In this document: positions 1 through 64,000 of the stretch, piece by piece
Layout of the letters: the number at the start of each line of letters is the position of its first letter
How positions within the stretch are numbered: position 1 is the first letter of the stretch
From: Gracilariopsis chorda
Lineage: Eukaryota > Rhodophyta > Florideophyceae > Gracilariales > Gracilariaceae
DNA: 64,000 bases
Assembly (NCBI GenBank): GCA_003194525.1
Contig: NBIV01000153.1
Span: 1-64,000 of the forward strand
Direction of reading: 5' to 3'
Position numbers and translations under genes: made by a program
Notes under the pieces: generated by a model
Databases searched by the model: none
Seen by the model: the letters and a program-made list of their open reading frames with translations, nothing else
What the model was told of the DNA's origin: nothing

Positions 1-239
1 AATATCCGGAAAGGAACATCCGGGGAAATGAGAAAATTAGCCGCCAGCGCCAGCTGGATTTCTCGTACAACGAGGCGAGGGGTTGTATAACCCGAAGACC
101 GTGTTGACGGGAATTTACCTGTACCCAGACTTGGGACTCAGCCGGTATAGAAACCGAGGCAGCGACGCGGAGCTTGGTGGACTCGCGGGACGCGGGCGGT
201 GGTTCCTGCGCAGCAGGGAGCGGAACTTGTTTCCGAGAG

Positions 240-640
240 GACCGCTTTAGCGGGCGGCGAACAATCGGAACCGACGATCCGTCGTCAAGTTCTACACGCC
301 TGAGGCGGGGCCTGATTGCGTCGACAAATCTGTCGCAGTAATCACATCCCAGTATGACTGGTGCTGCCAGTGAACGGCAAACGATGAAGTCCAACTTCAC
401 CACAGATGTACCAAGTCTCACGACGAGGTCCACTGTGCCCACCGTTTGTAACGGATTGTTGTTCGCATCCGAAATGTCGGGGACCGCGTCAGAGCGGATA
501 CGCGACCGCACAAGCGGGGGTAACAATGATTCCACGACAAAGTTGGGGCCTGCACCTGTACCCAGGACGGTGAGAAACCTCACCATAAACTGGGGGTCAA
601 GGCCAAGGTCGGCATAGACCTTATAATTGCGCTTGGCCAA
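240..640 (-). pseudogene. Retropepsin-like aspartic protease domain with mutated active site
   Basis: One minus-strand frame starting near 638 reads an aspartic-protease fold: a strand ending L-G-T-G-A-G-P-N-F where retropepsins have L-D-T-G-A, then a flap-like segment, then the hydrophobic P-V-I-L-G-C-D-Y-C-D-R-F-V motif typical of the C-terminal part of Ty3/gypsy proteases. The family cleaves the Gag-Pol polyprotein. Codon GGT at 562-560 replaces the Asp codon, a single G/A transition, so the enzyme should be dead. It lies downstream of gag, as expected. The frame stays open toward position 1 with a Pro/Arg-rich linker that would lead into reverse transcriptase. Confidence 0.7.
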
Positions 641-1333
641 GACCAAGACTCTACCGGGAATCCGGGGATTTTTACTCCGTATCCACGGGCGACGCAACAC
701 CCGAGGTGCGCAGAGTCCGCGTCAGCGGTGTCTTTCCTCGAGAGGACTTTCACCGGGGAGCGAGGCGAGGACGCCTCGGGCGCCAACAGCCTCGTTTTTG
801 AGGACGCCTCTCCCAAAGGGGAGACTCCCTCAGTTAGTTTTCCGCCTTCGGCGGTGGGTTGGTTTCCTCGACAACGAGTGCTTCATCCCGTTGACGGGGG
901 TTTCTATCCGCATAAGCGGGGGTTGCAACGGATGGTTGCGTGATCTCCGAATCGGGGTGTATGAAGCTTGCCGCGCACGCGGGGTCTGTGGTAGGGCGTG
1001 AGAAAAGTCCGTTTTAGCACGGAGGTAGGAAGCCGTCGGGACGGAACGTTTTCTCCTCTGGAGTGAGGGCCTCATAATTTGCCACCACCTATCCTTCAGT
1101 GAACAAATACACTGAGGAGAGGTATGGGCCATGGGCATAGCACAGGTGGCAAATGAGAGCCAGCACCGCGCCACGGATTATATTCCGAGTATCGGAGAAG
1201 CGAACCGCAGGGCGGGTGTCAGTCCATCCAGGCCGTTGATAACGGGATTGACCGTTTGAAAACGGGAGTCGTTGGGGTTGAACCCGACTGTTACCACCGT
1301 ATAGAACGGGATCTTCTGTTCCCGTATCATGGG

Positions 1334-2599
1334 TCATCTCCGTCGTTGACGGTAACTCACTGGTGGGTATCGACACACCATCCCCTGCGCTAAATGCACG
1401 GTATCAAATCCCTGTCCAGGGTTCCCATCCGCGGTGAGCGGGAGAGAGGAAGCTTCGCTTTCCAGCAACAACGCCTTGGCGGATTTAGACCGATTGTTCG
1501 GAGTTCTTGCACGAAGTGCATCCCCTTCCGCTCGAGCGTGTTGGACCAGCTCGAGGTAGGTGATCCTTCGCTTGTCCTCCCGATAACGGGTAACTAAACT
1601 CCGGATTGCCGGGTCAAGACCATCAATGAGCATGGTACTGCGCTCCCCAGCGGGGTATACGTTACCACATCTGTGGAAAGCCTTGTTAAGGCGCACCGAG
1701 TAATCGGTCTCGGTCTCTCCAGCACGCTGGCGTGTATCTCGCAAAGCGAGGATAGCCTGCTGAATAGCGGTGTTGGTGGCGTAGGAGCGCAGAAGATACT
1801 GCACAGCCTCCGGCCAGCAAGTAACTCCTCCCTCGGAGGCGCGAGAAATCCTCGGACAGAGGTTATTGGTCCTCGGCCACTCCCCGTAAGAAATACGGTA
1901 AAGCCAAATAGGCTTGTCCCTCATTCATACCGAGGGATCGGCCTCCGCTACAAAGCGGGATAGGAAATCCAGTACTAGGACTGGGTCCTCTCCAGTAAAA
2001 CTGGTTGCGGAGCGAGAGCTGCATTCGCTTAATGCATTCTCGCACCTTTCCCGTACCACGGGGCGTACGTCCAAGTGACGAATCTTCAAGCCGGTAGTAC
2101 CGGTATGATAAAAGCTTCCGGTAATCCGGGTTTGTCGGTTTCAATTCCCGGAGACCGGGGTGTCTTCTCCCCTTCTGGCGGGTTCGGACCACACCTTCAG
2201 TGGCGATGACCGCTTCGAGCGGGAGGAGTAGCCTCGCTTCTCGTCCTCCGAGTCGGAGTCCGAGGAGCTCGAGCTAACCGAATGGTTCGGGGTGATCCGA
2301 CGATGTCGAAGAATCGGAGTTCCGAATATTTTCGGTGATGTTTCCGTCGGTTGACGGCGTTTCTTCTTCCCAGCAAGCTGGTCGTTGTGCGATGCCTCGT
2401 TGACCGGATCACCGGGGATGGTTTGTCCATGAGGACGAACTGCTCCAGCGTCTCCAGGCGGGCACCATCCGATCAATCGGGCTTCAACTCCTTCGATGAA
2501 GGCGGCGGGTTGTCCCAAACTCTCCAACACGGAGTTGACGTCAGACCGTAAAATACGGAGTTCCTCGGCGACCTCCTCTACGGGGGTTGCCGAGACCAC
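1334..2599 (-). pseudogene. Retrotransposon gag-like gene, frameshifted
   Basis: Three minus-strand frames follow each other: 2599-2141 has a short heptad-like N-terminal stretch and a Ser/Asp-rich tract, 2192-1863 bridges, and 1924-1334 holds a retrotransposon gag domain, seen in the order A-L-R-D-T-R-Q-R-A-G-E-T-E followed by F-H-R-C-G and L-I-D-G-L-D-P-A-I-R. Gag forms the particle that packages element RNA. The frame changes near 2170 and 1900 mean no intact protein is made. Upstream Pro/Ala-rich reading (2845-2622) may be the N-terminus. Stems of small hairpins run through the coding sequence. Confidence 0.65.
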
Positions 2600-3067
2600 T
2601 CTTGGAGGGATTTTAGTTTCCCTACAAGGGTGTCATGGGCGGTCCACAGAGCGCGGACCTGGGATTCCAGGAAGTCCCCTGGGGGGTGTTATCGCCCGTT
2701 CCACGGGGGCTTGAAGCCGCGACAGCGGGAGCAGGCCGGGGTGCCTGGGGCACTGCGGCAACAGCCGGAGTCGATGCTGCATTCCCCTGCGGGGGTGATA
2801 ACGAGGGCAAAAGGAGGTTCCGGGGTTCCCGGTCGGGGGTATCATTCCGCGATGAAGCGGCGCCGCACGGCTGGAATTGTCCGTATAGGGATACGGGGTA
2901 CGAACCGAACTTCGGAAGTGTCCACGTTGTCGCGGGAGCGACTACGCGTAACCACTGGCTCCGCGTCGGAGGGATTTCTCGACATGAGAAATACCGTTAC
3001 GACGGGAAACGATCACGGAACTTCCGGTGAATGAAAACAAACCTCGTAGAGGGAAAGCAAAAACCGA

Positions 3068-3085
3068 TTCTAGGTCGGGAGACCA
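3068..3085 (-). promoter_or_regulatory. Putative tRNA primer-binding site
   Basis: Immediately inside the LTR, after a 3-nt spacer, the minus strand reads TGGTCTCCCGACCTAGAA. The plus strand therefore ends in ACCA preceded by a plausible acceptor stem, as expected for complementarity to a tRNA 3' end. It supports calling 3089-3897 a 5' LTR. The tRNA was not identified. Confidence 0.55.
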
Positions 3086-3088
3086 CTT

Positions 3089-3897
3089 TGTGGTGCAATG
3101 CCCCAAGGGGAAAAAACACCGAAAGAACGTCCGGGATCTTCCTCTCACGAGGTGAACCCAGTTGGGTAGAGCCTCCCAGAGGTGTCACGGCGAAGCCGGT
3201 TTGTAAGACCAGGGACACCTGTCGCGAACTCGCGCAGGGAGGTGAAGGCGAAGAATCGGTATCCGCGTGAGCGGGGCGTGATCCTCAGTAGAGGTATGTT
3301 TCCACGTAAGTGGGGGTGTGTGAGCGGATGCGCACACGAGGGCCGCGGATAGCGGGAGGTGCTACCCTAAAAAGGGGAAAGAGGAAGGACGAGTGGGTCG
3401 CGAGAGCGACGAGTAGATACGGCAATGCCGGTGGACAGGACTCCCTATACAGGGCGAAACACCAATATGATTGGAACAATTAGTACTCCCAATGATGGGT
3501 CTCCTTTAGATGTGCAAGGGGGGTGAACTTCCGTACACTACGGTGCTTCCCTCCAAGGAGGAGTTGAGAACACGCGGAGGCGGTAAAGCTCAGAGCCAAT
3601 TCCCAGGTTGGGGTCCCTTGTTGGGGAAGGTTTTACTGGTGCGACGGCAGTGCGCCGTCGCACTAAGTACTAGCTTCCCAGAAATGGGTGTGAAAATAAT
3701 AAATAAAATTAACTAAAAATACTCCACATTCCGTGGCAACATCCACTACTGTGGCCAACCGCCAATTGACCCAAAACCGTGTCCCACGTGTCCATACCCA
3801 CCATTGTGGGGCGTAGTTCATATACACACTACACAACCGATAATATCGGGAAAGCGTTCAAGTACCCAGAATCCCTCCCTGAGGGCGTTGCACTTCA
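3089..3897 (-). repeat. 5' LTR (809 bp), hairpin-rich
   Basis: Starts TGTGGTGCAATGCCC and ends GGGCGTTGCACTTCA on the plus strand. The two ends form an imperfect 15-bp inverted repeat bounded by TG...CA. A second copy about 820 bp long lies at 22469-23288 and is alignable over its full length. The sequence is a near-continuous series of 4-6 bp stems with 2-5 nt loops, the largest being a 10-bp stem at 3639-3663 (GTGCGACGGC and its complement). Confidence 0.8.
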
Positions 3898-5546
3898 TCA
3901 AGAACCGTTTGCATACCCTTCACTTTTCTTACTAGATGTTCCCCGCCAGCTTTCTGTAGGGCATCTGAGATTCCAGTATCTGATGGTAGGACATTGTCCC
4001 ACCAACGGATATTGTCACTGAATCATTGTTGGAACGCAATCGATTGCTAGCGATTGCGACATATACTTCTAGTATCATAAATTCATTACTTTGTAGCCTT
4101 GTTCTGCATTCACCAATACAATGGTCAAGTCAAGGTCAATGGGGCATTTCGGCAGATCTACTCGCAATCGAAATGCAGTACAGATCTCACTCTTCGCAAA
4201 TCTATAATCACACGATTGCAATTCTTCAAATAACTACACCGCCATAGCACTATACAACCACAAAAAACAAAATGACTTCCAGAGTATATAAAACAGAGAT
4301 GTTCTTTCCGTAACGTTTCGTTCTTCAAAGAGAAAGAATTCTCTGTAGCTGAACAAGTACGCCTTTTCTCAGCTCTGAACTTTGCGCAGTAGGTGATAGG
4401 CCTTACAAGATGTGTTATCATCCCAAAAACGAACGTTTATCTTCAAATGATGATCTTTTCAAAAACAAGAAAAATCATCTTTTTCCTATGGTTCAAAAGA
4501 ATGTAGCGTATAGATTCGGGTACCTGTGGTCTTCTCAAAACTTCTCTATTTTTCTTGTTGTTTGCAGAAAGCATTTGGGCAGCGATGTACAAGATAAGCT
4601 TTCTGAAACTTCATACCAGATTTGTTCGTAAACGGCTTCGTTTCCTCTCTATGGAATGTGGAGGGAAGAAATGCAGTTTGATTTTGGATCCGGTAGCAGT
4701 TTTGTTGTGTACATATCGCCTGCGATAGCTTTGCTAAGAGGACCAGTCAATCAAAGAGTGGCATAGAAGCAATGAGGCACAGCAAGACAAAATGAAGGAG
4801 GGATAGGGATGTTAGGTACTAAGAATGCTTAATGGTTCATTTGTTGAACGGAGGAGTTCGGTGAAAGGCACCTTCGGTTCAATAATAATGACTAATTGGA
4901 GTGATAAATTATTTTTGCAATCGGTAGCTACACGCATATATCATCCGAAACTTCTTTGAGCGTGCACAGAGTCACGCATTGGCTGACAATGTTGGATTAC
5001 GAGCCAAAATGAAACCCCTCCCTAGGTTCGCGGGTGTGATTCACCCTTACGTCACATTCTAAGTGAGTCCAAAACCACGTGACACATTGTAAACACCACT
5101 GTCGGCTTAGGCTACGCCAAAAAATGCCCAAAAGGTACTCAAAAATTAATCACTGACGTCAAAAGCAAATTGTACTAAACCAAATTATAGAAATAGATTA
5201 TAATCCGCCAAGCAGCCAGTAAAACATTGTCTAGATAAGCTTAGCATATATTACAACGTAATAAACTTTTAATAAGAACTACGTAGACCGCGATCTACCC
5301 CCAGTAAAAAATCTATCCGTTGAATGAGAACCATGTAAATTAATTGATTGCAATACAGTGAAGGGTTCAGAAATGGGTTTGAAATTGGTTCAAACTGTCA
5401 AAATAGTAGCACAGACTCATTATTTTGCCAGTTGGAACCGTACAATGCATTTTATAAGTAGAATATCTCCAATCATTTAAATGGCCAACATGTAACAACC
5501 AAGGTGACCTCCTTTATCAAGAGCTTACAAAGCTACTACGACTATC
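3898..5546. other. AT-rich spacer without recognisable gene
   Basis: Only short overlapping open frames occur here, none with a recognisable motif or credible composition. No tRNA, rRNA or clear repeat was seen. Confidence 0.5.
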
Positions 5547-6352
5547 TGTAAAAACCTGGAATGCCGTGGGTACGTTAAACCTATACAAAGAAGTGGGGAT
5601 GGAATTGTGATTCAAACACCAAGAAAAGTAATAGAGCGTGAATCTACGAAAGACGTAGAAATCAGTCGTGAGATTCCCAGTCAATCTTGCGCTTCGTCAA
5701 ATAACAATGACGAAAGAATGAAAGTATGGAAACAAGAAAGAATTAGAACATCGACTGTTATTAATACGTTAACGAAGGCTTGAAGACAACCGTGCAACTA
5801 ATACCAACTTGCAGCAGAAACGGCAATCCGAAAAGGGGTTCATGGTGGCTGATTGATAACCAAGTGACGAACAAGATGTCATTATTTTCGAATACTTCAC
5901 AGAATGCTTTAGTTTCTACTAATGGATCCAACACAGGAAAAGAGATTCAACCTCGGACCTCGTCCATTGTATCTTCTAGAGAACAAAAGGAAAATCAGAA
6001 TCTCAAGGCATTTGTTCGATTTATACCGTGGATGGGAAAGACAGCCGAAGAAGCCATAGAAGTTTAACGGAAAAGGTCTATTGACAAAGGTTAAAAAGCA
6101 TTCAGACTTTTTGGGAATGCAACAAATTGCAGAAAGTATACTGTTGACTACGAATAGTGGATGTGGCCGAAAACGGGTCTACAAAACCTTTTTCTACGCT
6201 ATAGGGCTCCTATGGAACTATTTTCAAAGTTTAGTCCAGAGACCTTACAAGTCAAAGAAGACGGAACAGATGAAAATGAAAAGCACCTATTGACGGATTC
6301 AATCAGCATCTTAAGCTGCGATAAAGACCTCAATGCATATCCGCTATGCTGA
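5547..6352 (+). pseudogene. Possible decayed gene, unknown family
   Basis: An open stretch (5547-5783) containing a Cys-X4-Cys motif (C-K-N-L-E-C-R-G) and a polar tail is followed by frames at 5780-6067 (95 aa, Ser/Asn/Gln-rich), 6081-6293 and 6161-6352. The pieces abut or overlap in different frames, as in a frameshifted gene, and the composition looks protein-like. I do not recognise the family. The region ends just before the solo LTR at 6380. Chance open frames in AT-rich DNA remain possible. Confidence 0.25.
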
Positions 6353-6379
6353 AAAGTAGCTAAAGCTTACTTTGTGTAC

Positions 6380-7149
6380 TGTGGTGCAATGCCCCGAGAC
6401 GGGAGCTGACACACAAGGGTGTTCAACGTCCTCCTCTGTAGGGTAGCGCCGCGATAAAACCACCTGTGGTGAGCACACGAAGCTGGGTGTAAAGCCGGGA
6501 CTCACCGTCACGACGGGCGATCAGGTGTAAGAAGCAGAAAGACCGAGAAGTCAGAAGCGGTAAAATGTGGCGACACACTAGTGGTGGGCAATGCGCAAGG
6601 GCGGTACGGTATCCACACGAGTGGGGCGGTGGTGACCGAGGCAACGGTAATCATCAGTAGCCGCCGTACAACGACACCTGTATACGGGGGAACACAGCAA
6701 TAGCCGCGGTAAAAGCGCACACGGAACCGAACACAATAGGGTTAAGAATGTGCTGAAAGCTCCACGAGGTGGGTAAATAAGCCTGCACTAGATGGTGTCT
6801 CTCCGGACGCATGAAAACACTCACCAGGGGTTCTGAGTCAGAGCTGACACTCGCCTGCTGCGTTTACTTCGACCCAGGCGACCGGAGCCCACACACATGA
6901 GTAGTGGTGGTCGGCGCCCTGACATTACAGTGAAATTAACTAGTAATATCCCTAAGGGGGCGTCTAATAATACATACGTGTGTCACATGCCAGCAATGCT
7001 GTGCACTACACCTGCAACCCATATTGGGGGCCTTCCAACGGAAACTGAATACCGGTACATTACTCATACTTCACAGTCTGGAGGTGAGCATCGCCAAAGT
7101 GGAGTATGAAACCCATTAGTGCTGATACCGCTGAAAGCGTTGCACTTCA
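6380..7149. repeat. Solo LTR with 5-bp target-site duplication
   Basis: The 770-bp block begins with the same TGTGGTGCAATGCCCC as the LTRs at 3089 and 22469 and ends in the same GCGTTGCACTTCA. It is flanked by TGTAC at 6375-6379 and 7150-7154. No internal retrotransposon region is attached, so it is a solo LTR left after LTR-LTR recombination, or a short non-autonomous relative. The interior differs strongly from the other two LTRs, implying a separate subfamily, but is also rich in short hairpins. Confidence 0.8.
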
Positions 7150-7279
7150 TGTACGACGTATAAAATATAACACACAAACGAACGACAATATCACTGCCCT
7201 TAGGCAATGAGTCTACATTCAATACTCATGCTGTGCTACCTAAATAGATCAAGATAGTCAAAGATCACCAAGAGAGCTA

Positions 7280-7670
7280 AGCCCGCTTAATGTCCCATGG
7301 AAGGCTGGTTATGCCACTTCGAGGTTCATTCCATGGCGTCCAGCGGGATATGCCGGCTGCATGTCATAGCGAGGGCAGTTTAACCACCTCTGCTTTGCTT
7401 TCTGTGGCACCGAGTGGGCTACGCCCACTTAGTGCCACGAGGAAGGCTTGTTATGCCACATTTACGTTCATTCCATGGGGTCTGGCGGGTTATGCCCGCT
7501 GCACATGATGGCAAGGGCGGATACTCCACCTCGGCTCTGCCATCTGTGGCACTAAGTGGGCTATGCGCGTTTAGTGTCATGAAGAGGGTTGTTTATGCCA
7601 TTTCTACCTCCAATCCTTATTGTCTAGCTGGTTATGCCCTTGAGACGTCATAGAGAGTGTGGTTGAGCCA
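7280..7670. repeat. About 142-bp tandem repeat, nearly three units
   Basis: Units start near 7291, 7433 and 7574 (corresponding bases at 7301, 7443 and 7584). Each contains a GTGGGCTAYGC...-type palindrome and phrases resembling AAGGCTTGTTATGCC and TTCATTCCATGG. The third unit is diverged. Short open frames across it reflect the repeat rather than genes. Confidence 0.75.
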
Positions 7671-8139
7671 CTCTTATTTCTTTTTCTGTATAATGATATA
7701 TGTAGCAAGCGTTGTATTGAAGTGGTTTGTTTTACGGCACTTACCTCTCCTGTTTTTCAGAGGCTCTTTTATGTACGCTATATGATTCTTGTGGCCACTC
7801 TTGTGCAATCATCTCCCTAACTTTTGAAATAAACGCCAGATCATGTAACTCTTACCGCTTTTCTTTAGTTCTATGTATATAGCTGTTCCAGTGTTAGCAC
7901 TGATTATGTAATGCAGATTTACATAGTCTCATCGTGGTTTAGATAGGCTTGCTACTTCACCTGACCAGACTGTAAGAAGTTTTTGTATTAGAAAACGGGT
8001 TTAATGATGCTGTGCTTCAGTTTGCTCTTCACAAACGTCTGGCATGAACTTTTGAAAAGCAACACTATCATGAATAATGTCTTACTCTATGGATATCCTC
8101 TCGACGTGCTTGATTTACTCTGACAGAGATGTAAAGCGA

Positions 8140-8448
8140 GGAAAAGATTGACGAGCACAGTCGTTATATGCCGCAAAATAGTTTGCGTATGCGTGATGAC
8201 CAGCCATCTGCAAATATCTCCATGATTGCTTGATCTCTGAAACCTAGCGATCGATACAGCTGAACTGCTCCCCTTTTGATGGAATGGCCAGAGTACATTT
8301 CAGCCTCACTTTCGCTGACCCCTATTGAGAGTAATCGCCGTAGAAGGAATTGCGTGTTTTTTTGCGCTCCAGTGCCGAGAATGGTCAAGAATATTTCCAC
8401 CTGCTGAAGTTCTTTAATCGCAAAACAAGTATCCTCGTGAGCTTCCAC
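8140..8448 (-). pseudogene. Tyrosine recombinase C-terminal fragment
   Basis: The minus-strand frame 8448-8164 reads a tyrosine-recombinase catalytic segment: S-G-H-S-I-K-R-G (the H-x-x-R box), then a hydrophobic helix, then A-D-G-W-S-S. These enzymes cut and rejoin DNA through a tyrosine nucleophile and are carried in eukaryotes by Cryptons and DIRS-type retrotransposons. Directly after W-S-S the other frame reads A-Y-A-N-Y-F-A-A-Y, which looks like the expected nucleophile region, so a small indel has broken the gene. The N-terminal half is not readable upstream (8449-9130). Whether it came from a Crypton or a DIRS element cannot be told from this piece. Confidence 0.6.
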
Positions 8449-9479
8449 GCAAGATCAACCAGGAGTACGTTGCAATAAAAGGGTCCATGAGAAATTTGAA
8501 TCGTAAAGCCGTGTTCCCTGTCCAGGTTTTAAGTTTGTAAATCTTCTGCTTGGTAAAGTTCTTTACAGAGTCATTTGCAATAAGAATGCATCAACCGGAA
8601 CCCACAGACACATTCTGAAGTTTGAGGTTAGAACGTTCATCATAACGCAGTCACAATTTTAATTCAATGGGCATATTAGAATGGAGAAGAACATCCCTTA
8701 TGTTGACAAATCACTGCTGAGCACTGCACCAGTACCTCTCGGTGTGATCACAAAAGTTCTTAACCGTTATAGGATTTGCGCGCAATGTCACAACACCTTA
8801 ATGCGCTAGATGTACTCTGTGTGATCTTCGTAACGCAGCGAGTTCGACATTGCTGATTAGAGGGTTTCCATGAGCTTTAGAATTTGTTTCATCAACAACC
8901 CATGTCCTCCTGTGACAATTTCGAGATTACATATGTCTCAAAACCTGTATCAACGCATTCATTGCATCATTCTTCAGGCTGTCTGGATTCTCAAATTTGC
9001 AATAGTCCGCTAATAGATTCAAAACAAAGGTTGAACTAGACGGCGTTACAATAATAAGATCACGAGCTTGTTCGATATTTACGTAATCTGTAATTACTTT
9101 CAAAGCGAGCTTATGTTGAACTTAGTAGAAGCACTGCAAGCAGACTACACAAGTTGGTAACGAACACGAAGTCGTTCATCGCCACTGACACTGAAGTTTG
9201 GGTTCTTTGAACCTCTCCCTTTTCGAACGCGTGTTAAAACGCTGTTGAGAACTGACCTATAAAAGTCAGGAGATACTGATTTCGTGCGTATAGAACAGAT
9301 GCCGACGTTTTGGAGACCGCAATGGGCCCTGAGCTCTGTTGATTGCGCATCATGCGTGAGACGCATATGTGGCTGAATTGTAGGTAGCAGGTTGCGTAGG
9401 TGGCAGGTTATCGTAGGTAGACCTGCACCACGGGTTTGAGAGCTGTTCCCCATAGACCGTGGGTGACGTCAATTCAAAT
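8449..9479. other. Spacer, no supported gene
   Basis: A 102-aa minus-strand frame (9453-9145) has no recognisable motif. An open minus stretch near 8500-8600 may be the eroded upstream part of the recombinase. Nothing else is supported. Confidence 0.4.
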
Positions 9480-9660
9480 GAGGTAGTTTCCTGTTTGAGA
9501 GCTGCCCGAAGGAGGCACAATAAATACCCGGTTTCGGTATGAAGGAACAGAAACCGGAGGCATCCTCAGACGAACTTCTGAGGTCTTGTGCCTGTTCCCT
9601 CGCCTCGCGTTCACTCGCACGCCTCCGTCGTGCGACTGCCCGCTCCAGCTTTCCTGTCCA
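9480..9660 (-). repeat. Diverged LTR fragment of the chromodomain gypsy family
   Basis: The minus strand resembles the LTR copies at 41191-41486 and 46188-46483: it contains GAACAGGCACAAGACCTCAG, then CTGAGG and TGCCTCC at matching spacing, and a later TTTATT. It is clearly more diverged than those two are from each other. Boundaries are approximate. Confidence 0.55.
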
Positions 9661-10119
9661 GACCAACAAGCTCATTACTCGATGGTGACCAAAGCACGCC
9701 AAAGAATCACTGGCAACAGGGAAGTGAACAGTTCGCGAGATTCTGGGTGATGGCCATGATCGGGATGTTTTCACATCAGCACCACTGTGGATCGTGCAGC
9801 GAAGCGGCAGAAACACAGGGCGACAGTTGCGAGCAGCGCATGCGCGACGCCTGCTCCGCACAGTGTGTGCACGGCACATTGCCTCAGCTGGCATCTGTGA
9901 GAAGAAAACAACTACAGCGAGCAGGCGTGTCAAGGAGCAGGGGCATGCCGATGATGCTGGTCATTTACGAAGGGCAACAAGTGTCGTGGTTTGGTGGGCG
10001 TCAGTGATATCCATAGGGGTGCAACAGTCGTGTCTTTGGTATGATAGCGGGGACGAATGAGCCGCGAACTTGAGCCTTTCCGTAGTTGCGGTTTTGGGAG
10101 CCCTACCTTCGCGTGTGTG

Positions 10120-10545
10120 TCACGATGGAGAAGGCTTTGTACCGGCATCAAAGCAATAAGCCGAGTTCCCGCATGGAAACACGCCTACGTCGTAAACCAG
10201 GACAATCCCATACGGCTCAAGTCCTCCGTAACTGGCAACATCGCCCTCCATGAAAAACCAAACATTCGTTGCGTATCGAACACGGTCTTGTAGCTCTTTT
10301 CCGTTCTTCTTGCATTGGGGATCGCACTCCTTTTCGAAGGCAGAAGTGGCGCGTACAGTCGTACTTCTTTTAGTTCCACTAGCATTCCGTTCTGACCTCC
10401 AGATCGGCCAATGCCTTACCCAATATTTGGCACGCCGTAGTCGAAGATTACTACTAAGCTGCCACTGTCGCCTCTGCTTCTGCCTTGAGGTTTGCTTTTA
10501 CCGGCTACGCCACCGTCTCCGTCTCCTCTGCCTCCTCCGTGATTT
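10120..10545 (-). other. Possible coding stretch with a 41-bp GT-AG intron, unknown product
   Basis: On the minus strand an open, Gly/Arg-rich frame containing G-R-S-R-G-D-S-G-S-L-V-V-I-F ends at 10420. If a GTAAGG...CTAG segment (10419-10379) is removed, it joins in frame to a second stretch with conserved-looking Y-A-T-N-V-W-F-F-M-E-G-D and Y-G-I-V-L-V-Y-D-V-G-V-F, ending at the stop 10122-10120. No start codon is evident and the upstream frame closes near 10545. The G-D-S-G string recalls serine proteases, but there is no supporting His or Asp box, so I make no functional call. The stretch abuts the 5' end of the polymerase I fragment on the other strand. Confidence 0.25.
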
Positions 10546-10554
10546 CACCACAGC

Positions 10555-12005
10555 TCAAATGGCTCATCATGCTCGCTCAAGCACCGCCCGTGACGCGCTT
10601 GGAATCCGGCAATTACGTGAACTCGTAATGAAGGCCTCTAAGTATCCGAAGACACAAAGTATGAACCTGCCGGTCATCGGAACCAATCTGAAGGATAGTT
10701 CCATGGAGCTTACAGGAAGGCTACAGCTCGTAAGGATAAGCGATTTGTTGCTGGGAATCGAAGTTCATGGCAAATCCAACCGTTCTGCATCTAGAATAAC
10801 TAAGTGGGAGTGAGAACCCTGACTTTGAAGATGCTCTTTCCCTTGGAAGAACGATACAAGAACCACCTTGGTTGCGAATTTGACCAGAACCTGCATGTTA
10901 TGAACGACGAATATTTGTCTAACCTTCACGAATGATTCAAGAAGGAATTAGTAAAGATATCTGGAGGAGGAAACCAGGAACAAGAAGCGCAATACGATCG
11001 TACATAAACACTGCTCTAAACCCTCAATCCAGCACCGATAAGTCCGCGTCGAGCCGTCCTTTCTATAAAGAGAAAAGTGATGATGAAAGTGCTGGACCAG
11101 TAGCAAGCACAATGGAGAAAGAGGAGGAGCTTTTCGCACGTGCCAAGGAAGAGGAAAACGCATTTGCAACTTCCGAGGATGAGTATGATTTTTACAGCAG
11201 CGATGACGAGGAAGACGATCTAACAAAACAGCAAGTAAATTCCGCAAATGATGTTGATGACGCTTCTCCGACAGCACGTGCAAAACCAAAGAAACGAAGT
11301 CGAAGACCGATAAACGTTCAAAATAAGCAAGGGAAAAGCGTATTATCAGAAGAGGAAGATTGGATTGAGTGCGGGGGACTCGCATATCAGTATTCTTCTG
11401 TAAGAGTTTCCGATAGGAACATAGTCGAGTTTGACCGGACTTTTCCTTTGGCTTTCCTCGGCAAGCTTAACATACCGGCGGTAATGAAAGAAAGTGCGAA
11501 GGATGTGAGTCTGATAGAAGTAGAGAAACTAAATAGATGTTTTGTTGAATCTACAAATAACGAACACCGGGTAATTACTGAGGGATCAAACATTCGCGAG
11601 ATACACCAGCTTCGGGATGGGCTTGTAGAATTTGATCGTCTCGAGACGAACGATATGTATGGGATACTAAAGATTTACGGGGTAGAGACATTAAGGGCAG
11701 CCCTGACCAATGAGCTCATGATGGTGTTCGACGCATACGGTATTCCAGTTAGCATTAGAGATCTTTCTTTAATCGCGATTTGTATGACGGTGAACGGCTC
11801 TTACCGTGGATTTAATCGTGTGACCATGGATGACACGCCCGGATTGTTCCAACGAGTGACATTCGAGACGAGCATGAAGTTCCTCAAAGATGCAACTGTG
11901 AACGAGATGGAAGAGTTTGTGACAAACCCCAGCTCAGCAATTGCACTCGGGCAGGTGTACGAAGGCGGCACTGGTGGCTTTCAATTGCTACACCAAGTAA
12001 ACTGA
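10555..12005 (+). pseudogene. RPA1: RNA polymerase I largest subunit, truncated C-terminal part
   Basis: Three consecutive plus-strand pieces match the C-terminal region of the Pol I large subunit (RPA190/A190), which transcribes rRNA genes in the nucleolus. The first is L-G-I-R-Q-L-R-E-L-V-M-K-A-S-K (to 10813). The second, in another frame from 10831, is a coiled stretch ending N-D-E-Y-L-S-N-L-H-E and an in-frame TGA at 10933. The third, 10932-12005, has an acidic insert and then the jaw/clamp end: Y-G-V-E-T-L-R-A, S-I-R-D-L-S-L-I-A, F-E-T-S-M-K-F-L and G-T-G-G-F. The family is normally about 1,600 residues; here only the last third exists and the catalytic parts are absent. With two frame disruptions it is most likely a 5'-truncated pseudogene. 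No poly-A tail follows, so retrocopying is not supported. Confidence 0.75.
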
Positions 12006-12068
12006 TATTCCATGCCGATGCTGTGTTGAAATGCGAGCGCAAACGCCTAGTCCCAAAACATGGCGTTA

Positions 12069-13357
12069 CTATCCCGCCCACATGACACAAAAAACGACTA
12101 CTGATTTTGGATGCCAGTCTACCGAACTGCAAGGTGCTCGTTTGTGTGCCTTGGCCGTTCGAAACAATCTTGCGGTTTTCCAGTCCCAGTAGAAAAGCCT
12201 TCCAAGACTTTCACTACTTCCAAGAAACTGTCCACCAGGTAATGCAGTCATGCCGCATGCGTAGCCCGCAACTAGTTGGTCACGGAAAACGCGCTTCTCG
12301 GTGGGCTGGAAGCGATGGCCTATTGAAAACAGTCGAATGGTGTTGTCCATACTCTGGCAATATAACCACTTCTGATTTGGATGTATGATAGTAACAGGCA
12401 TGGTATGAGCAAAGGCTCTGTAATGTATTTGATAAAAACTGGTATTACGTACTCCCGTACGCGAAGCACTTTCTCATCGGCGCCTGAAACAAATCGACGG
12501 CCTTCATCAATGAATGACAGAGAGTTGACCGAGCCCATGTGTTTATCATATGTTTGAACGACTTCGGAGGCATCTCTAACGTCGATTTGCATGACTTTCT
12601 TTTCCGCACAACCTTCCAGGAACTGAAAGGGTTCGTGAGGGCAAAACCGCACGCATAATGGATTAACTAAGGTACTGAAGGATGAAAGCACTTTTCCCGA
12701 CTCCACGTCCCACAGTAGTACGCGTTTGTCAAATCCGGCGGTCAAGAACTGCGACGCTGCTTAGTCGAACACGGCGTCACGAATCGCCTTTGAATGACCC
12801 ACGTACGTCCTCGCCAGTTTCGCGGACTGCGAATACCACAATTTGGCACTTCCATCATTTCCAGCCAAAAGAACCAAATGGCCGTATTCCGGACTGAGAC
12901 GTAAAACTGATGCATCGGGTGGGTGAGCATTCTTGGATGAAGTGGCTCGCTTGGGTATATATGTTGTGTACTGTTCTAAATCGGCAAATGTTATACTTAA
13001 AGAAAGTGGGACATGCCACGCACGATTTGGATAGTCGGTTTGTGAGGATAGGTGAAAAGTGCTGCTCGGTACCAGTACCGACGGTGTTTTGTTGGTGTAC
13101 TGCTCGGTAGACGTGCGTGGGCGCTTTTGAGTGGCAGACGATTGGGGTTTAGACGGATCGTTTGTGGGAATTAATGGAGTTTTAACTGGAGATCTTGGGC
13201 GCTTTTGTGGCTCTGCAAAAGGTTGAAAGGATCGCTTCAGTGACGAGAACGCTTCTAAATCGTACGCGATTGTCCCCATAGTTCCGGTGACAATACTGCG
13301 TGTGGTATACCACCCTTTAACTGTTGGGTCTCGGTAGAGGGGTGGCCACAGTAACAA
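12069..13357 (-). pseudogene. CDC40: PRP17/CDC40 splicing-factor WD40 protein, broken
   Basis: The minus strand reads a PRP17/CDC40-type protein, a WD40 factor of the second splicing step. The order is an N-terminal T-M-G-T-I-A-Y-D-L-E-A-F region, the S-T-F-H-L block, the I-P-K-R motif, then WD repeats with G-H-L-V-L-L-A-G-N-D-G, V-G-H-S-K-A-I-R-D, G-F-D-K-R-V-L-L-W-D, I-T-E-P and C-Q-S-M-D-N. A TAA at about 12760 interrupts an unbroken frame after A-V-F-D, and a one-base shift occurs near 12400 after I-T-E-P. A TAG truncates the last repeat at 12069. A WD tryptophan is also replaced (L-R-V-R-E). Together these indicate a pseudogene, about 64 bp from the convergent polymerase I fragment. Confidence 0.8.
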
Positions 13358-13860
13358 TTGTACGAGACGGGCGCTGCCTTGCGGGCAACTATCCTAGAGG
13401 CTGAAGGTTCAGAGCTCACGCTGACACGAGTGGTGTGTCCTGGAGAGAAATATGGAGATGTAAGGGTCACGAGATCAAGGTGCCAGTGCAAGAGGCGGAG
13501 AGTGGAAATTCACATGAAACGCTAATAGGTAGCAACACACACAGCGGTACGACTAAAACAGTAGAAACAAAACGCAGAAAGGAAGAGGGAGTTCTCGAGC
13601 AAAGCTGCAATCCCGGTGAGCCGGTAAGATTCCGCGAAGGCAGGGCTCTACGACCGTCGGGGTCGATAGGATCCTCCAAGTTGAGGGAAATCGGGTTGTT
13701 GTCCCCTTTACAGAGTAAGCCGCCGGCGGCAGCCGTACTAAGTAGTGTAGCGGGAATTCCCAATATAAAATATCTAAAAGATATCCTAAATTTGGGCACA
13801 GGCCCGCAGTACACGTGGTGTGTCTACAAGTCATGTCTACTATCCATCCACCTGTGAAGG
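13358..13860. other. Spacer with short-hairpin texture
   Basis: No frame here carries a recognisable domain. Around 13610-13760 the sequence is studded with short inverted repeats (for example CCGGTGAGCCGG), similar in style to the LTR family at 3089, and may be an eroded piece of it. Confidence 0.35.
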
Positions 13861-13929
13861 GGACTTCTCATAAACGGCTCCACAGTCGCACGTTTACAGT
13901 GCCAATTTATGAGTGGCTTCCCCCACCAC

Positions 13930-14418
13930 CTAACCAATTTCCGCGATCTGAACCATCCGTAGACGAAATGCTACGCTGCGTTTTGGGGCGGCATCTTTAT
14001 CTGAAGAATGGTCAGCATGAGCCGCTAGAATATCCATCGCAACGGCACCTCTGTTGCGGGGAAGCGTGAACTGCCAAGCAGAGGGTATGTAGGTACTGTA
14101 TATCTGACTTGGAATGGTGATGAAGACGAATAATCGTCGAGTTTCACGAATTGCAAAAAGGTGATCCGACATATTTTCCCACGTGTTCAACGTTGATGGT
14201 TTGTCATCACGCACGATCGCTTTGTCGATCCAATAGGCTCCGAGCAAGCACAACCGTCCATTGCGGGAGCAGTGGAAAGCACGAAGCTGGACGTCGTTGC
14301 AAACGCGTTCAAGCCGCAGACAGGCGCACGACACCTCGCATCGCTTCGCCCCCGACATGTGTGCTTCCCACCGCTTGCCGCTGTCGTACAGGAAAGCCTC
14401 TACCAAAACGAAAAGCAT
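13930..14418 (-). other. Open frame of 162 aa, unknown
   Basis: A minus-strand frame with a hydrophobic start (M-L-F-V-L-V-E-A-F-L), scattered cysteines (C-E-V-S-C-A-C) and an I-P-S-Q-I-Y-S-T-Y-I-P segment. It follows the membrane-protein frame at 14538-15203 on the same strand but in a different frame, so it may be the continuation of that gene after a shift, or chance. No family recognised. Confidence 0.3.
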
Positions 14419-14537
14419 GGCATATGCAACAAGGGATGTAGAATATAGAGGCTCTGTTCTCTGACAGGTCGATGTTCTTTCTGTTTCATGTTTGTATCAT
14501 TCTACAGCGGCTTATATGCCGTTCCCCAAAGCTTCTT

Positions 14538-15203
14538 TCAACGCTTCTTCTGTGCTGCCCAATTACAATATCGTGCACCTGGTCTATCCTGACGTCCAAT
14601 TACAAGCAGGATAATTTCAGTTCCAATAAACATCGTTGCAGCATACGTCGAAACGAAACGTCCATCTCCAATGCGTAGACGGTAAGTGACAAGGGTAAAG
14701 GACATCGCCGCGCTTGCGAATTGCACCATCTGTCGAGCACACCAACGTCTTGTTCTCTGAGAAATGACGTGGGGCTCTTCGAAACAACCGTGGCCATTGA
14801 TGGCATTTCTGCCAGCACTTCCGTTGCCATGCTGCAGTATCAGCTTGACAAGGGCGACAACAAAGCTTTCGCTGCGAAAGAGTTCTGCCCTTCAGCGAGT
14901 ATCAGCGGCTAAGTGCACAATACACACTCCTGATCCATGCACAGATTCACAACCGGCAAAGCGAACAACAACCCCACGAAGTGGTTCCATCACATCTACT
15001 CGGCGCGAAGAGCAACATTCGCGCCCTTCAAATGCATTTCCGCAACTGTCACCATCGCTGTCATTGTTCGTACTGAACTTTGTGACTGTTTTATGGGTAA
15101 ACTCATTGTTGAAGGGCATGTAGTAGCGGCTAATCACTCGGAGCTGTTCTGCTGAAAAGTATAAAGGTTTTGTGTGTGGGTTGTATTCCCTCACTGTTCC
15201 CAA
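14538..15203 (-). pseudogene. Putative single-pass membrane protein with internal stop
   Basis: One minus-strand frame is open from 15203 to 14538 except for a TGA at 14894-14892. The first part is polar with a Cys cluster (E-C-C-S-S-R-R, F-A-G-C-E-S, G-V-C-I-V-H). After the stop it continues with M-S-F-T-L-V-T-Y-R-L and a membrane-like segment (A-A-T-M-F-I-G-T-E-I-I-L-L-V-I-G). The start at 15203 is an ATG. It resembles in style the membrane and secreted proteins at 55-62 kb, but I could not align them and do not recognise a family. Loss of function is inferred from the stop. Confidence 0.4.
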
Positions 15204-15518
15204 CGCAACTCACATTTCTGCGACCTTCCCTCCTCCCCCTTCTCACCCATTTCCCACTTCTCAGTCTCTTTGGAATTCCTGCTTCCCATTCCACCCATCA
15301 TTCAAGGTTAGCATTTCTGTCTTCGTTACCTTCGACTGAGTTTATCTGGGAATCCCCCCATTTTTCGTGCTCCGCATGTCATATACTTGGATTCTTTACC
15401 TACAACCATTTCAGTATGACATTCAGCAAACCAACTGCCTCCGACGTTCTGTTTCATCTGAAAACTGAAGAGCTTGTCTCCTCTAAAATCAGACTCCCAA
15501 CTCTGCAACTTGTACTCT

Positions 15519-16235
15519 GAAAAATCTCAGGCCTCTTCTGGAGCAGAGATCACTCGTTCCAGCTGTCTCTGCCAAAGTTTGTCCTTATGAATCTATATAT
15601 ATGCAAGGAAGGGGTCTTCCGATTCAATTTCAAAGGAAATGAGTTCTTTGATGGTAAAAATAGCAGAAGCATCACGAATCTTGAGCGCCGCATATCCAAA
15701 CTCTCTCGTTCTAATGGATGAACTTGGCAGAGGAACTTCCATCCACGATGGGACCGCCATCGCCTATGCAACTTTGTCGTATCTTGTTGCAAACACTGGT
15801 TGCACTACATTGTTTGTAACACACTTTCCAATGATTGCATCACTTCATGGCCTCTATCCTCATCTTATTCGAGCTTCATACATTGACTATCTGGAAGTGA
15901 AGGATGGAATGAATAATACAACATCTCCAGAGGTGGACGAATCTGGGCTTAAGAACCGCTCATCTCAAGAACAGATCAAGTCCAGAATTATATTCCTTTA
16001 CAAGTTAACGGATGGTGTGGTTCCCAGTATTTATGTTCTGAATGTTGCACGACTTGCGGGAATACCCAAAGAAGTTATTGATGAGGCACAGGTCAAGGCA
16101 TTCGACCTAGAAACGTCAATGAAGATTCAGAAAAAGTGCGGGAAGATGGCACATCTCATGGGAAATGGCCTTTGGCAGCGAAAGGATGTGGTACAATATA
16201 TTTCCCGCATAGTAGAACAAGGCTCTAAGACCTGA
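15519..16235 (+). pseudogene. MSH3: MutS homolog, MSH3-type ATPase C-terminus, truncated
   Basis: The main frame (15639-16235) carries the MutS ATPase signature: K-I-A-E-A-S, L-V-L-M-D-E-L-G-R-G-T-S-I-H-D-G (Walker B and the following loop) and T-L-F-V-T-H-F-P. The Y-P-H-L, L-Y-K-L-T-D-G-V-V and V-A-R-L-A-G-I-P blocks follow, in the style of MSH3, which binds insertion-deletion loops with MSH2. Upstream, in another frame (from about 15519), S-L-V-P-A-V-S-A-K-V and Y-E-S-I-Y-M-Q match the preceding ATPase stretch, so there is a one-base shift near 15625. The Walker A loop and all N-terminal domains are missing; MSH3 is normally over 900 residues. A 5'-truncated pseudogene is the best reading. 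Confidence 0.75.
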
Positions 16236-17345
16236 CGCAAGGACTGCCACGTTCGGTAAACAAACTCAGGTATGAAGCCAAGAAAGCGTTAAATTTCAGT
16301 GACATCCATAGGAGCAATGAACTCTTCCCAACAGCCGAAGAAGCTGTTTCAAGTTATGTTTCAGTAAGCGAGGTTGCCCCGTCTTATTCTCCTATTCCGA
16401 AAAGGTACTAATCAGGATCAACATATCCATCACTTACAACAGTGGAAAATGAAGATGGAAGCATTACGTATAAACCATGGAATTCGGTTTATGTCTGCGA
16501 TAGACGGGTTCCGGGTCTTGGTTTATAGAGAAAGGCCTCAGAAAACTAAATCACTCATCAAATGGTGCACTAAGACTCCATTGATGTGAACACTCGTGCT
16601 GGTATGTCGCTTATATTCTATATGTATCACACGCCTCGTCTTCTGCCGTCCATCGAGCGTTCATTAGAGCCTGTTTCTGTATATGTAAACTCTCCTGTGC
16701 CATACACTGCTAATCCATTGCGATTAGAGTACGAGCTACGAGAGGTAGTCCTTGTTATGGGCGAACGAGAGCATCTAGAAGAAGAGAAGACCAATTTTTG
16801 TTGCAGTATTATGTACAGATAGGTGCCTCTGCGCGACGTCAGTATGCGCAACACTTCAACAGCACATCCATTTCTACATCCCTACTCCCTTTCATGTTTC
16901 AGGTGAAGAAAAGACAATACATAGTTTGTGAACTACAAAACAGTGCCATGAGGATCACACAACCCTTTCACAATTTTGGTTGCTGATCGTCCTGTACGTG
17001 TAGAAGAACGTTTTCACGGAACAGAATATGCCCACGTTTTCTGATGTTGACAGGATTGACCTTTTTTATAGGTATCGTATGCTCGCTGCCTGCTTCGTTG
17101 TGCCGGCGTACGCTGGGCTAGGTGAGAACGAAGACAGACATGGCACAGATGCGAAAGACGGATAGTGCAAGTGATACATAAATCAACACATGTTCCCTGA
17201 CTGGGCTACAATACAACGAAAGTGGAATTTTACTCGCACGTCGTACAACTGCCCGTACACAATTGATCGCTAGACTCATGAACGTACGTTGTCATAGTGA
17301 ATTGTGCTCCACAAAAGCATGTCTTCACCTACCTAGTGATCAAAA
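16236..17345. other. Spacer; possible eroded MSH3 tail, otherwise empty
   Basis: Just after the MSH3 stop, other frames near 16250-16380 still read protein-like sequence and may be the original C-terminal tail. The rest has only short frames without motifs. Confidence 0.35.
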
Positions 17346-18945
17346 TCACCTCGCGAACGATGGGCGCATTAGAAATACTTCACTTTCTTCGGACTTGTAT
17401 TGTAGTGCTATGTGTAGAAAAACCTGTTTATAAATGTTGATGGGGCGGCATGCAGGAAAACAAAAGAACCGCACTATAGAACAGAGCAACAGAGTTTCCG
17501 GGGAACCATCACTTCTTTCCATATGGAAGGGGGACCGACGGAAGGGAGACCGATGGAAGGGAGACCGAAGGGAGCGTGAAAGGACCAACCTTGAATCCGC
17601 CTTCCGACTTCGGCTGAGCCACAGATCTCGGTTTTCTAGGGCCGCAGAAACGCAGGGGCGCTCGGTAGTCGTCTGATCAGCTACGGCAGTATTGACTCCG
17701 GATGAAACCTGACATCGGAGTTCAACAGTTGGTGTAACCGGGGTACTAGAGGCAAGAGCTACCGATAACACACGCAGTGACGCCTTTGCTTCCTCCAAGT
17801 GCTTTTCAATTCTGGAGAGCGTGTCGTTCTCTATTTGTGACATGTAGCGCTTGTAGTCAGACGACTTCTGACCCGCATCTGTAAGAGGACTCTCCGATCC
17901 CATTTTCTTGGCTTAGATTAGCCAGCAAGGGGTCACCACCGGAATAAGCAGGGCCGCGATCAAGCATGACCCCCATATCGCTGATCATACCGCGATAAAA
18001 GGCTAGGGGATCCTTTGGACGATTCAGCTTCTTCTTCAATTCGGCATCGTACTGTGATTGAAGGGCGGCAACGGTTTCTTCCAAAGCGCGGACTTCAGCC
18101 ACAGAAACAAATCCTGGTCGAGGCTCTACAGCGGGGTTGCGCCACGCATGCCAGCTCGGAGCAGTGCTTTTGATAGGAGTATTCTCCGCTACTTGCTCGT
18201 ACGGTGTGGGTTCTCCGCTGATGTAGGAAGATATGTTTTGACAAAACTGTTTACCGTCTGCGCCATTGTCTCTGGAGAGTGCGGCGCCTCCCATAGCCTT
18301 GTCCGAGTTTGCCCATCAACCTTTGAGGGTACATTGCTTGCTAAACGACTCACATGATATATACGCGAAGCGGAAACGCAAGAACGGAATGGTATCATCA
18401 CCAAACACAGAGCTGTATTCTTCAGAGTCAATGTAACTGTCAATATCAGCATCAACGCCCTGGGTTGCATAAATTGCAAGATGCTCAGAGAAATCTTTTC
18501 GCGTATCCGGAGCGCGGCCAAGCAAGTGCACAAAGTTGAGTTCAATGAAACGGAACTGAGAGGCGCCGTCCAATAATCGCTTCTTGTAAGCGGAAGATTT
18601 GGCCAAGCATCGCACAAACTCGCGAGCAGATATGTTTCCAGCTTTGTGCTGAGATTCCGGGACTGCCAGTTCGCCACGTTCTTCTTCCATCAAATAGGCG
18701 TTACCGAAGATGTGACGGTACGCCGCACGCAGATGAACTTCGCGATCTTCGTCGCTGCTTCCAGGTTTAAGCACTTTGGGTCGGAATGGACCGAGAATGA
18801 AGCGGGAGAAGATGTATGAATCTGTTTTCACGGTGTCAACACGCATAAACTTCTCAATCTCGTCAGTGCTCCATCTCCCGAACATCAATCTTCCGCATAC
18901 GTCGCTCTCTGCGCTTGGCTTTTTTTTTGCGACGCTTGAACACAT
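17346..18945 (-). pseudogene. Phycobilisome linker polypeptide, broken nuclear copy
   Basis: The frame 18945-18316 holds a phycobilisome linker domain: A-A-Y-R-H-I-F-G-N-A-Y, then S-A-R-E-F-V-R-C-L-A-K-S, then I-E-L-N-F-V-H-L-L-G-R-A-P, D-S-Y-I-D-S-E-E-Y and F-G-D-D-T-I-P-F-L-R. Linkers assemble phycobiliprotein rods or attach them to the core, in the plastid. An in-frame TGA at 18318-18316 sits between T-L-K-G and W-A-N-S-D-K-A-M-G-G-A, after which the same frame runs on to 17857. A one-base shift near 17890 leads into a coiled-coil C-terminus (17903-17346) ending in a 12-bp repeat coding S-P-F-H-R. With two lesions it is a pseudogene, or an old allele. A transit peptide could not be identified. 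This gene is the main evidence for a red-algal source. Confidence 0.8.
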
Positions 18946-18949
18946 GTTT

Positions 18950-19250
18950 TAGTTCCTGCTCCGATAACAATTCCAGATTTATTTCCGCTTTCGTTGTTCA
19001 AATATGAAGACCACGTTCTCCACTTTGTTTCATTAATCTGCACTCTGCAACAAGGACATTCTCCTGGCGGCGGAATTTCCTGAATTTCTACTGGTTCAAT
19101 ATTGCGATCCGTCGTAGTAGTAAGAATGGGTGGTGGGTTGTACACTGGCTCCTTGCATTTACTGTGATACTGTACACATGTTTGCAGTGCAGCTCAGTAA
19201 CTTTTTCTTCCAGCGTTTCAAGACATATGATATAGTCTTTTGGGTGACTG
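18950..19250 (-). pseudogene. RING finger fragment, frameshifted
   Basis: The minus strand reads Y-I-I-C-L-E-T-L-E-E-K-V-T-E-L-H-C-K-H-V and, one base out of frame, Y-H-S-K-C, a Pro/Thr-rich linker and E-C-P-C-C-R-V-Q-I. Together these give a RING layout (C-x2-C, C-x-H, H-x2-C, C-x2-C) as in E3 ubiquitin ligases. The first cysteine position is Tyr and a one-base shift separates the halves. It ends directly before the linker gene on the same strand. The N-terminal reading (19648-19260) is hydrophobic and unclear. Confidence 0.55.
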
Positions 19251-19649
19251 ATTCGCTGATGTTGAAAAGACATATTATCTGTAGTAAGTTGTATCAGAAA
19301 ACGAATGAGTGATGAGCGGTGAATAAAAAAAAGAGTAAGCGTAACTTGCCAAGAAAGAAAAAGAGATGTCGCTGAGTATAACAAAGGTCGTACTACAAAA
19401 ATAGGTTGTTGGAGAGTTTGTGGGTAGTTGTGAGTGTCATGTTGCACGTTGTCACGACACCGGACGATGACAGTCCTTTTTGTATTTTTGTACCCTTGTT
19501 CACTGGAGAGCAGGTCAGAAATAGAATCGTAGCTCGAGAGTACCAGCACAGGCGTGCAATGCCCATGTCGTAGACAGAAACAAACTGCGTCAAATAACCA
19601 ATGTATTACGTAGCAAGGGAACCATGAAGTGATTGTATAATTCAACAAA

Positions 19650-20405
19650 CGAACAAGCTTGGGACAATGTAGCGAAGAGACTGCACCAGCAGATAAACTA
19701 CGCGATCAAAACCTTAGATCTAGCGTAGTACTGATGACAACTCCCAATATAGCACCACGACCAACACGCACGACCAAGACTTTAGGCCTAGTACGCGGCC
19801 AAAGTGCACCGTGCCACAGATGATAAGCCCAAACAAGGGCGGTGTTAGTACAAGCACGTTTAAAGGTGCGGGAGACCAAGCCGCACTAAGTGAAAGGGTA
19901 GGTAGGGATAAGTGTGGTTGATGGCAGGGAGGAGCCGACTGCTCTAAGAGAAGGTGGGGGTTGCCAAAGAGGGGAGAAGTTGTCTGGCCCGAGTTGGCTT
20001 GGAGGCCACCGAGCTCGGGCTTTTATAGACAATCGTTCTATATGAATATCCTCTAGTTTCGCATACTAGGTTTAAGTAACAACTCATAACAATCGGTCAT
20101 GGGACACTTTCTCGCCATGACGGAACAGCTTGGCAGAAGGTATTATACCTCGTAGGGTATTTCCTTTTGTGCCTTCGAGCGAACGACACCGCGGTTGATG
20201 ATTGGCAGCGGGGGAGATGCAGCAGTAGTGGATGGTGAATGGAGAAATGCAGGGAGAAACAGCGGCGGCAAGCAGTGATCAGTGGCGGTAGCAGGAGTGA
20301 CAGGAACGGCCGGTAGCTTCGGCAGCAATGGCGGTGGGTGCTTGTGCGGCGGCGAGGCGCGGTGGTGCTATGCACCGACGACGCACAGACAAGCAGGCGG
20401 TGAGA
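19650..20405. other. Spacer, GC-rich toward its end
   Basis: No supported gene. A hairpin with GCCCGAG/CTCGGGC arms lies near 19987-20021. The long minus-strand frame at 20097-20648 is Pro/Ala/Thr low complexity produced by the G-rich plus strand and is not accepted as a gene. Confidence 0.45.
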
Positions 20406-20507
20406 GGCGCTTGGGGTGCAAGCTGCGGTGGCGGCGAGCGGCGCCTGGGGTGCAAGCGGTGGTGGCGTGGGCGGCGCCTGGGGTACAAGTGGCGGTGGCG
20501 GCGAGCG
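20406..20507. repeat. 33-34 bp GC-rich tandem repeat, three units
   Basis: Three successive units begin GGCGCYTGGGGTRCAAG and continue with a GGTGGCG-rich tail, starting near 20406, 20440 and 20473. Confidence 0.7.
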
Positions 20508-20545
20508 GCAAAGAGGTGAGCGATGCGCATACCTTATGCACTCCG

Positions 20546-20625
20546 GTCCCTTTCCTGCCTTGATGGCGCGGTTTGTGTCTGGGGCACAGCCCCTTGCCAT
20601 CAAGGCAAAAAAAAAAGAAAGGGAC
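20546..20625. repeat. Inverted repeat, two-part stem
   Basis: GTCCCTTTC (20546-20554) pairs with GAAAGGGAC (20617-20625), and inside it TGCCTTGATGGC (20556-20567) pairs perfectly with GCCATCAAGGCA (20596-20607). An A-run makes the right side longer. Confidence 0.75.
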
Positions 20626-20725
20626 ACGTCCCAAATTCGCAGCCCCAATTCCGCTGAACTAGGGCAGTCACAGTAGTCATACGTTTGACAACGTTTCTTA
20701 GTGAAAACCAGTATACAGTGAATCT

Positions 20726-20771
20726 CAACACCCCACTCTTAATGATTTACACATGTATGAGGGGGGTGTTG
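20726..20771. repeat. Inverted repeat, 13-bp arms
   Basis: CAACACCCCACTC pairs with GAGGGGGGTGTTG with one mismatch, separated by about 20 bp. It lies ten bases before the next inverted repeat. Confidence 0.65.
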
Positions 20772-20780
20772 TTGACTGAC

Positions 20781-20857
20781 GGGAGGCGTTGCGCCACAAA
20801 TTCGCTTTGCACGCCCCGTTTGCGCATGCAAAACGCCCATTTGGCGCAACGCCTCCC
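20781..20857. repeat. Perfect 16-bp inverted repeat
   Basis: GGGAGGCGTTGCGCCA (20781-20796) and TGGCGCAACGCCTCCC (20842-20857) are exact complements around a 45-bp centre. Confidence 0.8.
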
Positions 20858-20924
20858 TACCATTTAAAAAATTCAGCAGGAGCAGCAGCAGCAAAGCTTG
20901 CTGCTTACTGGCTGGCACTCCCGT

Positions 20925-20999
20925 AATGACTGCAGTGCCATCCAGTTACACAAAGCAACGTGTCGCGCTTTCTCATCATTGGCTGGCACTGCAGTCAAT
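20925..20999. repeat. 16-bp inverted repeat
   Basis: AATGACTGCAGTGCCA (20925-20940) and TGGCACTGCAGTCAAT (20984-20999) pair at 15 of 16 positions. Confidence 0.7.
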
Positions 21000-21415
21000 T
21001 TAGGCACCTAAACACAAACCCCTACGGCTCCACATACTCTAGGCGCAGCGGCGCCCCGTGGTTCTTCGAGAGCTATTGCAAGCGCAAGCGAGCAAAGTGC
21101 TCGGAGACCCTCCGAACGCCACGAAATACACAAAGCTACATAAACAATGCGGTGCGCAGCGCCGCCCACGGCCGAAGGCCGTTTCCACTTGTCTAACCTA
21201 ACTAAGGATTAGTGCGACAACGACCTTCGCAACCCTTAAAAAATTAGTAAAATGCACGATTTCGTGTTTTTCGCGCAAACTGCGCCAGCACTAAAACTCG
21301 TGCTCCACGTTCATTTTTTGAGTCTTTTGGTTCGCAAACTTTTTGCGCCAGTGATAATCAAACGTTTTGGACAACCAGAACGTTTCATTCTCTGGTTTGT
21401 GACCGCTCCAGCTCC

Positions 21416-21546
21416 GGCCCTACCACTCTTTCCTGCAGGCAAGATGCAGACGTCACAAATGCAGGAAAGAATGGTAGGGCGGCCCTACCACTCTTTCCTG
21501 CAGGCAAGATGCAGACGTCACAACTGCAGGAAAGAGTGGTAGGGCC
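21416..21546. repeat. Tandem dimer of a 65-bp foldback element
   Basis: Two almost identical 65-66 bp units abut at 21480/21481. Each begins GGCCCTACCACTCTTTCCTG and ends in its near-complement, giving arms of about 23 bp around a loop with GCAAGATGCAGACGTCAC. The two units differ at only a couple of positions. It resembles a miniature foldback transposon duplicated in tandem. Confidence 0.8.
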
Positions 21547-21947
21547 GAAGGCTCTTCTTACCCTTGTCCTTGATATAAGGAATCCTTCGACAAGGAATTC
21601 CTTGCTTCAAGGAACAAACCTCAGTCCACCGTAACGGTAGCCTTATTTGCTCTTTGCATTGGGCGTTTATTCCTTCCTCGGTACAAGAAACCAGAACGGT
21701 CTACCGTTGCAAGAAAAGCTTGAAATTTAGTTAAATTTTATGGGTCTCGATTGGCCAGCAAGGAACGTTTATCTTCCCCGCCACAATAAAGTACACGTAC
21801 CGTACCAATTGGTCTTTCTGGACCGTTTCATTTTCTTCTTCCCGACAAAAGCGCATAAAACGCTAGAAGCGTTCTAAACATTTACGAAGCATCTTTGCAA
21901 CTAGCCATCTCCTTCTTCTTCCAACTATCGCCATGACCCGCCATTAG
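21547..21947. other. Spacer
   Basis: Contains a few small hairpins around AAGGAATCCTT near 21580-21610; no gene seen. Confidence 0.4.
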
Positions 21948-22468
21948 TTGACAAACAAGCAAAAGCTTTCCACCCAGAAAGAAATAGCTAAACGCCAAAG
22001 GTCACTGCAGTCGGTCCGTTTGGATACAATTGCTTTATGGGCTTGGTCCGAGCACAATTTATATTTTACGCCTTCCAAACTGGTCCTTTCTCGCCTGTGT
22101 TCTGCTTCAAGCTCTCTTGTCATTCCGTAGAACAACTCTAAAAAGAACCGACGACCTGCACAGCCAGCAATTGAGGAAAAGCTGGTCGTTTGGATTAACG
22201 ATCAGTACATCGCACGTCGGTGTCTGACAGGCCAAATGGTCCGTAAAAAAGGAAGGCGTCTACTGGCTGAGGTTAATGGTTTGCTGCCCGAACACGAGAG
22301 GTGGACTCTGAAGTTCACCACAGGATGGCTCTGCAACTTCCAGCGTCGTTGGAATTTGAAGTCCAGGAAAATATACGGAGAGGCCGGAGACGCGGATGAG
22401 GAGGGACTAGAGCGTGAGCTGCCTGTACTTCGTGCTCTGTGCGCACAGTACGGGCGTGAAGATATTTC
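21948..22468 (+). pseudogene. Tc5/CENP-B-type transposase, DNA-binding N-terminus, interrupted
   Basis: One plus-strand frame runs from 21948 to 22468 broken only by a TAG at 22128-22130. It reads a first helix-turn-helix (T-Q-K-E-I-A, then L-W-A-W-S-E-H-N-L). After the stop comes the CENP-B/Tc5 DNA-binding block: A-I-E-E-K-L-V-V-W-I-N, L-K-F-T-T-G-W-L-C-N-F-Q-R-R-W-N-L and Y-G-R-E-D-I. In this family the next residues start the DDE nuclease (D-E-T/S-G), but the LTR begins exactly there. Such proteins are pogo/Tigger/Tc5 transposases or host genes derived from them. The catalytic part is not found after the LTR. Confidence 0.7.
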
Positions 22469-23288
22469 TGTGGTGCAATGCCCCAAACGGGAAAAACACC
22501 AAAAAACGTTCGGGATGTTCCTCTCACGAGGTGAACCCAGTTGGGTAGAGCCCTCCCAGAGGTGTTACGGCGAAGCCGGTTTGTAAGACCAGTGACACCT
22601 GTCGTGACTTGCGCAGGGAGGTGAAGGCGAAGAATCGGTATCCTCGTGAGCGGGTTTGATCCTCAGTAGAGGTATGTTTCCATGTAAGTGGGGATGTGTG
22701 AGCGGGTGCACACAGGAGGGCCGCAGGTAGCGGGATGTACTATCCTGAAAGGGGGAAGGGAGGAGAGTGAAGGGAAAGGAGGAAGAGTGGGCGAGGGTGA
22801 GTCGCGAGAGCGACGAACAAATACGGTAAACAGGACTCCCTATACAGGGCGAAACACCAATGTGATTTGAACAATTATACTCCCAAGGATGGGTCTCTTT
22901 AGGTGTGCAAGGGGGTTGGAGGTCCCGTGATTCACGGCGTTTCTCTCCAAGGAGAAGTTGAGAACGCGCGGAAGCGGCAACAACTAGAGGCAATTCCCCA
23001 GGTTCGGGGTCCCTTGTTGGGGAATGTTTACTGGTGCGACGGCAGTGCGCCGTCGCACTAAGTACTAGATTCCCAGAAATGGGTGTGAAAATTAATAAAA
23101 TCAACTAAAATACTCCACATTTCGTGGCAACATCCACTACTGTGGCCAACCGCCAATTGACCCAAAACTGTGTCCCACGTGTCCATATCCACCATTGTGG
23201 GGCGTAGTTCATATAAACACTACACAACCGATAATATCGGGAAAGCATTCAAGTACCAAGAATCCCTCCCTGAGGGCGTTGCACTTCA
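22469..23288. repeat. Solo LTR, second copy of the hairpin-rich family
   Basis: About 820 bp aligning end to end with 3089-3897, with the same TGTGGTGCAATGCCC start and GGGCGTTGCACTTCA end. It shares the long GTGCGACGGC hairpin near 23033-23057. The flanks are ATTTC on the left and TGATG on the right, so there is no target-site duplication. Compared with the first copy, many differences are CG to TG or CA and break stems. Confidence 0.85.
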
Positions 23289-25710
23289 TGATGCTTATCT
23301 TGCAGTTCGTGATGACTACGCAGCGACGAGGCAAAATGTGTATGAGCCGAGAAGTTTGAAGCACACCGACTTTGTGGAGTTCGCGGTACAAAGTCGCAAC
23401 GTTCATGACTCTGCCAAGAAAATGTTTCTCACTCTCATCGGACCGGATTACATATCGTATTCGGACTCCGAGCTCCGTAACATGTCTCTCAGAGGCCCTC
23501 CACGTCAACTCTATCTTATGGCAAGAGTGGTGGACGTAAAGGACCGCGAAGAAGACAGGCGTGTAAGAGACTTTTGGAAGGTTTATTGTAAAAGGGAAGG
23601 GCTTAAAAGAATTCCCCGTAACGTGTTGCTATCTGTCTTTTGCAAGTCCCGTGTTCTGGGAGCAACCAAGAAATCTTCCGCTTTCCACACGTATCCTTGA
23701 ACCGACTTTGAAATGGTCATTGGGTTGTCTATGGTGCAACAGATTGCCGTGGATAAGAAAGGAAGTGGTAGGAAGAGGAAATGGGGCATGGCAGCTAAGA
23801 AGTTCTCGAAAGTGAGTTTGTCGGACATGACCCAGAGTCAGAGAGTCGGGTATTGTGTGCATCTGGTGACCAGGGCTTGGGATTGTTTCGCCCAATTCCT
23901 CGGGTTTCTCAACATTGAGGTTATGATCTTGCCTTACATTCGACTCTACTATATCAGTGTAGTCTTCACCGATATCGCACAACGCTCCATGGGCTTCCAA
24001 CACAAAGATTGTTCCAAACAGTTTGTGGAGGAGAAGAACGTCACCACCGTAGAAGAAAACGTTACCAAATTGGCATGGAATCTGTCGGACCCAGTGGATA
24101 CAGCGTTTCGCCTTTGTGCCAAAGAATAACTTGGTGACCTTTCTAATGTGGTGGTACAAGAGAAACTGTTCGACATCTCTGCTCCCAGCAAATGGGATGC
24201 CCTCAAAAGGTTCATCATCACGAGAACGAGACTTTTCACTCTGCGGTTTGAGATCTTTAGTGAATCTCTTGTCACTACGGTTCAAGAGGCCATAAAGCCT
24301 CTGAAGCTCATTGCATTTCAAGGAAGCAATGTCAAAGTACATCAAGCTGTGAAACCAGAGACCGCAGAAGACGTTGACATCATTATGGAGCCGGTAAAAA
24401 CTGTTACGGCTGGTGGTGGGAACGAACGTGCTGAGCATGTCAAAGGTGGAGATCAGGGTGAGTTGGAAGAATTGGAAGAGATAGAGATGGTAGAGGATGC
24501 GGAAAGTGGTACTGCGGAACGTGGTACTGCACCAAAGGCTACTGAAGAACTGCAGACAACAGCTTTGTCGCAGAACTTATCGTATGATGTCGAAGGCACG
24601 GGGATTCGTGCACCACCGTACCCTACGACTTTGGATGATGTAATATCTTACAAGTATTGTGAGAAGGAGATGTCCCGCAACTTCCGTCTCCACAACTGCA
24701 AGTTCGAAAATCTCATCGAAGTTGACGAGAACAAGTCTGGCGAAAGCGAGGTATCTATTGAAGGAAGGATACAGTTCTTGCTTTCCGATCCGCCATATGG
24801 GACTCGTTCTGAGCGTCGTTTGGAGAACAGCGAACACGATATTCTGACAGAGAAGGGCATGAGCAGGTCAGCGAGGAGGTCTTCAAAGCTTCTACGTCCT
24901 GGTGGACATATTATACAGTTCTGCTCATGGGATCAGGTACCGTTGTGGCGGGATATGCTACGGAAAGTTACCTACATGGATGACTCTGATACGATGCGTT
25001 ACTCCTTTGTCGTCAACGAACAGCCCCTCCATTTCGTACGGTCTTTAGGTAATACGACTGGTAACATTGGGAGAAGAAGTTGCCGGTTGCACCAGACGAC
25101 AGAATACGATGTACATGCTGTTCGTTCTGGAGTTCCTTATGCACAACAACACCGGATGGTCAACTATGAGAACTTCAATTATGTTGCTTCACGATACCCA
25201 GCGTATCATGCGATCATGGATCAGGTGCCGCCGATGTCAAATAGTGAGATGCTCATGTGGTCTGCGAAAAACCCGGGTGGGAAGTATACGAGGAAGAGGG
25301 TGCGACCAAAACAGAAGTGTAGGGCACTGTTGAAAGAGCTGATTTGCAGGTTCAGTCAGCCAGGAGACCTCGTGGTCGAAATGTTTGCCGGAACGTTCTC
25401 GACAGCGATAGCGTGCATGGAACTGCCCAAGCATCGGAAGTTTGTGGGGTGTGAACCGGACAAAGCTTGCTTTGAACACGCCAGGCATGCCGCTATTGTT
25501 CGCTTCGCATCCATAATACGCGAAGGACACACGGATATTGAGAAGAGCCAGGAGCTTCGAAAGATGGCCTATTGTGTTTCCTTTGCATTCCCAATTAGAA
25601 GAAGCAGGCACACCGTGTTATGGAGGGCTGTCGACGGATTTCCGCCGTACCAAATTCTTCCCCACACCTTGTCGACTTTCTCTCCACTTTGGGGCAAAGT
25701 GAAATTCTAG
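23289..25710 (+). pseudogene. Beta-class DNA amino-methyltransferase with two in-frame stops
   Basis: A single plus-strand frame of about 807 codons starts at the LTR junction and ends at 25710, interrupted only by TGA (23698-23700) and TAA (24127-24129). The first 300 codons match nothing I know. After an acidic Glu-rich linker comes the methyltransferase: L-L-S-D-P-P-Y-G (motif IV, about 24781) and L-R-P-G-G-H-I-I-Q-F. Then come a C-terminal L-K-E-L-I-C-R-F and G-D-L-V-V-E-M-F-A-G-T-F-S-T-A-I-A-C (motif I, SAM binding, about 25366) with V-G-C-E-P-D. Motif IV before motif I is the beta-class order; D-P-P-Y favours N6-adenine over N4-cytosine methylation. Both catalytic motifs look intact. 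The SET gene starts 23 bp downstream. The N-terminus is lost at the LTR. Confidence 0.75.
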
Positions 25711-25733
25711 GGAAGTTGGGAAGGAAGAAAGCT

Positions 25734-26413
25734 ATGGATGGATGGCCGAGGGAGCTGCAGGGAAGAATGAATCTGGAGAACATGAAGTCTCTATTGGCAA
25801 TGGTGGCTGTGCAATATGGGTTGCGAGTGGGCAAGTCTACTATTCGTCCTGAAAAGGCTGGTGTTGGAGTGTTTGCAAGTCGTCGAATTGCTGCAGGAGA
25901 GGTAGTGTGCTATTTCTACGGGACGTTGGTTTATCATGACCTTTCGAATCGGAAAGAAGTGCACAAGACCTACGGGGAGGGAGTCATGGGTGTGACGAAG
26001 GATCGCTTCCGGAAGTATGCGGTGGAGATAGAAGTCTACAGTCAACAATTCCAATCACTTCCGCATCGAAAACAGCTGACGAATTGGCATGGAAAACAAG
26101 CAAACCCCATTTTATGGATGGTTCCTGCCCCTTTTTGTATTGCGGGGTATATGAACGATCCAAAGTACGTGGAAGGGGAAAAAAGTTAGATGCCATGGTG
26201 GATGGCCTCGTGAAAAAAAGGGAGGCTAATGTGCGAATGAAACGGAAACCGGGAGTGGGACGAACACCAGGGAGAATAACGGACTACAGACTTATTAAGA
26301 TGGAGGCGACAGCCGACATAGAGCGAGGAGAGGAACTCTTCGCCAGATACAGTGATGTTTATGACTGGCAAACCCATTTGAATGTGGAGGATGGAACGAT
26401 AGTCATTGATTAG
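25734..26413 (+). pseudogene. SET-domain lysine methyltransferase, frameshifted
   Basis: The start ATG at 25734 lies 23 bp after the methyltransferase stop and opens M-D-G-W-P-R-E-L-Q. The SET domain follows: G-V-G-V-F-A-S-R-R-I-A-A-G-E (SET-N), Y-F-Y-G-T-L-V-Y, A-G-Y-M-N-D-P-K-Y, then, after a frame change in a G4A6 run near 26180, R-E-A-N-V-R-M and I-K-M-E-A-T-A-D-I-E-R-G-E-E-L-F-A-R-Y-S-D. SET enzymes methylate lysines, usually on histones, with SAM. The A-N-V in place of N-H-S is common in divergent SET families. No pre-SET or post-SET cysteines are seen. The close spacing suggests co-expression or an ancestral fusion with the upstream gene. Confidence 0.75.
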
Positions 26414-26950
26414 TTTGTTGTTATAAACTTTTCTCCACAGCTTGGCTAAAGGATGTCATTTATTATGTGAACGGATGTCTAGTCCTAACTTAGGACAATA
26501 TTACTTTTCAGTAGGGATAGAAGATACAAAGCGATATAGATGTGACACAGAAACGTCCATTTTCGGTACCACCGAGGATTGTATTTTCAAGATTTCACAA
26601 AAAGCAAAGATTGTTGTGCGCATCGGGTGGCGAGATTTTCCCGGAAAACACACGGCGTGCGCCAACCCAGAGCGTCACCAGCCACTTGCGCAAGAGTTTT
26701 GAATCCAAGAATCGCGCCGAAGGGAAAGAAGCGAGGCCCGGGAAGGGGTAGTGCGGCGAGTGCGGCTAAGACGCGGCGAAAGGCTATTGAGGGGCGAACC
26801 ACGAGTGGAACGAAAGCGAAATCATGTGTTCCCAGGAGTGGATAATCGGGGAGGAGGTCAAGAGAAGATGCTTCGAGGAGAGGGGGAAGAGGTGGGGCAA
26901 AGAACGTCGGATCCGAGCGCACGACGAGTGAGCGCACGACGAGTGATAAT
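26414..26950 (+). other. Possible eroded 5' end of the next gene
   Basis: Frames at 26442-26702 and 26542-26751 overlap in different phases and read protein-like stretches, including T-Q-S-V-T-S-H-L-R-K-S-F and a basic G-K-K-R-G-P-G-R-G tail. They could be the frameshifted N-terminus, perhaps a DNA-binding region, of the open frame that starts at 26951. No family recognised. Confidence 0.3.
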
Positions 26951-29128
26951 TTGAAGGCTGATGCCCATGCACATGTAGCACGTGGGAGAGATTCGGTTCG
27001 GGGACAGCGATCTATGCCTGGATCTGGTGGTGGGGTGGAGGGTAAGAAAGGGTCGGTTGCTAGGAGAAGGGAAGAGGTACCAGATCAGGGAGGGTTGAAA
27101 GCAAATGCGCGGGTCGAAGACCGAAATAAAGATGAAGAAATGCCGGAAATGAAACAAATAGAAGAGGCGGTTGCGCTGAAGAGAGGTGGGGCCCCAAGGG
27201 GAAATCAATATGGAGGAGAGGTAAATGTTCCTTTGGTAGAGAGTGATGGGGACGAAGAGGATCACATTGTGAAGGGGAGATGGACGAGAGAGAGAATAAG
27301 GGAAGGAGTGGGACGCCGCTCTGATTTAAAGGAAACGCGAGAAGTGGAAGAAGTGGTCAGAGCGACGGATGGAATACAGGAAGCATGGAAAAGCGGAGAA
27401 CGTACAAGCACCCCGGTACGGGCGCGAAAGATGCAAATGGCTCAAGACTTGGAAAGTGATAAAGGAAGCAGAACGCCGCGGACTCCGGAAGGAATGCGAG
27501 AGAGGAAACGAAGTGTTCATCGGTCGCCAAGTGAGCCTGCTGAGGAGCGAAGGCGGCCTGTCAGTATTTTGGGAGATGCAGGGAATAACGACATTGGTGT
27601 GATGTTTCGATCTTCGTTAGTTGAGAGGGTCAATATGTTGAAGGCAGAATTCGGGCAGGTCAAAGGGGACCACTGCATGCTAAAGATGTCGCTGAAGCGG
27701 CCGCAAGAGGAACTGAAGAGGATGAGAGAAGAGATGAGCGAGAAGAATATATTGATAGATAGCTTACAGGAATGGAGGAAGGTGGGAGGAGGGGAGAGAA
27801 AGGGATCTGAAGGTGAAAATGGCTTGAGATGGCGTAGGAAGTATGTAGTTGATGTGCAAGAGAGTTTTTATGGGTTTGCCAGGGTATTATATGATAGGTT
27901 GTTGTACTATGCGAAGGTGGAGGTATCGGAGTTTTGTTTTACTTCGGAGGGTGTGGAAAGAAACTGGAAGGATCGATGCAAAGTATTGGGGAAGGGAAAA
28001 GAGGGGAGTGTGTTTGTTGTTGGAGGAAAGGAGATTGTACGTCGATGTACGTTTGAGATTGCGTCTGAGATGAGTTCGTAAACGCTTTCGTCGCTAGGAG
28101 GAAGTAATGAACTATTGAAGTACTTGGATGGCGTTGAGATTGAGGGGGAGAGATGGGAGTCGATTCGTGAAGCGGGTAGGAAGGGTCAATGCGTGCGGGA
28201 GGTTGTTGCAGACAGGTCTTTGAGGCAATGTATGAAGCAGAAGTTGAGTGATTTGATTGGGGTTCGGAAGCGTGCGGCACGGGACAAAATGTTTTCGTTG
28301 GTTGGATATGACTTGATAGCCAGACGTGTGAGACCGCGAGAGAGGACGGAGCTAGACATTGAGTTGAAGAAACAGTTACAGGAAGTAAAGACGAAGTTCA
28401 TGGGGAATGGGGAGGCGAGGAGTGGTAGGTTATGTTCTTGGAGGATGAAAACAATCGAAGGTCTTACGTATTCTGGATTTCAGGTTGCTGGGCGGCTGAG
28501 AGAGTTTCGTGAATGGGACATGTACTTCAAGAACGGGGCTACGGTGGAAGTGTTGGAAGAATTCATGGGATATGAGTTGGGAACGGAAAGGGAGGGAAAG
28601 ATGGAGTACGATGATGGGAAAGTGATGCATTTGGCTCGTTTGGATGCGTGGATCGGATGTGTTTTGACGGCAATGGACACAGATGTGGGGCGTGGAGGAA
28701 GACGGCAGTTGTTATTTTCTACGTTGTACGGTGAGTATCTTCCGCTCGCGGTAGAGAGTATACTTGGTGTGGCGTGGGAGAGGGTGAGAGAGCTATATCA
28801 TGAAGAATTGGAGAATGAAGGTTGCGATGAGGGTGACCCGCGTTGTATAGCTGTAAATGGGGATAGAGAAGCGAAGGTAGCACTGTGGATACCTTCGAAG
28901 CGGAAAATATACTTGGCCGTGAAGGATGAATACTTTTTGGAACATATGACGAAACGGCTGGGAGGGGTGCTGGACTGTTATGTTGCTGCGTGTCGGCCAG
29001 AAGATGTGTGGATGAAGAGGTTGGTGAAAGAGAGTCGAGATGTTGGGAGAGGTGAGGCGACAGATCATGTCGAGGCGCAGTGGGAGGAAGGTCTGGGAGG
29101 TTATGAAGAACAAGTTGAAGAAGAATAG
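26951..29128 (+). pseudogene. Novel coiled-coil protein with one internal stop
   Basis: One plus-strand frame of 725 codons is open from 26951 to 29128 apart from TAA at 28079-28081. The N-terminal third is very basic and Arg/Glu/Gly-rich, like a disordered nucleic-acid-binding tail. A coiled coil follows (about residues 215-275, M-L-K-M-S-L-K and E-E-L-K-R-M-R-E-E-M), then a globular-looking second half with D-V-Q-E-S-F-Y-G-F-A and M-H-L-A-R-L-D-A-W-I-G. I recognise no family. It ends 22 bp from the convergent stop of the transposase and shares its strong plus-strand G excess, so it probably belongs to the same mobile element as an accessory gene. The start codon is uncertain. Confidence 0.5.
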
Positions 29129-29150
29129 TGTTACTGGTGGAACGGGTGGT

Positions 29151-32100
29151 TTACTGATGTGTTGTAGATTGTGGGGCGTAAGGCTTTGAAGCGGTGTCAC
29201 GATAGAATCGGTTGATGTAGAAACGATGGAAGCGCCAGTGAAGACGAGGAGTGAATGGCGGAGCGGGGTAGTTTTCTCGAATGACGTAGACTGCACCTAG
29301 AATGGAGGTGGAAGGAATGAGGCCGAACCAAGGAGATACGTTTTCGTCGGTGGAAGGTTTGGAGATGGGCACTGGATCGGGGGTGTGGTCCCGCTCTTCA
29401 TCGGTTGACCACCGAAGGCAGACGCAGTTGAGGGTGATATTGACATTGTCGCGAGGTGGTACGAGTTCAAGGAACTGTACAAAAGCGAATTCCTTTGTAA
29501 TGCGGGTGGAAGAGCTTGAAGAGGGGGAAGGAAGTTTGAAGCGAGCTAGGGCGATGAGCTTGGAGACCCATACAGTGGGTGTGGGTGGAGAGGAGGATTT
29601 GGTTCCTGCGACAAGGATATGGGAAAACTTTAGTGATCTGGAAGGTCCGAATGATGGAACGGCGAAGATGCGCTGGAGGAGAGGGACGGAGGGTTCTTGG
29701 AGGACGAGTTCGTTTCGTTCTTGGTTGTAATTGTGTAGTGTTGGGATGTAACCGCCGACGACGTATGCGGAGTTGACGAAGGTGAGACGAGTTCGATGGA
29801 GGTTGTTGGGTGAGGGATTTAGCTTGAGATATTCGATGGAAAGGGAGACGAAGGAATGAAGTGTGGTGTGACCTAGTTGTGAGATGATGGAGAGCGTGTC
29901 TGAGGAGAAGAGTTCTTGAAGAAATTTTGGACTTGCGTTGGGGGTGGATGCAAGGTACTTTGCGGCTGTGAAGATGTCATAGAAGGAAAGATGTTTTCCG
30001 TCACGTACGAAGGAGGGTTTGCGTGGTTGCGGTTGAGTTTGAGGTCGAGCATGGGAGGATAGGGAAGGGTCTGCGGAAAGTGGATTCCAGTCTTTGAAGA
30101 GATTGGAGCGGTCTATAGCACGGATGGTTTCTGTATGGGCGGTGGCTCTTCGCTTGGAAGTTTTGGAGTAATGTGATTTGAAGAGGACATGGGCGTGCTC
30201 GAAGATGCCTGCGTCGTTGAAGTGGAGACCCCCGTATCGGCGTATGTCTTCGACGATGTGGTCGAGGAGATGGAACTTGAGGGTGCCGAGGTGGGAGGAG
30301 TGGTAGGGTCCGAGAATGGATGCGGCTGTGACTTTGAAGGATCTGATGTGTTTTTCGAGAGATAGGAGGGAGGTGTCTGTCCATTCGGGGGACGAGTTGT
30401 ATCGCATAGCGGAGAGAAGGAGGTCTGTGTACTTGGTGAAGACAGAAGTGATGGGGGAGGAGTCGGTTTCTTTGCAGCATCTGTCGAAGAAGGCGCCGAT
30501 GAAGGGGAAGACCATGTCGAGGGTGCGGTAATCCTTTGCTTCCAGCATTACTCGTAAGCCTTCTGTGGTGAAGAAGCCGTTGAGGGCTTGGGAGTTGTCG
30601 GTTGTTGAGAAGTCGATGTGGAGGCCGGGTGCGGGGGAGTCCTTTTCGATGGCGGCGAGGATGGAGTTGGAGTGTTTGAGGATTGAGGTGCAGATGGAAT
30701 GGAAGGAACGTTTGGTGTTGTTGGGGCCGACTGTGGTGAAGAGTGATTCGGAGCGGAGTCGTTCGATGGCGGTGGCTTTGATGAGCTTTGAGACGCCGAG
30801 GTGGAAGTTGTGAAGGGGTTCGAAGGCGAAGATGATGTAAGAGGAGAGAAGGGGAGTGATGTTGAAAATGGCGTAAGATTCGAAGAGAGAGGGATACTTT
30901 GCGATGGAGAGGGACTGGAGGGCTCTGGTTGCTTGTAACTTCTTGGTGCGAGCGACTTTCGGCTTGCGGGCGAGCTGGGCTTCGTCGGACTGGCGAAGGA
31001 GAGCGGCGTGTTCTCTGCGTTTGTTTAGAGTTTGGGATTGTGTGCGGAAGTGGATGGGGTTTGTGTTGAGGGAGAGGTGTTCGCGGGGGACGGTACATCT
31101 GGGCCAGGGGTGCTGTGGTCGTGTTCCGTGCGAGATGGCGAGGATTTCCTTTGCCTCTGGGATGTCTGCGCAGTAGCTGGAGAGGATGGGGTGGCAGTGG
31201 CGGAGTACACCGTGTGCGTCACGGAATGAGAAACCGAGGAGGGCGGAAAAGAGGAGTGGGTTGAAGATTGCAGAGATGGCGCGCTGAATGAGGTCCATTC
31301 TTGTTTCGCGTGGGATGTTGGAGTACGAATGTGGGATGAAGTCTGCGTGGTCGGGGGAGGAAGAGGGGGAGAAGGAGGTTGGGAGGTACCGAGGAGGGTG
31401 GGGTTTTCGGAGATACACTTTCGGTGGAAAGCGTCTGAGAAGTTGAGAAGGGTGATGTGAAGGGGATATGAGTTGATGGAGGAGCTCTTGAGTGAGGTGG
31501 CGGACTTATCGGAGTATAACTGGACGAGACCGACGAAAGATTCCATACCAGTTGTTTTGGGGGTGTGCCAGACGATGTCATTTATGTGGCACTGCATGAT
31601 GGCTTGTTTGAAGGCAGGAACAACTTTGTTTCCAAAGGCTGCGGCCATAGGATGGGCGAAGGCGGGGGTGGAAGAAGAGGAAAGGGAAGATTGGGAGACG
31701 GGTTGGAAGAAGGTGTTGTTGAAGTGTGCGAGAGCGAGTTGTTGCTTCAGGACGTCTGTGGTGCGTTTTTGGAAGAGGGTTGCGGAGAAGGAGTTGTGCT
31801 CGTCGGTGAGTGTGAGAGGGAGGAAGCCGGTGGAGCTGATTCGTTCCTTGAGGAGGTATTCTTGGAGTGCGAGGCACTGCTTTGCGGAGGAGATGGATTT
31901 CTGGAAGGCTGACTTGGAGAAGTCAGGGTGGTTGAGAAGGGAGATGAGTTGGTCGGCTTTGCGTGTGCTGAAGGAGGAAGCGATGGAGGAGATGCAGAGA
32001 ACGAGTTGCTCGAGATGGCCGTTGTTGAGGAGAGGGGAGGAGGATTGGGACGAGGTATGGGGAGGTGGGTTTGAGGAGGAGACTGAACAGAGGGCGTGAC

Positions 32101-32602
32101 TTGCCATGTGGTGTGCGTCTTCTGTTTGGAGGGAAAGGGAGGCCTGTTGGATGTGATAGGGTTCATCTTCGGCGAGGGGGACGTTGTCGGAGGGGCGGTG
32201 TGAGGGAGTGGGAGGAGGAATGGTGGAGAGGTTTGGAACGGATTCTCGTCGCTTGGGCCTTGGTGGGAACTGGACGGGAGCGTTGGCGGAGGAGGAAGGG
32301 CGTTTGTCGGGGGTGAGTCGATGAGGGCACCTGCGTTGGTGACTCTGGAGAGAGAACGCGGTGCGGCCATAGAAGGTGCAACGGGGATGGCAACAGGGTA
32401 TCATGGCGGGGGAAGGAGAACGGAGAACGGGATGCTTGGAAACAGAGAAGGGAGGGTGGTGGCGGAGTGGGATATCGGGGAGCGTAACATTATGGCGCAC
32501 GTAGATGAGGTGGTGCACGTGAGGCAGAGCGTCTTTTCGTAGGGCGTGGGGTAGAGCATGCGATGCAGGGAGCAGGTCGGGAAACGGATGATAGAAAGCC
32601 AA
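29151..32602 (-). pseudogene. CACTA/Plavaka-like DNA transposase, one frameshift
   Basis: Two minus-strand frames overlap: 32602-31025 (525 codons) and 31418-29151 (755 codons). The first has an N-terminal zinc-finger-like C-C-H-P-R-C ... H-Q-R-R-C-P and a long Ser/Pro-rich stretch, ending usefully at N-P-T-L-L-G. The second resumes at Y-L-P-T-S after a one-base shift near 31390. It carries C-H-P-I-L-S-S-Y-C-A-D-I-P-E, P-W-P-R-C-T-V, F-E-P-L-H-N-F-H-L-G-V and K-F-H-L-L-D-H-I-V-E-D-I-R-R-Y-G-G with I-F-E-H-A-H. These blocks and their order are those of CACTA/Plavaka or the related KDZ transposases, which move DNA by an RNase H-fold nuclease. The codon use is pyrimidine-rich, mirroring the plus-strand purine excess. 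Terminal repeats were not found. Confidence 0.7.
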
Positions 32603-32624
32603 AGCTATTTGGTTATGTAAACGC

Positions 32625-32661
32625 TATGTATCTATTCTATCTATTCTATCTATTCTATTTT
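32625..32661. repeat. TCTAT microsatellite
   Basis: Repeated TCTAT units (about 10-bp period TATTCTATC) just upstream of the transposase frame. Confidence 0.6.
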
Positions 32662-32880
32662 GCTATTTGAAGGGGCACTCGCTCAGGACCAGTAGGATTT
32701 GGATTCCACGTGCACCTGAGAGGGTAGGTATTAGTGGAGTCTGGCGCTAGTTTTACCTCCAAAGAACCTGGAAAATGTCTAGTATACTGCTAGTCTTTTG
32801 TCCCAAGCAAAGTAGCTCTGTGCTATATATGGAATTATTTTGAGAAATTTGATTCATTCAAAATTGGGTTTGAAGAGTCG

Positions 32881-33126
32881 TTATTCGTTCATTTTAATTT
32901 TTTGCCTTTTGAATGCCAAACTAGCATAAAGAGAAAACCGACGCGCTCTGGAATACATCTCAGTGCGCTCATTCATGTATTTCGGTGAGATGTTGTCCAT
33001 GATGAGGTGGCTACGAGCGTTTAGAAATGCTTCTATGCCCTCCCAGAACAACTCGGATAGTTGCGAATAGTACTTGCCCAGTAGAAGCTCTAGGTCAAAC
33101 CATCTTGCGGGAGATGCTAATCGACG
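32881..33126 (-). pseudogene. PIF/Harbinger transposase N-terminal fragment
   Basis: A minus-strand frame from 33126 to the stop at 32883-32881 reads R-R-L-A-S-P-A-R-W-F-D-L-E-L-L-L-G, Y-Y-S-Q-L-S-E-L-F-W-E and Y-M-N-E-R-T-E-M-Y. This matches the helix-rich region that precedes the DDE domain in Harbinger transposases, and the corresponding stretch of the copy at 60.5 kb. The preceding residues continue in another frame (33126-33140) and the catalytic part is absent, so it is a small relic. Confidence 0.6.
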
Positions 33127-34161
33127 TTACACAACGCATGTCACCAGCAACGGATTACAAGAATATCTGTTTCTAGACGTCACTCTTGATGTGGTAGGCC
33201 ATCCCAGAGCTAATACCATACGAGAGATGTCGTTCTTCTGAAACCTGAACAGCGCAAGGCATGTAGCATGAATAACGCTTTCGAACTTGAAAGAAAAGGA
33301 GGTAGATGAAACATGTCGCTTGCGTATTTCGTAGCGCCCTATTTCTTCTGTTTCAGATACATACTGAGTGGCAATCGCGAAAAGGACGTGGGAAGAAGTG
33401 GAAGGCGTAACTGGACTTGTCTGTCTGCGAAGCGCAATGGTAGGTAGTATAGTTGCCTACCCTACCTGTCGAGCTTTGCTCTGGGAGTGGGAATGATCGG
33501 ACTGCCTACCGAGAGGCATCTTTGGGAAAGGGATAGTGTTGCTAGGGTAAGGGAGACCTTGGTTGGTAATAATCACAACTCGAACTGATTTCTTACTGCG
33601 TAAAGAGTCGTCGGTGATTTCATCATATTCGCAGGTCCCGCCTTTTCTGATTTTCTGGCTTACAGATATCGTCATATGTGGTTGTGAATTTCTCACTGCG
33701 TAAAGCCTAAACTGTTATTTTTCTCACATCATCATATTTGCAGTCTCGGACACATTTCAACATAATTTGATGCTTATGTCAAAGATTATTTTGATCATTT
33801 GAAGAGGACAATCACTGCGCAACGTGCAAAACATATTTCAATAATGCAAGCTAGCAAGACACAGTTGCGTTAATCAACGCAAAAACGCAACGCTAGTCCA
33901 AAACAATTTCAAGATAATATGCCGTTATCTATGCCTGCTGATGTTTTCGACATGGAAGATGAATTTATTCGAAAAAATTGACCTATGGTGGACAGCAGTG
34001 CAGGATAGGTTTCGTTGTTTTCTTCAAATCGTAATGTCAATCATTCCTTTGTTTTTCTCTAGGAATTACTTGTTCAATGAACAATACCATGTTCCCCAGT
34101 GAGTCTTCTTCTGGGTCCTATTAACGTCCAGATACCAAATTGGAAATCGAAAAACTAATGA
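33127..34161. other. Spacer, no supported gene
   Basis: A 79-aa minus-strand frame at 33457-33696 has no motif. A hexamer-like phrase CACTGCGTAAAG recurs near 33595 and 33695 but no clear element is defined. Confidence 0.4.
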
Positions 34162-34842
34162 TTGAGGATGGAGCTAGATATAGGAAAGCAGTGCTTCGGC
34201 ACTGGAGAATCTACATATGTGCCCCCGTTCCAGGTGTTATTGCCCAGATTTACAAAACTGATACGGATTCTAACTTTTTCTAAAGAAGAAGGAAACTATT
34301 TATCTATTGAGATGATCGTTGAAACTCCAAATGCCATTAAATTTTATCTTCAGAATACGTTCCATGTTCGATTTGGAGTATTATCGTCTTCAACAAATGG
34401 TGGATATGGGTATACTGAACGGATGTTAGAAGATACTGAAACCCATCCGGGACTTCGTATCGTGGCTGACAAACCTAGTACTCGTTCTTCAGTCCCCAGC
34501 CTACGGCATTTTCATAATCACCACGGTAACAGGTCATTTAGACGACAGAACAGTGGCAACTGTTTTCTTGCTACCACTACGAATTTCGCATGTCAGATGG
34601 ATCTATACCGATGTAGCTCGAGCAGGAAAGCCGCGGAGATCGCAAGCCTACTAATGAACGCACTTGTTTTGTTTCCTCATACGTTGGCAAGTATTAGCAG
34701 TGCGTCAAATGACATTCAAACGTCGGTTCTCAGCTTTGCGCTTCGACGTATACCCAATTACATGTATAACTTTGGCTTCTTAGATGTGTTCTCTGGTTCT
34801 CATTGGTACTTTTTTCACCATCGCAATCATTCTAGACATTAG
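34162..34842 (+). other. Open frame of 226 aa, uncertain
   Basis: The frame is open for 226 codons but shows no recognisable domain. An overlapping plus frame (34428-34648) reads hydrophobic, membrane-protein-like segments such as L-T-N-L-V-L-V-L-Q-S and G-I-F-I-I-T-T-V-T-G, and another near 34790-34860 reads T-F-F-T-I-A-I-I-L-D-I. A frameshifted membrane-protein gene is therefore as likely as the single long frame. Neither is firm. Confidence 0.25.
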
Positions 34843-34910
34843 TCTGGACTGGATCATGTCATTTTCATTGATATCTCGAAAGGGATCATAATCTACAGTG
34901 CAGATTCCTG

Positions 34911-35622
34911 TCATCTCAGCCTATCAATGGCGTCTTTGAAACTTTGTGGTGGAGATGAGCGACTAAATCCCTTCATTTCAAGACTATGAGACTCTAAAAC
35001 CGTTTTCTTTATAGAATAATTTAATCTCCCAATCAACTTTACAGCCTTTTCACTGGAAGTTGGTGCATAGGCAAGCACTATTTTCGCAACAATTCCATGT
35101 TTACTCATAAACTCAGTAGAGTGGTTGCCGTGAAGCAAGTTGTATTGTCAGAGATGATCAGATGAGGGGTCCCAAAGAAAAAGAGTATCTCCATATGCAC
35201 GATATCGAAAACGACTTGAGCTGTGAAGTTGGGTAGAAGCCAAGCCAGAAGCCATCCAGATAGATTTTCAACTGCAACTAACGTGACCCTATTCCATAAA
35301 GTTGTGAAGGTAAATGGTCCTGCAAAGTCGATAGAAAAGATGTAAAACAAGCCTGTGAGTGAATATTTCAGTGTCTTTTTGTAGGTGGGTACGGTCACAG
35401 AAAGTCTTTATCCTTCACAACTACTCACATAGTCAATGATATCAAGATAAAACCCCTCAACCGGTACCACTCCAGAACCAACTTCTTAGGGCATTGAATT
35501 TCCCAGTTTCCAATATCCCCATAACATATCTTTAGTATTAATGGTCTAGAAGCGAAGGGAGGAATCCCTCCAAAGCCATTGGAGGTACACCTCATCAGTC
35601 TATCACTCGAAGCTCCAAACAT
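34911..35622 (-). pseudogene. Integrase remnant (gypsy element at 35-38.6 kb)
   Basis: From 35622 the frame reads I-C-Y-G-D-I-G-N-W-E, a relic of the H-H-C-C zinc domain. From 35398 the catalytic core reads S-I-D-F-A-G-P-F-T, L-V-A-V-E-N-L-S-G-W and F-F-G-T-P-H-L-I-I-S-D-N, giving two of the acidic residues. From 35138 it reads E-F-M-S-K-H-G-I, with the third acidic residue, followed by L-A-Y-A-P-T-S. Integrase inserts the element cDNA. Three frames are needed, so it is not functional. Confidence 0.7.
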
Positions 35623-36489
35623 CTTTGCATTTCGACGGATAGTTCCTCAACGTTCGGATTCTATCTCCAAGATGTCTTTTCCGTTGAGGTATCTCAGAAT
35701 ATCCTCCAAATGATTCTCCATCCTCAATGACTCCATTTCTTCCATAAGGATACAGCTTACATCATCAGATGTTTCTTTGATCTTATCAATCATGATTCTT
35801 GACAAATAGTAGGCGGCTTGGTTCTTTTTGCCTGAGCGATACGGAATCTTGAAATAGTATTTGTCTAACAAACACATCCATCTTGCAAGCTTTCCGTGTA
35901 TGTATTTCTTCTTAAATGTGTACTGCAGCGCCTTGTATTCATTAATTACTGTAAAATGATGTGTGGAAAATAATTATATCCAGATCTCTTTCAGTGCAAA
36001 TATGACTGGAAGTGCTTCACGTTCGCATACCGAATAGCTTCGTTCTTCCGATGTCAGATTTCGAATGGCATGCTGTATATGGTGCAACTTGTTATCTTTC
36101 TTTCTCTACGCAAGAAAAGCTCCAAACGAAATATAAGAGGCATCTGTCTCTACGACAAATGGAAATTCGAAGTAATGGAATACGAAAACAGGTGGTGTAA
36201 TCAACTTCAGCTCCAGTCCCTCAAATGCACTATGCATATCTGGGGTACAATTCCAATTCTTATTTCCAGATGTAGCTTAATGAAGGGCTGGTGACGTTTC
36301 TGCGAAGTGTGATATGAAACGACGACAACACAGTGCTAGTCTCAGAACCGTTATTAATTCGGATGCATTGCATGGCTCAGATGTTTTCTGCATTACTGTA
36401 CTGTTCTCCGGATCTACTTCAATTCCATTAAAATCAACGATGTGGGCGAGAAGTCGCGCTTTGGACTGACCAACGCTTTATTTCGTAAC

Positions 36490-37105
36490 CTAAATCTTCA
36501 ATTCATAAAATGCAGTTTGGTCAAACACTTGGAAGCAATGATCAACACGTTCTTCGAGGTTCTCCGAAATCTTTATTACATCACCCACATATACCATAGA
36601 AAAGTTTTGTCCTTTCAAAACAACATCCGTCATTCTCTGAAGAGTAGCAGGGGCCCTCATAAGCCCAAACGGTATGCCTTCAAATTGGTAGGTACCGTAT
36701 CGGCAAACGAAATTTGTTTTCTCTTTGCAATGGTCGGTTATTCTCACTTGCCAGTACCGAGAGACTAGTTCTAGAGTTGTGAAAATAGTTGAATTTCTTA
36801 AGTCATCAAATATGTCTTCGACCTTTGGTGAAGACCAGCGATCATCTTTTCATATCTGCATTCAAGGCTCTATAGTCTACACAGAAGCAAGGCCTGCCAT
36901 CTTCCTTCAGTGCAATATCAACGGGAAGTGACCACTCAGAAGCAAATGGGTTTGTTATACCAATACGCAGCATATCAGTAATTTCGTTTCGCACAACATC
37001 ATTATATTTCGAAGACAGTACTTTCACGCTACCGTAGCCTGGTGTTAGAACATCAAACTCGAACGAATATTTCACCCGAACATCAGATTGGCGTAGATCT
37101 TCCAA
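36490..37105 (-). pseudogene. Reverse transcriptase remnant with mutated active site
   Basis: The frame 37105-36842 reads the fingers region (M-L-R-I-G-I-T-N-P-F-A-S-E-W-S, F-C-V-D-Y-R-A-L-N). The frame 36747-36490 reads G-I-P-F-G-L-M-R-A-P-A-T-L-Q-R and then V-Y-V-G-D-V where active enzymes have Y-x-D-D. The first catalytic Asp of the pair is Gly. Between the two frames lies a gap of about 95 bp in another frame. Confidence 0.75.
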
Positions 37106-38200
37106 AAACCAAGCAATGATGTTTCGTTCTTTACCGTCGAGGTCAGTATTTTCTGTACATCGTTTGGTGAGTGCTTCGGTTTTGTGGCCAAGTGATCAGA
37201 CCTTTCATCATGTTTTTCAGAAGCAGTCTCTGATTCGAATTCTTTATCAAATTCATCATAGTTTTCGTCTTCTGGGTATTCTTCTAGCGAATCCCCAATT
37301 CTTCCTTTTCTTCAGCATGAAAAAGGTCTGGCTTAAAAGGGATCTCATCTCTTATTTAAAGCATACAATTTTCTCCACTCTCGATTTCGGAAGAGCTCTA
37401 GAAAGGAAAAAAAATCGTAATCACTTGTGAACTCTTCATTCCCCGTACTAGAGTCGAATACGCTTGGTATTTTGAAATCACAACCCAAATCTTGAACAGA
37501 AGTCTTTCCGTCAACGGTGACAGTCATATTCTGAGTACCACGTTATAGCCATATCTGGGGGTCTTGGAATGTCATTAATCCGATGATGACATCAAATTGG
37601 GGTTCTTCAACGACTAGAACACTCAAAAGTGTTCTGGAACTTACAGAGGTCACTGGTATTTTACGTAATATCCCGATCAAGAGTGATGAGGTCCCATCAG
37701 CCACCCCTATCTTTCTAGTGGTATATTCTCAAGATAAACCACGAACGTCTCCAAATGAACGGGATATGTGGTTCGGTACTTCTCCAGATTCCAATAGCAC
37801 AGCAAAGGAGACAATTTGTAGTGCTGTGGTGGGTGAATCTCTCTGTGTAGCAGTCACTGATTGAGATGCAATATAACTCAAGAACAGCTTCATGATTTGC
37901 TTCTTAGCTTCATCAGCGGCTCTACGCAAACTGTTCAAACGTGGGGCCCTATGACGCATTGGCAGGTTTCATCATCACGTTATACTTACCAGGTCTGGTA
38001 TGGATGACTTGCTTTTGGTTGAGGGTTTCTTTTTTTCTAGTTGTTCTTCGAGTAGAGGTTCTCTTTCGTATAGAAGGGAGAAACATAGATTCCTTCTCTC
38101 CATCCTTCATAGAAATGTGCTATATAGGATTTAGCATAGTCGGAAGATCAAATTTTGAGGCCTTATGTTGCTGAGGGAGGGCCCAGACGTCATGACCACG

Positions 38201-38578
38201 TTAGGTGGTATTCACTATGCCTACTTCTGCACCTCCAGTGACCACCATCATCCGGTTATTTCCAGATATGGTAGCATTGGAATCGACGCAGGGTTTCAGA
38301 TTTCTCCAAGCTTTCGACTGGACATCAGCTTCTGCAATCCATACGTTCCTCTGCTCTAGTGATGGAATTTTTTCCCAGCATGTAGCTTCAGAATGCCTTA
38401 GTTTGTCCAATATTCTACAACGATTGTTTCGGTTTGGATTGTCGGGATACCTTAAAGCTCCATGGTGCAGTTTCATACAATACGAACTAGTACGAATCAT
38501 ACTTTCTTGCGTTGGCTCACTATGTATTTTTTGCACTAACAGAGAGAATTTTGAAATCTGTTCAGTCAGGTTCTCCAC
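38201..38578 (-). pseudogene. Gag fragment with degraded zinc knuckle
   Basis: A 125-codon frame with a C-R-I-L-D-K-L-R-H-S-E-A-T-C series, readable as a C-x2-C-x4-H-x4-C nucleocapsid knuckle that has lost its second Cys. Its position upstream of the protease fits gag. Confidence 0.45.
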
Positions 38579-39417
38579 CTACATTCCCAAGGACTAGAAG
38601 GCCTGTCCTGAATGACGTATGATATCTTTGGTTTCATTCGATGAGCTGATGAACCGTGAGCAAATAAATATGAATACTGGAAGGTCTACATGCAATGCAC
38701 ATAGTATTTGATTGTTTTATTCAGAGAATTATAGTCATGCGCTTCTCTGACGAAGAAAAACTGAACAAGAGCCTTGTGCTCTACGTCAGCATTCTGAAAA
38801 ATTCCTTACTCTACCAGTTCATGGAGACCAGCCTCCTCAAAAAACTGATCCTTTTCTTCCAGTTACCTATCAAGTTTTATTGGTGGAAGCTTTCAAGCCA
38901 TTGCTTTCTTAACTCTTTATTGTGGTTCTACAACGACTTCAAACCTTGCCGGTAACGAAAGTTACACCTCAGAGTAGTCGTAAGCTTCTTCGATGGCATA
39001 CGTATCCTAGTAGGATTCAAATGCTTCACCATCAAGATATCCGATGATGTCTGACGTGTTCCCTTCCGTTGACTTTTTCTTCATAATGACATTCGTATCT
39101 TAGAAAAAGAATTTGGTGATATCCTCTTGTAAACTTTCTTCGAAGATTTACATGCAAGAGCCCGCACTAGAGACGTCCATTCTCTTCGAGAGTGCAATTT
39201 TAACGCTGCAAGAGGGGGGGGTGGGGGCGCAGAAAGTTCTTTTCTTTGTGTTATTGGTGTTGGGAGTGCAACTAAGAGTGGCTAAGCAAATCTCCTTATA
39301 TGTTTCTGGTTGTTGTATAAATCTTACACGTGACGAGCAGCTGAAGGGTTATCTGCCATGCTACTTAATAAAACATAGAATCGCAATGAAATTGCTGACC
39401 TATGTGTCGGTCGCGAA

Positions 39418-39780
39418 TGTTGCGGAATGTGCCAGAAATTGCTGGAACACACGTGTAGAATGTTCCAGTAGTGTCTAGCACATTGCACGCTTTGTTGGCC
39501 CAGCAAAGACTACAGTATTTTAGTGATGCTGGCGCAAATTGTCGCTTTATTATTGGTTAGTGTGCAGCTCCAGAGGTCTCTAGAAGCCAATGGAGTAACC
39601 TAGACGCACACATGAGTAACTAGCAAGTAGAAATGCGTATTTTGCTCGTTTTAAGTGCCTCTAAACACTATAATAAGAGGTTCTGAGCTTCGGACTTCGG
39701 TCTGAACTCACCTCAACAATCGACCAACATCTAAGCCCCACCCCCTATCAACCTTCAGCCACTTCAACTATCATCAACAA
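39418..39780 (+). repeat. LTR-like sequence with TATA box
   Basis: The block starts TGTTGCGGAATGTGCCAG and ends TCATCAACA, giving matched TGTTG/CAACA ends. A TATAATAAG box near 39669 is followed by a hairpin (GTTCTGAGC...GGTCTGAAC-like) as in an LTR promoter plus R region. No matching second copy is in the window, so the ends are inferred from one copy. Confidence 0.45.
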
Positions 39781-40640
39781 CCAGTGAGGCGTTCGCCGCT
39801 GGATAAAAGGCTTCTAGTGAGGCGTGTGCCGCTAGTTGTCCAATAGGGTGGGGAAGTACGGTCGCTTAGACCGGTTGAAGCGCCTTAGGCGTAGACGGGA
39901 GACGGGTAATGTGTACCAAAGGTGTTTGTGTCTTCTGTGAGCCCCACCGGAGCTTTGTTCGGATAACGGTGTCGGTCGAAACCCCTGATGATTTCCAGAC
40001 GGAAGTACTTGACGGGAAGCTATCCGCAGGCGACGTGCCGTGCAACCTTTCCTGCAAAGGGCCAGCTTGGGTATAGAGTGAAAGCATATCCCGCTGCTAT
40101 TAGCTCTCCTCGGGAAGCCCGGTAAGGATTGTATGCGCCTGCTTCTGGTTAGTACAGAAGTAGGTAGGCTGCAGAATCCACTTCACATCCGGAGTGGCTG
40201 ACTGGAAGCCGAGGGTCTGACCCTTAGTGATCCTTGACATAATTTTTGGGTTTCGCGCCGTTTTAGCAAAGAAGTTAAAAAGTTTTATTTGGGGATTGAG
40301 CCTCTTGCTCTCCGTAGTGTTGTTTTATTTCATCGAGTGGGTTTAGTTCTTTTGATCCCACCGTTTTCAACTTGTTTTGGGGCTTTTAGCTACGAAGAGC
40401 ACCCTTTTGGCTTTTGTTATTACAACTTTTTGGCCCCCTGCGTCACCGTCCCGTGATGGCGCCCACACTATGTCATCATTGCGTACCACGTGTCTGACAC
40501 GTATTGCAGTACGCTACGTACGATGGTCGTGGACCACCGGTAAAGGGTTACTACGGTTGTGAAGCGAATAAAATAATAAGATCTCACGAAGAGGAGAGAA
40601 GCACATACAAGTTGACACGAAATCCTCTAAAATGTACGTG
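39781..40640. other. Non-coding, hairpin-rich leader-like region
   Basis: Follows the LTR-like block. It has two related phrases AGTGAGGCGTTCGCCGCT and AGTGAGGCGTGTGCCGCT at 39784 and 39813, and many short stems (for example GCGCCTTAGGCG). No gag or pol can be read, so it may be an internally deleted or large non-autonomous LTR element. Confidence 0.35.
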
Positions 40641-41012
40641 GCCATGCGTACAATTTTGTTTACCTTAGTAACCGAATGGACGCGTAGTATCCCTAACTCA
40701 ATATATGGATTTCGTGGGCTCTATGGTAGTTACTGGTGATGATAAATATTCCAGATACATTGCAATAAGCACATTTGCACGGAGTCTGCCCTCTTCACAC
40801 CTTGGCTCTCTCCTTTCTCTACTGTGAACATCTTTGCTGCTCTTATAACAACCGAACGCGCCCTTTCTCTCTCTGCGTACATGCCGTTTGTCCTACATTT
40901 CGTCTTTCTCAACTACCGTAGTGCGTTGCGAGCGGTTTGAGTGCGTGCCTCTGTTCAAGTACAGGGCGTCGTATCAAATGAACACGTGCGTTTTTGGTCA
41001 TATTTATGAAAC

Positions 41013-41190
41013 TTTAGTGCTGAGTATGGCTTATGGCGGAGTGACAAACATCAAAATGAGACACTGTCTTTGTGAGGTGCACGCCAGGGCCCGACACTAC
41101 CATCGTACCGACAGACAACGCAAGGAGACACTGTCTCTGTCAGGCGCGCGCCATGCCCCGAGAAACCAAGCGACGATGGCAGAGTCGTAC
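41013..41190 (+). repeat. Copia 5' LTR, left part
   Basis: Matches 51497-51670 of the 3' LTR, including AGTGC(T/C)GAGTATGGCT and the GACAGACAACGCAAGGAGAC phrase. It stops at CGTAC, where the gypsy element begins. The first bases are TTTAG here and TGTAG in the 3' copy. Confidence 0.85.
41186..41190. repeat. Target-site duplication CGTAC, left copy
   Basis: CGTAC precedes the gypsy LTR start TGTTG at 41191 and recurs at 46484-46488 after its end CAACA. Confidence 0.9.
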
Positions 41191-41486
41191 TGTTGTTCGG
41201 GAACGCTGCACAAGTGAGTGTCGACCGTGTTGGCGTCTGACAGGGAAATTGAACAGGCACAAAAGACCTCAGAAGTCCTGCTGAGGCTGCCTCCTCCCTT
41301 CAGAGTTCTGCCTCTGGAGGTTGGCTTTTTATTCTCTACTGCACAACTTCCTGATGGAAGCTGACTACGGCTTCTTGCGTGTGCATTGCGCTGTCGCCCG
41401 CGCAATTCGGACCACTCTTATTCGGGTCCTGTTCTTCTTTTGGAAACGCCTGGTTCCTATTTTGGCAATTGCTCGATCCATCAACA
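41191..41486 (-). repeat. Gypsy 3' LTR (296 bp)
   Basis: Aligns base for base in length with 46188-46483. As the genes run leftward this is the 3' LTR. The coding strand carries AATAAA near position 41332 as a candidate polyadenylation signal. Confidence 0.9.
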
Positions 41487-41559
41487 GTCCGCCATAATCG
41501 AGCGAAGAGTTTGGTTATTGTAGATTGATGTTGCAAGCAATTCGTCGCTTGTGTTGGGT

Positions 41560-41913
41560 TCCTGACACTCGTAGATCTTCGATATACTCCTTTAACAGTA
41601 CAGGAACATCGTGGTAAAGAGAGTTGTAGGCCACTCAGTCTGTTTCCTCGTCGCTGAAGCCTTTCAACTTCACGAGCAACTGTATCATGCCTGCACTTCT
41701 TCGAATTTCCCTGAATTTTTCGACGGTCATTAGTTCATTTGCTTGATAGGCTAAGTGATCTTTAATTTCCTGTGTTATTTCAAAATCTTTGTTGCGGAAG
41801 AACTTCAAACGTCGGCCATGTACCCAGTCTTTATTTCCATTAAGCAGGTCGTCGACTTCGAAGTTGTAGTTGTCTCGGCATATTGTGACGCGAAACGGTC
41901 CCGACCACTTCAA
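41560..41913 (-). pseudogene. Integrase C-terminal and chromodomain-like region
   Basis: The frame 41913-41635 reads K-W-S-G-P-F-R-V-T, V-H-G-R-R-L-K-F-F-R-N and V-E-K-F-R-E-I-R-R, then L-V-K-L-K-G-F-S-D-E-E-T-D. A TGA follows where a Trp would fit, and the same frame continues V-A-Y-N-S-L-Y-H-D-V-P-V-L-L. This is the L-V-x-W-x-G-F ... chromodomain pattern seen at the end of chromovirus integrases, which targets insertion to marked chromatin. Confidence 0.65.
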
Positions 41914-42262
41914 GTCATTTTCGATCCGGCGTTCTTCTGCAGTACGCCACGAAGAACGTAATCACCCTCGCGGAAGTTCGCGGCTCGCACTCCGGCTCAC
42001 CGATTGTCTGACTCCACGGCCGCCTTGCGTTGTTTCCTTGCGCGATCGGGGTACTCACGGTGAATCTTCTTGAGAGATTCCTGTAGCTTCTTAGTGTTCA
42101 GAAGGGCATCTTGCTTTTCTTTGGTGAGGCAGTCTACCTTTTCGATGTTATGATAGTTGAGAATTGAAGACAGTGGGGTGTCGCGCGGGAGGCCAGTAAA
42201 AACCGTAAGTGGACACTTTACGTTTAGCCTGCGAGTTGGTGTGTTGTTGAGGGCGGACTAAA

Positions 42263-43189
42263 TCAGGGTGAGGACGGGTGGCATGCGGTCTGTGGTAGCT
42301 GGAGCTCTGATAGCACAGCTCTAGATGCTCTTAAGAGTTCAAGGCATACAACTTTGATCGATACGTTACTCCATGGGCAGTACGGAAGAGTAAAATGGTG
42401 TTTGGATTTGAGCGCATCGGCAATGCGGTCGACCAGTTTGTTCTTGAAGTGGCTTCCTTGATCGGATATCCAGCACTTTGGAACTGCAAACGCGGCAAAA
42501 CAGTCGAGTAGTATCGATGCTGTGGTCTCTGCGTCGGCAACTTTTGTTGGTTTCAGCCAAACGTAGCCCGATAGGTCGTCCTTGACAATAAGTGCGTATA
42601 CTAAACTGCCTTCGCCGGGCTTCAAATAGCAATAATCAAAGTGGATAATTTCGTTAGGTGCAGTGGCATGCATCGTGTGTCCCAGTGGCCCTGGTACGGT
42701 GCAACCAGGCTCGGTTGCTATGCAGTGAAAGCAAGACCGCACAAACTGTTGAGTGTCAGTTCGGAGGTTTTTCCACCAAAAGTGCTCCAGAATAGATTCT
42801 ATCGTGGGCTCAAAAGCCCTATGTTTTTCGCTTCCGGTGTGTACAACGATCTGAATTCTTAAACGTAGCTTTTTTTCAGAGTCAGGGATCGAAACTTGAC
42901 CAGATGTCAGTTTCCTTGGCTTTTTCTTTTTTTTAGGATACACTCTGGCGCTTTGGCCGCGTACTTGTTCTGCGATGCCGTAATATCGTCTATGAAGGGC
43001 CAGTCGAAGTCTCTTTCTACGCCTGGATTGATCGAGGCAACCATAAGTGCGCAGAGTTTTCCCAAAGTTGATTGCTTTACAGTGGTCTTTGGATCCACAG
43101 CCCATCTTGTAAGCATGTCGGCCCAGACATTCTTCTCGCCCGGGATATGCTCTATGATGTAGCGAAATGCACTCAGTTTCACAGCCCAA
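42263..43189 (-). pseudogene. Gypsy integrase
   Basis: The 308-codon frame shows the integrase zinc region (H-T-G-S-E-K-H, then C-F-H-C), the core with H-F-D-Y-C-Y-L, I-V-K-D-D-L-S-G-Y-V-W and W-I-S-D-Q-G-S-H-F, and the region where the catalytic Glu is expected (C-P-W-S-N-V-S-I-K), which looks altered. The upstream part of the frame (before about residue 95) is not integrase and overlaps the RNase H frame. Confidence 0.75.
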
Positions 43190-43467
43190 CGCATGAGTTT
43201 GTTTGCAATGTGGCGAGCGATTCCTGGGTTCTCCCCATATGGATCATAGATGTACATGAGGTTGGCGTGGTCGGTGAAGATCGAGGCCTCCTTTCCAGTT
43301 GTAAGGTGGTCCATCCTGCAATTTGCTTCTAGAATGGCGTAGCCTTCCTTTTCCGGGACGCTCCATCTTTCCGACGAACCCTTGAACGCGCCAGAAAGAA
43401 AACACATCGGCTCGTGAGTTTGTTCATTGACTGGCTTGTGTTCTTCCGCCTTGGGCGACTGTTTCAA
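42907..43467 (-). pseudogene. Gypsy RNase H-like region
   Basis: The frame reads F-L-S-G-A-F-K-G-S-S-E-R-W, E-K-E-G-Y-A-I-L-E and I-F-T-D-H-A-N-L, then I-E-H-I-P-G-E-K-N-V-W-A-D-M-L-T-R-W. This is the tether/RNase H pattern of gypsy elements that degrades RNA in the cDNA hybrid. It starts in the frame following the reverse transcriptase and overlaps the integrase frame. Confidence 0.75.
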
Positions 43468-43690
43468 GATGTCTGAACAATGCCTGTTTGAAGCATCTGT
43501 GAAGAGGCACGTTCTGTATCCTTTTTTCGGAAGTGAGAGCTTGGTGGAAGCTCCAAGGGGTGCAAATACCTTGTTGAATGCCTCCCTGTGTCCAGTCTCC
43601 CAGGAATCGCTTATGCAGTTTTTTCCTTACCGCTTTCTTGGTTCGTTTGCCAGCCTTCTTACACGTGTCTTCGAGTAGATCGTGCAGGGG

Positions 43691-44392
43691 TTACACTGTT
43701 TTCGAGTAGTTGGTGATAGAGGACCTCATCCAATTGGTGGCACAAACCAGCTGTCGCAGCTTGCCTCCTATATGTGGTATTCGCATGCTCAGAAAAGCTT
43801 CGATGTTGCGGCGGTCGAATCGCACTCCTTCGCGCGATATGGTCCTCCCGCAAAATTTCACTTCTTTGCAAAAGAAACAGGATTTTGCGGGGTTGACCTT
43901 GAATCCAATATCTTTGCAGATGGTTAGGAATGCTCGAGTATCTGCAAGCAGGTCTTTCTCCGTCTTGGCGTACATCAGAAAGTCGTTGAGCCATTGTAGC
44001 GTGCGCTTCACTTTTTCCGCAAAATATTCGCTCGTGACCGACTGAAAATGGTTCCCGGAGTCCATTCGTCCTTCCAGTGTTCTTGTTGGTGAGTACACTC
44101 CGTCCGGGGTCTGATTGGACATGATTTCCTGCGAAGCATGGTGGAGGGGAATTAGCCAGTAGCCGTGGGTAAAATCTATGTTGGCGAAACATTTGCATCC
44201 GCTGTCGTCCTGCAGCAAATATTCCAAATGCGTCATGGCTGACTGGAGCGGAAGGGTACGTGCGTTTGATCCGCGGATGTTTACTGTGAATCGGAGTGTA
44301 TCCGATCCGGGTTTGGGTATGGCCAGTGCTGGGCTGGCCCAGCGTACGTTAGGCTTTTTGTACACGGCGCCTATCTTTTCTAGCTGCTGCAC
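43691..44392 (-). pseudogene. Gypsy reverse transcriptase with altered catalytic motif
   Basis: A 233-codon open frame reads W-A-S-P-A-L-A-I-P-K-P-G, N-I-D-F-T-H-G-Y-W-L-I-P-L, G-V-Y-S-P-T-R and W-L-N-D-F-L-M-Y-A. It continues with F-K-V-N-P-A-K-S-C-F-F and F-C-G-R-T-I-S. The catalytic W-L-D-D of this RT group has become W-L-N-D, removing the first Asp of the pair. The frame itself is otherwise unbroken across the palm and fingers. Confidence 0.8.
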
Positions 44393-44944
44393 CGTGTGTC
44401 CGATATAAGTTCTTTGATTGGGTGCGTATCGATGCTGGGCGCATCAAAAGGGCTTTTAGTTGTGCCTAAACTTCAGTGACAGTGGTCGAACTTTTGCTGG
44501 AGGTTGCGAGCCGAGTTTGATCCCAAAACAGTCCCGGTGTTCTTCTAACAGATTTCTGAGAGTCTGTGTCCCTTCTTCGGACATCCCATTGCTTGCCGCT
44601 TCTTGAACTGTTTTTTCGATCGCTTGCTGGATGGCCTCTTTTAAGCCGGTACTAGAACTGACATGCAGGCACTCTGGGAGTTCTACTGGGTCGTCGTCGG
44701 CTTCTTGATAACTCAGGCCTCTGAATTGTGATGCGGAGATCCGCGCGGTCTCTGTCATGGGTTCCTTTTCCGATATGCCGTTGATTGATGCGCCTTCCTT
44801 CTATAAGTGTTTTCTGAGGTCGAATCCGATTGCTTTAAGCAGTGGTCTTCATAACAATACTTCGGTCATGTCTTCGTCTGCGATAAGGAACTCTACGTCT
44901 CTTATGCGTATAGGGAGGCCTGTGTTTGGCAGAATGATCGTGAG

Positions 44945-45858
44945 TTAGAGATTGGTCTTACCTGTAGCCGTGGAGGTTCCGTTCTCGTTATTCCCCTTTA
45001 CGGCGGGCACCAACACCATCGGTTTCTCGAAGCGTTGGTACGGGGTATCGGAATGTTTCTCACGGATGGTGGCGAACGCAGTAGACGATCTAGTCGAGAA
45101 GTCTGGTCCTGAGTCTCCCAGGCCAACCTCTGCAATTTCATTCAACAGTATCGAATACCGTCCCTCTTCTTCGTTCGGGATGGTATGTGACACCGAGCGG
45201 ACGGATGAAATTTTTGCGTTCTTTCCACGTTGCTTTTTGTTTCCAAATAGTTTGTCCAGTAGCTCTTGCCGTTTCTCTTTTGATGAATATGCGCATTTGC
45301 TAATCGGATGAATCAAGTCGCATTCATCTTTGTTGAGGCACGGCTTGTTCCATTCCCCTGAGTTCTATTTTTTTTTTTAACGTTTGGGTTCTCTTTCTTT
45401 CCGAAATGGTTGCGGATATAGCGGCTTGTTTTTTGGGCTTTCGCGGGAGGCTCTTGGATACTGTTATTGTATGAGTTCTTAGGTTTGACGCTTTTCTGTT
45501 TTCGTTTATGTTTGGAGGTTGCCGACTGAGCGCCTTGCACCTGATTGGCAAGAGTATATAACCTGTTGGCGAAAAAAGTCAGGTTGCCCTTCTGTTCTGC
45601 TGTCCACATTCCTATCTACTCTCTCAAGTGTTGTTTGAGTTCCGGAGGCTCGACTTTGTTCACCAGTTTTGTCATGAGTTGCTCGCAGCGGTCAGCTTCA
45701 GCGATTACTTTGGATGCGTTGTGTTCTTCGAGTGCAGGTATAATGTCCAGAAGAAACTGCTCTGTGGTCCTAGCTGGATCCCTCGGGAGAATAGTGTACT
45801 TTACTTTCGAGATAGCCTCTTCCACGTGATCGTTTAGGTCTCTGGAGCTATGCGCCAA
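44945..45858 (-). pseudogene. Gypsy gag and protease region
   Basis: The frame 45858-45616 is a gag-like helical segment (L-L-D-I-I-P-A-L-E-E-H). 45609-45313 is Lys/Asn-rich with a C-x5-C-type stretch. 45316-44945 continues with H-P-I-S-K-C and has L-G-D-S-G-P-D-F-S, readable as the D-S-G aspartic protease site. The protease C-terminal half and linker follow at 44940-44456. The pieces abut with small overlaps in different frames. Confidence 0.6.
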
Positions 45859-46187
45859 GCGAGACTCGAACCATTATTTTACCGTCTCTTCAGATTGCCT
45901 CTTCTGCTTTGGAAGCGCCTTCAATCCTTCCTAAAATGCACATGCTATGGAGATGTTTAAGTTTGATGCACTGTCGTATCGAGGCGGCTTTGATTCTCTG
46001 ACTTACGGGCTTACCGGAGTTGATGTTCTCCACAAGTTTCACTTATGCAGAGTAGTTTGTTTCCAAACGAATGAGTCCCGGTTGTGTTGCTTTTTCCAAA
46101 GACGGCGGCGTGATTGTGTTTACCAATTCGTACATCGAAATGCTCACTTTGTAACGTTTCGGTAGTATTTGACGTCTAAAAGCGCCT

Positions 46188-46483
46188 TGTTGTTCGGGTA
46201 CGCTACGCAAGTGAGTGCCGAACGTGTTGCAGTCTGACAGGGAAATTGAACAGGCACAAAAGACCTCAGAAGTCCTACTGAGGCTGCCTCCTCCCTTCAG
46301 AGTTCTGCCTCTGGAGGTTGGCTTTTTATTCTCTACTGCACAACTTCCTGATGGAAGCTATCTACGGCTTCTTGCGTGTGCGTTGCGCTGTCGCCCGCGC
46401 AATTCGGACCGCTCTTCTTCGGGTCCTGTTCTTCTTTTGGAAACGCCTGGTTCCTATTTTGGCAATTGCTCGATTCATCAACA
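46188..46483 (-). repeat. Gypsy 5' LTR (296 bp)
   Basis: Right-hand LTR, 5' with respect to the minus-strand genes. It ends at 46483 followed by the CGTAC duplication (46484-46488) and the rest of the copia LTR. Confidence 0.9.
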
Positions 46484-46488
46484 CGTAC

Positions 46489-46685
46489 GTAGCGCCGAGT
46501 GCGTGTCGATACCGCATTGACTGTTACAGGAGCTGGATCGTTCGGCGGCGGCGTAGATCTTAGAATTGATAGTCTATAAAAGGCGAGCTGCTTGTGCCTT
46601 TTTCACTAGAGGTCGGTGAAGCACGAACAACGGGCCCCACTAGTAAACCTAAGAGTACCTGAATACTATCGTGCTTCACGCTGTG
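46489..46685 (+). repeat. Copia 5' LTR, right part with promoter
   Basis: Matches 51675-51871 of the 3' LTR. It contains TCTATAAAAGGCGAGCTGC (TATA box near 46573) and a GTGAAGCACGAA/TCGTGCTTCAC hairpin downstream, as expected for the transcript start and R region. Similarity to the 3' LTR ends after CACGCTGTG. Confidence 0.85.
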
Positions 46686-46711
46686 CATGTAAAACTGATT
46701 ATTTCATAGTT

Positions 46712-47413
46712 ATGGACCAAGAAAGCCCCAATCTACCGTCCAGACCGCGCTTCTCGTGGGACATCCGTACCATTCCGTGGACGGATGATCCTGGAAATCA
46801 GAAGCAGTATGCGGATGCAGTTTTGTTTTGGCAGGCATTACAAGATACTCTTGCAGACTCGAACGGCAAGAAAGTGGCTAAGGCAGCTCGAGGAATTACG
46901 CTGCAATCTCAGTTACATGGCCGCGCAAGAGATCTTTGCAAAGCTATCCCTGAGGATAAAATTAGCTCAGAAAAGGGTGCAAAGGCAAACTTCAAGGTTC
47001 TGTATAAAAGCGATCCGCTTGCTGTGGTGTCAGACGTATTTCAGGACTTCGTATCACTGATGAATAGTAAGACGACCCACAACGAGAGTTTTAAGAACTT
47101 CGAATCCAGGTTTCAGGCACAGGTTTCTCGGTTAAACGCGCATGGATCTGAAGCCAAACTGCCGGACGCTCTTGTTGCATTTGCGCTTCTCGCGAACGCA
47201 GACGTGAACAACAACCTAAGAGTGTCAATGCTAGCCAATGCCGCTCCCAGGGACTCCGCGCTTGAGTCAACTGCAACTGGCAGTGACTACCTCAAGGCCG
47301 TTTCGTACGACGCGATCGCATCCGTTCTGAGGCAATGCGACAAGATTAGGGCCCAAACTGGAGAGTCGTCTTCAGGGTCAATCTCTAGCAATTCAGCGCA
47401 CTACACGTCGTAG
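46712..47413 (+). CDS. Copia gag-like protein
   Basis: ATG at 46712, only about 25 bp after the LTR end, opens M-D-Q-E-S-P-N-L-P and runs 233 codons to TAG. It is a helical, polar protein with W-Q-A-L-Q-D-T-L, L-H-G-R-A-R-D-L-C and F-E-S-R-F-Q-A-Q-V-S-R-L, matching the overall pattern of gag capsids in GalEa-type elements. It would form the particle. The frame is intact, but the zinc knuckle that should follow is read only after a frame change, so the polyprotein is interrupted here, by mutation or by programmed shifting. Confidence 0.65.
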   Translation: MDQESPNLPSRPRFSWDIRTIPWTDDPGNQKQYADAVLFWQALQDTLADSNGKKVAKAARGITLQSQLHGRARDLCKAIPEDKISSEKGAKANFKVLYKSDPLAVVSDVFQDFVSLMNSKTTHNESFKNFESRFQAQVSRLNAHGSEAKLPDALVAFALLANADVNNNLRVSMLANAAPRDSALESTATGSDYLKAVSYDAIASVLRQCDKIRAQTGESSSGSISSNSAHYTS

Positions 47414-48070
47414 CGATCTGGGGCGTCAGGATCGGGCCAAAGGACAGTGGTGGTTCCCGCAGAACCCCGGAACAGCTCGCTAAGCTGAAGGCGAGGACAC
47501 TGTGTCACCGTTGCAAAACCTACGGGCACTGGAAGAGGGACCATAACGAGGACGGATCCTTCAAACCTGGAGCGAAGTCCTACGACGCGCCTCTCACCGG
47601 AGATATCTCCAACAAGAATGTACTGGCATTCAACATGGTTACGCTTGGCGAAGTCGATCCTACCGAAGTCACGATCAAGAATGTCGCTGGACCTCTCCTG
47701 GACGACGGAGCACCCTACATTGGCATTAGATCCACTGAGTTGAAGCCGAAAGCCAAGTTGGTTTGTCCTGAATGGCACGGAAAACTAGATCCCATACCCC
47801 CGTCAGTGACAGACCAACCCTACTGGCAGTACAGCAGAGGAGAGCACAGTAGTGTGGCTAAGAAGGTACTTGGCTCCGTCGTATTCGCAGAAAAGACGGA
47901 CCGAGGAGGCATCGTGCAGATCAGGCATTTGGTCATCGACAATAGGACGAAACGTGACGACCTACTGCAACATACTGCACGCGAACGAGATCAAGCTGGC
48001 CCTACCACTCGAAGCTAGTGGAAGGTCAGAAGGCAGTACTACTCTAGTGGATAAGGCATGCACACTTATT
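47414..48070 (+). pseudogene. Copia zinc knuckle and D-D-G-A-P protease
   Basis: In the +1 frame relative to gag the sequence reads C-H-R-C-K-T-Y-G-H-W-K-R-D-H, a nucleocapsid knuckle with a final His instead of Cys. It goes on to G-P-L-L-D-D-G-A-P-Y-I-G-I, the unusual protease active site of this group, then P-Y-W-Q-Y-S-R-G-E-H-S-S and L-G-S-V. The frame closes near 48016, where another shift follows. The protease would cut Gag-Pol. Confidence 0.7.
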
Positions 48071-48255
48071 TCCCCCACTCCGCTTTCACGTTCCGAGCCA
48101 GCCATCTGACTAGCGAGCACAAGAGCACGTTGTTCTGTGCATCAGGGCATAGAGAGAGAGGCAATGTCAACAAACAGTGGAAAGACTTGAAGAAGATAGT
48201 AGACAAGGTGCGCAAACCCTGCGGTCACTGAACATACTCTGACATCAAGGTTCTC

Positions 48256-49367
48256 TTGGAGAGGAACATGCTTTGGAACAGACAGGAGGACAAGTATCTC
48301 CAGTCGGTGCTCGAGAAATCCATATCTTACCACACCACCGCGAGGCCGAAAAGTACCAGGAAGGTATCCTTGAGTGCAATGACCAGATCGTTTAACGACG
48401 TCGTGTGCGTAGATCATATGTTTCTCGACCAGTACAGTGTGATGAATGTCATGGATGCCGCCTCGCGGTATTCCGTTAGAGCTGTGGTAGATGATACCTC
48501 CATGCAACAAGCCATCTTAGTATTAGATGGGCACTGGATTACACCCTTCTGGACTCCAAAGACAGTAGTCTACGACAGGGCATTCAAGAACAGTACCTTT
48601 ATGAAGTACCTACACGACCAGAACATTGAGACCAGACTACTACCGCCACGTGGTCACAGTAATAATTTTCTGGAATTGAAGCATCGAGTCATCAGGGATG
48701 TCTTTTTGCGACTCAAGGAGGCACACGACAGAGACACCGAAGATTGAGTGAACAGGCTAGACATTCAACTGGAAATCGGGGTATCGAACGATCTTTACGG
48801 CAGCGAAGTTCTGTCAGCAGAAGAGCTGGCCAAGGGCTATGCTCGACCGTTTGAGGCTGGAGCGATCCCATAATTGCTGCCTCAACATCTTGTCGACGCT
48901 TACCAGACACTGCTGGCCAAACGCAAACTCACCCTCATTCTCCGTCGAAGACCATCCAAGAACCCTCTATAGCTGTTGGAGATATGGTCCAGATATTTGT
49001 CAAGGCACATCACGAAAAAAGGGGCAAGTGGTCTCAGAACATGCTTGTATTGGCGTATGATATCACAAATCGCACTGTAACCGTCCCAGGATCCAAGTGG
49101 CGGACGGTAAGCGCGGCAATTGAGGACGTCAGAACCGCTGTATGCGAGAATGAGCTAGCTACCGCTGTGCCAGATGCAATAAACGAGATAGATAGAAACG
49201 TAGACGGGATTGTAGACCTATTAGAAAGCGAAGCGCATTGTAACGATGAAGATACAAGCGATCACCCCGCAGGAACCCGTGCAGTCAGCGACGAAGAATT
49301 GGACTGTATTGCACCAAACGTATCGAAGGTAGGCGACCGGATCGAGGTGTACTGACCGCTGGAAAAG
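48256..49367 (+). pseudogene. Copia integrase, with stops
   Basis: The core frame 48256-48747 reads V-C-V-D-H-M-F-L-D, V-M-D-A-A-S-R-Y-S, V-V-Y-D-R-A-F-K-N-S and P-R-G-H-S-N-N-F-L-E, so the D-D-E residues are present. The same gene continues with L-S-A-E-E-L-A-K-G-Y and, at 48984-49355, a C-terminal region (G-D-M-V-Q-I-F-V-K, W-R-T-V) ending G-D-R-I-E-V-Y followed by TGA. Past that stop the frame would run into a Tudor-like D-K-x-F-Y module that resumes at 49605, after the 237-bp insert. Confidence 0.75.
49353..49367. repeat. 15-bp target duplication, left copy
   Basis: TGACCGCTGGAAAAG; the right copy TGACCGCTGGATAAG is at 49605-49619, 14 of 15 identical. The copies enclose the 237-bp insert. 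Confidence 0.75.
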
Positions 49368-49604
49368 TGTAACACAGAAGACAGCCTACAAGCCAAGTCA
49401 CGTCTGAACACCGTGATCGGCTTGTAGCTGTCATGTTCACAGACAGTAGCTAGCTTGTAGCTGTCATGTTCACAGACAGTAGCTAGCTTGTAGCGTAGTC
49501 ATAGAAGTCTCCAGACTGCTACAAGACCTGTATAAAATGAGCGTCAGCTGACCTTCCCCTTCATTTGGAGAAGGTCAGACCTTATTCACCATCACTTTAT
49601 TACA
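49368..49604. mobile_element. 237-bp LTR-like insert in copia pol
   Basis: Begins TGTAACACAG and ends CTTTATTACA (TGTAA/TTACA inverted ends). It holds a 33-bp repeat twice plus part of a third (from 49420, 49453, 49486), a TATA box (CTGTATAAAATG near 49530) and a CTGACCTTC/GAAGGTCAG hairpin. This is the layout of an LTR, but the flanking duplication is 15 bp. Removing the insert and one flank rejoins the copia reading frame. Confidence 0.7.
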
Positions 49605-51466
49605 TGACCGCTGGATAAGCAGTTTTACGAAGAGGAAGTGGAGCATCACGATAAGAAGACCGGGGAATATTCCGTGCACTACACCGACGGCGACAAAGAG
49701 AAGTTAAGACTACAGGACGAAGTGTGGAAGGATGTCAGGCACACCCCAACCGAAGCACAGCCCGGTACCGCGAGCACCAATGACCAGGAAGAGGACAGTA
49801 TCGCAGCAGGGGAAGTGCAGTTATCACCGGGGCAGGAACTGCAGAGTTCTGAGAAGGACCTCATCGAGAAGTACTATGAAGCCTTTGGACATGGGGAGTT
49901 TATGTTACAACAGGCTCATGGCCTACCGCCGTATGCAACCTAGAATGCGTACAGTAAGGAAGAGCAATCATTCAAAAAGATTGTTCAGGACGTAGCTGTG
50001 TCTCAAGTCTCGAAGGACTCGAACATAGTTACGAGTCATGTCTTTTATAAGGTGAAACGATGCGATGACGACTCCCTGAAACTGAAGGCACTGATAGCAG
50101 TGCATGGGAACAAAGATCGCGACAAAAGCACCCTCAAGACTGACTCCGAATGTGTCCGCCAGTTGGTATTCGACTCTTGCTATCACTTGCAACCATATTT
50201 TAGTGGACACTGGCTAACATCGATTTCAAGAGCACTTTCTTGCAAACGAGAGCCATGAGAGACGTGTATGTAGTCCCCCCGCGTAAATGCAAGACTCGAT
50301 ATAGACATTTTTGGCTATTAATTTCAGCGGCTTATGGTTTGGCTAATGCCTGAGCAAAGTGGCAGCAATTAAGCGCCGATGTGCTGCGTGGGTTTGGATT
50401 CTTACAATCTGTGCAAGTGCCACAGCTGTTCTACCACAAGTTGTATAGAAGGCTAGATGTTGTTGCCGTGAAAGTAGTGGACGACATTTTGTTCGGTGGA
50501 AACAGAACAAAGGTATCTGAAGTAATCGAGAAGATCGGGCAACGCTACAGACTTGGTACGATTGTTTATAGTCCAGATAATATTCAGTTCTACGGACCTA
50601 TGATCACACAACACGAGAACAAGACTATCTCCATCGACGGTGACGAGAAGATGCAAGGGTATCAAGCACTCATCATCAGCCGCATGACAAGGAAGGAACA
50701 AGAGAGTCTTCTAATAGAATTGAGCTCGCTTCGTTCAGGTCTCCTAACAGCTGTCTCGGTTGCTTGAGCGTGGCTGCGTCTCCGTTTTGCGCGTTTGCCG
50801 CCAGCTTTCTTCAACAGAAAGGTCCATCGCCTCGAGTTAATGACATGGTCACGGAGATGAACCTACTGAAGAATTTGAAGAAGAAGGGGACCTCGCTATC
50901 GTTCGTCAGACCGCTCAGGCAGAAGGAATACAAGGTGTCAGTCGTTCTGTTCTCCAACACAAGTCGTACAGATGACTACAGACACTTGGGATATGTGGCA
51001 GGGCTAATGTTTGGAGACCTGAAAGAAGACTCCGTCATACACGTCGTAGCTTGGAGCACACAAGTCTCAGAGGCCAGTGAAATCCATCGGATCAGCCGAA
51101 ACGCTCGCTGCAGGAGAAGCCATTGATGAAGTGAAAATGCTGGCAGCGGCGTATCATAATTTACTTGGCATTGAAATTGGACTATGGATTGTGGTTGACT
51201 TGAAAGATCTGTATGGCACGTTGACCACTTGCAGAAATGCGGTGAATCGTTCAATGCGTGGCGACGTCTCTGTTATTAGATACGAATTCGAGACGGGCAA
51301 CATCGAAAGCATGCTCTGGATCCCTGGTCGCTTGAACTGCGCCGACCCCTTGACTACGAACGACACTCCAATGTACGGCAGTTTGGAATTGATGCTCTAC
51401 GACGGAAAGATATCCTTGGAATTCCGTCAGGCAATAGCTAGCAGCTCCAACACATCGACTGGGTAA
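49605..51466 (+). pseudogene. Copia reverse transcriptase and RNase H, with stops
   Basis: After the insert the frame reads P-L-D-K-Q-F-Y-E-E-E-V and Y-T-D-G-D (Tudor-like), an acidic linker and, after TAG near 49942, the reverse transcriptase: T-S-H-V-F-Y-K-V-K, A-Y-G-L-A-N-A with TGA, V-P-Q-L-F-Y, and the catalytic K-V-V-D-D-I-L-F, which is intact. RNase H follows: A-S-P-F-C-A-F-A-A-S, G-D-L-K-E-D-S-V-I-H, V-V-D-L-K-D-L-Y-G-T-L and W-I-P-G-R-L-N-C-A-D. Several stops and shifts exclude a working protein. Confidence 0.8.
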
Positions 51467-51496
51467 TTAGAACTCATAGAGGGATCAGTATGGAAT

Positions 51497-51871
51497 TGTA
51501 GTGCCGAGTATGGCTGATGGCGGACTGACAGACATTGCAAGGAGACACTGTCATTGTGAGGTGCACAGCATGGCCCGACACTACCAGCGTGCCGACAGAC
51601 AACGCAAGGAGACAGTGTCTCTGTCAGGCGCGCGCCATGATCCGACGAAGCAAGTGACAATGGTAGAGTCGTACGTAACGCCTAATGCGTGGCGATACCG
51701 CATTGACTGTTACAGGAGCTGGATCTTTCGGCGGCGGAGTAGATCTTAGAATGGACAGCCTATAAAAGGCGAGCTGCTTGTGCCTTGTTCACTAGAGGTC
51801 GGTGAAGCACGAACAACGGGCCCCACCAGTAAACCTAAGAGTATCTGAATACTATCGTGCTTCACGCTGTG
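51497..51871 (+). repeat. Copia 3' LTR (375 bp)
   Basis: Full-length counterpart of the split 5' LTR, with the same TATA box and downstream hairpin. A purine-rich GAGGGATCAG tract lies just before it and could prime plus-strand synthesis. Confidence 0.85.
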
Positions 51872-51959
51872 AGTCTTTCACAATACTTCTCTTAGTTGAC
51901 CTAGGCTTACGGCAACTCTCACCCAAGCTTTCTGTCTCGGCCTTGTTCCCACTCAAAAG

Positions 51960-52682
51960 ACGTCTACATGTCGCCCATGTGTACCCTATACCCAACTATG
52001 GCTGGCAATGTTTTTGTGGTTCAAATTCCTTCTACCACAAACCAGTACTACAAAACTGGTCGATTCTTCGTTGCACATTTTAGTTCTTTTTGGTAAGGCC
52101 GTCAGCCAAATTTCGATTTCCTTAGATCCAGATGCGCTTTTCAAGGTCTCCAGACTCAACAATGTTCTGAATACGTTGTATGGTGGACCTCAATCGGTAC
52201 TCATGTCCTTCGTGTAGTGTAGTTATGGTGTCTCATATTGCTTTCGAGTCCACCACCATCTCATGTGTTATTCAAAACCTGTTGAACATGAAAAACATGG
52301 CGTTCCTGACTTAGAATCCTCTGTCATCCGCAAATGTGCGTGCCAAAACTTCCGCACCATAGGCTGAGCATGAGATTCTCTTCTGCGTAGGACTCAACCA
52401 ATCGATAGTATGGAATACTATTACATCTATAGTGGTATCCTTGAAAAATTTTAGCATTCCTGATTGTCCGTATCTTCTTTCTTTTCCTGCGTGTGAAGCA
52501 TCTGAGAACGTGACTATGACAGCGCTCTGTACTCGTAATGGCCTTACAAATTTGCACATTGATATCGCTATCGATCCGTGTTTGTCTCGGTGAGTCTCGC
52601 ATTTGCTGAAAATGATCTTCTGATCCACGACCGCCTTTTCGTTTACAAACTGCTTATCTATGTTCTCCATGAAATTTTTCAT
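51960..52682 (-). pseudogene. RNase H end of another retrotransposon
   Basis: A minus-strand frame from 52682 reads V-T-F-S-D-A-S-H-A-G-K, Y-G-Q-S-G-M-L and I-D-W-L-S-P-T-Q-K-R-I-S-C-S-A-Y-G-A-E-V-L-A-R. After the TAA at 52313-52311 the same frame continues with V-V-D-S-K-A-I, D-T-I-T-T-L-H-E-G-H-E-Y-R-L-R, W-I and N-L-A-D-G-L-T-K-K-N. This is a retrotransposon RNase H with its C-terminal tail, different from the copia element beside it and in the opposite direction. It has at least five in-frame stops. The rest of pol is absent. Confidence 0.7.
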
Positions 52683-53035
52683 CTGCTAAACGCTTCGGCC
52701 GGAAGAAAATCGTCGTCGGTGAGCTTCGCGGCTATCATGACAGCGTTCTTGGCGACAGTTACAAGCTCGAAGATTCCGGTGGCGCCAAAGGCTGCGTCGC
52801 ATACGCTGCGAGTAGGTGTTGAACGGCATTGACTGGAAGCCCGAGAATGGACATGGTTAGCGTGGAGGTGACGAGCAGCTTCGATAGCGTGCGCTGGCTG
52901 CTCTAGTGTTTGGGATAAGACCGACATGTCGCTGGCGTCGCCAGAGGTGAGGGCTTCCTCTGCATGGATGCCGTCTTCGTGCGAGCGGACTTTCGAGTTG
53001 GAGAGCCTCAGTGAAACAGCAGCATGCCTGTACAA
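52679..53035 (-). other. Open frame of 118 aa, unknown
   Basis: A Ser/Ala/His-rich frame with D-A-A-F-G-A-T-G-I-F-E-L-V-T-V-A-K-N-A. No family recognised. It lies between the retroelement relic and the end of the metallophosphoesterase gene and may be chance. Confidence 0.2.
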
Positions 53036-53081
53036 GGAAGGCTGATGTTACGGCCAGAAGTGAGCAAACAAGTCTCTCTTT

Positions 53082-54374
53082 CTAAAAATAAACAGTCTTA
53101 TCATAAGTATCATCCCCAACTTTCTCAAACCGCGGCACTCCTCCAAAGCTGGATACCACAATAACCCTAAGATATGTCGGTGCGAACCGTACCAAAAGGA
53201 ATCGATTTCTATTGACCTCTCCCCCATGACCACCACGAAACACTGGAATGGAGCCAATGTTACCCTGAAAACCAACATTGTCATTGCTTATGACATGTCC
53301 ACAGAAAATTGCCAAAACGTTCGCGTTCTTTAGCATTGTGAAGAATGTATTGCGTCCAGATCCATGAAAATGATCACCCAAGTCATGCAAATTTACAATT
53401 ATTTTTCGTTTTGCAGCAACCGCCAGCTTCAGATCTTCTTCAAGCCATTCCATCGAACTTGAAATACCAATCGAACTGGCTTCGTAAGTCGGGTAATTGT
53501 GTAGTTGGATGAAATGGTAGTTTTCGTGGTCCCAAGAGTATGCCAAGCTTCCTGAGTCAAAGTTTTGCACTTTAGTCGCCGGAAACGAATCACTTGTGTT
53601 GCACGAAATCATTCCTTTGATTGTGTCTACGGCTTTCTGCGCACAGCCGTTTGTGAAACGGAGCAAGTACTGAAATTCCCGTATCCATCCGCAGTCAGCT
53701 ACATTGTTTGCGTAATCATGATTGCCGAGTCCCAGATACAAATCATAGCGTAATACATCCTTGTGAGGACTATTGCTGTGTAATACATAGTACCTTTCGA
53801 ACAGATCGAATTCACGCGGATGAAAGTACTGCGTGAGATCCCCATTGATTATCACTCCTACCGGGCGACTTATAGCTTCACCGCTCCCTGGCCAAACTCC
53901 CAGCTCGTGAATGGCGTTCATCGCACGCACCTGATGTAACGCTTCTTTTTCAGCATTCTCCTGCTTACATGTTTCTTCTCCTTTGCACTGTTCTCCACCT
54001 CTGGGATCCTGCCACCAAACTAATTGCGGATCGTTGAGGATGATCATTGAAAAGGATTGTTCGTGATTAGCCGTGAGAGCAAGACCGCGATTGAAACTTG
54101 ATGGAGAACAGACGACGAGGTTGACACCATTGCCTCTTATGTACGATCTACAGCGAGAAGCTTCATTTCGATCCTCATCCTCATTCTCATTGCATGATCC
54201 ACCAACTGCGCATGTAGCACCTTGACCTTCAAATCCAGGAATACATGAACGATAACACTTCCCATATTGCAATACCTGAGAAGAGCTTGGACAAACACGA
54301 AATCCACAGCAGAAAATAGGAGCTGCGAACAGCAGGACAAACAAAGCACAGGACATGGAGGCAAATCGGAACAT
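53082..54374 (-). CDS. Secreted metallophosphoesterase (calcineurin-like)
   Basis: An intact 430-codon gene. I chose the ATG at 54374 because it starts a clean signal peptide (M-F-R-F-A-S-M-S-C-A-L-F-V-L-L-F-A-A-P), whereas the longer frame begins with GTG. A Cys-rich segment (residues about 22-95) precedes the phosphoesterase domain. Motifs in order: I-I-L-N-D-P-Q-L, I-N-G-D-L-T-Q-Y-F, G-L-G-N-H-D-Y-A-N-N, Y-S-W-D-H-E-N-Y-H-F-I-Q-L, N-L-H-D-L-G-D-H-F and F-C-G-H-V-I-S, which supply the two-metal ligands. The first motif has N-D-P-Q rather than D-x-H, a variation worth noting. It should hydrolyse phosphoesters outside the cell or in the secretory path; the substrate is unknown. Confidence 0.85.
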   Translation of the reverse strand: MFRFASMSCALFVLLFAAPIFCCGFRVCPSSSQVLQYGKCYRSCIPGFEGQGATCAVGGSCNENEDEDRNEASRCRSYIRGNGVNLVVCSPSSFNRGLALTANHEQSFSMIILNDPQLVWWQDPRGGEQCKGEETCKQENAEKEALHQVRAMNAIHELGVWPGSGEAISRPVGVIINGDLTQYFHPREFDLFERYYVLHSNSPHKDVLRYDLYLGLGNHDYANNVADCGWIREFQYLLRFTNGCAQKAVDTIKGMISCNTSDSFPATKVQNFDSGSLAYSWDHENYHFIQLHNYPTYEASSIGISSSMEWLEEDLKLAVAAKRKIIVNLHDLGDHFHGSGRNTFFTMLKNANVLAIFCGHVISNDNVGFQGNIGSIPVFRGGHGGEVNRNRFLLVRFAPTYLRVIVVSSFGGVPRFEKVGDDTYDKTVYF

Positions 54375-55617
54375 AGTTCGAGCAAGAGGGCGACCAGATA
54401 TAATCGCCACTTCAAGGGTAAAAGCGACAGATCAATATCTTGAACCACCTCCTACTCTGCGAACGGGTCTCTTATCTCTCTTACTCTGTAGAACATGTTC
54501 GAGTGCGCAGTAGTGGGACGTCGCTATAAATAGACTAGTTTCCCACAAAGCTTCAGAAAACAAGCCTTTTTTGATATAGAAAACGTACTTTTGATTCAAA
54601 AACCGTTTTTGAGGCGTGTATGAAAGTTTCAAAACCTTCAAAAAACAATCATTTGGCAACATTTCATCAGGGCGAATAGACACTAGTGTAAATTTGTCAA
54701 CATCCTTATCTAACTGACGCATGTTGGTTCTCATGCAATGCAATTGGGTGTAGTTGTTATCATTGTTGTGTATTTGTTTAGTACAACAGAATGTAATATG
54801 ATCCTCGGGTGTCTGTGAGGAAAAGAGGCGAAACGTCTCGCATATCGTTTCAAACCCTTGGTTTTCCGTTCCATTCAGCTGAGGTTTGAGATTCTACGTC
54901 CCGTGGGACCAATGACAATCTAGAGGCGTTCCATTAACTTGTATGAATATGTGGTTTGCAAAGGCGAACATGATTTACAACGTAGTGAAGGCTGACATAG
55001 ACTACTACTGAACATCTTCACCAGAACCAGAACCGGCACACTGTCAGTGACTGGAACGCAGTTGAGCCTCACTCCACGAGTGACCTCTGTACTTATCCTA
55101 CTTCTCTTCTTCTTCTTTATTGTGGACAACAGCTTTCTATTATTAAGCTGAAGGAGAGCTTTCAGTAAAAGCTTTCTCTTTTCAGAAAGGCCAAGAACTT
55201 CTGTGGCTCATGTCGGATTAACTGCTGTATACTTTCCTTACATTTTCTTGGGAGACCAGCTAACATCTCTCTACGGGCTGCATTTGTAGGGTCGTCATTT
55301 AATCACGTGGAATAGTCCCAATGCTAGGCAGGTGCCACTATATTACGCAATTGGCGCTAACGGACCAAATCAGGGACAACACCGCTGTCCGCAGGCGCGG
55401 GCATTTCGCTAGCAAATATCACACCGTGGACTCGATGTTGGTTTGCGTGGTTTGCAGCCCAGAGAGGCCATCGGATACCCGTTTGATCATACGCAACAGG
55501 CACCAAGTTGAGTTTGACCGAGGGGATACACGTTGTTTTTGGTGCACAAACAGTTCTGGTTTAAGCGCGATCTGGAATAACTTGTTTTAGTTCAGGTTTT
55601 CGGTCATGCCCATTCCA
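54375..55617. other. Intergenic region
   Basis: Frames of 60-103 codons (for example 54743-54432 minus and 55321-55590 plus) show no domain. The part next to 54374 is presumably the promoter of the metallophosphoesterase gene, but no TATA box can be assigned. Confidence 0.4.
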
Positions 55618-57153
55618 TCAAATCCCTATTGACTCGAAAGGTTTTTTCATGGTTCTTGGCACAATTTTAGGACTGCTCGTAACCGTCACTCTATCCTCAA
55701 ATGGTCCCGGATCAACGGATAGGAAGAGATCCTTTGATTTCTTCTTACAGAAAAATGGTCTGCACGTCACGCACGTTTCGGGTCTTTTGCCAGTCTCTGT
55801 TTCTTCATCGTCATGAAAACGTTTTCTTCTACGTCTCAGGTCACTATACCATTGCATGGCAATGTTATCCTCTCCCGATACCATTTGGGGCAATTCTCGA
55901 CCTCTCGAATAGAGTTGCGTCAGTCCCACCAATATACACAGAAACAATGGCCAAGACACGATAAGAATAATAGCCCAATCCTTAACCTGAACACGAACAC
56001 TGGAAACACTTTTTGCCTTGGGTTCCAATCTCCTTTCCCATATTGAGTTTCTGCCCGGAATTTTAATGACGTCACAGTATTTGTAAACTATTGCATACCT
56101 TTGAATCGAATGTACATCTTGGTTAGTTGTTAGACCAAGAAAAGCACCATAAGCTTCATAGCGGAAGAGTCCCCCAGAAACTATCCCTTTCCCAAAATCT
56201 TTGATCTCACGACCATGAGAAATGGCGATCTTCACTTCCCAGTCAGCGTTCATCGACTTCGCGTCTTCTGGTATCAATGCAGAACCCAACATATATATAA
56301 AATCTGTTTGGTCGTTTGATGGCCATCCGCCATTCAAACAAAAGTGAAGCTCCGCTTTCATTTGACCGTCCCCAATGCGCCCATGCACGTTGCCAATGCA
56401 GCTAATCGCAGTATTCGGAATTTTCACTACCAATGGGCCAGTTACGAAATTCCCATCTCTCTGCGTTCGTTTCGCTGCTGCAAGAACGTCGGTGCTTCTC
56501 GCAGTGATTGTAATGAGATATCGGTTTTTATCTCCATTTGCCCCATACGAGTGCTTTCTCATCTCATCAACGAAATCGGATTGAACCCTAGCCAAATTCT
56601 CGTTTGCGTAAAGAGCCGCTTCTCTAGCTAGCTCGTTATCATCAGTCTGAATGCAACGTAAGGCAATTCTGCCTCCTTCTCTTACCCACAGTGGAGCGTA
56701 CAAAGTGTACATCTGATCTTCTTCCGAGTATACAACACAATTATTTCCGACTTGCGACATATATTCTGCAGCGAGCACATCTGTCACTTCCCCAAGCGTA
56801 CATGTACCATGATTTTCGACTTGAACTTCAAGAACCTCGGGCTTACTGATGTTGACCACGAATGAATCTGTAGAGAATTCGAGAATTAGCTCGATCGCGT
56901 ACGTAAACAAAGAAATCAAAACTACGATCATGGAAAGAAAGGAGAGTTTGGGGAAAGAATGTGAGGAAACACTGAACCGATCAAATGCAGTACCACCGAT
57001 TGGCACTGAGCGACCGTTAGAAATGCTGTACTTGCGACAAAATGTGTTCAAGTTGTTGATACAAACCCTGACAAGAACATCAATAAAGGAGAAGACGATG
57101 ATATATTTCAAAACACTGAAGACCGGAAGAGATATGTTTGATAGGATGACCAT
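55618..57153 (-). CDS. Membrane protein of unknown family, 511 aa
   Basis: An intact frame from ATG 57153 to TGA 55620-55618. Membrane-like segments lie near residues 10-33 (V-F-S-V-L-K-Y-I-I-V-F-S-F-I), 70-92 (F-L-S-M-I-V-V-L-I-S-L-F-T-Y-A-I) and 403-426 (W-A-I-I-L-I-V-S-W-P-L-F-L-C-I-L-V-G-L), followed by a basic, Cys-containing tail of about 85 residues with R-R-R-R-K-R-F. Between them is a 300-residue domain with paired cysteines (H-G-T-C-T-L-G, N-N-C-V-V-Y, A-L-R-C-I-Q, I-S-C-I-G-N, H-F-C-L-N-G), probably outside the cytosol. I do not recognise the fold. It may be a surface receptor or cell-boundary protein. Confidence 0.75.
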   Translation of the reverse strand: MVILSNISLPVFSVLKYIIVFSFIDVLVRVCINNLNTFCRKYSISNGRSVPIGGTAFDRFSVSSHSFPKLSFLSMIVVLISLFTYAIELILEFSTDSFVVNISKPEVLEVQVENHGTCTLGEVTDVLAAEYMSQVGNNCVVYSEEDQMYTLYAPLWVREGGRIALRCIQTDDNELAREAALYANENLARVQSDFVDEMRKHSYGANGDKNRYLITITARSTDVLAAAKRTQRDGNFVTGPLVVKIPNTAISCIGNVHGRIGDGQMKAELHFCLNGGWPSNDQTDFIYMLGSALIPEDAKSMNADWEVKIAISHGREIKDFGKGIVSGGLFRYEAYGAFLGLTTNQDVHSIQRYAIVYKYCDVIKIPGRNSIWERRLEPKAKSVSSVRVQVKDWAIILIVSWPLFLCILVGLTQLYSRGRELPQMVSGEDNIAMQWYSDLRRRRKRFHDDEETETGKRPETCVTCRPFFCKKKSKDLFLSVDPGPFEDRVTVTSSPKIVPRTMKKPFESIGI

Positions 57154-58829
57154 TTTTCAGCAGAGAACACAGTTCCAAGCCTGAGAATATATGGGTGATG
57201 AAGAGTAAAATATGGTGGAAAAAGAGGAAGCCTGTGATTGAAACGAATTAAAGATTGCTTCTCTACTTGTCTCTTGTACCCCACGAAGATGTGGAGAGCA
57301 TGGCAGCAGCAATCAAGTAGGGTACGTGCTGCAGAGCTTTGCTGTACATAGCCATGCCATATTTCTTATGCTCTAGCTAGTAGGTGTTTGAACCTTTTGG
57401 CACTGAAAGTTTTTATGTGTGCCCAGTTAGACATGGATCAGAGCCAAGAAGAATGCGCGCAGCACTGACAAGTAACTCCATGATTCTTCCCTGCAAACTC
57501 AGTCATCGATGCACAATACGTGCTTTGGTGCAAAGGTTCATTGAAATTAAAAGAGAAGGCGCGACGTAGACGTTTCAAGAAGCAGAGAAACACCCCACAA
57601 CCAATTTTAACACCCCGTTTATGTCTATCTTCATAAAAGGAAGTGAACACTTCCCACGTTAGACCAGGGGAAACTCAATCTTCTAAGCATCTTCAGCAAA
57701 TTACAATTCTAGCTCATGTCTATATGAATCCATCTATTCTTCTGGAGACAAAAGGGTTAGGCATTAGGCATTGGTCATATTGATCTAGTGAAGAAGACCA
57801 GCTTTTCTTCAGTCTGCACTTTGCAGTCTCGCAAAATACGGATGATACGAATTAATAGAATTCATTTCACTAAATTCCCAGCAATACAGCCCTTGCATCG
57901 GATGAGCACGTGAGTCACACAGTACAGAGAAAGTCATGAGTTTTCTAGGGTGGTGAGCTTCAACCTAATAATTCTATTTGGCCGGCGCCACGTCGGGAAA
58001 GGCGATCTTCGTCGGTTGTTCTGTTGAGCAACTGCTGCATTACCCCTGTTGAACTCCAGACATCTTGTGGCTTTTCGGGCAACAAATGTGGCTGGCGCCA
58101 TTTTGGCAAAGGCGATCATCGTCATTGTTTCTGTTGATCAACTGACGCATCATTTCTATTGGATTTAAGATACTTCGTAGACTTTCAATCACCCTTTCAT
58201 CACTCCCGGGAACAGTCTGTACCTCCTGGATCTTTCTGTAAGATCTCAGTCCTTCTGAGCTCTTGGTCTGGGCATGTTACCCTTTACCATCCCTTTTCCA
58301 ACAACTAAAGATCTATCACTCTTGAACGGCACAATGGCGAACAATAATACAGTATGACTTTCTGCGGACCTCCTCCTGACTTTCAAAAAGGAATAGGATA
58401 AGCACGTGTATGACTTTCTCACGACCTCGTGACTTTTTTGAAGTGTTGTGTGCAGCAGAGCCTTCTTGCCCTTGATGCCAATGGGTCACGACCAAAAAGA
58501 TCCGTGCTTTGCTGGGCCAAGGGCAGGTTCTTTTTATATTCTTTCAGATCTCGGGCAGCAGCGCAGCGCAAGATCACAAGAGCCATAATACCGTTATCAA
58601 AACCGCGAGAATCGGCTGTTCCAGACAGCATAAGCTACGTCATTTCTTATTCTTGGAATTGTTGCAGTTTGTTCCTTACCCTTATCTTGAAGGAAGAACC
58701 AAATGCAAGAAGGGCATATAACTATTTTGATCACGACCACAACTGGGACTAAAGCTTCACCCATACCCTCAACCGTATAAAGGTCATGCCATCCTCAAGA
58801 TTTACTAATCTAAGTGAGCCCTCACGTAT
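57154..58829. other. Intergenic region
   Basis: No supported gene. It contains the 110-bp repeat at 57980 and a shorter degenerate duplication around ATGACTTTCT at 58354 and 58410. Confidence 0.4.
57980..58199. repeat. Imperfect 110-bp tandem duplication
   Basis: Units start GGCCGGCGCCACG (57980) and GGCTGGCGCCATT (58090) and share AAAGGCGATC, TTCTGTTGA and CAACTG phrases at constant spacing. Confidence 0.65.
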
Positions 58830-59843
58830 ATGCCGACAAGCATGTTCTGCATATTTAACTCAAAAGTTTTGACTGTTCTCGTTTGTTTTGGCTTGCTTGC
58901 CATTTTTGTTCCAGCTCTTGCTGCGTCTGGATCGTTAGGAAAATGCTTAACAAACGAAGATTGCGTCAAGGATCTTAACTGTGTAGGGATCTCCAATCCC
59001 TTTGCTGGTGTCCCCTGCAGTACGAATGAATCATATTGCGTTTGTCTTCCCAGATATATAGCACGTTTATTTTGCACGAGTCAGAACTCTTGTGCACGTT
59101 TTGAGACTTGTACAGAAATCCCGGATTCTCTAGTGGAACAGGTACAACCGGAAGCCGTTTCTTTACATTTAAGACTTTGCATAGATGACTCTCAGGCTGT
59201 ATTCGTTCAAAATCTGACGCTTTGTGATGGAAACCAGCAGTGTTTAAGTGGTGGTGGGCAATGCATTAAGTTTCAAGATGCATATGTGTGTGCTTCACCT
59301 TCGATCCCCGAAAAGACTCTGTTCGTTTCAGAAGAGGAAAACAATCTGTTACCAGAACCGACAGCTGCACGTCTTCCTCAGTTTACCGGCTCACCCGCAG
59401 ATACGGAAAGCGGGTTTGTGGACTTGGCTTCACCTCGCCCGCCAGCGACGTTAGATTCAAGCGCGTCATCTGAACCAGTATCAACTCCGGAAGAAAATCT
59501 TTCTACGAATGTGTGCATTGCATCCAAGCACCTACGTCATATGCCTCCCGAACTGCTTCTGTACAAGAATCACTATCTATCACACGTGCTATGTGATTGT
59601 ACCGGAAGCTGTGCCACGCCTGGCCATATAGTTGTCTACAAAGGGCAATCAATGATGATGAGTTCATACTGCTCACAAGTGAAATGTCAGCAAGGAGTGA
59701 TGCACGTGAATAGTCTGCGGTACCGGAGCAAATTAAGGATTTCGTCTAAAACAAAAGACTTGGAGTTTTCAGCGTTTGCTGCGCGACGCGGGACAAGAGT
59801 GGAAGAGACCTTTTTGAATGCCATCGTCAGACTTGGGTTGTGA
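58830..59843 (+). CDS. Secreted Cys-rich protein, unknown family
   Basis: ATG at 58830 opens a 337-codon frame with a signal peptide (V-L-T-V-L-V-C-F-G-L-L-A-I-F-V-P-A-L-A-A). About 15 cysteines follow in short spacings (G-K-C-L-T-N-E-D-C, L-N-C-V-G, Y-C-V-C-L, C-A-R-F-E-T-C). Then come a Pro/Ser/Glu-rich linker (residues about 165-225) and a second folded part with V-L-C-D-C-T-G-S-C-A-T-P-G-H and C-S-Q-V-K-C. The frame ends in R-V-E-E-T-F-L-N-A-I-V-R-L-G-L. Immediately afterwards another frame (59818-60039) is again Cys-rich, so the gene may once have been longer. Likely extracellular or cell-surface; function unknown. Confidence 0.65.
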   Translation: MPTSMFCIFNSKVLTVLVCFGLLAIFVPALAASGSLGKCLTNEDCVKDLNCVGISNPFAGVPCSTNESYCVCLPRYIARLFCTSQNSCARFETCTEIPDSLVEQVQPEAVSLHLRLCIDDSQAVFVQNLTLCDGNQQCLSGGGQCIKFQDAYVCASPSIPEKTLFVSEEENNLLPEPTAARLPQFTGSPADTESGFVDLASPRPPATLDSSASSEPVSTPEENLSTNVCIASKHLRHMPPELLLYKNHYLSHVLCDCTGSCATPGHIVVYKGQSMMMSSYCSQVKCQQGVMHVNSLRYRSKLRISSKTKDLEFSAFAARRGTRVEETFLNAIVRLGL

Positions 59844-60417
59844 TTGCCGTGGAAGGACATCAAAACAGCGCGCATTGGAAGTGTGCGCATGTGTATGTGG
59901 AAGTTTGACGTGTATAAATCCGTGTGAAGAACAAAAATGTGATGATAATAGGGACTTTACGCAAACCAAATTCTCGTGCATTTTGCTCGTAGCCACATAT
60001 GCCACGAAGTGTACCACGAGTTACGTACGAGGAGTGTGAAAACTGCTTCACGCACACAGCGTGGAAAGAATCTCGTGAGCCTCTATATTTTCCATGCCCA
60101 TCTTGGAACGCCCATGGTTTTCATGGTTCGTCAAACAGATTTATTCGATTGGAGCTGCTCGAATTCGTGTACAATCCTGCGTGTGGCATGTCCTTCTCGC
60201 CAACCAACTTGGAGAAGATCCTACTGTACTTCTAGCGCTTTGTCGCCTCTTCAAACGGGCAAAGTCAGACGTACGAAACATAAGGCTTTGCTTGCATAGA
60301 ATTCGTAGCTATACTTTTAATATCAACGCGCTGTATAAAAAACAATGCCTACACTATTTTTGCTTTCCGCGTAACGATATAGGCAGCGTTTCGAGGATGA
60401 TATGATGGCACTTAAAC

Positions 60418-61124
60418 CAGACAAGCAGAAACTGATATCAGCGCGATGCAGTCACAGCTGCTTGCATACTATTTAAACGCTTGTCCTGTATACATACCTG
60501 GTTTGACATGGAATCGATGTTTGGAATGCAGCACAGTCACATCAGTGAAATACTCTGGGACTCAAAAGAGAAGTTTGTAGAATATAAGAGCCATCTCGTA
60601 ACTAACTTGCAGTAAGAAATTCTAAGATCTCGCGCTCATATTTATTCTGAATCCATACGTAGACGTGGATCTCCATTGCCCAGATGTGTTGGGTTCATCG
60701 ATTATATAAAAATAGAAGTGTGCCGCCCTGGAGGACTGGTGTGCAATCAAGGTCTTGTTTCTCGGGCCAAACGCGAAAACATTGCTTGAAGTACCTAACT
60801 ATATCTATGCCTGATGGATTAATGTTCTATCTATATGGACCTGAAGTAAGCCGTTGTCACGACATGAACGTGATGCGAAGAAGTGATATTGAAAGTAATA
60901 TGGAAATATCTTTTGTAATTGAAGGCACTCAGTACTACGTTAAAGGAGATCCGGCTTTTGGTTTAAGACCGTGGCTTCAAAATGCCTTCGATAGAGAAGA
61001 TGCAACAGAAGATGAGCTGAAGTACAACCGTGCGATGAATAAAATTCGTACTTCCATCGAGTGGAACTACAAAGACTTAAACAGATATGGACGGGGAATG
61101 CGTTTTCTAGATTACTATGTGTGA
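60418..61124 (+). pseudogene. PIF/Harbinger transposase, nearly whole DDE domain
   Basis: Two frames make up the protein. The first runs to 60786 with one TAA (60613-60615): W-F-D-M-E-S-M-F-G-M, H-I-S-E-I-L-W, P-L-P-R-C-V-G-F-I-D and C-R-P-G-G-L. After a small shift near 60755 the second frame reads F-S-G-Q-T-R-K-H-C-L-K-Y, M-P-D-G-L-M-F-Y-L-Y-G-P, R-C-H-D, Y-V-K-G-D-P-A-F and S-I-E-W-N-Y-K. The D, D and E of the DDE_4-type nuclease are present. The start is eroded (60260-60420). Confidence 0.75.
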
Positions 61125-61537
61125 GGCAGTTTCCAGTAGCACTTTTGTACACCGCGTCTGCGTTGCTCCTGAACTTCAAGGCTTGCACTGAGAAAGGAGG
61201 ACAGGCAAGCTATTACTTTGATTGTGATGCTCGATGTGTACTCCACTTTGTAACAACGTTTGCATACTGACGAGGTAAGGAATTCGAAGAAAACAAGGAG
61301 ATAAATGTCACTCAGATGCGTGTAATTCCGTCGCAAAGCTTCGAACTCAGCAAAAATACCAGTTCGTATTATTGAAATGCAACACCGAAGAAGTATGGAA
61401 GAAGAAACAGGAATGCCAATCCCACCCCGTATGACTTCAGCTAACTTTGAGCTACAGTTTCTCGCCTAAGGCGACGATACCTCGAATACTCGAAGACGCC
61501 AGCAGCTCGGTCAGGATCATTATATGTCGTCACACCC
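61125..61537. other. Spacer
   Basis: No gene recognised. It follows the stop of the Harbinger transposase and may include its 3' terminal part, but no terminal repeat was found. Confidence 0.35.
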
Positions 61538-62623
61538 TCACACATTCGTTGGCGGCTCTGGAGCACCCAGGAAGAAGGCTTCTATTCGTACTGGCATAAA
61601 GAACGATGTCAAAGCTCTTACTGGGTCTGTGAAACGGGCTTTATTGAGAAGCAAACCAGAACCAGATACGAGATTCACCAGTCCTCGATCTGCGCGAAAA
61701 GCTCTAACGATAATCGCAAATGTTATGGTAAAGGAGTTGGAATGCATAGTTGCAGTCCGAAGAAATGGGGCGTTTAAGATCAGAAGTGAGAAGATATATT
61801 CAACAGACGCAAGACTTAGAACTACTCTGAGGTTTCGAGCTTTGGATGCGTTCTCATGCAAAGTGATCATTTGTAGTTCTCGTGATGATGACGTCACCTT
61901 CTTTTCAATGGGATGTGTATAAGGTTCAGGTACAAATGTTTCAATCTTATTCGTAGAGATGCGAGTGGCTGGCAGGCAAGAAATGCTGTGAGGTGTGATA
62001 ACGGGCAGCACGCTTGCAGTAGTTCGCTCTTTATTTCTCTGACTTGCAGTCTCCACCATGCGCGCTTTGGTAAAGATTTGGTTTTCTTCTTCTGAGGTCA
62101 TATAAGCTTTGATATCGTCAAGCTCCTCCAAAGCGTCAATGGCAACCACGATATCATTTTGAACAACAATTACCCCTTGTTTTGCTTCGAAAACATGACC
62201 AACAAGCTCATTGTTTGGGAAACGGGCGTCCTCTCTTGCGTTATTGGCTACTACCACCGTATCTAGCACGGAGACGAATGTGGTACAAGATCCAGCACCA
62301 GGTGTAAGGTGCCAGCAAAACGGCACGATCCCACTTGTAATGGCATCCTCCATGAATGTATAAACGGTACAACTTGATCTCTGTCACTTTTGATATCCAA
62401 GGCAATCACACTTTTATGAGTTTTGACATACGCTGAGTAGATATTTTCCATCACCGTGATACCTTGTACAAGTTTCAGATGATTCTGATTCCAAGTACGG
62501 GCAAGAACCGTCGGTGATTAAACAATCTGATGTTTCCGTAGATTGGGCGTATGAAACAGCATACAAAAGGGAGCTCATTGCCAGAAAACCGGTAAACAGA
62601 AACGATATCGAGCGAATCATCAT
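61538..62623 (-). pseudogene. Secreted protein of unknown family with two internal stops
   Basis: A single minus-strand frame starts at ATG 62623 with a signal peptide (I-R-S-I-S-F-L-F-T-G-F-L-A-M-S-S-L-L-Y-A) and Cys residues (S-D-C-L-I-T-D-G-S-C-P). It is interrupted by TAA (about 62414) and TGA (about 62381), then stays open for 271 codons from 62353 to 61538. That part has I-V-P-F-C-W-H-L-T-P-G-A-G-S-C and D-T-V-V-V-A-N-N-A-R-E-D-A-R, a hydrophobic stretch and a basic tail. An intact shorter gene starting at ATG 62353 is possible but would lack the signal peptide. No family recognised. Confidence 0.4.
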
Positions 62624-63052
62624 GCAACTGCTGCTATTCTTCTACTCGTATCTCAATATGCCCTGACGGTTGGCTGAAAGCTGTGGATACGAGTGCGAAG
62701 GTTGCCCAATAACCAGTGTCTGATATTTGAAGCACAAGTGGGTGAGGGAATCGCAAGAAAAGGGCTCTCAGATGGAATCAGAGAACGGCTGCAGATATTC
62801 AGAGACTAACGATCCTCATCCAAGGTGCCGATACAAGGAAGTTCTAGTGGCACGGGCCCGATTATTTCCTTGTCTTGACCCGTGGGAAATTACAAATGAT
62901 CCACGGGGTTTACTAGATCGTGACAGACCATGATTCGAAACTTTCACATGATCACCATAACGCATGATGCATAAGGCTCAGCAGGTCATCCCTTATGAGC
63001 AAATACGAACTATTTCTCCTTGTCGATTAGTGTCATATGACTTCAGGCATAG
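62624..63052. other. Spacer
   Basis: A 68-codon plus frame (62727-62933) is Arg/Glu-rich without motif. No gene is supported. Confidence 0.4.
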
Positions 63053-63994
63053 TCATGCTTCGAAATTTTCTCTCTCGTAAACCTGTGAGCTATTTGTTAC
63101 TCGCAGTGAACTCGCCAAGTTGGACAGCACGAGGAAAGCTGAGCAGGGACTTGGCTCTGACTTTGGTCGTTGGATGTGGGTGTAATGCCTCAAGTGGTGC
63201 ATAATCTTGGCCGATTGTACTTGCTGTAACTTCCGACCCAACATGTCCATAGTATTAAGAACCTTGTTTCGTTCTTCCATTGCCTGCATACGCTCGCGCT
63301 TTTTCAACTCGAACCGCTGCTGATCAAGTTCTAAACGCTGTAAAGATTCTTTCTGTTGTAATTCAAACTTGTCCCGCTCTATTTTCACGCGATCTGCATC
63401 CAGCCGCTGTTGCTCCTGAGCTTGCTTGCTAAGAAAAGTACTGATTGCATCATCGGGAGTTGATGGTTTTGACTTTCTCATTCTTTTCTTGGCGGGAACC
63501 ATTGACTCTTGACTCCTGGTACTATCAATACGATCCGTTATACTTGAGCGCTTAAGCGCTCTCTCTCTTATGGACTCACCCACTCGTATTAACCGCTGCT
63601 CGTTCATGTTCTGCTCTTCTTTCAATACCCTTGTCGCCTCTGCTCTTTCATCCATTTCTAGTATTAAATCATCCAACAGCGATTGTTTTTCTCCATATGT
63701 TTCCGCTATTCCTGAAGATGCCATGTTTCTCGTATTATCTGCTCTTCGCATAGAAACCAGAAGTTTGGATCTATGTATCACAGTCTTAGTTGACGGGTGA
63801 TTCATGTACACGAAAACAGTAGATAGTACGCGCTTCAAGAACGTTTCGATTACTCTTTCGTAAACGGATTCCAGTTCTCCGCGTTTTGGGATGTAAGCGT
63901 CTTCTTTCCAAACAGCCCGTAGAAGAAACAAGTCGAAAGTTTCTTTAAAGCGAAAGCGTTTAAGCTTTGTATGCGATGAAAAGTTAGAGTTGTT
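63053..63994 (-). CDS. Harbinger-type Myb/SANT-like DNA-binding protein, N-terminus incomplete
   Basis: A frame open from 63994 to 63053. It reads F-K-E-T-F-D-L-F-L-L-R-A-V-W-K-E-D-A-Y-I, the trihelix/Myb-like module that accompanies PIF/Harbinger transposases. A less typical stretch (residues about 40-70) follows that could be an unspliced intron, then A-E-T-Y-G-E-K-Q-S-L-L-D-D-L and a long Gln/Glu/Arg coiled coil (D-K-F-E-L-Q-Q-K-E-S-L-Q-R-L). The coiled coil ends near residue 245. In Harbinger systems this partner carries the transposase to the nucleus and to DNA ends. It faces the transposase at 60.4 kb, but the secreted-protein frame lies between, so they may come from different copies. 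Confidence 0.55.
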   Translation of the reverse strand, partial: NNSNFSSHTKLKRFRFKETFDLFLLRAVWKEDAYIPKRGELESVYERVIETFLKRVLSTVFVYMNHPSTKTVIHRSKLLVSMRRADNTRNMASSGIAETYGEKQSLLDDLILEMDERAEATRVLKEEQNMNEQRLIRVGESIRERALKRSSITDRIDSTRSQESMVPAKKRMRKSKPSTPDDAISTFLSKQAQEQQRLDADRVKIERDKFELQQKESLQRLELDQQRFELKKRERMQAMEERNKVLNTMDMLGRKLQQVQSAKIMHHLRHYTHIQRPKSEPSPCSAFLVLSNLASSLRVTNSSQVYERENFEA

Positions 63995-64000
63995 TCAACT

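Follow-up and report, generated by a model that had tools for sequence, protein, structure and literature searches.

A Plavaka-type DNA transposon of Gracilariopsis chorda with a predicted DNA methyltransferase-SET fusion protein

A 64,000-nucleotide stretch of the Gracilariopsis chorda genome (contig NBIV01000153.1; referred to below as the window) carries a large Plavaka-type DNA transposon with terminal inverted repeats, in a copy that is broken and truncated at its 5' end. Its relatives have predicted genes for a Plavaka transposase, an accessory protein and a fusion protein of about 1,040 amino acids, as well as further genes on the left arm. We propose that the fusion protein is a writer of two layers of marks, i.e., on DNA and on lysine, which would counteract silencing of the element; we give this whole explanation a probability of about 0.55.

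The window copy, which belongs to family A, occupies positions 23,289–32,943 (no strand assigned), as established by blastn against ten other copies in the genome (91–95% identity). A sequence-only reading of the window had listed a DNA methyltransferase gene, a SET gene, a long open reading frame and a convergent transposase, all of which were present where it had placed them, and had suggested that they form one mobile unit with limits at 23,289 and 32,602. The left limit was correct, as all ten compared copies align from 23,289–23,291, but the right end lies at 32,943. The gene order is kept in other copies in the same genome, and these copies have terminal inverted repeats in common and show target duplications, which supports the view that the methyltransferase-SET, accessory and transposase genes are a single mobile element. 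In the terminal alignment the copies share a terminal inverted repeat of about 23 bp (CGTCGGTGTTCTCGnnATGCTAG); the right repeat of the window copy, at 32,921–32,943 on the plus strand, ends in GAGAAAACCGACG. The best 40 candidates were scored for either end, and at least 17 copies have both. A strict 2-bp target duplication was found at 8 of these 17, compared with 25 of 272 mismatched left-right control pairs (P about 1e-4 at a background of about 0.1, or 3e-6 at 1/16). It was absent at the other nine, including C6; C230 provides a ninth duplication if a mutated right end is allowed, and in C314 there are 3 bp beside a shortened end. Copies C39 and C60 have internal deletions, and C4 lacks the extreme right end.

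Because the genome search scores the best candidates, the copy counts are lower bounds: the methyltransferase-SET segment has at least 41 match rows, of which 38 are nearly full length (the window's own included), and the transposase segment at least 38, pieces included. The sequence-only reading had named two observations that would speak against a single unit, i.e., transposase copies consistently lacking the methyltransferase and SET genes, and element ends between 26.4 and 26.9 kb. Neither was made. The methyltransferase adjoins the transposase segment in 19 of the 20 near-complete rows (again counting the window's own), C22 being the sole exception, and none of the ten compared copies ends in that interval. 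As these ten had been picked for matching both segments, the rate of co-occurrence was taken instead from a genome-wide count of neighbours. Among the matches listed, a convergent methyltransferase lay within 12 kb of 72 of 114 Plavaka transposase matches, when about one was expected, while 41 of the 114 had no methyltransferase within that distance. All 71 pairs no more than 8 kb apart were convergent. Several other repeats adjoin the element in the window, as would be the case in a chance neighbourhood of unrelated repeats, but the same order and spacing recur in dozens of copies and the genome-wide count refutes this idea, which we consider exceedingly improbable.

Conversely, 77 of 150 methyltransferase matches (among the matches listed) had no Plavaka match within 12 kb, and for this reason the fusion may also spread by vehicles other than Plavaka. 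Fusions of this kind include those at C637, C236, C539 and C9. A KDZ transposase was considered as the vehicle of these Plavaka-less fusions but found no support: PF18758 had no match in the genome, a result that does not amount to absence, as this model was silent in every control as well. The same 77 matches could be read to mean that the fusion is passenger cargo or a host gene family, i.e., a captured host or stray gene that merely hitch-hikes. This appears very unlikely given the invariable convergence of the 71 close pairs, the shared ends and the strong purifying selection between element families described below.

The window lacks the left part of the element. In C6, C230 and C46 it extends about 4.1, 6.5 and 7.9 kb further to the left terminus, and the longest copies, with further genes on the left arm, measure 16–17.6 kb. 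The truncation point of the window copy is a solo LTR-like repeat (TG...CA), which occupies 22,469–23,288 (no strand assigned), lies outside the element and was delimited by its termini and by the positions where copies of the repeat start and stop; no 5-bp duplication was seen at it. First boundary searches had placed the start of the element at 22,469, which was rejected since this position belongs to the solo repeat and other copies have a different continuation at that point. Other repeats adjoin the element within the window as well, and scans of the window with Rfam (at the gathering threshold) and for tRNAs were empty. On the left arm, motifs resembling those of dioxygenases and of ParB were recognized, by eye only, in a protein of about 1,300 amino acids; the left-arm gene of C46 has an HTD...H...R pattern, again by eye, and gave no significant match to Pfam, PHROG or PDB sequences. 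We rejected the idea of a nested 3.8-kb insert in C46, as it contains a 400-amino-acid frame also present in family B, C4 and C24; the presence of this frame in the latter copies makes C6 a deleted copy.

The fused gene, located by tblastn with the fused protein P0001, spans 23,289–26,413 on the plus strand. The sequence-only reading had described a separate SET gene whose ATG lay 23 bp downstream of the methyltransferase gene. This claim did not hold: tblastn and the 1065-amino-acid frames found elsewhere place a frameshift inside one fused gene at this gap, and the idea of a separate SET gene was rejected, its appearance in the window copy being an artefact of this frameshift. The predicted product is one three-part protein of about 1,040 amino acids, comprising a novel N-domain, a beta-class DNA methyltransferase and a SET domain. 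In the window the gene has in-frame stops at 23,698–23,700 and 24,127–24,129, and runs in frame 1 to about 25,692, in frame 3 at 25,662–26,183 and in frame 2 from 26,093, with frame changes near 25.67 and 26.1–26.18 kb. Its first nine or so codons were lost at the LTR junction, the start codon being seen in other copies. Four stop-free fusion frames of 1065 amino acids (C745, C332, C53 and C241) were found among the best 44 of 404 candidates, and an intact relative of 1039 amino acids is 35% identical from end to end. The spacing between methyltransferase and SET is 373–430 bp in all 59 scored pairs. Copies of the C37 type, in which the SET end is cut off, have spread too.

Matches to the N-domain were found neither in Pfam nor, at E values up to 10, in the PDB. 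A prokaryotic or viral origin of the whole fusion was rejected, as relatives from these sources cover the methyltransferase part only (5 loci in IMG/VR, 1 locus in GTDB genomes and 166 phage records); when IMG/VR was scanned again, this time with the window part, none were obtained. Between two and six short peptide patterns served as queries in each of the IMG/VR, GTDB and phage scans, which were therefore not exhaustive. Almost every match listed from the defence library was an ordinary restriction or orphan methyltransferase; one weak mads_2 match was also listed.

Comparison of family B with 16 family-A copies gave dN/dS ratios of 0.15–0.20 for the N-domain, 0.15–0.20 for the methyltransferase and 0.16–0.27 for the linker-SET region, the value of 0.27 coming from C60 alone; codons at stops were dropped, and the alignment crosses frame changes. 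These ratios indicate that all three parts of the fusion are under purifying selection. The element has also been active recently, with nine other family-B loci sharing 99.1–99.9% identity with L040 where they align. The selection on all three parts, together with these near-identical recent copies, suggests that the fusion serves the element.

The methyltransferase domain (24,772–25,482, plus strand) matches PF01555, and the identification as a beta-class enzyme by the sequence-only reading was borne out by an N6_N4_Mtase match in the ORF at 24,130–25,710 (Pfam E = 7e-14), with DPPY preceding FAGT. In beta-class methyltransferases these correspond to motif IV (catalytic) and motif I (SAM). 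Both P0001 and the window have DPPY followed by FAGTFSTA, i.e., catalytic motif IV before SAM motif I. The catalytic (D/N/S)PP(Y/F) motif reads DPPY in families A and B and DAPT in the C637 relative; from this loss, DNA methylation is not essential in every clade. In PDB sequences the methyltransferase matched DpnA, CcrM, MboIIA, RsrI and the N6-adenine enzyme M.BceJIV. All 18 Foldseek matches at E ≤ 1e-3 fell in the same N6-adenine group, with 13–19% identity, but were obtained with a low-confidence model (mean pLDDT 51, pTM 0.56), whose alignment contained five viral or bacterial methyltransferases and so favours methyltransferase matches. From DPPY and these nearest relatives, the product would most likely be N6-methyladenine rather than N4-methylcytosine. 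CcrM, RsrI, DpnA/HpyAVI, MboIIA and BceJIV resemble the methyltransferase of the fusion in motif order (DPPY first, SAM motif last), in sequence and at the level of the fold, but are prokaryotic and have neither its N-domain nor SET.

The SET domain was placed at 25,858–26,352 (plus strand) by projection from copy C46 (match at 186,033–186,527). SET homology, as claimed by the sequence-only reading, was detected in the ORF at 25,599–26,189 as a weak PF00856 match (Pfam E = 0.004). P0001 scored 22.3 bits against the SET profile, just under the Pfam cut-off of 22.4, and the C637 relative (P0005) scored 26.8 bits, above it. Among the matches listed, 59 of 150 methyltransferase matches were followed by a SET match (E ≤ 1e-3) no more than 1.5 kb downstream, and of the 85 SET matches in the genome 59 lay that close downstream of this methyltransferase. 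The motifs GVGVFA, GYINDP and GDEIFSEYG were read by eye; SET motifs of this kind are associated with SAM binding and the catalytic tyrosine. No Pfam match to the pre-SET or post-SET domains of H3K9 enzymes was found among the matches listed at E ≤ 1. In a sequence search of solved structures the best matches, which were weak (E = 0.02–0.13), were KMT2 enzymes, which are of the H3K4 type.

The convergent gene at 29,151–32,623 (minus strand), located by tblastn with P0002, is a Plavaka transposase with a frame change near 31,388. As the sequence-only reading had it, a CACTA/Plavaka-like transposase is encoded by the minus-strand ORFs at 29,151–31,505 and 31,025–32,623; PF18759 matched P0002 with E = 4e-21 and the window ORF with E = 1.6e-9. 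Plavaka is related to CACTA/EnSpm (PMC12730594). Between their catalytic residues, Plavaka transposases have C(2)C and H(3-4)H motifs; a CPRC motif is visible in P0002. The 2-bp duplications observed here fall in the range of 2–3 bp described for Plavaka (PMC12730594). The termini, CGTCGGTG...CACCGACG, match neither TGT..ACA (PlavakaA) nor CATCA..TGATG (PlavakaB), the two types described (PMC12730594), and we therefore use the label "Plavaka-type" for what would be a further terminus class, set apart from PlavakaA and PlavakaB by the published description. Beside the transposase, the accessory gene (26,654–29,128, plus strand; tblastn with P0003 and P0004, and the ORF list) has one reading frame with a stop at 28,079–28,081. 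The long ORF noted there by the sequence-only reading, which had called it coiled-coil, is indeed a single frame over 26,846–29,128, and gave a weak match to ZapB (E = 0.3).

We envisage that the transposase would move the element by cut and paste, while the fusion protein, at or close to element DNA, would transfer methyl groups to an amino group of DNA (N6 of adenine being the most likely) and to a lysine of a histone or another chromatin protein. The benefit would most likely be anti-silencing, i.e., the chromatin of the element would be kept expressible. This direction, rather than silencing by the same predicted enzymes, is a guess, favoured because 6mA has been linked with active promoters in early-diverging fungi and because the weak best matches of the SET domain are KMT2 enzymes.

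If the fusion instead silenced the element through DNA and histone marks, it would be a built-in repressor limiting copy number. Such self-restraint seems unlikely, as selfish elements are usually selected for escape and the best SET matches (E = 0.02–0.13) are H3K4-type KMT2 enzymes rather than H3K9-type. In early-diverging fungi, moreover, 6mA is reported to go with active promoters and to surround the start sites of genes that are expressed, although its levels in Dikarya are low and disputed (PMC13297926). Precedents for restraint do exist: in bdelloid rotifers a captured bacterial amino-methyltransferase reportedly silences transposons together with SETDB1-type enzymes (PMC8885841), and retrotransposons are reported to have captured cytosine methyltransferases (PMC5890265).

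Directly upstream of the fusion gene, family A has an inverted repeat with arms of about 66 nt (two units in C230), and family B has a palindrome of about 86 bp at the matching place. Dam methylation and Tn10 provide a precedent for methylation-timed transposition. Adenine methylation of the ends or the palindrome might likewise license or time binding of the transposase, with SET acting on the transposase or another non-histone partner, and a methyltransferase in one unit with its own transposase would fit such a role in cis. Nevertheless, no recognition motif was found, the palindrome may be a mere promoter or nested repeat, and C637 retains the protein without DPPY, so that we regard this as quite unlikely. 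We also rejected the notion that the palindrome upstream contains a target motif for methylation, because family B lacks, in its palindrome, the GATGGAGC-type repeats seen in family A.

Transposons bearing single enzymes of related kinds are known. TET+ PlavakaB (Kojima 2025, PMC12730594) is a DNA transposon of the same transposase superfamily with a DNA-modifying enzyme and a duplication range that includes 2 bp; compared with the published text cited, the element described here has a DNA methyltransferase-SET fusion instead of, or besides, a TET/JBP enzyme, has other termini and reaches 17.6 kb. HarbingerS and oomycete MuDR are likewise DNA transposons with a SET lysine methyltransferase, but belong to other superfamilies, and the portion of PMC12730594 that cites them mentions no DNA methyltransferase fusion. 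For the giant Plavaka repeats of Amoebidium, in clusters of up to 50 kb, the relevant section of PMC11244446 names tyrosine recombinases as the extra genes, with no mention of a methyltransferase-SET fusion. Bdelloid N4CMT is also a bacterial-type beta-class amino-methyltransferase that a eukaryote has acquired and fused to a chromatin domain, but in the account cited it is a host gene outside transposons, with an SPPY motif (N4C), and its partner is a chromodomain, a reader, instead of SET, a writer (PMC8885841). Retrotransposons with captured C5 DNA methyltransferases similarly encode a DNA methyltransferase on a mobile element, but the enzyme is a cytosine-C5 one, and the passage cited does not mention a histone methyltransferase (PMC5890265). 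In the openly licensed literature searched we found no DNA-plus-SET methyltransferase fusion on a transposon, and it is this combination that appears to be new, TET/JBP-bearing Plavaka and SET-bearing transposons being known already.

The protein with dioxygenase-like motifs on the left arm may edit the marks that the fusion protein would write. It is possible, if doubtful, that the element carries a complete epigenetic toolkit, with a writer for DNA and lysine and a divergent ParB-like/2OG-dioxygenase-like protein that might erase or oxidize DNA marks; if so, the heritable chromatin state of the element would be under its own control and not that of the host. Individual epigenetic enzymes (TET/JBP, SET or cytosine methyltransferases) were already known from mobile elements, whereas here two predicted writers, for DNA and lysine, are combined in one protein that is under purifying selection and is found in copies of very recent origin. 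Should the activities prove real, the element would be a possible source of 6mA or 4mC, a mark disputed in Dikarya, would supply a ready-made dual DNA/histone writer to work with, and would allow the idea that transposons determine their own chromatin state to be tested in a natural system.

The genome searched comprised 91.3 Mb in 1,081 contigs, and the window covers 64 kb of contig C153; Plavaka and the style of the genes were taken as signs of a fungal genome. Within it, an ORF listing combined with Pfam identified a DNA methyltransferase of the N6_N4 type (E = 7e-14), homology to SET (E = 0.004) and, in convergent orientation, a Plavaka transposase (E = 1.6e-9), together with a long ORF beside the transposase (the accessory gene) that matched no Pfam family; this is the gene content described in the sequence-only reading. 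Rfam and tRNA scans across the window gave zero matches. The window copy, broken at 23288/23289, lacks the first ~9 codons of the gene carrying the methyltransferase and SET domains, as well as the entire left arm of the element beyond that gene. Two in-frame stops interrupt that gene, whose reading frame shifts near 25.67 kb and again near 26.1-26.18 kb; the transposase frame shifts near 31,388.

The earlier inference that these genes form one mobile unit was borne out by a gene order shared among multiple copies, by inverted-repeat ends and by 2-bp duplications. Segment 23289-26500 gave at least 41 match rows in the genome, 38 of them nearly full length and either 93-96% identical or the window itself, while segment 26900-32600 gave at least 38, pieces counted. 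Among ten copies chosen for comparison because both segments matched, seven aligned continuously over 23289-32943; the alignment of C4 reached 32637, and C39 and C60 had internal deletions. When we checked for transposase copies without a methyltransferase, 19 of 20 near-complete rows (window included) had one alongside, the exception being C22.

The right end of the element lies at 32943. Its left end falls outside the window, and other copies extend leftward (by 4.1 kb in C6, 6.5 kb in C230 and 7.9 kb in C46) to a terminus mirroring the right one, with which it pairs as an inverted repeat: CGTCGGTGTTCTCGnnATGCTAG. Both ends were examined in 17 copies, i.e., 16 contigs among the matches listed for both ends, plus C6. 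Eight had a strict 2-bp target duplication and nine, C6 included, had none; C230 would have a CT/CT duplication once the mutation in its right end is taken into account, and in C314 ATA/ATA flanks lie next to a shortened end. As a control, left flanks were compared with right flanks of other copies, and 25 of the 272 pairs matched. With a background rate of 0.1 and copies treated as independent, the probability of 8/17 duplications is ~1e-4. End-to-end lengths ranged from 4.7 to 17.6 kb. These results establish that the element is a transposon.

The SET domain had been assigned to a separate gene; both domains are indeed present, but elsewhere in the genome they are fused in one frame. In all 59 of the 150 methyltransferase matches with a SET profile match ≤1.5 kb downstream, the spacing was 373-430 bp. 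Among the best 44 of 404 candidates scored, the entire fusion occupied a single 1065-aa stop-free frame in C745, C332, C53 and C241, and a frame with a single stop in C48. An MHGTGE start is common to family A (which includes the window copy) and the related family B. In a distant relative, C637:7503-10619 (L088), an intact frame of 1039 aa aligned with query residues 20-1034 at 35% identity. The constant spacing, the stop-free frames and the intact C637 relative therefore reveal one three-part protein, conserved and carried on the transposon: an N-terminal N-domain (~430 aa), with a match in neither Pfam nor PDB, a methyltransferase (residues 501-739 of P0001, the fused protein) and SET (residues 865-1027).

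Profile searches of the genome yielded 114 Plavaka, 150 N6_N4_Mtase and 85 SET matches. A convergent methyltransferase lay within 12 kb of 72 of the 114 Plavaka matches, against a chance expectation of ~1, and one more had it in another orientation; within 8 kb, all 71 pairs were convergent. No partner was found within 12 kb for 41/114 Plavaka and 77/150 methyltransferase matches, some of them near contig ends. Fusions without a detected Plavaka do exist, because the 15.9-kb contig C637, which had no Plavaka profile match, carries one.

The proteins of the element have been under purifying selection. Comparing family B (C745) with 16 family-A copies, dN/dS was 0.15-0.20 in both the N-domain and the methyltransferase and 0.16-0.27 in the linker-SET region. 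For C187 against seven family-A copies, it was 0.23-0.35 for the transposase and, for the accessory protein, 0.14-0.17 (C-terminal) and 0.28-0.33 (N-terminal). The element has also spread recently: nine other family-B loci were 99.1-99.9% identical to L040 over aligned parts, so that group moved recently. Shortened copies of the C37 type, which lack some of SET and some of the accessory gene, have multiplied too. Synonymous divergence between families A and B was 0.53-0.70 for the transposase, about half that of the methyltransferase-SET gene (0.93-1.37); mosaic origin and composition constraint are candidate explanations.

Directly left of the break is a TG...CA solo LTR-like repeat of 820 bp (22469-23288), most copies of which, among the matches listed, were 91-94% identical. 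On C369 and C59, copies that share an orientation lie in pairs ~10 kb apart, which suggests that it is an LTR. No 5-bp duplication was seen flanking it, which fits LTR recombination better than simple insertion. A Tc5-type DNA-binding ORF (21567-22586; PF03221, E = 4e-8) sits in another repeat (21567-22467), which ends at the LTR-like one. Exactly at the right end of the element begins a further repeat (32944-33712; copies 83-94% identical), perhaps the target into which the element jumped. The repeat at 34971-37000 has copies 72-78% identical, and minus-strand ORFs at 35105-35407 and 35647-35973 look, by eye, like retrotransposon integrase and reverse transcriptase.

In the full element of C46 (175528-193119), the left arm (175528-183400; L050, L011) carries a minus-strand gene divergent from the fusion gene, read as 536- and 806-aa frames; in C39 (L025), 615 codons spanning the point where the two meet are free of stops. 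The protein has about 1,300 aa. By eye, a ParB-like motif (DGFHRVSVLLEL) and a 2OG-dioxygenase-like one (HTD...VFHAR...RYH) can be read in it; no significant match came from Pfam, PHROGs, PDB or phage searches, so the assignment is a motif reading. 'PE-type' TET/JBP proteins are barely visible to sequence searches and Plavaka is among their carriers (PMC12730594), so that a distant TET/JBP relation is possible. Farther out on C46, past this gene, is a frame of 400 aa containing six hydrophobic stretches, also found in family B (about 55-71% identity) and in C4 and C24 (85-91%). Upstream of the fusion gene is an inverted repeat with ~66-nt arms (C46 182925-183082; L013 2076-2719; two units in C230), and family B has a palindrome of ~86 bp (L049, about 271-356); either might be a shared promoter or binding site.

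Strand composition was extremely asymmetric at 26880-32620, in C187 and at loci L029-L038, with a GC skew of +0.51 across both convergent genes. At 4-fold sites in C187, the transposase coding strand was 55% C and 7% G, and the opposite-facing accessory C-terminal part 43% G and 4% C. The transposase coding strand was C-rich at 10/10 Plavaka loci (L029-L038), and the asymmetry tracks the DNA strand, not transcription.

From its motif order and DPPY, we take the methyltransferase to be of the beta class. NCBIfam gave weak matches, all far below cut-offs, to adenine-specific or unspecified DNA methyltransferases, and sequence relatives in PDB were DpnA, CcrM, MboIIA, RsrI and M.BceJIV. A Foldseek query with a weak predicted model, its alignment built of related methyltransferases, returned the N6-adenine group of those enzymes for 18/18 hits at E ≤ 1e-3, the first cytosine-N4 title appearing at rank 31. 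The best PDB matches of SET (KMT2C, 2B and 2A; E = 0.02-0.13) hint at an H3K4 type. The C637 protein keeps the SAM and SET motifs and has DAPT in place of DPPY; the DNA part may thus only bind in that clade. SPPY occurs in most N4C enzymes and DPPY in bacterial N6A enzymes (PMC8885841).

TET/JBP in Plavaka and SET in HarbingerS and MuDR transposons are already in print (PMC12730594), as are cytosine methyltransferases in retrotransposons (PMC5890265). No methyltransferase-SET fusion on a transposon was found in the literature searched, and an earlier mention is possible. We propose that the fusion protein would be enzymatically active at both DNA and lysine, with a predicted N6 product on DNA and a histone as the probable SET target, and that it would mark the element itself. 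Alternatively, the protein might silence the element or control its transposition, or its gene might be passenger cargo. If self-marking is correct, the benefit to the transposon would probably be anti-silencing.
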